NCBI GenBank assembly: GCA_019246625.1 | Contig: JAFAQB010000114.1 | Span: forward strand, 1-34,520 | Source of the DNA: Nitrososphaeraceae archaeon | GTDB lineage: Archaea > Thermoproteota > Nitrososphaeria > Nitrososphaerales > Nitrososphaeraceae | Direction of reading: 5' to 3' | Length of the DNA stretch: 34,520 bases | In this document: positions 1 to 34,520 of the stretch, piece after piece | How the letters are laid out: every line of letters starts with the position of its first letter | Numbering within the stretch: position 1 is the stretch's first letter | Notes under the pieces: model-generated | What the model was told of the DNA's origin: nothing | What the model saw: the letters and a program-made list of their open reading frames with translations, nothing else | Databases searched by the model: none | Position numbers and translations under genes: made by a program

Positions 1-907
1 TGTTCTGTTCTATCTCTTCCCTAGTCATTTCTGCTTGTGCTAGGCCAATTATTTCTCCTTTAAGTGTATAGACACCAACAAGCTCGCTCTTCCCCAAATC
101 CTTCGGTACCGAAATTATGCCAGGAACCGCTAGTTGGGCGCCATGACATAGAGCATCAACAGCTGTATCGCGAATAACAGTAGCACGAATACCCTCAAGA
201 CAATGCTCAATAGGTCTTACTAAACTACGAAGTTTAAATTCATCATTCTTTTCTTTGTATATATGAAATGCATCTGCTAGGTCATGAAGCTTTACAAAGG
301 TTTGTCGCTCCGACAGATTAGAGACTTGTGTTCTTCTCAATTCTATCATGGTTGCTCCAGCACCTAAAACCTCTCCTATATCATAAATCACCTTTCGAAT
401 ATACGTGCCTGCCTGACAAACAACATGGAGCAACACGAGCCTGTCATGTCCATCGGTCTTTTCACAAAGGTATATCGTTCTGATGCGCGTGGCCCTTTTT
501 ACAGATGAGCGTTGGGGGGGCTTTTGGTAAATATCACCGTTAAAACATTTAACTACCGAAAGTAATCTTTCATCGCTCGTGTTCGCATGTAACCTAGCTA
601 AGGCATAGTATTCTTTTTGACCAAGCAGTAATACTGAAAGTGCTTTGGTTCCTTCACCGAGACCAACTGGCAAAAGCCCCGTGGCATAAGGGTCCAAAGT
701 GCCGCTATGCCCAGCCTTTTCGATCTCCAATATTCTTTTAATCCATGCCACCACCTCATGGCTCGTTGGGCCACAAGGCTTGTCGAGTAAGACTAAGCCA
801 TAATCAAGTAATGAAGAGATTGGCCTCATGTTTGGATAATGTCCATAGGTATCGTTTGTAATATCATCGTCTACCTTCACCAGATTTTCAAGTTGCGGTA
901 ATATCAA
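1..907 (-). CDS. cbf5: Cbf5/TruB-type tRNA and rRNA pseudouridine synthase, C-terminus cut by window edge
   Basis: Catalytic subunit of archaeal H/ACA RNPs; it makes pseudouridine in rRNA (guide RNA dependent) and tRNA U55. Read by hand on the minus strand, the frame is open from position 1 up to a stop just above 920. It contains the N-terminal signature YGLVLLDKPCGPTSHEVV, the catalytic loop GHSGTLDPYATGLLPVG with the active-site Asp (about 680-715), the GTYIRK motif, and the first part of a PUA domain (AVPGIISVPKDLGKSELVGV), where it leaves the window. About 302 codons are visible; the family usually has 330-340, so only a short C-terminus is missing. Start is uncertain: I use TTG at 907 because archaeal Cbf5 has about 20 residues before the LDKP motif; GTG at 880 or ATG at 829 are alternatives. 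It is the last visible gene of the ribosomal-protein/kinase operon, a conserved archaeal position. Confidence 0.93.
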   Translation of the reverse strand, partial: MILPQLENLVKVDDDITNDTYGHYPNMRPISSLLDYGLVLLDKPCGPTSHEVVAWIKRILEIEKAGHSGTLDPYATGLLPVGLGEGTKALSVLLLGQKEYYALARLHANTSDERLLSVVKCFNGDIYQKPPQRSSVKRATRIRTIYLCEKTDGHDRLVLLHVVCQAGTYIRKVIYDIGEVLGAGATMIELRRTQVSNLSERQTFVKLHDLADAFHIYKEKNDEFKLRSLVRPIEHCLEGIRATVIRDTAVDALCHGAQLAVPGIISVPKDLGKSELVGVYTLKGEIIGLAQAEMTREEIEQN

Positions 908-936
908 ATTAATTAATACTGATCTCTACTTGAATG

Positions 937-1521
937 CTAAGCTATAAGATGCTTTATTATACTCTTTGATATTTCAATCAATGAATCGAGGCTTATCAAG
1001 TCTGTATTAAGAGAGAAGTCAAAAACATTTAGATCCTCACCAAAGTTGAATCCATATAACTTTCGATAAATTTTTTTGTTCTCTTGATCCCTTGCCTTAA
1101 TAATCTTTTTAGCTTTAAGTAAACTCAGATTGTCCCTGTTAGCCATCCTTTTTGCTCGGTTGTCTTGAGAACCTTTTAACCAAAACTTAATAGGATCCTG
1201 AACCAACCAGGGCAACGTATAGCTGGTAATAACGGCCTTTCCCAATCTTACGATTTCAAGAAGTTTTTGATCCACTTGCTTATCGAAACATAAATTTCTT
1301 TTTCTCTCTTCCATGAATATTTTTGCTTGTTGGGTATCCCACCAGTCTTTTCCAGAGATTAGATATCCTTTGTCACCAGCCAACAATTTTAGAATATCAC
1401 CGCCATTATATATTTTAAAACCAAATTCTCTCGCAAGCTCAGCAGCTATGGTTGTCTTTCCCACGGCAGGCCAACCAGAAATCACAATGCTGATTTTATT
1501 ATTATTGTTGTAACTGGTCAT
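937..1521 (-). CDS. cmk: Cytidylate kinase (archaeal CMP kinase)
   Basis: Phosphorylates CMP/dCMP with ATP for pyrimidine nucleotide supply in the cytoplasm. The P-loop GWPAVGKTT lies about 20 residues from the N-terminus, followed by the archaeal Cmk segment FGFKIYNGGDILKLLA for CMP binding, a KFWLKGSQDNRAKRMANRD lid region rich in Arg, and a ArgAsp-containing helix (KARDQENKKIYRKLYGF). The product is about 194 residues, as in other archaeal Cmk. I place the start at ATG 1521, which gives a short leader before the P-loop; a GTG at 1539 would overlap adkA by 11 bases and add six residues. The N-terminus has a run of four Asn. It follows adkA directly and precedes cbf5, so it is cotranscribed with the ribosomal genes. 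Confidence 0.92.
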   Translation of the reverse strand: MTSYNNNNKISIVISGWPAVGKTTIAAELAREFGFKIYNGGDILKLLAGDKGYLISGKDWWDTQQAKIFMEERKRNLCFDKQVDQKLLEIVRLGKAVITSYTLPWLVQDPIKFWLKGSQDNRAKRMANRDNLSLLKAKKIIKARDQENKKIYRKLYGFNFGEDLNVFDFSLNTDLISLDSLIEISKSIIKHLIA

Positions 1522-1528
1522 TTTAGCT

Positions 1529-2125
1529 TCATCTATCACATAGCACTTTGACTATATTCAAGGCTGCATTCTCTATTTTATTGTCGTTATTTCTAATGAC
1601 AACGAACGGAGACCCAGTTAGCATAGAACAAGACGCAACCATTACTCTTAGAATATCCAATTCATAATGAATATCTTGTGTAGATACAATATCTCTATCA
1701 CGTGATTTGTCAGCTTTTCTCCTTTCGGCTATCTCTTCAGCCTCTGCAACGACCATGACAAAGTGCGTTGGTTTTATAATATCAAGTACATGCAGAGGAA
1801 GACCTGGATAATATCCATCAATCGTTTTTATAAATAAGTGAGTATCAATAATAACAATGCCATCCTTTATTTTTGCAATTCTTTTCGCAGCCGTTTCTTG
1901 AAGTTGTCTCTGCTTTGCCAAAGACAGCTTTCGCAATTCATCTCTGTTTCTCACCCCGATTTTACCTGCCTCTTCTAACATCACAGTCCCAAATACCGCT
2001 ACTGTAGCTTTAAGCTCCTTGTGACTAAGTTTTTCCGCTACTAGAGATACTATCGATGTCTTTCCTACACCTGGTATTCCAACTATTATTACACGTTTAT
2101 TATTATTATTATTATTTTCTACCAA
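1529..2125 (-). CDS. adkA: Adenylate kinase, archaeal AdkA type
   Basis: Interconverts AMP + ATP and two ADP. The P-loop GIPGVGKTS follows a short leader; the AdkA-specific segment ATVAVFGTVMLEEAGK and the DELRKLSLAKQRQLQ helix are typical of archaeal trimeric adenylate kinases rather than bacterial Adk. VIIDTHLFIKTIDGYYPGLP is the AMP/Walker-B-like strand. Length of 198 residues matches the family (about 190-200). The start is a TTG at 2125 that overlaps the last 14 bases of secY, so expression is probably coupled. An uninterrupted AAT repeat encodes six Asn at residues 4-9, just before the P-loop strand. In many archaea the same gene sits directly after secY, which supports the call. Confidence 0.94.
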   Translation of the reverse strand: MVENNNNNNKRVIIVGIPGVGKTSIVSLVAEKLSHKELKATVAVFGTVMLEEAGKIGVRNRDELRKLSLAKQRQLQETAAKRIAKIKDGIVIIDTHLFIKTIDGYYPGLPLHVLDIIKPTHFVMVVAEAEEIAERRKADKSRDRDIVSTQDIHYELDILRVMVASCSMLTGSPFVVIRNNDNKIENAALNIVKVLCDR

Positions 2126-3542
2126 GAATCGCCGCCAATTTAGGCATGTGTGTATCTACTTGCTCTTTTATGAGTAAATTGTAATAATTGACAAGAATGT
2201 CTACCATTAGCAGAATACCAATTCCCGAACCGAATACGTTCAAAACATTTGATGCCGATGCCAATAAACCAATTATAATGGAGCCTAGGATTGTAACCGA
2301 TGGAATGTATTTATTAAGTAGAACCTGTACTGATCCCTCTGAACGCCTAAAGCCAGGGACCTGAACTTCAGCATCTAACAGATTCTTAGCAGCAGATTTG
2401 GCCGACAAGCCCCCTAATTCTACCCACAATCTACCAAAAACCGTTACAATAGCTGTGAGAAACACGACGTATGCCACGGCTCTTACGGGATCTTGTGTTG
2501 CAGCATCTAAGCTCTGGGGTGAAGTAATATAATACAACAAACCTCCAGTGGGAGTCTGAGGTCTCCCGGGATCAAATTGAGCTATCCAATTGAAAACAGG
2601 GTTGTCATTTTGAGGATTATAGTTAGCCCACAACATCTGTCCCATAAAAACAGCATTAGCGAGTAAGGCAGACGATAGAATTACAGGAATGTTCGACGTA
2701 TATAGCAACTTGATTGGATAAACTGCAGTAAAGCCCCTATATTTTGTGGAAACAATAGGTATGTCTATATGTATACCTTGGACATATACTAATACCAGTA
2801 GCACAAGAGATGTTATTATCAGGCCAAATATGCTTGGAAGCTGACCCGATCTGAACAATGTATCTCCAATATGACCATTGGTAGCAGAGTTGATAATAAA
2901 AGGAAGTATCCCCACAGGCCCATCTTGAGCAGGTAGTGGACTAAATATACTCCAGAGGATTCCTTGTGCGACACCAGCCATGATGAAAAGGCTAATACCG
3001 GAGCCTAATCCCCAACCCTTTTGAACTAATTCGTCCAGCAGCATTACAATTATACTAGATCCAACCAGCTGACTGACTAGGATCACTATAAATTCTGGAC
3101 GCGCCACCAGATGACCGTAAACGCTTGTGCCATACAGAGAACCTTCTGCTATGATTACTATTATTGTTACTATCTTTGTAGCTGATGTAAACAAAGACCG
3201 ATCGTCAGGATTTTTGAAATTGAGTTTCAGGAGATCAGAACCCTTGAGGAGCTGCATGAGCAAACCGGCTGTAACTATTGGACCAATTCCAAGTTCTAAG
3301 AGAGTTCCCTGCTGTGCTGCGAAAATAACTCTGGCAAATGCTAGAAAATCGAACTTTGGATCACTTGTAACGCCATATAGGGGGATTTGTCCCATGATCA
3401 AATAAGCAAAAAGAGCAATCCCACTCCAAACAAACTTCTCCGTAAGCGTGATCTTCTTCTTTGGCTTCTCAACTTGAGGAATGTATGCGGATACTTTTTT
3501 AATGACCCGTCTTAATACGCTTTCATTATCTGTAGTATTCAT
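2112..3542 (-). CDS. secY: Preprotein translocase channel subunit SecY
   Basis: Pore-forming subunit of the SecYE-beta channel in the cytoplasmic membrane. The 476-residue protein has ten predicted hydrophobic segments. Recognisable parts are the plug region (QIPLYGVTSD), the TM2 segment beginning LELGIGPIVTAGLLMQLL, the GSGISLFIMAGVAQGI stretch, and the cytoplasmic loop around VSTKYRGFTAVYPIKLLYTSNIPVIL, which is diagnostic for archaeal/eukaryotic SecY/Sec61alpha. Length is normal for archaea. The ATG at 3542 overlaps the uL15 stop codon as ATGA, and the 3' end overlaps adkA. A secreted-protein-rich right half of the window is the kind of cargo it would move. Confidence 0.97.
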   Translation of the reverse strand: MNTTDNESVLRRVIKKVSAYIPQVEKPKKKITLTEKFVWSGIALFAYLIMGQIPLYGVTSDPKFDFLAFARVIFAAQQGTLLELGIGPIVTAGLLMQLLKGSDLLKLNFKNPDDRSLFTSATKIVTIIVIIAEGSLYGTSVYGHLVARPEFIVILVSQLVGSSIIVMLLDELVQKGWGLGSGISLFIMAGVAQGILWSIFSPLPAQDGPVGILPFIINSATNGHIGDTLFRSGQLPSIFGLIITSLVLLVLVYVQGIHIDIPIVSTKYRGFTAVYPIKLLYTSNIPVILSSALLANAVFMGQMLWANYNPQNDNPVFNWIAQFDPGRPQTPTGGLLYYITSPQSLDAATQDPVRAVAYVVFLTAIVTVFGRLWVELGGLSAKSAAKNLLDAEVQVPGFRRSEGSVQVLLNKYIPSVTILGSIIIGLLASASNVLNVFGSGIGILLMVDILVNYYNLLIKEQVDTHMPKLAAILGRK

Positions 3543-3958
3543 TTGACTACTTCTCCTCCAATAGATTCGATTCGTTCCTTGGCATTCCTTGATGCCTTTG
3601 CAACCCTGACTGTGAAAGCGCCAGTCGGGTTGCCGCCGCCAAGTAGTTTGTCGTATCCAAGGGATGTCAAGTCTAAAATGACTTTGCCGTCGCTCTCAAC
3701 CTTTCCATATTTAGCAAAGACTGAATCCAAATCTTTTATATTTATCCATCTATGGACTTGATTCCGGTTAAAGGAATTGAATGGGTCATGACCAAAATGA
3801 TTGGGTTCTTCAATAACCGTTCGAATCCAGAGATGCTTATGTTTACCTGCCTGCCCTACACCTCCTCTGGCTCCCGCTTGTCTGTGCTGACCAATTTGTC
3901 CCCACCCGCAGTAACGACTGCCTCTTTGCCTTCTACTTTTTCTAAATCTGGTAGCCAT
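3539..3958 (-). CDS. rpl15: 50S ribosomal protein uL15
   Basis: Large-subunit protein. The N-terminus RKSRRQRGSRYCGWGQIGQH and the Gly-rich GARGGVGQAGKHKH stretch are the archaeal uL15 signature; the C-terminal half (GYDKLLGGGNPTGAFTVRV) forms the globular domain. I choose ATG 3958, giving 139 residues, because the protein family starts M-A-T-R-x-R-K-S; an upstream ATG at 3979 would add seven unrelated residues. A TATA-like element lies 20-33 bases above this start (3977-3991), so this gene may also have its own leaderless transcript inside the operon. The stop overlaps the secY start by four bases. Confidence 0.95.
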   Translation of the reverse strand: MATRFRKSRRQRGSRYCGWGQIGQHRQAGARGGVGQAGKHKHLWIRTVIEEPNHFGHDPFNSFNRNQVHRWINIKDLDSVFAKYGKVESDGKVILDLTSLGYDKLLGGGNPTGAFTVRVAKASRNAKERIESIGGEVVK

Positions 3959-3976
3959 AATTATCGATACATTCTC

Positions 3977-3991
3977 CATATATTAAATAGG
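3977..3991 (-). promoter_or_regulatory. TATA box for internal uL15-secY promoter
   Basis: On the minus strand the sequence reads CTATTTAATATATGG, centred about 27 bases upstream of the uL15 ATG at 3958. That spacing is what archaeal leaderless promoters show, and the 80-base gap to uL30 leaves room for it. Assigned by position and composition only. Confidence 0.45.
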
Positions 3992-4040
3992 AACGTGATT
4001 TAAAATGAACATGTCACCTTAAATAAGTCTTTTGCTGCAT

Positions 4041-4502
4041 TCATAGCATATTCTTTACCAGCTGGATCAATTGTTGGTTCTCTCCAAGAATCCCGTTTTG
4101 AGCAAACTGAGTCTTGGTTTTTCGCCTGAATCCGCCCCTGGGTGGAGCAAGTGCGAACCACGGTTTTATGGTTTTTAATTTGGATAATGTTCTTATTTTA
4201 TTTTCTGCTATAGCTATTGCTAGCTCCTCGATATTCTTGTATTCGTTTGGCAGATCAGAATTTGTAAGCGCTTTGTAACCATTTTTTCGTCCCCTCTTTT
4301 CCAATAGTTCTTTTACAAAGCTCGCGTCAACAGAAGTCCAGGCAACTATATCTTTTACTTTTCTTAGCATGCCCAGCGTTTCATAATTTTCAGCAATGAT
4401 TGTAGCTCGAAACTTTTTATCAAGATTTAAATTATCCAGAGTTTTTTTAGCCCAAATTGGGATGTTAACTGTTCCCCTTATTCTTACGACCAAATATGCC
4501 AT
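4041..4502 (-). CDS. rpl30: 50S ribosomal protein uL30 (archaeal long form)
   Basis: Large-subunit protein of the archaeal/eukaryotic L7-type long form (about 153 residues, against 60 in bacteria). The N-terminal MAYLVVRIRGTVNIP strand and the TLGMLRKVKDIVAW motif are conserved; the C-terminal part carries the family's GYKALT and the basic APPRGGFRRKTKTQF tail contacting rRNA. Start chosen at ATG 4502, where homology begins; TTG 4517 and two ATGs between would add a few residues. A GGTTAGG stretch sits just upstream of 4502. It lies eleven bases after the uS5 stop. Confidence 0.94.
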   Translation of the reverse strand: MAYLVVRIRGTVNIPIWAKKTLDNLNLDKKFRATIIAENYETLGMLRKVKDIVAWTSVDASFVKELLEKRGRKNGYKALTNSDLPNEYKNIEELAIAIAENKIRTLSKLKTIKPWFALAPPRGGFRRKTKTQFAQNGILGENQQLIQLVKNML

Positions 4503-4513
4503 CCTAACCATCA

Positions 4514-5134
4514 TCAACCCGTGACGTAAGTACCTCTAAGAGCACTGAATATCGCCTTTGTTGTAGAAGACATTGTATTAGTTGATCCAAAGGATTTAGT
4601 CCAGGCATCCTTTAATCCTGCCAACTTCAAAAGGCTTTTGATATTTTCTCCAGCAACTAAACCTAGACCTCTGGGACCTGGAACAATGTCTATAGTTACG
4701 CTGCCTCCCTTTCCCTGAACTTTAAACGGAACCGAGTGAAGCTGGCTGCACCTACATTCCCAACTGCCGCACCCTAGCTTGATTGGAATTACATTAAGAT
4801 AAGCTGCATTGGTAGCCTTGTCAATAGCAATACGCATTTGAGATGCCTTGCCTTTGCCAATCCCAAACCATCCTGCTTCATTTCCTACCGCAACTATGGC
4901 GCCGAAACGCGTCATTTCGCCAGCATCAGTCTGCTTTTGCACGATACCAACATGAACAACTTGGCTTTTTATCTCTGGGAGCAAATGTCTAACAATTTCA
5001 GCTTCTTGGATCCTCATACCATTTTCATAGACCTGATCCATAGAACTGATTTTGCCGCTCGCTACTTGGCCACCTAGAATGGTACGGGGTTTCCAATCTA
5101 AGTGATGCTCCTGCTGTTTAGAGTACCGGCTCAA
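4514..5134 (-). CDS. rps5: 30S ribosomal protein uS5
   Basis: Small-subunit protein near the decoding site. The N-terminal WKPRTILGGQVASGKISSMDQV is the archaeal-type leader; the S5 dsRNA-binding signature follows (IVAVGNEAGWFGIGKGKASQM), then the C-terminal domain with VPGPRGLGLVAGENIKSLLKLAGLKD. Length 206 residues is normal for archaea. It follows uL18 after a 79-base gap that shows no other gene and precedes uL30. Confidence 0.96.
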   Translation of the reverse strand: MSRYSKQQEHHLDWKPRTILGGQVASGKISSMDQVYENGMRIQEAEIVRHLLPEIKSQVVHVGIVQKQTDAGEMTRFGAIVAVGNEAGWFGIGKGKASQMRIAIDKATNAAYLNVIPIKLGCGSWECRCSQLHSVPFKVQGKGGSVTIDIVPGPRGLGLVAGENIKSLLKLAGLKDAWTKSFGSTNTMSSTTKAIFSALRGTYVTG

Positions 5135-5213
5135 TAGATGTCATTATCTCCTGTTGTATAAGCTCTCATTTTTATCATACTCTTGCATAATTATTTGTCT
5201 TATAATACTGTGT

Positions 5214-5798
5214 CTAAATTTCATTATCATTCTTCTCTCCCTTTTTAATTCTGTTTAGGATCGATTCAAAATGAGATGGATAATCTTGAGGTTGTAATCC
5301 ATCTTTCAAAAGTGATGAAAAACGAGTATTATATTTTTCTAGGTCCTCTTTTAAGATATTTGCGTATTCAGCAATATGTCTTCCTCCTATGCGTTCCTCA
5401 GTTGGTAAAATATCTTTGGAGACGGGGACGTCAAGTCCAGCATCGATTAAACCTTTCAAAGCTGCAGCTGTTCGTGATGTAAAGGAATGTTTACCTGAAT
5501 ATAAGATCGCGCGATTGGTTCCCTTTTCAATAGATTTTTTGCCTAAAAGAAAACCGATAATATAGCAAGCAGGCAAATTGTTCATTGAACCTTTCCAACC
5601 ATACTTCCTTAGCTCCCTGCTGTGAGCGGAACAAATGACAATATCTCCAACAGAGCTGGGTTTCAACACTTGACAGATAACATTCTGGTTGCTGATCCTG
5701 ACTGTTATGAAACAACTCCTGCTGATTAGTAATGCTTCTCTTTTTCTGTAATTAGTTTTCCTTTGTCTGTTCCGCCTGAGCATAGCATTATAATTCAT
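5214..5798 (-). CDS. rpl18: 50S ribosomal protein uL18
   Basis: Binds 5S rRNA. The basic N-terminus RRNRQRKTNYRKREALL and the motif SRELRKYGWKGSMNNLPACYI are typical of archaeal uL18; TGKT-like segments (SGKHSFTSRTAAALKGLIDAGLDVP) follow. About 194 residues. The start is ATG 5798; an ATG at 5807 would add three residues. This is the first gene of the ribosomal block in this window: the upstream neighbour on the same strand is larB, not eL19, which normally precedes uL18 in archaeal spc operons. A TATA box at 5852-5862 probably drives it. Confidence 0.93.
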   Translation of the reverse strand: MNYNAMLRRNRQRKTNYRKREALLISRSCFITVRISNQNVICQVLKPSSVGDIVICSAHSRELRKYGWKGSMNNLPACYIIGFLLGKKSIEKGTNRAILYSGKHSFTSRTAAALKGLIDAGLDVPVSKDILPTEERIGGRHIAEYANILKEDLEKYNTRFSSLLKDGLQPQDYPSHFESILNRIKKGEKNDNEI

Positions 5799-5851
5799 AG
5801 TTAACATTCACCATGTATTCCTGCCAAATACGATCAGGCAAGCGGTTCTAA

Positions 5852-5862
5852 GCACTTATAAA
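5852..5862 (-). promoter_or_regulatory. TATA box of the uL18-Cbf5 operon
   Basis: The minus strand reads CGTTTATAAGTG in the short gap between the larB stop and the uL18 start. It would place transcription start near 5830 and leave a leader of about 30 bases. This supports an operon that begins at uL18 and is separate from mdh-larB. Positional evidence only. Confidence 0.5.
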
Positions 5863-5866
5863 CGTT

Positions 5867-6742
5867 TTAATGCTTTTTTTTCCTTCGCTTGTCGTCTAAC
5901 CTTTCTGTAATCGTGTCTTGTTTTCGATTCCGATATTTTGATGTAATGCTCACTTCCTTTCGTACAATTTGATTGGCTATTAATGCCGCAAACGCACCAC
6001 CACCAATGCCATTATCTATATTTACTACTGCTAGACCAAAAGTACAGCTCTGAAGCATAGATGCAAGAGCTGCAACTCCATCTGAACCAAATCCATAGCC
6101 CACAGAGGTAGGTACGCCAATGACAGGAACGTTTACTATGGAAGATACTATAGATGCTAGAGCGCCTTCCATGCCTGCAACGACAACTATAGAATTAGCG
6201 TTACGTGACATCATCTCTTCTATAGCAGGAAACAGTCTGTGCATTCCAGCAATTCCTATGTCATAACTCAGAATTGTGTCGCAACCCATAGCCTTTGCAA
6301 CCAGTCGAGCCTCTTCTGCGACTCCTATGTCAGAGGTCCCTGCTGCAAGAATGCCTACTATTCCACAGGGACCATCAAATTTGTGATCTGAAAAAGATCT
6401 AGTGGTGACCAGAATTGTCGAGCTTTTATTCCCAACCTCTACGACTAGTTTCTGTTTTCTCAATAAATTGCAAAGCTTAGGTAAAAATTCTTTTTGAACC
6501 TTGCTGACAATGACCTCTTCATTTCTATTTACAGAAGCCGAGATAATTTTTAAAAGATCCCTGTTTTCCTTTCCCATCGCAAAAATAACTTCGGGCACTT
6601 CTTTTCGGATTTCCCTATCGATATCAAGCTGTGCTAGGTTAGCCCCAATACGTTCTATCGAATGGATAGAAATATGTCTTTGTACGTCATCTATGGTAAG
6701 CTGACCCCGCGAGTATTTCTCCAATATAGCTCTTATATTCAT
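5867..6742 (-). CDS. larB: LarB, pyridinium-3,5-biscarboxylate synthase of nickel-pincer cofactor synthesis
   Basis: LarB carboxylates and hydrolyses nicotinic acid adenine dinucleotide to the bis-carboxylated mononucleotide, the first step of the nickel-pincer nucleotide (NPN) cofactor. The C-terminal half is PurE-like: FDGPCGIVGILAAGTSDIGVAEEA (split in the family as the GTSD motif), the AGMEGALASIV core and VPVIGVPTSVGYG, followed by the NIDNGIGGGAFAA segment that separates LarB from true PurE. The N-terminal helical domain (residues 1-110) is also the LarB type. At 291 residues it is near the family size (about 250-290) with a basic Lys/Arg tail. It lies 40 bases after mdh on the same strand, and larC and larE are just beyond mdh on the other strand, which argues strongly for LarB over a purine enzyme. 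Confidence 0.92.
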   Translation of the reverse strand: MNIRAILEKYSRGQLTIDDVQRHISIHSIERIGANLAQLDIDREIRKEVPEVIFAMGKENRDLLKIISASVNRNEEVIVSKVQKEFLPKLCNLLRKQKLVVEVGNKSSTILVTTRSFSDHKFDGPCGIVGILAAGTSDIGVAEEARLVAKAMGCDTILSYDIGIAGMHRLFPAIEEMMSRNANSIVVVAGMEGALASIVSSIVNVPVIGVPTSVGYGFGSDGVAALASMLQSCTFGLAVVNIDNGIGGGAFAALIANQIVRKEVSITSKYRNRKQDTITERLDDKRRKKKH

Positions 6743-6782
6743 GTTTTAACACAAATGTTATTACAATAGAAGAAATGGTCAG

Positions 6783-7697
6783 TTATATTGGCAAAGCATT
6801 AATCACATCCCTTAGACTAGCTATTCCCTGATTAAAAATATTCTGTTCAATGGTATCAAGTTCGAGTTCAATAATTTTCTCCACTCCATTGGAACCTATT
6901 ATAGTTGGCACGCCTATGCACACATTGCTAGCTCCATATTCACCCTCTAATAGAGTGGATACTGGAATAACTGACCTCTTATTTTTAATAATAGCCTCTA
7001 CCATTGTTGTGATAGCGTTTCCCGGCGCGAATATAGTCGCACCTTTCAATGCGATAACTTCAGCTGCCACCTTTTTTGTATGATCAAATATATCTTGCGC
7101 CTGCTCTTTTGAAATAACTTGGGTGAGGGGAATGCCACCTATAGAAGAGAATCTAATCAGCGGTAACATGTTCTCTCCATGTTCACCGATCACGAGTGCC
7201 TGGATGGATTGTCTAGATACCTTTGTAATATCTTGAATGAAGTTTTTGAACCTCGACAAGTCAAGCATTCCTCCCATCCCCATAACGTTATTTTTGCTAA
7301 AGCCTGTTATCTTCAAGGCTAGATAAGTCATTGGATCAAGTGGATTTGTTACAATAATTATCTTCGATTCTTTAGCATAGGTTGCTATTTTTAAGGCGAC
7401 ATTTTTTACTATATCCGCATTTGTCTTAAGGAGATCCATTCTTGTCATTCCGGGTTTTCTTCCCATTCCGGCAACGACTATAACAATGTCAGACCCTTTC
7501 ATATCCTCGTAATTAGTGGAACCTCGAATTATACAATCAGATCCTCTTTCAGCTAATTGGTGATTGATGTCCATGGCTTCTCCTTGTGGAAGTCCTTCGA
7601 CAATATCAAGCAATAATACATCATCTAGTTCTCTTAGGCCGCAGTTCAACGCTGCATATGCACCAACTTTACCTGCTCCTATGATAGTAATAGTCAT
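6783..7697 (-). CDS. mdh: Malate dehydrogenase (LDH/MDH family)
   Basis: NAD(P)-dependent oxidation of malate to oxaloacetate. The Rossmann motif [10 protein letters not shown] is at the N-terminus, with an Asp (LLDIVEG) at the end of the second strand that favours NAD. The substrate loop [14 protein letters not shown] carries the two Arg expected of MDH rather than a Gln of LDH; the [12 protein letters not shown] segment and the catalytic His in [11 protein letters not shown] are present. 304 residues is normal. A TATA box lies about 30 bases upstream of the ATG, implying a leaderless mRNA that continues into larB. In ammonia oxidisers the enzyme serves the TCA cycle; the tight link with lar genes raises the possibility of a 2-hydroxyacid link (see findings). 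Confidence 0.94.
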
Positions 7698-7722
7698 TTA
7701 AAATTGTCAAACTGTTCGATTA

Positions 7723-7732
7723 CTTATAAATC
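7723..7732 (-). promoter_or_regulatory. TATA box of the mdh-larB operon
   Basis: GATTTATAAG on the minus strand, centred about 30 bases upstream of the mdh ATG at 7697. It lies in the 126-base gap shared with the divergent larC promoter. Confidence 0.5.
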
Positions 7733-7786
7733 GTATTAGTATCTCTAATACTGAATTACATCTTAAATAGATATTTTAAAGCAAAT

Positions 7787-7796
7787 GTTATAATGA
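7787..7796 (+). promoter_or_regulatory. Probable TATA box of the larC-larE operon
   Basis: TGTTATAATG on the plus strand, about 32 bases upstream of the larC ATG at 7824. Together with the mdh TATA box it makes a compact divergent promoter for the four genes. Positional evidence only. Confidence 0.35.
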
Positions 7797-7823
7797 CACT
7801 TCTAGAGCCTTTTTCATAAATAT

Positions 7824-9071
7824 ATGACAAGGATTGCGATTATTGACTCACAGATTACTGGTATCTCAGGCGATATGCTACTCTCGAGTCTAATAGATGC
7901 AGGAGCGAATAAAAATAAAGTTATCAATGCAATTATTGCTTGCCAAAATTTTGTAAAAGGAAGTAAAATCATAGATGCAAATTTTTACAAAACTATTTCG
8001 CATGGTTTCAGCGCCACACGATTTGAATTGGAATGCAAGGATAATACTAGCCATCGTAGAGGAATAGAGATGTATAGATCACTTGCTCTATGCTGTGATT
8101 CCTTGGATCTAGAACAACGTGCAAAGATATTTGTATTAGAATCGCTCAAGACAATTATTACATCCGAGGCATTTATTCATGGTGTAGAGATCAGCAAAGT
8201 TCATTTAAACGAAATTTCGAGCATAGATACCTTTGCCGATCTGGTCGGTTGCGCTACTGCCTTGCAAGATCTTGGACTTCTTAACTCTCGCATATTTTCG
8301 ACAAAAGTTGCAGTGGGAGGTGGAACTTTGAAATTTTCACATGGGACTATACCAAATCCAAGTAATATTATACTTGAAATTTTCAAAGGCAGATCATTTA
8401 CACTAATAGGCGGACAGAGGGAAGGGGAATTGACTACTCCAACAGGTGCTGCAATGCTGGTCAATTTAACATCAGAATGTATCAACTATTATCCTTGTTT
8501 TTCTCCTGAAAGAACGGGTTATGGTGTGGGCCACAAAAAATCAAGACATATACCAAACGTGTTGAGGTTAGTTATTGGCAACTCGTCATTAACTTTAAAA
8601 ACAAATACAGATAACGTCTATGTTATTGAAACTAATGTAGACGATGTTTCTGGCGAAGTCGTTGGAAATCTAATAGAGCTATTGACAGAGGCTGGTGCAA
8701 AAGATGTAACGGCAATTCCAGGCATGTCAAAGAAAAATAGACCAATATATCTTCTCAGAATTATAATAGACCAAACTCAGCTGGATGATATTTTAGAGAT
8801 GCTATTCAGAGAATCTGGATCAACAGGCATAAGGGTTCAAGAGATAAAGCGATTTATTCTCCCAAGAACCATAATTAAAGTTCCAATAAATATACTTGAC
8901 AACAATTTTAATATTCGCGTAAAGATTGCAAAGGATACAGTTGGTAATATTGTAAATATCAAACCTGAATTTGAAGATATCAAGACCATCGCCTCAAGAT
9001 TAGGCATCCCATTGAAAAGAACGATGGAAATTGTTAATGCAGACGTTCTACAAAAGATCGGGACTAGGTAG
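7824..9071 (+). CDS. larC: LarC, nickel insertase of the nickel-pincer cofactor
   Basis: LarC inserts nickel into the pyridinium bis-thiocarboxylate precursor in a CTP-dependent step, completing the NPN cofactor. The N-terminal GISGDMLLSSLIDAG and the metal-rich SHGTIPNPSNIILEI region are typical; the C-terminal half starts with ETNVDDVSGEVVG, the conserved LarC2 segment. In Lactobacillus the two halves are joined by a programmed ribosomal frameshift; here they are one uninterrupted 415-residue frame, as in most archaea. The start ATG at 7824 is probably leaderless. It is followed nine bases later by larE. Confidence 0.93.
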   Translation: MTRIAIIDSQITGISGDMLLSSLIDAGANKNKVINAIIACQNFVKGSKIIDANFYKTISHGFSATRFELECKDNTSHRRGIEMYRSLALCCDSLDLEQRAKIFVLESLKTIITSEAFIHGVEISKVHLNEISSIDTFADLVGCATALQDLGLLNSRIFSTKVAVGGGTLKFSHGTIPNPSNIILEIFKGRSFTLIGGQREGELTTPTGAAMLVNLTSECINYYPCFSPERTGYGVGHKKSRHIPNVLRLVIGNSSLTLKTNTDNVYVIETNVDDVSGEVVGNLIELLTEAGAKDVTAIPGMSKKNRPIYLLRIIIDQTQLDDILEMLFRESGSTGIRVQEIKRFILPRTIIKVPINILDNNFNIRVKIAKDTVGNIVNIKPEFEDIKTIASRLGIPLKRTMEIVNADVLQKIGTR

Positions 9072-9080
9072 GGACGCGTA

Positions 9081-9899
9081 TTGACAGGTGTTCATCCGCC
9101 CAATGATTTAAAAAGATTGACAGATTGGTTTTTAAGTAATGGTGACAAGACAGTTGTTGCTTTATCTGGCGGCGTGGATAGCGCTGTTCTAGCTTTGGCT
9201 GCAAAAAGGGCATTTGGAAGTAATGCTTTATCTGTAACCGCTAATTACAAAACCCTCTCCTATCAAGAGTTGTACGCAGCAAGAAAAGTAGCAAGGGAGA
9301 TAGGTATTAGACATAAAGTAATCAAGTATAATGAGTTAGAAAGCTCTGATTTCGTAAAGAACGATCAGCTACGGTGTTATCATTGTAGAAAAGAATTGGG
9401 TCTAAGACTTATGAATGAGGCAAATAAATTTAAAACAAATCTAGTTGTCGACGGTACCAATTTAGATGATCTGAAAGAATACAGACCAGGAATCACAGGA
9501 TTAAAGGAAAACGGCGTCAGGAGTCCTTTCATGGAATTAGGCATAAATAAGTCTGTCATAAGAGCAATTGCTCAACACTTTGGTTTGTCGGTATATGATA
9601 AGCCATCCAATGCCTGCCTCGCGTCAAGGATTCCACATGGCACCCCGGTCACCTATGAAAAACTTCGAAAAATCGAAAAATCAGAAATTATAGTTATGAA
9701 GATATTTAATATTAGGCAGGTAAGGGTGAGAGACCATGGGGATATTGCACGAATAGAAGTGGGAAAAGAAGAGCTAACTAAATTATTTGACGTTGATAAA
9801 TTAGCTATAATAGATTGCAAACTCAAGGAACTTGGATTCAAGTTTGTGGCAATTGATGCTGGCGGGTACAGGACCGGGGGTCTAGTCGTAATAAGGTGA
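9081..9899 (+). CDS. larE: LarE, ATP-dependent sulfur transferase of the nickel-pincer cofactor, three-cysteine type
   Basis: LarE adenylates the pyridinium dicarboxylate and converts both carboxylates to thiocarboxylates. The PP-loop ALSGGVDSAVLAL (residues 28-40) is intact. Cysteines C99 and C102 (RCYHCRKELG) plus C179 (SNACLASRIPHG) form the three-Cys set that in some LarE proteins, for example that of Thermotoga maritima, holds a [4Fe-4S] cluster for non-sacrificial sulfur transfer; the sacrificial Lactobacillus enzyme has only the last one. 272 residues matches the family. The start is TTG at 9081, nine bases after the larC stop, preceded by the purine-rich AGGTAGGGA. It forms an operon with larC. 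Confidence 0.93.
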   Translation: MTGVHPPNDLKRLTDWFLSNGDKTVVALSGGVDSAVLALAAKRAFGSNALSVTANYKTLSYQELYAARKVAREIGIRHKVIKYNELESSDFVKNDQLRCYHCRKELGLRLMNEANKFKTNLVVDGTNLDDLKEYRPGITGLKENGVRSPFMELGINKSVIRAIAQHFGLSVYDKPSNACLASRIPHGTPVTYEKLRKIEKSEIIVMKIFNIRQVRVRDHGDIARIEVGKEELTKLFDVDKLAIIDCKLKELGFKFVAIDAGGYRTGGLVVIR

Positions 9900-10121
9900 T
9901 CTTTTATGTCCAGTCCATCAAATGAATTGCCTACATCCTAAAATCATGCACTGCTAAAACAAAAAAATAGTAAACGTATGAATTAAAGGATAAACAATTT
10001 TGATCAGGATGAAAACACAAAAGCAGGTGTATTAATCCGCTTAAGTATTAATTACAGTAGATGTATCTTCAGAATCCGTTATTGTAAGCATTAATATTGT
10101 CAATTTCTACCTATATTACAT

Positions 10122-10637
10122 ATGTATAATAATTCAATTACAATGGTCCCAAATGTCGGTGATGAAGCCCCTGATTTTCAGTTGCCAGACATCGATATGA
10201 AGATGCAAAAATTGAGTGACTATAGAGGGAAGGAAGTAATACTTGCATTCTTTCCGGCCGCTGAATCTCCAGTATGCACAAAAGAAATGTGTGCTTTAAG
10301 AGATTCATTTGATGAATTAAAGAAATCTGATGCTCAGGTACTAGGTGCTTCAGTAGATGGACCTTTCGCCAACAAAATATTTACCGAGAACCATCACCTT
10401 AACTTTCCAGTATTAAGTGACTATAAGCGCGAAGTAATAAACAAATATGGTATTGTGATGGAAAATCTGGGTCCTTTGGAAGGTTATAAGGCAGCTAAAC
10501 GATCCATCTTTATAGTTGATCGCAATGGTAAAGTCCAATATAAATGGATATCAGATAACCCTCTAATCGAGCCCGACTATCAAGAAGTAAAAGGTGCCCT
10601 TTCCAAACTAAAAGAAATTAACAACACGCAAAAGTAA
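10122..10637 (+). CDS. bcp: Peroxiredoxin, BCP/PrxQ type
   Basis: Thiol peroxidase reducing H2O2 and organic peroxides. The thioredoxin-like fold begins VGDEAPDFQLPDID; the active site PAAESPVCTKEMC holds the peroxidatic Cys52 and a Cys57 five residues on, the spacing of atypical two-Cys BCP/PrxQ enzymes that form an intramolecular disulfide. The later KRSIFIVDRNGKVQYKW is the family's final beta-strand pair. 171 residues from ATG 10122; ATG 10143 (residue 8) is an alternative and closer to where homology starts. An AT-rich TATA-like stretch lies near 10092. Single gene, with 220-base gaps on both sides. Confidence 0.9.
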   Translation: MYNNSITMVPNVGDEAPDFQLPDIDMKMQKLSDYRGKEVILAFFPAAESPVCTKEMCALRDSFDELKKSDAQVLGASVDGPFANKIFTENHHLNFPVLSDYKREVINKYGIVMENLGPLEGYKAAKRSIFIVDRNGKVQYKWISDNPLIEPDYQEVKGALSKLKEINNTQK

Positions 10638-10862
10638 GCACAATTGTTTTATTCTTTGTTTATTAAGTCTGAATGCAAATCTCGTAAATGCGTTTTGGAT
10701 ACCGTTATGAATCTGTAACATAGGTAGAAAACTGCACCTCGGCCACGTTACGACATTCAGGTGTTAAGCAACCTGTAGAACAACCACCCTGTACTCTACT
10801 ATACACTTGCAATCATCATACAAGATTCTTTCCTAGAATAATTTCCCTTATGTTTTTCAAGC

Positions 10863-11297
10863 CTATCTTAAATCACTTAGATCAGGTTTACCCTCTAGCG
10901 ACTTGGGAAAACCTTCGTTTACCAGCGGCTTTCTTTGCATAAAACCTTCATCCTTCCCATGCCAAAATTTGACTTCAGTTTCACCAGCCCTCCAACACAG
11001 CCAAACTTCCTCGTCAAATCGCATTGAAGGAAAATCAAGGAGACCATCTTCGACACTTTTGATCACAACTCCTAAATCTTCTAGCTTTTCAATTGATCTA
11101 TAAAGATTGGAAACAGCAATATTTAACTCCTGTTTCTTAATTATGAATCTTTTAAGTGAAAAATGTGAGTCTGTTATCCTTTGCAATTCACCCTGTAGAT
11201 CTACGATACTATTTCTCTGAGAAATAACAGAATTAAATCGTCGTTTGATGTCGGGCAGAAGATTATTTGCATCGAATGGAGTAAATATTGTAAACAT
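10863..11297 (-). CDS. DUF2203 family protein
   Basis: Function unknown. It matches what I know of DUF2203: an N-terminal F-T/DANNLLPDIKRRF motif, a central coiled region, then the highly conserved C-terminus with LGVVIKSVEDGLLDFPSMR, EEVWLCWRAGETEVKFWH and GFMQRKPL. The Cys/Trp/His-rich block is invariant in the family and suggests a binding or catalytic surface. I use ATG 11297, which starts just before the FTPFDAN motif; ATG 11318 adds seven residues. It lies nine to thirty bases downstream of the HExxH gene on the same strand, so the two are probably cotranscribed. Confidence 0.8.
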   Translation of the reverse strand: MFTIFTPFDANNLLPDIKRRFNSVISQRNSIVDLQGELQRITDSHFSLKRFIIKKQELNIAVSNLYRSIEKLEDLGVVIKSVEDGLLDFPSMRFDEEVWLCWRAGETEVKFWHGKDEGFMQRKPLVNEGFPKSLEGKPDLSDLR

Positions 11298-11327
11298 GAG
11301 AGTGAATCGTTTAATCAACTAGATAAT

Positions 11328-11693
11328 TTATGTATTGCTTTTGAAGCGTTTTTTCTTTTTGGCAGAAACTTTTCTTGCGCTTTTGTAGGATGTAGGAGGA
11401 TTATCCTTGATTCCATCAAGATCTCCTAGTCCATGTGGATAATTTTCCCATTTGCTTGACCTACCAAATAAGTTATCAAGTTTAGCTGAAGTGGTCAAAG
11501 AGAATTTGTTTAATGTTAAATGCAATGTTTCATGGCTTAACAATGAGGTTGCGATTTCAGCTATTCTGCCCTCTCCATAATATTGTTGCCAAGACCTGTA
11601 ATTAGAAATGAATGCACGGGACCTTCCGTAATATGGAACGAACATTAATCCGCGCTTACCAGCCATTCCCTTTAAACGAAGTTCAATCACCAT
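11328..11693 (-). CDS. Small protein with a zincin-like HExxH motif
   Basis: Not recognised as a named family. The 121-residue product has SHETLHLTLNKFS (H54, E55, H58), the pattern of a minimal zinc metalloprotease helix, followed by SAKLDNLFG, where an Asp or Glu could be the third ligand. The first half is rich in aromatic residues (YYGRSRAFISNYRSW) and the C-terminus is a Lys/Arg tail (KSARKVSAKKKKRFKS) that may bind nucleic acid or be disordered. No signal peptide, so cytoplasmic. It is directly upstream of the DUF2203 gene. The protease idea rests on the motif alone; HExxH occurs by chance in unrelated proteins. Confidence 0.6.
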   Translation of the reverse strand: MVIELRLKGMAGKRGLMFVPYYGRSRAFISNYRSWQQYYGEGRIAEIATSLLSHETLHLTLNKFSLTTSAKLDNLFGRSSKWENYPHGLGDLDGIKDNPPTSYKSARKVSAKKKKRFKSNT

Positions 11694-12197
11694 TCGTTCT
11701 TTTCCCCGGGAGAATCATAATTCTTATTGGACTGATTAACTTTCTCTTCAAAAATACTGAACGAATAATGTTTGGTTATGATCTTTTTTTATATTTTTGT
11801 CTAGCTTATAACGAAGAAATGCGCTATCTATTGAACAAATTGAATTATTAAATACATTTAGGAAAGCAGCAACTTTTATGTCATATCAGATACATATATT
11901 AAATCATTATTGTTAAATTTTTGAATGGTTCTAAGGTGAAAGTTGACGAAGCTTGCATAAAAATTGTGATTTAGTATATTTCATATGGACATGTACGTTT
12001 AGCCCATGGAATTTCTCGATCAATATAATAAAACACAGATGCCAAGTTACCCCACCCCACTTATATGAAATTATTTATATATTATCTTATTTGATAAAAA
12101 CTCGAATTTGGGAATTATTCATAACCGATCGATATCCGAGAGAGAACATAAGGGGTGTCGATCTCTCAATCTTGCTTTCTCAACGATAGAATATTCA
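11694..12197 (+). other. Intergenic region, about 500 bases, divergent promoters only
   Basis: AT-rich stretch between the HExxH gene and the glycerate kinase. I see no tRNA, no repeat and no convincing gene. TTTATATATTATC at about 12072-12084 is a good TATA candidate for the plus-strand gene, which would give an mRNA starting near 12108 and a leader of roughly 90 bases before ATG 12198. Open frames here are short, AT-driven and overlap the start regions of the neighbours. Confidence 0.5.
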
Positions 12198-13502
12198 ATG
12201 AAATATGTAGATGCACGCGTTATTACCAACAGAGCCTTGAAACTAAAAGCTTCAAATTTGTTGTTATACGATATGTATGGTCAAATTGTAGAATTAGATC
12301 TTAATAATTTTAAGTCTATTTATCTAGTAGGTGCGGGAAAGGCTACAGCAGCAATGGCAGAAGCACTCTACAAATTGTTGAATGGAAGAATTTCAGCGGG
12401 AGCCATAAATGTTCCCTATAATACTCATGCGAGAATAGAAAGGGTGTCCATTACCGAAGCTAACCATCCCATCCCTGATGAGGCAGGAGTAATAGGAACA
12501 AAAAAGATTCTTAATGTTTTAAGCAGAGCAAAATACTCCGACTTGGTATTTGTTTTGTTGTCGGGTGGAGGTTCTGCACTGATGACGTTACCTGCAAAGG
12601 GAATAACAATCAGACAAAAACAGCGCATTGTAAACTCGATGATCGCTGCTGGTGCTTCTATCGAAGAAATTAATGTAGTTCGAAAACATCTGTCAATGAT
12701 CAAGGGAGGACAATTATTAAAATTTCTAAAGAGTCGTTGCCGAGTGATATGTCTAATTTTGTCAGACGTCATAGGAAATAGAATTGATATCATTGCATCT
12801 GGGCCTACGACACCTGATAGTTCGACGTTCAAGGATGCAGCTTCTATTCTAAGAAAATACAATATCTGGAGAAAAGTTCAAATTTCATCCGTTGAAAAAG
12901 TAATAAACAAAGGGATACATGGAATTATTAACGACACACCAAAGCCGGGAGACCAGCTTTTCCAAAATGTAAGTAATATTTTAATCGGTGGTAATGTACT
13001 CGTATGTCAAAAAGCCAAAATGTACTTAAAAAAGCACGGTTTGCAAGCTGTATATTTGGGTTCATCATTTGATGGTGAAGCAAAAAATTATGGAGCTTTG
13101 CTTGCACATCTATCTAGTATCATTAAGAAATCATCCAGGCCATTTGCTTTTGTTTTAGGAGGCGAAACAACGGTAAAATTGAATGGAACAAAAAATATTG
13201 GAATCGGAGGCAGAAATCAGGAGGCCGTATTGGCGGCAGCTTTAAAGTCTAAATTCTGTGCCGATGATGATATTACTATTCTTTGTATGGGCACAGATGG
13301 AATAGACGGCAAATCTGATGCGGCGGGAGGCTTTGTCACCCCAAAAACAGTCTCCATGGTTAGAGAAAGAGAACGACAAATGAGAAAATACCTAGATAAC
13401 CATGACAGCTACAATGCCCTTTCAAAATTACATTCATTAATTGTTACTGGACAGACCGGAACTAATGTGAATGATATCTCCATACTATGCAGATTAAAAT
13501 AG
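12198..13502 (+). CDS. Glycerate 2-kinase, MOFRL family
   Basis: Phosphorylates D-glycerate to 2-phosphoglycerate, feeding lower glycolysis/gluconeogenesis. The N-terminal DUF4147 domain has VGAGKATAAMAEAL, the TEANHPIPDEAG segment and LLSGGGSALMTLPA, then VVRKHLSMIKGGQL and DVIGNRIDIIASGPTTPD. The C-terminal MOFRL domain has LGGETTVKLNG, GIGGRNQEAVLAAAL and MGTDGIDGKSDAAGG. These motifs are all intact. I use ATG 12198 (434 residues); a TTG at 12108 would add 30 residues that do not look conserved. It ends two bases before the convergent winged-helix gene. Confidence 0.92.
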   Translation: MKYVDARVITNRALKLKASNLLLYDMYGQIVELDLNNFKSIYLVGAGKATAAMAEALYKLLNGRISAGAINVPYNTHARIERVSITEANHPIPDEAGVIGTKKILNVLSRAKYSDLVFVLLSGGGSALMTLPAKGITIRQKQRIVNSMIAAGASIEEINVVRKHLSMIKGGQLLKFLKSRCRVICLILSDVIGNRIDIIASGPTTPDSSTFKDAASILRKYNIWRKVQISSVEKVINKGIHGIINDTPKPGDQLFQNVSNILIGGNVLVCQKAKMYLKKHGLQAVYLGSSFDGEAKNYGALLAHLSSIIKKSSRPFAFVLGGETTVKLNGTKNIGIGGRNQEAVLAAALKSKFCADDDITILCMGTDGIDGKSDAAGGFVTPKTVSMVRERERQMRKYLDNHDSYNALSKLHSLIVTGQTGTNVNDISILCRLK

Positions 13503-13503
13503 T

Positions 13504-13818
13504 CTAGACCGTATCGGCTTCCAAACATCTATAGTAGATTATCCCATTAACCGTGACATCTTCTATTTTTATTGCTCCGCGCCCGCTGCCAAATTTTTGT
13601 CTTTTAGACATGATTCCACCAGTAATACCACTAACGAGATCACTCATACCGAGCTTTAGCATAGCATAATTTACGTCCTCTTCTCTTATGCCTACTGCTT
13701 GTGCGATCTCCTTTGCTGAAAAACCATTATCCCTATTTCTACAAAGAAATTGAACTATTAATGTGCTTAGATCCTTATGGGCGTCAAACTCTGCTGCATC
13801 GATTGGCGGTGGAGACAT
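13504..13818 (-). CDS. Winged-helix DNA-binding protein, small
   Basis: 104-residue protein with a helix-turn-helix of the MarR/ArsR-like winged type: FSAKEIAQAVGIREEDVNYAMLKLGMSDLV, preceded by a helix (LSTLIVQFLCRN) and followed by a Gly/Arg-rich wing (SKRQKFGSGRGAIKIEDV) and a final beta-strand. No effector-binding domain or metal-binding Cys pair is evident, so it is either a minimal regulator or a nucleic-acid-binding accessory protein. It converges on the glycerate kinase and is divergent from the prenyltransferase, with about 110 bases between, so it could regulate the latter; this is only position-based. Confidence 0.6.
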   Translation of the reverse strand: MSPPPIDAAEFDAHKDLSTLIVQFLCRNRDNGFSAKEIAQAVGIREEDVNYAMLKLGMSDLVSGITGGIMSKRQKFGSGRGAIKIEDVTVNGIIYYRCLEADTV

Positions 13819-13929
13819 ATCTTATGTTTATCGAGGATCTAGTTATAACAGTCTAAAATTAACGCCGAGAATATTTCTAACATTAATGATGAGGACCAAA
13901 TATTAATTAATAAACAAAATGGATTATGC

Positions 13930-14829
13930 TTGATCGGTTCTTTGATTAGCGAAGACATAACAATTTGGATGAGGGCAATAAGGATACGTTTTTTGCTGGC
14001 CTCCGTAATTGCAGTCATCAATGGTATATCAGTTGCCTTTTGGAAAAATGGAATATTTAACCTTTCATATGCCATACTAACCTTTGCAGGTATAATATGC
14101 CTTCACGCAAGCGTCGATTTGCTAAATGACTATTGGGACTATAAGAGAGGCACTGATGTTATCACTAGAAGGACAAAGTTTAGCGGAGGAACAGGTGTAC
14201 TGCCTGAAAAACTTCTGAGACCAAAGACAGTCTACACAGCAGGAGTTATTTTTATGATCCTAGGAGTTCTCGCAGGTACCTATTTCGTTGTTATCAGAGG
14301 GATCACGATTGCAATTATACTCGGATTTGCAATAGTGACGATTTACCTTTATTCCATAAATATAGTCAATGCTGGTTTGGGCGAAATTTTTGTGGCAATC
14401 AAAGGCATTATGATTGTACTTGGGACATTTTACATTCAGACTGGAGTAATTGATCCATCTGCAATCTTTATCGGTGTTATTATTGGATTTTTGTCGGCAT
14501 CTGTTCTGTTTGTTAATTCGTTTCCTGATTACGATGCAGATAGGTATACTGGTAGACGTTCACTTCTCACAATATTAGGGAAGCAAAATGGAAGCCGGTT
14601 ATTTCCAATCCCAGTCTTGATTCCATATATTTTGATCCTAGCGGGCATTTTTCTTGGATATACAAAATTTGTATCTTTGGCTTGCCTTGCCTCCATTCCA
14701 TACGCTATTAAGGCCATCAAAGATATAGATAAATACGAAGATCTAAGTCAATTTGTGCCTGTTATGGCTGCAACCGTTATGTATGCAAGGATTACAGGGT
14801 TCATGTTGGCGATTAGCTTATTATTCTAA
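13930..14829 (+). CDS. UbiA-family prenyltransferase, MenA-like
   Basis: Integral-membrane prenyltransferase with about eight or nine hydrophobic helices. The first Asp-rich motif reads NDYWDYKRGTD and is followed by RTKFSGGTGVLP, a pattern of 1,4-dihydroxy-2-naphthoate polyprenyltransferases (MenA); the second motif is NSFPDYDADRYTGRRSL. This differs from the archaeal lipid enzyme DGGGP synthase, whose first motif is usually NDYFDYEID. Nitrososphaeria make menaquinones, so a quinone role fits. The start is TTG at 13930; the next ATG (13969) would cut into the first conserved helix. No other quinone gene is nearby. The exact aromatic substrate cannot be read from sequence. Confidence 0.82.
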   Translation: MIGSLISEDITIWMRAIRIRFLLASVIAVINGISVAFWKNGIFNLSYAILTFAGIICLHASVDLLNDYWDYKRGTDVITRRTKFSGGTGVLPEKLLRPKTVYTAGVIFMILGVLAGTYFVVIRGITIAIILGFAIVTIYLYSINIVNAGLGEIFVAIKGIMIVLGTFYIQTGVIDPSAIFIGVIIGFLSASVLFVNSFPDYDADRYTGRRSLLTILGKQNGSRLFPIPVLIPYILILAGIFLGYTKFVSLACLASIPYAIKAIKDIDKYEDLSQFVPVMAATVMYARITGFMLAISLLF

Positions 14830-15016
14830 GCAGTTGTTTCAATGATTATGATCTGTAACCGATTGGGCAGTTGACCTTTCAAGAACAAGAGGTTGCTTCA
14901 TATTTAGCTTCAAAAAAGACCTCAATATAGCCTCATGCTCCCACAAGATTTAAGGACAATCAAGAAATAAGTTCAAGCAGTAAAAATTGAGATCGACCAT
15001 TTCTATGATGTATGTA

Positions 15017-15436
15017 TCATCGTACAAGTGAGTCTTTGAAAAGCATACTTTTATTTATTTTTCTTGGAACTTCATCCTCGATTAATATGCCAGCTAAGTT
15101 ACGTTCACGGGGAATCCATACAAAGAATGGCTTATTTTCCATATTATCTATGATATTGAGAATTTGAATTGTAAGTAGCCTAGCTATACTACCTTTACGC
15201 ATTTGTACTTTTCTCTGGATCAAACCAACTACACTTTCAGAATCTGAATAGACAATGCTCTGTTTGGAATTTCTAACAGTGTTACTATTCAACGCATAAA
15301 TAATAGCCATAAATTCTGCTTCTACTGAATCAAGTCCAAACTTACTTCGGATAAATTGTTCTTCATTAGTTTCTGGGATATAATACCCATAAATATTGTG
15401 AGGCACACCCGAAGCATCTGTGTAGACTGTTACCAT
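15017..15436 (-). CDS. RNase HI-like protein
   Basis: Ribonuclease H fold, which in active enzymes cuts RNA in RNA-DNA hybrids. Visible active-site positions: D7 in VYTDASG, E41 in SVEAEFMAIIYAL and D65 in VYSDSESVV. The fourth, usually Asp in an N-x-AD motif, appears as Gly116 in RERNLAGIL, so the metal site is atypical; a related N-x-AG form may exist in other archaeal RNase HI-like proteins. 139 residues is a complete RNase H domain without the bacterial basic handle. Flanked by about 190 bases on either side and not part of an operon. Activity cannot be assumed. Confidence 0.78.
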   Translation of the reverse strand: MVTVYTDASGVPHNIYGYYIPETNEEQFIRSKFGLDSVEAEFMAIIYALNSNTVRNSKQSIVYSDSESVVGLIQRKVQMRKGSIARLLTIQILNIIDNMENKPFFVWIPRERNLAGILIEDEVPRKINKSMLFKDSLVR

Positions 15437-15615
15437 TATTTTAAATTACCTTCGATCTCTATTTCTCATTTCCAAATATGTTAAGGTTTCTCTCCCTGTG
15501 GTTCAGATGTTCTCCATAACTAAGTATATTGTGATAAGAGGAGAAGCCAACAATAAATAGTCAAAGAATATATAAAGCACGAAAGATGCTTCTAAAATTG
15601 GCCTCCAAGAGAAAT

Positions 15616-16105
15616 CTATTCATTAATTATGCTTTGTTTGGCCAATCTGGTACATAATTTAAGATGCCTCTGCTCTTCCTTTAAGATTGTTCGTATCCTA
15701 GTGGAGAACTTTCTATCTTTAACTTTTTTTGCCATTGCATTTAGAATCTCGTAATGTGTTACTTCCCCCCCCTTCTGCAAAGCATAGGAATTCTACCGCC
15801 TCAGAAGAGTCAGCCTGATCTCCAACGTAAATTTTCATTATTTGAGATATCTTATTTTCAATTTCGTTTGCCTTGGATTGAATATGAGCGTGATCTAATT
15901 CTCTTGACTTAGACAAAGTCTGAACTAATTGTTCAATCTGTATCTGATGGTTGTTAGCCTCCTTCTTCATACTTTCTAGTCTGCCTTTCATTCCATGCTC
16001 ATTCAATAATCCTTTTGACTCAAATTCCTCAACTGCTTTTTGCGCAGCCATCTCTAAACCAAGAGCCTCCCCTATTTTTTCTTCAAGTTTCTGCTTATAA
16101 TCCAT
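15616..16105 (-). CDS. Ferritin-like four-helix protein, broken by a frameshift in a G8 tract
   Basis: The open frame from ATG 16105 ends at 15719 after 128 residues, but the last part (GGGSNTLRDSKCNGKKS) looks out of frame. Removing one G from the G8 run (C8 on plus, 15765-15772) restores a frame that continues through EGGEVTHYEILNAMAKK and LKEEQRHLKLCTRLAKQ to a TAG at 15616, about 162 residues. The restored protein has four helices with possible metal ligands: E18, E49/H53, E-x-x-H (EVTH) and E-x-x-H (EQRH), the arrangement of ferritin-like diiron proteins such as the DUF892 type. A TATA box at about 16125-16138 suggests a leaderless start. Either a sequencing error, a phase-variable tract or a recent pseudogene. 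Confidence 0.72.
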
Positions 16106-16124
16106 GAACCTTGTACTTGATGCC

Positions 16125-16138
16125 TGATATTTATAAAG
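16125..16138 (-). promoter_or_regulatory. TATA box of the ferritin-like gene, flanked by inverted arms
   Basis: The minus strand reads CCTTTATAAATATC, about 27 bases upstream of ATG 16105. It is flanked by ATGCCT at 16120-16125 and AGGCAT at 16143-16148, an inverted pair that could be an operator around the TATA box. Confidence 0.4.
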
Positions 16139-16321
16139 GAATAGGCATGGATTGATATTGTTGTGTTCCTAATACTTGGAAGATCTAATTATGTATGTGC
16201 AATCCCATACAAACACATCCTACCTTTTTGGCAGGGGTATAACTTTAACAAGGAACATTAATTTCTATGGTGCTCTTTTTTATGTAATCTATCAATGTTC
16301 TTTCTTCTCTAATTTATTATC

Positions 16322-17440
16322 TTGGATGTACGCTATAGGCCATTGAAAAAGTTCAACATCAATGAATTAAAGATAATGACAGTTGTAATTTTTTTTTGCA
16401 TACTTTTCGTTTCTATTTCTTTGATCAATTCTAAAGCAATAACACAGCGAAACGCAAATCAGATAAAAACCAAAATTTCATCGACCACATTGAATCATAG
16501 TGGTGCGACAAAACATTCCAATGGCTTCTACGCATCTACTACTTGTCCAATTGATAGAAATGCTCTACACATAACTGCCACAAGCAAATACAATAAATCA
16601 AATATACATTCTTATCCTGAGGACGATAACAATATACATGTTGATAAAAAACATGCCAAAACAATCTGTAATATTACTCAGTTCCTTGATTCCTCAGAGC
16701 CAGGAAGTACAATAAAACCCGGGCGATATCAATTCCTCAGGGTAACTGCGGATGATTATGGTGATATTCCCTTTAAATTTCCTATGCCTTTGCAAGATAT
16801 GCATAATGATAATTCAATTGGCTCGACCCATTCAAATTCTAAAGAAAGCTCTCATTTAAAGAATGGAGTTCCATCAAATACAAAATCCACACAAAAACAA
16901 CGAACCATACTTAGGGCTATACTCATCCCAGACAATAAAATTATTGAGAAAACAAAAGTAGTAGATCCTAGCAAAAAGTCAATTGCCCGCATTGAAGAAG
17001 CATCATCATCACATGTTAATTTATCAAGTAATAATAATAGAAGCAAAGGAATACTCAAGCTACAATTTGATCATCAAAATTATCCGATTAGCTATCAGAT
17101 TACCGGCGCTGGAAATAAAATAAATGACATTAACGTTGAGAACGATAATACGACCATTATAGCACATGTAACATCTCAATCAGATGGAATATTGACGATC
17201 CAGCTTCCAGGAGACGCAATGATAGATTTGAAAAGAGCTAAAAATAACCAAAAAGATTCCTTTGCCGTCTTCGAAGACGGACAGTATTATCCGACATACA
17301 ATGAAGGTCAATATATTCATGGCATACGGAAGGTAATGGTTTATTTTGAGAAAGGTACGGAACAAATCGAAATCTTAACCGGCCACCCTTCTCCAGAATT
17401 TGGTATGACATTTCCCATTGCTTTTTTTTTATATCCTTAA
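16322..17440 (+). CDS. Secreted Asn/Ser-rich protein with PEFG-CTERM sorting signal, cut by a T9 frameshift
   Basis: Unknown function. One N-terminal transmembrane/signal helix (MTVVIFFCILFVSISLI), then about 330 polar residues with many Asn, Ser and Thr; residues 245-350 look like a beta-sandwich (LKLQFDHQNYPISYQITGAG). Near the end comes SPEFGMTFPIAFF and then a stop at 17438. The motif matches the PEFG-CTERM signal that a thaumarchaeal archaeosortase is thought to process, which needs a hydrophobic helix and a basic tail. The frame stops after a T9 run (17422-17430). One more T would give FFFISLMMCICISNIKL and then a basic tail RSNFMGRAK, ending at 17502, which is a full signal. Start TTG 16322; ATG 16376 is possible. 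Confidence 0.7.
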   Translation: MDVRYRPLKKFNINELKIMTVVIFFCILFVSISLINSKAITQRNANQIKTKISSTTLNHSGATKHSNGFYASTTCPIDRNALHITATSKYNKSNIHSYPEDDNNIHVDKKHAKTICNITQFLDSSEPGSTIKPGRYQFLRVTADDYGDIPFKFPMPLQDMHNDNSIGSTHSNSKESSHLKNGVPSNTKSTQKQRTILRAILIPDNKIIEKTKVVDPSKKSIARIEEASSSHVNLSSNNNRSKGILKLQFDHQNYPISYQITGAGNKINDINVENDNTTIIAHVTSQSDGILTIQLPGDAMIDLKRAKNNQKDSFAVFEDGQYYPTYNEGQYIHGIRKVMVYFEKGTEQIEILTGHPSPEFGMTFPIAFFLYP

Positions 17441-17482
17441 TGATGTGCATCTGCATTTCTAATATTAAATTACGATCGAATT

Positions 17483-17725
17483 TCATGGGAAGGGCAAAAT
17501 GAAGGGCGTATCTTTTTGTATGACGCTGCTCTTTAGTACTTTATCTTCAGATACCGGATCCAGATCACTCCTGTATGCTGAAGAAACACAGCCTGGCTGT
17601 ATACAAGTTGAATTAACATTGATGGTGCATGAACCTACCCAAGCATGAGCGAATGTATACACGGCAGGTAAAAGGCATATAGAAATACAAAATAAAAGTG
17701 TTGAATATGCAATCGTTGTAATCAT
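17483..17725 (-). CDS. Small secreted cysteine-containing protein
   Basis: Not recognised. From ATG 17725 the product is about 80 residues: a clear signal peptide (TTIAYSTLLFCISICLLPAVYTFAHA) followed by a short region with WVGSCTINVNSTCIQPGC, where three Cys could form disulfides or bind metal. The frame is open further upstream to 17797, but the signal peptide points to 17725. It converges on the PEFG protein gene; if that gene is restored to its full length (17502) the two ends overlap by 20 bases. Confidence 0.45.
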   Translation of the reverse strand: MITTIAYSTLLFCISICLLPAVYTFAHAWVGSCTINVNSTCIQPGCVSSAYRSDLDPVSEDKVLKSSVIQKDTPFILPFP

Positions 17726-17964
17726 CTTATCCCTTATGTTATGATTTCGTACCTTTGCAATGTATATCTGGTTTGGCGAAGTTATTGTTATAACCATATA
17801 CTAATATATTGTAATGTAAGCACTATCTCTTCCGTCGGTTTGCTAGCCCGGCGTTCTGTTATTTCCATACTAAGCCTTGTGTATTCTATATTTCGTACTT
17901 CCGAGACATTATCTTGATCCTCAGAGAATGTATAGATAAAGTAAATAATAAACAAATAGCAAAT

Positions 17965-18114
17965 ATGAGTAACAGACGCAATCAAGAAGATGAAGAACAA
18001 GTCAAGCGATTGAATCGGGAAATAATGGTTATATTCGAGAAACGTGCTGCACCTTTTGGATATGCTTCAGCAGCTTTATTGAGCCATAAGATTATGGTAA
18101 AATATTATATCTAA
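17965..18114 (+). CDS. Possible small charged protein
   Basis: 49 codons from ATG 17965: SNRRNQEDEEQVKRLNREI forms a charged helix, followed by MVIFEKRAAPFGYASAALL. No family recognised. The composition and a leading AT-rich region make it plausible, but a minus-strand frame overlaps it and there is no independent support. Confidence 0.3.
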   Translation: MSNRRNQEDEEQVKRLNREIMVIFEKRAAPFGYASAALLSHKIMVKYYI

Positions 18115-18209
18115 CGGTGTTAATTCTCCCAAGCCTATAAGAACATTCGTGAAATCAATATCTTGAGTCCTGAGTGGTCTCGCCGCATAATAATTATTAA
18201 CCCGTGATA

Positions 18210-18229
18210 ATTAATTGTTAATAATTAAT
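18210..18229. promoter_or_regulatory. 20-bp near-perfect palindrome, probable operator of the metal ABC transporter
   Basis: ATTAATTG/TTAATAATTAAT: only one base pair breaks the symmetry. It ends nine bases before the TATA box at 18238-18248, so a bound regulator would touch the B-recognition element. Such sites upstream of Zn/Mn transporters in archaea are typically bound by DtxR- or MarR-type metal regulators, but the regulator here is unknown, and AT-rich sequence can be symmetric by chance. Confidence 0.4.
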
Positions 18230-18237
18230 AACAAAAC

Positions 18238-18248
18238 TTTATATCTTA
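18238..18248 (+). promoter_or_regulatory. TATA box of the metal ABC transporter operon
   Basis: TTTATATCTTA, a strong archaeal TATA box. Transcription would start near 18268, leaving a leader of about 125 bases to the GTG at 18394. Confidence 0.55.
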
Positions 18249-18393
18249 ATAAACCTGAACATGGCTATGAATGAACCAGCTAGACAATCTATTGCAATTT
18301 TCTTTGTGACTGTAAAATTCTTGATTTCGAGTATTCTTGCGGCGAATATATCCACCCATACTGATCATATCCTGTCTTAAGGTAAGGTCTTCA

Positions 18394-19176
18394 GTGCAAC
18401 ACCAAGTCTCTCCGATAGCCAATATCAAAGATGTGACTTATAGCTATAATAACAGCAATCCTTGTTATTTTGTTTTAAATAGCATTTCATTTAGTGTAAA
18501 TGAGGGCGACCTATTAGGGATCATCGGTCCTAATGGTGCGGGTAAGAGTACGCTATTTAGGTGTATGCTGGGCTTAATAGAGGATTATTCAGGCTATATT
18601 ACTCTATTTGATTATGACGTTCGAAAATACAAAAACATTCTTCAAAAAGTTGGTTATATATCACAAAGAAGATCAATTGAAGAAAACTTTCCTGCAACAG
18701 TACAGGAGGTTGTCTCGCTAGGAATAATTGGCAAAAGGAAGTGGGATTCATTATCGAAATACAAGGAGAAAATAAATTCTGCAATCGAGATCGTCGAATT
18801 GACCGAGTACAAGAATAGGAGAATTGGCGAACTGTCAGGTGGACAACAGCAGCGCGTACTCATTGCAAAATCCATAGTAAATGATCCTATGTTGTTGATC
18901 CTAGATGAGCCAACCACTAGTGTTGATCAACAGACACAAGACAAATTCTATGCTCTTATAGAGAAGTTAAATCATGATAAGAAAATATCTATAATATGGG
19001 CGTCTCATGATTTGAATGCGGTACATAAGATGGCAAACAAGGTAGCGTGTATAAATAGAAATATGTTCTTTCATGGTGACACTTCTGAATTCTTCGAAAA
19101 CCAAGAACTATTGAAAATGTATTCTGAGTCAGCTATGCAAGCACATATGCAATCTCATCTCTCTTCAAAGGGATAA
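18394..19176 (+). CDS. Metal (Zn/Mn-type) ABC transporter ATP-binding protein
   Basis: ATPase of a ZnuC/MntB-like importer. Walker A is GPNGAGKST, the Q-loop follows (VGYISQRRSIEENFPATV, where the ENFPATV stretch is typical of the Zn/Mn subfamily), the signature is LSGGQQQRVLIAKS and Walker B is LLILDEPTTSVD; the switch His is in IIWASHDLNAV. I use GTG 18394, preceded by AAGGTAAGG; a TTG at 18337 would add 19 residues without homology. About 260 residues. The permease gene starts 33 bases later. Cytoplasmic face of the membrane. Confidence 0.92.
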   Translation: MQHQVSPIANIKDVTYSYNNSNPCYFVLNSISFSVNEGDLLGIIGPNGAGKSTLFRCMLGLIEDYSGYITLFDYDVRKYKNILQKVGYISQRRSIEENFPATVQEVVSLGIIGKRKWDSLSKYKEKINSAIEIVELTEYKNRRIGELSGGQQQRVLIAKSIVNDPMLLILDEPTTSVDQQTQDKFYALIEKLNHDKKISIIWASHDLNAVHKMANKVACINRNMFFHGDTSEFFENQELLKMYSESAMQAHMQSHLSSKG

Positions 19177-19209
19177 TTATGGCTAATGGTAGAGAAAGCT
19201 TGATCCTTC

Positions 19210-20064
19210 ATGATATTTGAAATTCTGCAATATGGTTTCATGCAACGTGCTCTAATCTCAGGAGTAGCCGTAGCTATCACTTGTTCAGCAATAGGACTAT
19301 TTCTGGTTTTACGACAACAATCATTATTTGCTGATGGGCTCTCGCATATGGCATTTGGTGGAATAGCTATCGGGTTATTTACAAATTTATATCCTATATG
19401 GACTGCTCTCATAGTCTCTATCCTAGCAGCTTTAGGTATTACTAGGCTAAGAGAGTCTACAAAAATGCCTCCTGATTCCGCTATTGCGGTATTGTTGTCT
19501 ACTGGACTAGCGATCGGGGTCATATTGATTGGACTAGCTGGTGGATTTACACTTGACTTGTATAGTTTTCTATTTGGGAGTATTTTGTTAATAAGCATTC
19601 AAGATCAGGAAACAATTTTGTTAGCAAGCGCTGTCATATTGTCTATATTATATTTCTTTTATCAAAAACTAATATATGTTACCTTTGATGAGGAACAGGC
19701 AAAGGTCAGTGGGATAAATGTTTCAAGACTTAACTACCTCTTCGTTATACTTGCAAGCATATCAGTAATTGTATCGGTACGATTGGTAGGCGTGCTGCTA
19801 ATATCGTCGCTAATCGTAATCCCAAACATCACCGCGATCATGTTTGGAAAAGGCTTCAAAAAAACAGCACTAATATCCCTTTCAATTGCCGTTTTGTCTG
19901 TACTTCTTGGCGTAATAATTTCATATATTATGAATCTGGCTCCTGGCGGAACGATTGTCATCACATCTGTAACTGCTTACCTTGTTGCAATGACTACAAA
20001 GTATTTCAAGAAGAAAATTGTGATGTGGAATGGAGTTGCACGATCAAGTAGAACAATTCGATAG
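19210..20064 (+). CDS. Metal ABC transporter permease, ABC-3 family
   Basis: Membrane subunit partner of the preceding ATPase. About eight hydrophobic helices in 284 residues. The ABC-3 hallmarks are the early LFLVLRQQSLFADGLSHMAFGG (coupling region), the SVRLVGVLLISSLIVIPNI segment and APGGTIVITSVTAYLV near the C-terminus. These fit Zn/Mn/Fe importers of the ZnuB/MntC group; the ion cannot be read. No substrate-binding protein gene lies on either side, so the receptor must be encoded elsewhere or replaced. Confidence 0.92.
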   Translation: MIFEILQYGFMQRALISGVAVAITCSAIGLFLVLRQQSLFADGLSHMAFGGIAIGLFTNLYPIWTALIVSILAALGITRLRESTKMPPDSAIAVLLSTGLAIGVILIGLAGGFTLDLYSFLFGSILLISIQDQETILLASAVILSILYFFYQKLIYVTFDEEQAKVSGINVSRLNYLFVILASISVIVSVRLVGVLLISSLIVIPNITAIMFGKGFKKTALISLSIAVLSVLLGVIISYIMNLAPGGTIVITSVTAYLVAMTTKYFKKKIVMWNGVARSSRTIR

Positions 20065-20614
20065 TTCTAGAAAAACAGAATCATACAATCAAAAATATTT
20101 TTTGTGGATAAACACTTTCTTATTGCTAGCGCTGGTGTACTATTTATGAAGCAGATCAGTCAATTGTGTTTGTATTCATTGAAGCATTTGCTGTATTGCT
20201 GCTCTACTGGTATCATGGTTTACTATTTTACCGACGCATCATTGATCAAGATTTGTATAACGACTATTTTCGACTCGTAGAGCAGAACCAACTATTTTGG
20301 AGAATGATTATTCGTATTATTCTCTTAGATATTGTTATCAATCTATTACCTTGCCCGTAAAACATCCAATAGTGTTATTATTACATATTACCGGGTCATC
20401 AGATTTTATTTAATTATTCTACTTACCTGCACTTCTAATTTTTTACAGGCTTTTGTATAAATGATTAATAAATCGCAAATTTGAATCCGTCACAAATGTT
20501 TCAATAGCTCGCACATATTTTTTTATTATTGATTATATTGTTAGTTTATTCAATGCGGCTTAAATATGAAGCTTTAGTACTAAAGCCTGACATAAACAAT
20601 TGAATAAATCCATT
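20065..20614 (+). other. Intergenic region, about 550 bases, one doubtful small ORF
   Basis: Contains one hydrophobic GTG-initiated frame of 64 codons (20166-20360, with FVFIEAFAVLLLYWYHGL), which could be a small membrane protein but has no supporting signal. The last 60 bases hold a TATA box and a 16-base palindrome described separately. I see no tRNA or repeat. Confidence 0.4.
20571..20586. promoter_or_regulatory. Perfect 16-bp palindrome between TATA box and start codon
   Basis: GCTTTAGTACTAAAGC is fully symmetric. A TATA-like TTAAATATG precedes it (20559-20568), so the palindrome covers the stretch from TATA to the expected start of transcription near 20588. That is a classic place for a repressor in archaea. 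Regulates the discoidin-domain gene, if real. Confidence 0.4.
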
Positions 20615-21625
20615 ATGGCCAAAGAAAAAATAATTCTAATTCTTGCTAGCATAATGGTGCTGGTTGTTATATCTTATTTTTCAATGCCTCTAGTACATGG
20701 GTTAAGACAGGAAGCGGTGTACTCTCTGGCTCATGTCAAGCTTCTCTATAATAACCAAAGTTATGATATGTCTCCATTTGTTTCTGTTAGCAGCGGTCAG
20801 CTGAGCAAGGTTCAACTGCCTTTAGATGGAGAAGATGTTGCTCACGCATTACCAATAAAGATAAAGCAAGGTGATACAATAGGTTTCAAATTCAGCAAAA
20901 AACCTCTCAAGGTCGGTGTTTTTGCGATAGATTATGAGGCTCAACCATCCGAGCTATACGCCCTTAAGAAAATAGGTTTGAATACTTTTCAACTTTTAGG
21001 ACCTCAGGGAATACAGAATCTGGAAGCCCAAGTATTATTCGATAGCGGTCACTACGTATCATACGACTTGTTAGTATATGTGATCCCCTCCGTCAGAGAA
21101 CAGCAGCCAGGAGGAGCAAGCAGCAGTGATATCAAGGGCGGCAATGCCAGTAACACCTCATCAGTATGCAGAAACCAGGCTAAACTAGACATTATGGGGA
21201 TAACAGCTAGCACTCAAAATCTGACGAATAACGATCCCGTAAATGTCTTGGATAATAACCTCGGCACCGCGTGGTCTACTAGAGGAGCAGATGTTATTTC
21301 ATTTGCAAAGTCGCTGGCAGGGGCAGCTACCAATAAAAATCCTTGGCTCCAGCTAGATCTAGGCACACAACGACAAGTTTGCATGTTTGGAATTGCATTT
21401 GCAAGTTCAGACACAGATGTTGACTTTTTTACCCTACAAACATCAGCTGATGGGAAAAACTTCAAAGACGTTGGAAGCGCTCAAAGTACTCCAATCTCCT
21501 CACACGGTTTATTATACTGGTTCCCAGATCTGCCGCTCTCAGCAAGATTCGTAAGGATTAGTAACCTAGGAAGCATAACATCAGGACACACTGCTATAAG
21601 TGAAATAGCATTACTTGGACGCTAA
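20615..21625 (+). CDS. Secreted protein with C-terminal discoidin (F5/8 type C) domain
   Basis: Exported protein of unknown role. N-terminal signal/anchor helix (IILILASIMVLVVISYFSMPL), then a beta-rich domain (residues 30-160, with LPIKIKQGDTIGFKFSKKP) and a Gly/Ser/Asn linker around 165-185. The last 150 residues look like a discoidin domain: ITASTQNLTNNDPVNVLDNN, AWSTRG, NPWLQLDLGTQRQVCMFGI, FTLQTSADGKNFKDVG and ARFVRISNLG. Such domains bind glycans or surface ligands. Start is ATG 20615; TTG 20600 would add five residues. It follows the metal transporter by 550 bases and has its own promoter. Confidence 0.82.
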   Translation: MAKEKIILILASIMVLVVISYFSMPLVHGLRQEAVYSLAHVKLLYNNQSYDMSPFVSVSSGQLSKVQLPLDGEDVAHALPIKIKQGDTIGFKFSKKPLKVGVFAIDYEAQPSELYALKKIGLNTFQLLGPQGIQNLEAQVLFDSGHYVSYDLLVYVIPSVREQQPGGASSSDIKGGNASNTSSVCRNQAKLDIMGITASTQNLTNNDPVNVLDNNLGTAWSTRGADVISFAKSLAGAATNKNPWLQLDLGTQRQVCMFGIAFASSDTDVDFFTLQTSADGKNFKDVGSAQSTPISSHGLLYWFPDLPLSARFVRISNLGSITSGHTAISEIALLGR

Positions 21626-22059
21626 GTACAGCGGTGCAGATAGAAAGCTCGACTCTGACCTTTTTCAAATATTATTGTGTTCTTTGATTATAGATGACCG
21701 TGTCTAGATCTCAGGGATAAGAAATCGAATGATATTGTGACAACCGGCCAAAATATAAACTTATTCAGACCTTTTCATGACTCGCGATACGTTTGACATT
21801 ATTGATATTGTGAAGATACTAATACCAAATGGAATAAGCTGCATTACTGCCTGAAGTAAATAAAATTAGGATCTTGTACCCGACGATATCTCCCATTGCT
21901 ATAACAGATTTTATGTGGCAACAGAGGAGACCAAGTACAAATGCAAAAAAATTAAGTTATGTGTATTTACATATCTCTTGGTCTTAATTTTTTTTGTGTG
22001 CGTGTTTCAGTTCTATAAAATTTTAACTTTTATAAAACGTAATGCTTATTATTGTAATA
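21626..22059 (+). other. Intergenic region, about 430 bases
   Basis: No convincing gene. A 70-codon frame (21915-22127) overlaps the zinc-ribbon gene and is hydrophobic and Cys/Lys-rich without family features. On the minus strand a 27-codon frame (21761-21844, MQLIPFGISIFTISIM followed by basic residues) resembles the end of a membrane-anchored protein and may be a remnant. The right end holds the TATA box of the next gene. Confidence 0.35.
22028..22037 (+). promoter_or_regulatory. TATA box of the zinc-ribbon gene
   Basis: TTTATAAAAC centred about 28 bases upstream of ATG 22060, so the mRNA would be leaderless. This spacing decides for ATG 22060 over the upstream ATG at 22042. Confidence 0.5.
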
Positions 22060-22602
22060 ATGTCTTTTGGTATGCCAGTAGATGTCTTAGGGACATTGTC
22101 AGAGAAACTGAAGCAGATGTTAAATGAGGCTCAAGATCATTACTCTTCATTTCTTAATTGGAACCAATTATACAAAGATGGAAAAATGGACAAAAAAGAA
22201 TACTTTGTTAAAATTACCAACTATATGGTTACCATATCTGCACTGAATTTCCTAGCAATTCGCGTGATTGTAGAATTGAAGTCTGCTCTGGACAAAGGCA
22301 CATCGATAAAGGGCATAAGTGGAGGAATGGTTTCTGGTTCCCAACAGGCAGGTTTTGGAATTGATGCCTTTGTAGGTGGCGATGGTACTTTAGGGGATAT
22401 ACAACAAGCCAAACGTACTGTATCTAGCTCAGAGCAACTACCAACATTCAAACCTGTGGATATCCATTTACCGCGACGACAGAACAATGAACAAATGTTA
22501 CGCGGTGTATCTAAAAATAAAGATTGTATACACTGTGGAGTTACAATACCTAACGAAGCGAAGTTCTGTACGAAATGTGGGAATTCCCAGCAAAATAGAT
22601 AA
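22060..22602 (+). CDS. Protein with C-terminal double-CxxC zinc ribbon
   Basis: Not a named family to me. The N-terminal 80 residues are helical (VLGTLSEKLKQMLNEAQDHY, then FLNWNQLYKDGKMDKKEYF), the middle is Gly/Ser-rich (GGMVSGSQQAGFGIDAF) and flexible, and the C-terminus is a zinc ribbon: CIHCGVTIPNEAKFCTKCG. This ribbon is common in archaeal proteins with a scaffold or membrane-associated role. No signal peptide, so cytoplasmic. About 180 residues from ATG 22060. Probably transcribed alone. Confidence 0.7.
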   Translation: MSFGMPVDVLGTLSEKLKQMLNEAQDHYSSFLNWNQLYKDGKMDKKEYFVKITNYMVTISALNFLAIRVIVELKSALDKGTSIKGISGGMVSGSQQAGFGIDAFVGGDGTLGDIQQAKRTVSSSEQLPTFKPVDIHLPRRQNNEQMLRGVSKNKDCIHCGVTIPNEAKFCTKCGNSQQNR

Positions 22603-22736
22603 TTTAAGTTGGCTCGGCATTCATACAAGTGTATGCACTTTTAATGGAAATCATGCAACGAATTGTATCTGATATGGCGTTCCTAACGCGACAGTTCAAA
22701 ATACGAGATACCGAGATATTTGTATGGTTTTGTATA

Positions 22737-22765
22737 TTAGGTAGCGTTATTACCACACTACCTAA
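22737..22765. promoter_or_regulatory. Inverted repeat overlapping the TATA region of the cupredoxin-like gene
   Basis: TTAGGTAG (22737-22744) and CTACCTAA (22758-22765) are perfect 8-base arms 13 bases apart. The right arm runs into CTAAATATTTATTC (about 22761-22774), the likely TATA box 20-29 bases before GTG 22791. A dimeric regulator here would block or recruit TBP/TFB. The TTAGG core resembles DtxR-family half-sites, but the spacing is wider than usual. Confidence 0.45.
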
Positions 22766-22790
22766 ATATTTATTCTACACGTTATAATAC

Positions 22791-23870
22791 GTGCAACCTA
22801 TAAGAAAGACTGGACTTTTTGCTGCGCTGTTGTTGAGTTTTATTGTTGTTTTGTTGACTACAATTCTTAACGTTAGTACTGTGTTTTTTGTAACTGGATT
22901 CGTAAAACGAAGTATAATCTATAATGAAGAAATGATAGCACCCTCTCAAACTGGAACGTCCAAATACGATCAACTCGTTAACGACACTATAGTTAATGGA
23001 AACGTGCAGATTGCACCTGGGGGGCAAAGCAAGAATTTCAGCATTTCGATTCCTAGTAACGAGTTCACCTCAAGGTTGCTCGGTAGCTATTATGTAAGGG
23101 GCGGAGCAGTCCCAGTTATCCACTTGTACCTACTAGATACAGCCAAATGTGTAAACCCTCTTCAGCACTCATCATGCTCATCATATATGATTGACGAAAT
23201 AAAATCAAATAATTATGTAAACATAACTCTGCCTGCAGGTAAGACTTATACGCTTTTCTTCTCAAATGAAGCGAATTTTGCAGGCGAGCTAAAAAACGTC
23301 GATGCAAAATTGTTTTTGGAACACTATCCGTTTATAGTGAAAGTAGGGACTGGTAATGCAAATAGTACAACTTCCATAAACCAATTTTCTCCTTCAAAAA
23401 TTGAAGTTAAAGTCGGTCAATACATAACTTGGCATAACCCATCTGAAGTACCGCTACCACGTACTGTTACATTTGTGTTAGACGGCAATTATAAAGCGGG
23501 CGTATTCGCTCCATTTTCAATTCCAAGGACGATTACGCCACTCTCCATTCCCATCGGCGCTAATAGTCAACCAACACCAGTTCCTGGACAAAACAGATTG
23601 AATACCACTATAATAACTCTTAATGAAAGAGCGTTTAGGCCAGTTGTAATCGACTCCACTGGTGCAGCAAAATATCTGAATAAAAATGGGAATTATACTA
23701 TAAATGGGAATGAAAAATACATTAATTCAGGTTTTCTCCTTCCAATCGGGAAGGAAAAATCATTTCCCGGCTCTTCAAATACATTTACAGTGAAGTTTAG
23801 CAAAGCAGGGAGATATGACTACTTTGACATTTTCCATCCATGGATTACTGGTAGAATCTCCGTAAAGTGA
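22791..23870 (+). CDS. Membrane-anchored cupredoxin-like protein lacking copper ligands
   Basis: Exported 359-residue protein. N-terminal hydrophobic helix (ALLLSFIVVLLTTILNV), a first beta-sandwich (residues 65-185), and a C-terminal plastocyanin-like domain with FSPSKIEVKVGQYITWHNP and KAGRYDYFDIFHPWITGRISV. In blue copper proteins these read W-x-N...H-T-V-T and Y-x-C-x-x-H-P-x-M. Here the first His is R224, the Cys is D346, the Met is I352 and only H349 remains, so a type 1 copper site cannot form. It may be structural, bind another metal or be a partner of a true cupredoxin. The GTG start at 22791 fits a leaderless mRNA. Confidence 0.75.
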   Translation: MQPIRKTGLFAALLLSFIVVLLTTILNVSTVFFVTGFVKRSIIYNEEMIAPSQTGTSKYDQLVNDTIVNGNVQIAPGGQSKNFSISIPSNEFTSRLLGSYYVRGGAVPVIHLYLLDTAKCVNPLQHSSCSSYMIDEIKSNNYVNITLPAGKTYTLFFSNEANFAGELKNVDAKLFLEHYPFIVKVGTGNANSTTSINQFSPSKIEVKVGQYITWHNPSEVPLPRTVTFVLDGNYKAGVFAPFSIPRTITPLSIPIGANSQPTPVPGQNRLNTTIITLNERAFRPVVIDSTGAAKYLNKNGNYTINGNEKYINSGFLLPIGKEKSFPGSSNTFTVKFSKAGRYDYFDIFHPWITGRISVK

Positions 23871-23937
23871 GGATAGAATTGTATCCTGTTTGTAGACGAC
23901 TTTTCCAGAAAAGTGTACTAGCTGAAGAGAGTAGGGA

Positions 23938-24456
23938 TTAGCTAGTATGTGCAGTTACCCCGGTAACATTTACACTATAAAACGATGATATACCTTCGCA
24001 AGTATATTTTGCAGTAATTCTATTAGCTGGTCCTGGTTTTAAAGTGGTGTATTTAGAAGTAAGCACAAATATCCACTTGGAGTAATCCGCTGCTCCACCT
24101 GGGCCAGTTCCAGTGGCTGGTTGGTACGGCTTTACGCCATTCATAATAATAGAGACTTGGCAATGAGAAGTTGAGTTAGCTGACGAAATCCCCGTGATTT
24201 CAAGATCTTTACCAATCGATATTTGTTGACCTTTAGTTGGAGATGTTATTCTTACTGCGTGTAATTTCGGCGATAACGGCGACAACGTAGCATTAGCCAA
24301 GGCTTGTTTATTGGGACTTAGTTTTTGAGGTGGCACCTCTTTTCCTGCTTCAGGTTGTAATAGCTGCGCGTGTGAAACATTCATCCAAAGAGCAAATGAA
24401 AGTAACGCGTAGCTGAGCAATATTGCTCTTAATTCAAAACTCATTGGCATTTCCAT
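23938..24456 (-). CDS. Secreted beta-sandwich protein of a Nitrososphaerales-type family
   Basis: Signal peptide (LLSYALLSFALWMNVSHAQ), then a Pro/Ser/Asn linker and one compact domain beginning ITSPTKGQQISIGKDLEITG with conserved Cys in SHCQVSIIMNGVKPYQPATG and ITAKYTCEG, which may pair. I recall repeated copies of this domain in secreted proteins of soil ammonia-oxidising archaea, including the VKPYQPATGTGPGGAADYSKW stretch (split here as remembered), but I cannot check this. 172 residues; the start could be ATG 24456 or ATG 24444 (residue 5). Likely cell surface. It converges on the cupredoxin-like gene. Confidence 0.72.
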   Translation of the reverse strand: MEMPMSFELRAILLSYALLSFALWMNVSHAQLLQPEAGKEVPPQKLSPNKQALANATLSPLSPKLHAVRITSPTKGQQISIGKDLEITGISSANSTSHCQVSIIMNGVKPYQPATGTGPGGAADYSKWIFVLTSKYTTLKPGPANRITAKYTCEGISSFYSVNVTGVTAHTS

Positions 24457-24654
24457 ATTTTATGTTGCTATAAAAATATTCCGAACCCATACTCTTTTGA
24501 ACGATCTATACATAGCATGAGAAAACCAACGAAGTCAAAATGATGAACAAACAAATGTTTATTAACAAATAAGCATATCCTACAACAGGTTTTTAAATAT
24601 TTTTTAAATTTTCTTGTGTCATGATATTTGTTCAACGACGAGAACACGCTAAAT

Positions 24655-24921
24655 TCATAGATGTTGTACTAGAGATATTAGATGCTCGATATACAATTTA
24701 TAGCCTAATGCGTTTACCACATCCCCGTCTATGATCAATAATTCCATTTTATCAATAAGTCCTTTCAGAATCTCCGAATGAATCAAACGATTTTGTCTCC
24801 TGAGTTTATCTGTATTATTGTTTAATTCTTTTTGCAATTCTGGAGTAATTAAATTACGGTTCAGATTCTCAAACCTCTTTAGTTGTTCATTTATATAATT
24901 GCCGTCAGCATCAGACAACAA
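24655..24921 (-). CDS. Small helical protein, unknown
   Basis: 88 residues, entirely helical by composition (INEQLKRFENLNRNLITPEL, then QKELNNNTDKLRRQNRLIHS), with a heptad-like pattern of Leu and Ile suggestive of a short coiled coil. No motif, no signal peptide. The TATA position is occupied by the palindromic CATAAAAGTTTTATG (24943-24957), 22-36 bases upstream of the ATG, consistent with a leaderless mRNA and, less certainly, with an operator. Confidence 0.5.
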   Translation of the reverse strand: MLSDADGNYINEQLKRFENLNRNLITPELQKELNNNTDKLRRQNRLIHSEILKGLIDKMELLIIDGDVVNALGYKLYIEHLISLVQHL

Positions 24922-25135
24922 TAGTTAAAGTCTTGACATAATCATAAAAGTTTTATGGTGAGCAATTTTAAATTTCATACAAACTACATTTATAATATGA
25001 CAAGGGATTTTTATAATGATAATGCATTTATCTTAATGAACAATCTGAGGGCTTTTACGTAACTGAGAGCTTTTAAATTAGAACTGAAAAACTACTACTA
25101 ACACCTATTTATCTTTCAGATAACAAAGCTGCTCC

Positions 25136-25144
25136 TTTATACTA
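25136..25144 (+). promoter_or_regulatory. TATA box of the uracil-DNA glycosylase gene
   Basis: TTTATACTA, about 31 bases upstream of ATG 25171. This supports the second ATG as the leaderless start. Confidence 0.4.
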
Positions 25145-25170
25145 TAGCATCACCAATGTTTATATATAAT

Positions 25171-25761
25171 ATGCCTGATGATTCGCTCGAAAAAATTGCT
25201 AGTGAAATTATTGGCTGTCCTCTTTGCAAACTTTCAAGAAATAGAAAGAACGCAGTTCCAGGGGAAGGACAAGTCTCTGCAAAAATAATATTTGTTGGTG
25301 AGGCGCCAGGCAAGAACGAAGACGAACAGGGTAAACCATTTGTTGGAGCGGCTGGTAGGATCTTAAACATAGCAATGGAAAAAGCAGGAATAAAAAGATC
25401 CGAGGTATTCATAACAAACGCAGTTAAATGCCGACCACCTGATAATAGGGCGCCAGAAGCAGATGAGCTATCATCGTGCAGACCATATCTAGAAAGACAA
25501 ATTTCACGTATTTCACCCAAAATTATCTGCGTATTGGGGGGTACAGCCTATTCCTCAATTCTAGGTGGAAAATCTATTACAGCAGATAGAGGTAAACTAA
25601 TAAGAAGTAAAGGACAAAAGTATTTTCTAACAGTTCATCCTGCTGCTGCAATTTACAATAAAAGTTTACGAGCGACACTGGAAAATGATCTTTTCAATTT
25701 ATCTAAAGAAATACAGAGGATCGAAAACCCTGACAATCAATCGATATTAGATTACACATAA
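25171..25761 (+). CDS. Family 4 uracil-DNA glycosylase with [4Fe-4S] cluster
   Basis: Removes uracil from DNA at the start of base excision repair. The four cluster cysteines are all present: CPLC near the N-terminus, NAVKCRPPDNR and the following LSSCRPYLERQ. The active-site GEAPGKNEDEQGKPFVG and the C-terminal VHPAAAIYN (the HPA/S motif) are intact. The ATG at 25171 starts directly before the first conserved helix; ATG 25156 would add five residues. About 196 residues, normal for family 4. The gene stands alone. Confidence 0.93.
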   Translation: MPDDSLEKIASEIIGCPLCKLSRNRKNAVPGEGQVSAKIIFVGEAPGKNEDEQGKPFVGAAGRILNIAMEKAGIKRSEVFITNAVKCRPPDNRAPEADELSSCRPYLERQISRISPKIICVLGGTAYSSILGGKSITADRGKLIRSKGQKYFLTVHPAAAIYNKSLRATLENDLFNLSKEIQRIENPDNQSILDYT

Positions 25762-25925
25762 GGAAGATATCCTACTATACTATGTAGGTTGGATAAGGTT
25801 TTCAAATTATATCAAGACGTCATCAAAAATGTTTGCTCCGACTTTTTGTCGAATGCGCCTATTGCTCTAACCTGAGTATTGTCTTCATGCATATAAAATT
25901 ATTCAAACTTAGATTAGATAATAAA

Positions 25926-27734
25926 CTATAAATCCGTATCTCTAAATTCTTGTATTTTCTTTGAGACCAGATCAAAACCCTGTTGCCAGAATTTATGCTG
26001 TGAAATATCGATTCCTGACTCTTGAAGCAATTCTTCAGGTTTACGTGAACCTCCAGCCGAGAGTATTTTTAAATACCTCGGTACAAATGAGCTTCCTTCT
26101 TTTTTGAATTGTTGGTATAATGACATTACCAACAAGTTCCCAAAGCAATACGCATAGCAGTAGAATGGAGTATGGTAAAAGTGAGGAATGTAGAGCCACT
26201 CCCATTTAAATTCAAGGGAAATATCTACCGAGTCTCCAAATTGTTCTTTCAGATTACTGAAATACAATTCAGAAACCTGATCTATGGTAGCACTCTGATC
26301 AGTAATGATTTTGTGTGCATCAATTTCAAAAAGAGTAAAATATGCTTGCCTCATTATTGTAGCATACATATCATCTATTTGTTCTCCAAGTAATATCTTA
26401 CGCTCTTTATTTTTTATATTTTTATACAATCTCTCATATAGTAACATTTCTGCAAAGACCGAAGCGGTCTCAGCTAGAGGAAGTGGAGCGTGTGATACAG
26501 AGAAGGGTTTGTCAGAGGCGGCCATGCTGTGGATTGCATGTCCAAATTCATGGGCCATTGTAGAGACATCCCTAGACTTACCATCAAAATTTAATAAGAC
26601 GTATGGAGTCTTTTTAGGAATTATTGTGGAACAAAACGCTCCTCCCTGTTTATTCTTCCTGATTGCAGAATCCACATGTTGTTCATTAAAAATCCGTTCA
26701 GAAAATTCTCTAAATCGGGGATCAAATTCTTCAAATGTGTTGAGCACAATGTCAACAGCTTTACTATAGGTAAATCGTTTCTGATAACGAGAGTTAAGTG
26801 ATAAAGGAGCATACAAATGATACCTTTGCAACTTCTTAAGACCAAGCATTTTCGCCTTTTCTTTAAAATATTCATGGAAAATTCCCGAGTTTTGTCTACA
26901 TGTCTCGAGTAGGGCATCTACCGTTGAGTCATCTAAGTTATTAAAAACATTTCTAACAGACAGCGGTGATTTGAATCCTCGCAGCTTTACACCTTCGTCT
27001 CGCCATTGTATGACTCGGTTTAGATAGATTTCACCCAATACTCCACTGTTCTTTTTATAAACTTGCAAAAGAGACTTGTATGCAGCTTTTCTTTCTTCGC
27101 TATTAGTGCCGCGTATAAGGGAGAGCATTTTTTCCTTATTTGAAAATTTCTTCTTTACTATTTTTTCCCCCCTTTTAATAGTCATGACAAATTCAAAGCC
27201 ACTAGTCATTCTGTCGTAGATTTTGACAAGCGCGTTTGTGCCTGTGACTTCCAATGTACTGATAATTTTCTCTTCGAGCTCAGTTAGAGTATGTCGTGCA
27301 AGGAGCCTTTTGTGTTTGAGATATTCTCTATATTCAACAGGCGATGATTCAATTAATCGTTTAGCATTTTGCTCATCAATTCCTTTTTTGAACCACAAGT
27401 CAAAGAAAAGCAACCTATTTGCAACATCTGATTCTAGCTGCTCCATTCTTGTTACAAGTGAAGCAGTCTCATTGCAAGAAGTATCAGCAGAGTATCTCAA
27501 ATGGGCGTAGCCGCTAGCTATGCTTATTCTTTCAGATATATTTTCTATTAAATGCAATAGATTTTCAAAATCCGACACAGAGATATAGCTATCAAGATCT
27601 TTGCGCTTACTTTCGACTTCATCTATAATTGCATCAGTATGTTGCAAAAATTCTTGAAATTCGTTTCCATTTGGGTCTTTAACGAGGTCATTAAGATTCC
27701 AAGACCCAATCTTTGGGATCGCAAGAAGAGCCAT
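25926..27734 (-). CDS. pepF: Oligoendopeptidase F (M3 family zinc peptidase)
   Basis: Cytoplasmic metallopeptidase cleaving short peptides. The zinc motif MAHEFGHAIHS (HExxH) is followed about 23 residues later by the Glu ligand in LPLAETASVFAEMLL. The N-terminal helical segments (KIGSWNLNDLVKDPNGNEF) and the C-terminal helices with PHFYHTPFYCYAYCFGNLL are typical of PepF, the latter containing the substrate-binding Tyr/His. I use ATG 27734 (602 residues), where homology begins; the frame is open to 27821. Family size is about 600. Divergent from the PII gene. Confidence 0.92.
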   Translation of the reverse strand: MALLAIPKIGSWNLNDLVKDPNGNEFQEFLQHTDAIIDEVESKRKDLDSYISVSDFENLLHLIENISERISIASGYAHLRYSADTSCNETASLVTRMEQLESDVANRLLFFDLWFKKGIDEQNAKRLIESSPVEYREYLKHKRLLARHTLTELEEKIISTLEVTGTNALVKIYDRMTSGFEFVMTIKRGEKIVKKKFSNKEKMLSLIRGTNSEERKAAYKSLLQVYKKNSGVLGEIYLNRVIQWRDEGVKLRGFKSPLSVRNVFNNLDDSTVDALLETCRQNSGIFHEYFKEKAKMLGLKKLQRYHLYAPLSLNSRYQKRFTYSKAVDIVLNTFEEFDPRFREFSERIFNEQHVDSAIRKNKQGGAFCSTIIPKKTPYVLLNFDGKSRDVSTMAHEFGHAIHSMAASDKPFSVSHAPLPLAETASVFAEMLLYERLYKNIKNKERKILLGEQIDDMYATIMRQAYFTLFEIDAHKIITDQSATIDQVSELYFSNLKEQFGDSVDISLEFKWEWLYIPHFYHTPFYCYAYCFGNLLVMSLYQQFKKEGSSFVPRYLKILSAGGSRKPEELLQESGIDISQHKFWQQGFDLVSKKIQEFRDTDL

Positions 27735-28082
27735 AGAACCAAATTGACTTTCACAAGTAATTAGAGCTTTGTGATCATGCCTACATTTGGATTCTCTACT
27801 GAATATTTGAATGCGGATCAATATCGGGTTGATTGAAACCCTCTCGCAAAGAAATAATTCCTCTATAGCTTCGAGTATTTATAAAAAGGATGAAAAACAG
27901 ATATTTACGTAAAGTAATCGGTATGATGGTCGATATAATCAATGCATGACCAAGTGTTTGTTTCGCCACAGAATATACAAAAGGCTTTATTGGCAAAGTC
28001 ATATTCTTTTGATCGTTTTTGTTGCTCCTTATTTTCTCACTATGATAATAATCTTTTTCTATGACAATTTGATTAATATCCT

Positions 28083-28454
28083 ATGGCACGAGAAAAAACA
28101 ACGTTACCATTCGAAGTTGCCTATTCGGAAAAGCCAAGCGAGAAGTCAAAAAATATGAAGAGACTCGCGTTCATTGTCAAGCCAGAAAACCTCGATGATA
28201 TCATCTTATCACTTAAAGAAATGGGCCTGGAAGCGACGATCTATGATGTAAAGAGGGCAGGAAAAGATAAGGAAAGAATGACATCAGGTAGGGGAAGTGG
28301 TACGTCTGATCTTGGATATACTACAAGAAAAATTGTGGCTACGGTAGTGAGCTCTGATCACGTCAATGAGATTGTAGATAGAATAAAAAAAACTCTCGAT
28401 GGAGATAAGGCTGTTGTCATGATTTCAGCAGTAGATGATCTTGTAATGCTCTAA
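28083..28454 (+). CDS. PII-family (GlnB/GlnK-like) signalling protein
   Basis: Trimeric sensor of ATP/ADP and 2-oxoglutarate. From residue 25 the ferredoxin-like fold reads MKRLAFIVKPENLDDIILSL; the T-loop region is KRAGKDKERMTSGRGSGTSD and the B/C-loop side is KTLDGDKAVVMISAVDDLVM. It has a 24-residue N-terminal extension (AREKTTLPFEVAYSEKPSEK) and the T-loop is shorter and more basic than in canonical GlnB and has no obvious uridylylation Tyr. No amtB is nearby, so it may be one of the stand-alone PII paralogs seen in Nitrososphaeria. Start ATG 28083; ATG 28155 is the alternative. Confidence 0.82.
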   Translation: MAREKTTLPFEVAYSEKPSEKSKNMKRLAFIVKPENLDDIILSLKEMGLEATIYDVKRAGKDKERMTSGRGSGTSDLGYTTRKIVATVVSSDHVNEIVDRIKKTLDGDKAVVMISAVDDLVML

Positions 28455-28887
28455 AAGATAGCATCACGCATAACGTGGATGACTACTACCTAAGAGCAAG
28501 ACTACTACTATCGAGGCTATTCTTGACTTCGACAAACTATGTCTAATACATTGTCGATATTGTCTAGCATAGTTATATTCGTCATCAGATAATCTGTGTC
28601 CACCTATACTATAATGGTAACCACCGAGTGAAGAAGATAAGCAAGTATTACTTGTACGATTTTCTTACAACTGTTGTAAGATAAGATCAGACAGCATATT
28701 TACCTAACGCAGCTAGTCATAAACAATAGAATTGACTTTTATTAATGGTGCCGGTAGATAGTCAAACAATTTGAATAGATGCGTCTTCAGAGTGGATCTG
28801 ATTGCAGTCTTATCGCGGTTTCACTTGTTTTTCAGACTCGATCTATGTATAATACATCGTCACAATCATCCTTGACAACAATAATTT
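28455..28887 (+). other. Intergenic region, about 430 bases, with two adjacent palindromes
   Basis: No gene or tRNA. Two perfect inverted repeats lie close together: CAAGTATTACTTG (28642-28654) and TCTTACAACTGTTGTAAGA (28663-28681). The rest has no open frame of note and may include decayed sequence related to the nirK remnant that starts at 28888. Confidence 0.5.
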
Positions 28888-29131
28888 TTACTCAACAAAA
28901 ACTTTGAAAATAGCATAAGTGGACGACCTTAAGAGCAATTTAATGTGATACTTTGAATATGCAAATGTCCAATCGATGACACAAGCCGATCTAGGTGGAA
29001 TAGTCTATGTTTAGTCATTCAAATCTTGTGTGCCATATCGATTTTCCAACGAACCAACGTGTGCGTCAATTATTCGACGAATAATTTGAAATGACATTAA
29101 CTCATTTGAAACTGCGTTGATAATATTTACG
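28888..29131 (-). pseudogene. Remnant of a second nirK-like multicopper oxidase gene
   Basis: Translating the minus strand in one frame gives NIINAVSNELMSFQIIRR, then ENRYGTQDLND, stop, T, stop, TIPPRSACVIDWTFA, which aligns with residues 253-308 of the intact NirK to the right (IVNAGPNQFLSFHIIGS, NRFGTQDINDETWTIPPGSA, SVIESTFAQ). Two in-frame stops replace E291 and W293, the catalytic His266 is Gln, and the stretch for His318 is gone. The DNA also aligns over about 150 bases with many third-position-independent changes, so it is old. It ends four bases before the PsbP-like gene, where the 5' part was lost. Clear decayed C-terminal fragment. Confidence 0.85.
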
Positions 29132-29134
29132 TTC

Positions 29135-29773
29135 TTATTTTATTATTGTAAATGAATTTATCATATGTTCCGTGACCTCTAAATATTTGGTGAATTGTGA
29201 TCTAGCCTGAGTATACGAAATATTGTAGGCCTTGCCCTGCTTTATAGTCCATACATTCATTGATGTAAACGGAATTTGTATAGCAGGATCTGGACTTAGA
29301 AAAGTATACACTATTCTATGCGCTGGGATTCCTGCTAAAGTAGTAGCATTTGATTCAATAAGCTGAAAACGGGCTAAGGACTGTTTTGCTTTAGCCAAAT
29401 TTGCATTAGTGTAATTGTCTAAAGATATATTTTTTTTCAGATTTTCGACTGATATCGTAATTGTTGCTGGAGAGACATCAGAACTATTTTTTAATGTAGA
29501 GGTAAGCTGGGCTATGAACTTATCAGCATAAGGATGCTCATCTAATTTCCAACTCGCAGGATATTCTATCCTTATTCCGTGATTGGGATTCGTATATACT
29601 AGGAATTTGTTTACTGTTCTTGTTGCATTAGCATCGGAAGGGGCATCAATACTGTTCACTGTACTTTGTGCCAGTGCTTTTTGTCGTTGAAAAGTGGATA
29701 ATGCAGTATTACCAATTAATGATAACAATACTATTGTTATTGTTATAAGGAAAGCCAGGCGAATTGTGGACAT
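29135..29773 (-). CDS. Secreted PsbP-like protein
   Basis: Exported protein with signal peptide (LAFLITITIVLLSLIGNTAL) and a compact alpha/beta domain that starts LVYTNPNHGIRIEYPASWKL, the opening strand of PsbP/DUF1795-like folds, and ends TIKQGKAYNISYTQARSQF followed by MINSFTII. These proteins are common at the surface of Nitrososphaerales but their role is unknown. 212 residues. It sits between the intact nirK (29945) and the nirK remnant, so it was possibly involved in the rearrangement that truncated the latter. Confidence 0.75.
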   Translation of the reverse strand: MSTIRLAFLITITIVLLSLIGNTALSTFQRQKALAQSTVNSIDAPSDANATRTVNKFLVYTNPNHGIRIEYPASWKLDEHPYADKFIAQLTSTLKNSSDVSPATITISVENLKKNISLDNYTNANLAKAKQSLARFQLIESNATTLAGIPAHRIVYTFLSPDPAIQIPFTSMNVWTIKQGKAYNISYTQARSQFTKYLEVTEHMINSFTIIK

Positions 29774-29944
29774 TGGTATAAAGAATTTGTTCTCTCTATT
29801 TAGATATTGTCCTTAGACAAGCATTGAAATATACTCAGTTAATAAACATCAATACGTTATATTGCTTTTAACAGCTCAACTAAATAATAACGAACAGCAA
29901 GAAGTCAAAAGAAAAAAGGAGTAGGTTTTGATGTGTTTCTGTAG

Positions 29945-31060
29945 CTAAGCTGTACCTGCAGCAGGTAGGCATTTGCCGTTGGGCAATTGCGCTGGAGTTG
30001 GACTCCCTGGTGGTGGTACGCATGTATGCAATGGCTGGTCGTTTGCAGTTGAATTATTAGCAGCTAATATCGCAAATGCTCCGCCCTTCAAGGCTGCAGT
30101 CAAGGCATGGGTTAGACCAACGTATAGACCTGGTTGTGCGAATGTCGATTCAATTACCGAAGCCGATCCAGGTGGTATAGTCCATGTTTCGTCATTAATA
30201 TCTTGCGTGCCAAATCTATTTACAACAAAACCATCGCGCACGGTGATTATACTTCCAATAATATGGAATGATAGGAACTGATTGGGACCGGCATTGACAA
30301 TAAACCACCTTGTCAATTCTCCCGGTTTGACTTTGAAGACTTCAGCATTCTTGTTAAGCACAATTTTGACAACATTTCCAATTGCAGGCACATACTTGTG
30401 TGCCATACCATTAGTCAAGATCAAATCGGGCTGGTTGTTGAGGAATTTGGTTATATCAAATGAACCAGTCTTTCCATTAGTACCTTTGAATATTCCTTGG
30501 TCCGCTGTGTTGTAATTTTCACCAAAAACTACGTAGAATTCTTTTGCTGGTGCCTCATTTCTAGGATGTACTATAATACCACCATACATACCACTGGAAA
30601 TATGCTCCCATATACCATTAAGGGCGTCGGCGCTGCAATGGTAAAAGAAAGCACCTCCATAGGTACCATGTAGCGTCCATGTCTTAGATTGACCTGGATT
30701 TACGGTCCCAGAATTCGCCTCATTAGCGCCAAAACCTGCATGAAAGTCCAAACTATGCACTAACTTACCCTCGTTTTTCAATGTAAGTTGTAAAGTATCT
30801 CCCTGATCGATTGCAACGATTGGACCGGGGATGGAACCATTGAAAACCATAGCATTGTATTTGATTCCACCGGGGTGAAGAGCATTATCCGGAGCCACCT
30901 GCACTACTTTTTCACTTGCAATTAAAAGAGCTTTTTTTGTTTTGCCTGTAGAGGCTTGTGCCTGTACCTTAGAAGGGAATGTTCCTGACATAAGAGGACT
31001 AAAAATAATTCCTGCAACAAGGACGCCTACTACTAGGCCTGCAATAACAGCCGTTTTCAT
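29945..31060 (-). CDS. nirK: Copper-containing nitrite reductase (NirK-like multicopper oxidase)
   Basis: Secreted two-domain cupredoxin that reduces nitrite to NO and is highly expressed in most ammonia-oxidising archaea. After the signal peptide (residues 1-35) the type 1 copper ligands are H102, C142, H153 and M158 (HSLDFH, YHCSAD, WEHISSGM), the type 2 ligands are H107, H141 and H318, and the catalytic pair D105 and H266 is present; spacing agrees with bacterial NirK. The 25-residue C-terminal tail has two Cys (HTCVPPPG, NGKCLPAAG) that could form a disulfide. 371 residues. TATA boxes 31081-31092 give a leaderless start. Divergently or alone transcribed. Confidence 0.93.
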   Translation of the reverse strand: MKTAVIAGLVVGVLVAGIIFSPLMSGTFPSKVQAQASTGKTKKALLIASEKVVQVAPDNALHPGGIKYNAMVFNGSIPGPIVAIDQGDTLQLTLKNEGKLVHSLDFHAGFGANEANSGTVNPGQSKTWTLHGTYGGAFFYHCSADALNGIWEHISSGMYGGIIVHPRNEAPAKEFYVVFGENYNTADQGIFKGTNGKTGSFDITKFLNNQPDLILTNGMAHKYVPAIGNVVKIVLNKNAEVFKVKPGELTRWFIVNAGPNQFLSFHIIGSIITVRDGFVVNRFGTQDINDETWTIPPGSASVIESTFAQPGLYVGLTHALTAALKGGAFAILAANNSTANDQPLHTCVPPPGSPTPAQLPNGKCLPAAGTA

Positions 31061-31080
31061 TGTTGGATAGTTATATAAGT

Positions 31081-31092
31081 ATTATATAAATG
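31081..31092 (-). promoter_or_regulatory. TATA box of nirK
   Basis: CATTTATATAAT on the minus strand, centred about 26 bases upstream of ATG 31060, in the right place for a leaderless mRNA. A second AT-rich copy (CTTATATAAC, 31070-31079) lies too close to the start to serve as TATA box. Confidence 0.6.
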
Positions 31093-31180
31093 ATTCTTGG
31101 AAAAGAATAATCTAAACGATTGAGTACTGATTTGAGCATCAGTAAATAATGGTAGTCTACTTTAGTACTTTCGTGATATT

Positions 31181-31402
31181 CTAGTATGAATGATAATCTA
31201 TTTTGTGTAGTTTTAGCTTCTTTAATGTAGCGAAATGATTAAAGCACTTCTCACATTTCCACTTATTTTCTTTTGCTTGGTCATATTCTGCATATGTTCC
31301 TGAGCCGCTTTGATATGTGCCTGTTTTATTATTATAGCTGATACGACTCTTTGCAATCTTGTACTTTAGCCTCAAATTCTCATTCAAAGGTTTTACGAAC
31401 AA
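31181..31402 (-). CDS. Small C2H2 zinc finger protein
   Basis: 73 residues with one classical C2H2 finger at the C-terminus: CEKCFNHFATLKKLKLHKIDYH, with C-x2-C and H-x4-H spacing and the expected Phe and Leu core. The N-terminal half is basic and Tyr/Ser-rich. Mini zinc finger proteins are frequent in Nitrososphaeria and may be regulators or protein-binding factors. It lies between nirK and htrA on the same strand, with 100-150-base gaps, so it probably has its own promoter. Confidence 0.72.
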   Translation of the reverse strand: MFVKPLNENLRLKYKIAKSRISYNNKTGTYQSGSGTYAEYDQAKENKWKCEKCFNHFATLKKLKLHKIDYHSY

Positions 31403-31568
31403 TGAATCTATAATAGCATAAAAATAAACTAGTTAACAATGTATTTTTTCTTTGCCAAACAGTTTTCACAAAACATGTCCATCAGAACAAGATGATGACA
31501 TTTTTCGTTATTTTCTTACGTACATATAGATATATAGATTACTTGTGTGGTTAATAAATAAACACGAA

Positions 31569-32783
31569 TTAAGGCTCCTGAAAATCTGGTCTTGGAGCTA
31601 AGCTTAAATTGACCTTTTGAATTTTACCGTCCCTTAGGACTGATAGAGTCACAGTCTCCCCAACGGATTTCATTGATTCAATATACTCAAGAATATCATC
31701 AATTTTCCTCACAACCTTGTCATCTATTTTCTCAATTACATCTCCACCCAGTGCTATTTGCTTTCCATTAATCATAACCATCCTATCGCCTCCACGCAGC
31801 CCCCCTTTCTCTGCAGGACTTCCTGAAACTGTGTCTACGACAAGGAACCCTCGAGATTCTTTTAGCCCTATAGCATTTGCAATTTCTGGTGTCATGTCGG
31901 TGCCGGAAAGTCCAATCCACGGATGACTGTAGGATCCTTTTGTTATCAAGGAAGGTACAACTTTGTTTATGGTATTGGATGGAATTGCAAACCCAATACC
32001 TGAGAACTCGCCTGTCGATGAAAAAATCGCTGAATTTATTCCAACTACTTCTCCTCTCATATCTAGTAATGGCCCGCCAGAATTGCCCGGATTAATTGGG
32101 GCATCTATCTGTATTATGCTGGGTATAGAGAACCGAGAACCCAAGCTTGCAGTGGAGGGAAGAAGTCTTCCAAGGCCACTAATAATCCCAGCTGTCATAG
32201 AACCTGATAAACCAAATGGATTGCCAATTGCTGCTATTTGTTCACCCACCTGTAAGGACCCTGAATTGCCCAAGGCTAATGGGAAAAGCGTGTCTTTTGG
32301 AACATCCTGTACATATAAGACGGCAAGATCGGTAAAAGGATCAGAGCCAACTATATTAGCATGATATGTATTCCCGTCCATAAATGTAACATCGATATTT
32401 TTGCTTCCCGAAGCAACATGATAATTTGTAATGATATGCCTATTGCGATCAAATACAAATCCAGATCCTAATCTATCCGCAGATCGAATGGAGGAATCAC
32501 TCCTGCTTGATATCTGAACTACTGATTTCTCAACCTTTGTGAATAATTCGGGGAGGGTCAGATCTCTTGCCGTGACAGGTTCGGGTGTGCCCAACTGACC
32601 TACCTGAAAAGCCTCGTTACCCAAAGTAAAATCTCGCCTAGGTAGGTTATTGCCAAAAAATAAAGACAACAATTTGTCTATTGTCAACGAACTTTGATCA
32701 TTGATGTAGGTAATAGTGAATGCTGCTCCTGTTCCAACAACAACAAGTATTGCTATCACAACTACAATCTTTTTGAACGTCAA
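31569..32783 (-). CDS. HtrA/DegP-like membrane-anchored serine protease
   Basis: Quality-control protease acting outside the membrane. One N-terminal transmembrane helix (IVVVIAILVVVGTGAAFTIT), a trypsin-like domain with catalytic H122 (NYHVAS), D152 (TDLAVLY) and S235 (PGNSGGPLL), and a single PDZ domain at about 285-395 (GLSGTDMTPEIANAIGL onward). This is the DegS/HhoA layout. 404 residues. The start is TTG 32783. In a region full of exported proteins, folding stress control is a sensible role. Confidence 0.92.
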   Translation of the reverse strand: MTFKKIVVVIAILVVVGTGAAFTITYINDQSSLTIDKLLSLFFGNNLPRRDFTLGNEAFQVGQLGTPEPVTARDLTLPELFTKVEKSVVQISSRSDSSIRSADRLGSGFVFDRNRHIITNYHVASGSKNIDVTFMDGNTYHANIVGSDPFTDLAVLYVQDVPKDTLFPLALGNSGSLQVGEQIAAIGNPFGLSGSMTAGIISGLGRLLPSTASLGSRFSIPSIIQIDAPINPGNSGGPLLDMRGEVVGINSAIFSSTGEFSGIGFAIPSNTINKVVPSLITKGSYSHPWIGLSGTDMTPEIANAIGLKESRGFLVVDTVSGSPAEKGGLRGGDRMVMINGKQIALGGDVIEKIDDKVVRKIDDILEYIESMKSVGETVTLSVLRDGKIQKVNLSLAPRPDFQEP

Positions 32784-32920
32784 ATTGTATGCCTTTAATG
32801 CCTTATTATTATTTTATTTATGCAGGTTCTTTAATACTTTATTACCCTAACTTTTGGGTAATTACATGATGATTGTTTTTTCATTATGCTATCAAAAGCT
32901 GCTGATGTTGGATGCATACA

Positions 32921-34195
32921 TCAAGTACCCGTTTGTGGCGATACAATGTAAGAGGAAATTGCGTGGTCGTCAATCATACTGCCAACTCCGACATTCACAT
33001 TAAGGATTTTGATCCTCAATGCAGCAGCCTCTTGAGCTGATAAATGGTACCTCAGAGATAGAAAATTTTTTACCTTTGACTCTGGATCAGATATTTCGTT
33101 TATTTGTGACTGTAAAGTAATATCTATCGGTTTCATTAGTAATGACGATGGAATCTTTGATGAGCTATCGCTAAGAATTGAAAATACAATTTTAGAGGTG
33201 ATTATTTCATTGGGAAGAGATTCAAGCGCGTTGGCAGTATAGAATACCTGAACGTCAAGAATATTACTCCCATCCACAGCTAGCTGGTTATCTGTAATGC
33301 CCGTAGCGCTTTCGTTGGAGGAGAGCAATCCTAGCCTTTCAGCATTCAGATCAACACGTATCACAACAAAGCCTTCTAATTCTTTGGAGTTGTTTGCAAC
33401 ATTCAAGAGTTGGCGTATATCTTTGCATATTATCCCAGTTGATGTTTGTGGTTGCATTGTCTTTACTATTGGAGTGGTTTTTTTGCCTTCGTTGACTATG
33501 GCGTTCCACAATAATTTTACAGGATAGTCTTGTTTATTGAAAATGCCAATGTCTGTATCATAATGTCCCGGCCTAAGCGGACCTTCATCTCCAATTATTG
33601 ATCCGCATTCAAATTTTGCGTTATATGTGATACTCTTGATTTGCGAGTTACCATTGATATTACTGCTAGCCTGACTTATAGCATTATCGATAAACGTTGC
33701 AGTCGCGGGGTTTTTATCCTTGTTTATTAGAACGATCTTGGACAATTTGTCTACCGAATATCCCTTCGGCGCATTTACTTGTGTTACTATATATTTCCCT
33801 TGGCTTAATCCTGAAATTGTGATAATTCCTGCAGTTACCTTGTTTATATCAGCTGGTCCATCATCCTTTATAGTATAATTTCCCGAGCCGAAATTAGGGT
33901 TGGGAGTGATAGAGTATTGTGCGCCAGGTAAAAAGATTCCGCTATTGGAAGTTGTTACAATTGTGAGGGTACCACTATTATTATTTGTAGCTTGAAGTGT
34001 GCTACTATTTACATTGCTATTCAAAACGGTACTGCTCTTATTGACTAATTTGTCAGGAGGGGTCTGGAGAGATTTTGAAAATACCTGTTTTGAAATTACA
34101 ACCTTTGTCGCAAATGATAATACAATTAGAATCAGCAATGCAAAAATAACGACAATACAAGCCGTATAGTAGAAGTGCTTTGATGGCATATGCAT
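32921..34195 (-). CDS. Secreted protein with SpaA-like domain
   Basis: Exported 424-residue protein of unknown role. N-terminal hydrophobic anchor (ACIVVIFALLILIVLSFATK), a Ser/Thr/Asn linker, then an SpaA/Cna-B-like beta-sandwich at about residues 72-168 (GTLTIVTTSNSGIFLPGAQY, GLSQGKYIVTQVNAPKGYSV). The last 230 residues form another domain with conserved FECGSIIGDEGPLRPGHYDTD and DIGIFNKQDYPVKLLWNA, which I do not recognise. Cna-B domains can carry isopeptide bonds; I cannot confirm the Lys/Asn pair. Starts at ATG 34195 or 34189. Divergent from the gene at 34284 with a shared AT-rich promoter. Confidence 0.72.
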   Translation of the reverse strand: MHMPSKHFYYTACIVVIFALLILIVLSFATKVVISKQVFSKSLQTPPDKLVNKSSTVLNSNVNSSTLQATNNNSGTLTIVTTSNSGIFLPGAQYSITPNPNFGSGNYTIKDDGPADINKVTAGIITISGLSQGKYIVTQVNAPKGYSVDKLSKIVLINKDKNPATATFIDNAISQASSNINGNSQIKSITYNAKFECGSIIGDEGPLRPGHYDTDIGIFNKQDYPVKLLWNAIVNEGKKTTPIVKTMQPQTSTGIICKDIRQLLNVANNSKELEGFVVIRVDLNAERLGLLSSNESATGITDNQLAVDGSNILDVQVFYTANALESLPNEIITSKIVFSILSDSSSKIPSSLLMKPIDITLQSQINEISDPESKVKNFLSLRYHLSAQEAAALRIKILNVNVGVGSMIDDHAISSYIVSPQTGT

Positions 34196-34227
34196 ATTTT
34201 ATAATTTTTGGATTATTAATCTAACCG

Positions 34228-34238
34228 TTATATATACC
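34228..34238. promoter_or_regulatory. Bidirectional TATA-like element between divergent secreted-protein genes
   Basis: TTATATATACC on plus and GGTATATATAA on minus are nearly the same because the core is symmetric. It lies 33-43 bases from ATG 34195 and 46-56 bases from ATG 34284, so both genes could use it. Positional evidence only. Confidence 0.35.
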
Positions 34239-34283
34239 AAGGATTAAATAACAGATTAATAGCAGATTCTACTATTAGAAATT

Positions 34284-34520
34284 ATGATGCCTGACAAGCA
34301 TGCTTTCATATATTCTTTGATCTTTGTCATTTTTGTATTATTTCTTACTCCCTCGATACAACATCATCTTTATCAAAAAGCATATGCAGATGGTTTGACT
34401 CAAGAGAATCTACCTCCAGCTACTGTAGGTAACAGACAAGCAAGTCTTTTCGTAAAGGTTAGCCCTCCTATTTTGGTTAGTACAAGCAAGCAGGATACAT
34501 TCATGCAATTCAGATTGTTT
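34284..34520 (+). CDS. Secreted protein, 5' part only, runs off window
   Basis: 79 codons are visible: a signal peptide (AFIYSLIFVIFVLFLTPSIQ, then HHLYQKAYA) and the mature start DGLTQENLPPATVGNRQASL followed by FVKVSPPILVSTSKQDTF. I associate the NRQASLFVKxxPPIL pattern with large secreted proteins of Nitrososphaerales, but cannot verify this here. ATG 34287 is an equally likely start. Truncated by the right edge. Confidence 0.7.
   Translation, partial: MMPDKHAFIYSLIFVIFVLFLTPSIQHHLYQKAYADGLTQENLPPATVGNRQASLFVKVSPPILVSTSKQDTFMQFRLF

Follow-up and report, generated by a model that had tools for sequence, protein, structure and literature searches.

The intergenic region between a PsbP-like and a P-II-like gene raises the question of whether a nirK-like stretch on its minus strand (28888-29131) is what remains of a second copy of the nirK gene nearby and, if so, how that copy arose. 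The window, the whole stretch of 34,520 nucleotides that was analysed, is contig C308 of a 3.96-Mb assembly of a Nitrososphaeraceae archaeon that is 96.8% complete and carries one archaeal amoA. The genes on the minus strand are ordered HtrA-like protease, small zinc-finger-like ORF, nirK, PsbP-like gene and fragment; the P-II-like gene lies on the plus strand, convergent towards the fragment (Table 1). The small ORF next to nirK gave no Pfam match, and its name was given by eye. We measured 813 bp between the fragment and the intact nirK, with the PsbP-like gene in between, in keeping with the initial annotation, which had put the distance at less than 1 kb. The same annotation let the PsbP-like gene begin four bases past the fragment; read on the coding strand, it is the end of psbP that lies just before the fragment, its stop codon (29135-29137) adjoining the 5' edge of the fragment on the same strand. 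Family members align up to the last residues of the PsbP-like protein. Its C-terminus is thus complete, which places the break within about ten bases past the psbP stop. The P-II-like gene has homologues of up to 74% identity across the family, in other contexts. Another P-II-like sequence, with three in-frame TAA codons, is found in the same genome (L131, G000:C35:3354-3659) and is possibly a further pseudogene.

Table 1. Coordinates of the nirK relic and of the genes around it in the window.
Feature	Position	Strand	Basis
nirK pseudogene fragment, well-supported core (nirK residues 254-309)	28960..29126	-	DNA identity, shuffles, tree
Weakly matching fragment tail (about nirK residues 310-332, gapped)	28906..28959	-	composition-adjusted tblastn only
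Two in-frame stop codons of the fragment	29013-29011, 29007-29005	-	translation in nirK frame
Intact nirK (371 aa) with complete copper ligands, probably encoding a copper-containing nitrite reductase	29945..31060	-	TIGR02376, PDB matches, ligand residues
Gene for a PsbP-like protein of 212 aa, separating nirK from the fragment	29135..29773	-	PF18933 PsbP_2, 38.3 bits, above cut-off
P-II-like protein gene, bounding the intergenic region with the fragment	28083..28454	+	PF00543, 30.8 bits

Positions 28960-29125 of the fragment align to the intact nirK with 73.5% DNA identity over 166 bp (blastn, E 4e-24). Comparison with shuffled sequence, which had been set as a test that could refute the match, gave a local score of 115 for the fragment, whereas 2000 dinucleotide-preserving shuffles averaged 21 and peaked at 32, none doing as well (0/2000); the similarity exceeds chance. 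At the protein level nirK residues 254-316 matched the fragment with 51% identity (tblastn, E 1e-12), and with composition adjustment a gapped match in a 680-bp stretch reached residue 332 (44%, E 1e-16). The alignment of residues 254-309 is ungapped and strong, and that of residues 310-332 is weak; this tail lies outside the DNA alignment and was seen only in the composition-adjusted search. The homology signal of the fragment rests on 56 codons. The initial annotation had the coordinates, strand and nirK-like content of the fragment right, and the match that it drew to NirK residues 253-330 is clear for residues 254-309 and weakly supported for 310-330. These alignments demonstrate homology, and the stretch 28888-29131 is recognisable as a decayed nirK remnant. 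A search of the whole genome for other nirK matches returned the intact gene, the fragment and one short weak match (E 0.03).

The product of the intact nirK is a probable copper-containing nitrite reductase. It matches TIGR02376 with an E value of 5e-48, scoring under the equivalog cut-off of that model, and among PDB entries copper nitrite reductases match it best. It has every copper ligand as well as the second-shell residues Asp105 and His266, with roles that we take to be those known from bacterial NirK. The fragment lacks the first cupredoxin domain and the type-1 copper site, has Gln in place of the second-shell His266, and does not retain the type-2 copper ligand His318, which falls in its gapped, decayed part. 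A predicted product without both cupredoxin domains and the copper ligands cannot be a functional copper nitrite reductase.

Fragment and nirK differ at 47 positions over 57 codons (14/11/22 at codon positions 1/2/3). When changes were polarised with outgroups, 19 fell in the fragment (5/7/7 by codon position) and 6 in nirK. The pair has a dN of 0.28 and a dS of 0.60 (Nei-Gojobori), and the resulting dN/dS of 0.46 compares with 0 to 0.3 for functional pairs. Of 12 positions with family-wide conservation of 90% or more, 6 are off consensus in the fragment, and two of these changes are common to the window nirK. Its end branch in the DNA tree (0.38) is about 4.6 times longer than that of the window nirK (0.082). 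Decay of the fragment is evident from the two in-frame stops, the lost catalytic His, the changes over all three codon positions and the long branch; the stops, the missing His and the decay had all been read correctly from the start, and the dN/dS agrees with them. Such a pattern is expected when one partner drifts free of constraint.

Other nirK-like genes of the family also depart from the usual form. A divergent clade of NirK-like proteins from nine genomes (L149-L156 and L158) keeps all copper ligands, but Asn replaces the catalytic second-shell His (position of His266 in the window nirK) in 9/9 and the second-shell Asp (position of Asp105) in 7/9; nitrite reduction by these proteins may not follow the usual course. 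In-frame stops were found in two nirK-like genes of relatives, L157 (G033:C67:13018-14258) and L155 (G042:C8:35749-37011); the reading frame of L157 is also split, and its type-1 copper His is Arg. Both genes point either to nirK decay in other family members or to errors in the assemblies.

The relationship of the fragment was read from a DNA tree of 51 rows and 171 shared columns, comprising the fragment, the window nirK and 49 further family genes that are nirK or nirK-like. Grouping with a different multicopper oxidase had been named as a second refutation test; the fragment instead joins the window's own nirK as its sister, with support of 100/98. The two share Ile267 and Ala308; in the rest of the family the first of these positions is Phe in 49/49 sequences and the second is Pro in 45/48. 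Synonymous divergence between the window nirK and the four relatives compared is saturated, whereas that to the fragment is about 0.6. The relatives compared are family genomes of other genera, and the window is the sole representative of its genus among the genomes analysed. Sister grouping, shared residues and the low dS together demonstrate that the duplication postdates the split from every sampled genus. A piece of another multicopper oxidase is ruled out by the tree, by Ile267 and Ala308 and by dS. We are confident that the fragment represents a decayed duplicate of this lineage's own nirK, whatever the mode by which it was copied.

An older, pre-existing nirK paralogue or other multicopper oxidase that came to lie near nirK by chance could also leave such a fragment. 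In many family members at least two nirK-like genes do occur, on separate contigs, and in protein identity several other nirK (50-54% over 54 residues) come about as close to the fragment as the window nirK does (51%). The DNA tells otherwise, with no other gene exceeding 63% identity to the fragment against 73.5% for the window nirK, and an old paralogue is hard to square with the sister grouping, the two common residues and a dS of only 0.6. Tree and shared residues largely refute such an origin, which on these comparisons would be very improbable. Retention of the fragment as a regulatory element deserves even less credence. Here transcription reading through from the convergent P-II gene would yield a plus-strand RNA that acts as a weak antisense to the nirK mRNA, to which it would be partly complementary, and the convergent intergenic position suits this; but the longest exact match of the fragment anywhere in nirK is 13 bases, at a non-homologous site, an Rfam search gave no match, changes are spread evenly across the codon positions, and the fragment is conserved in no relative.

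The simplest account of the locus is a local duplication with later deletion. In brief, nirK was duplicated, most likely locally, in this ammonia-oxidizing, amoA-positive lineage of the Nitrososphaeraceae, and truncation would then have removed roughly the first 250 codons of the extra copy together with its C-terminal end. What was left, a piece of the second cupredoxin domain, escaped selection and drifted, acquiring two stops and a Gln in place of the catalytic His; the relic is now non-coding in the 3' flank of psbP, with the intact nirK doing the work. We consider it likely that a full second nirK once stood here and was truncated and decayed after a duplication that was most likely local; none of the tests contradicts duplication followed by decay. 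Of the tandem duplication, truncation and decay originally proposed, duplication and decay stand; the tandem mode, to which only proximity points, and a deletion at the psbP junction are presumed.

We did not find traces of the remainder of the copy. Homology between the flanks of the fragment and those of the intact nirK was no better than shuffles; unconstrained flanks may have eroded or been deleted. No further remnants scored above shuffles in the nirK-psbP spacer, in 28455-28900 or in the 3' flank. Two intact adjacent nirK copies occurred in none of the family loci examined, second copies lying on other contigs or far away, and no conserved synteny of the window genes was seen at the nirK, PsbP and P-II loci of relatives. 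Searched against 69 family genomes, the fragment DNA matched only in pieces of 24-51 bases (E 4e-4 or worse). As no remnant of other parts or flanks is visible, a tandem duplication, a local re-insertion and a partial copy would all look alike here. In the last case only a 3' piece of nirK would ever have been pasted downstream of psbP, e.g. by template switching or ectopic recombination, and never a full second gene. Only residues 254 to about 309-332 are represented, the first of them lying about 10 nt or less from the psbP stop; this and the missing rest and flanks fit such an event, yet old deletions are expected to leave the same picture, and the dN/dS suits partial copy and full-copy decay alike. 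We hold a partial copy to be unlikely, though deserving of some weight.

Duplication of nirK has parallels in these archaea. Soil ammonia-oxidizing archaea often have more than one nirK, the phylogeny of which departs from the species tree (PMC10579303), and two NirK were reported for Ca. N. evergladensis (PMC4084955). Our 51-row tree contains sister pairs of intact nirK within each of three genomes (G042, G030 and G067), so lineage-specific duplicates recur in the family. These duplicates are likewise within-lineage and recent, but both copies are intact and on separate contigs, whereas here one is a relic beside the other. Compared with its source gene, the archaeal NirK of ammonia-oxidizing Nitrososphaeraceae, the fragment is cut to about 56-79 codons, with two stops and the catalytic His lost. 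Truncation, stops, relaxed selection and lack of conservation in relatives are all as in an ordinary prokaryotic duplication pseudogene, with no notable difference. A literature search found no earlier report of this nirK relic. Because nirK is multicopy in soil ammonia oxidizers and sister pairs occur in the family, an occasional decayed copy is to be expected, and the finding is an ordinary one.

As a pseudogene the fragment is otherwise of little wider importance. The copy number of nirK varies in soil ammonia-oxidizing archaea, and the role of the enzyme is unsettled. Within the gain and loss of nirK in this group the fragment is one documented loss event: a lineage with a single nirK today formerly had extra nirK sequence.
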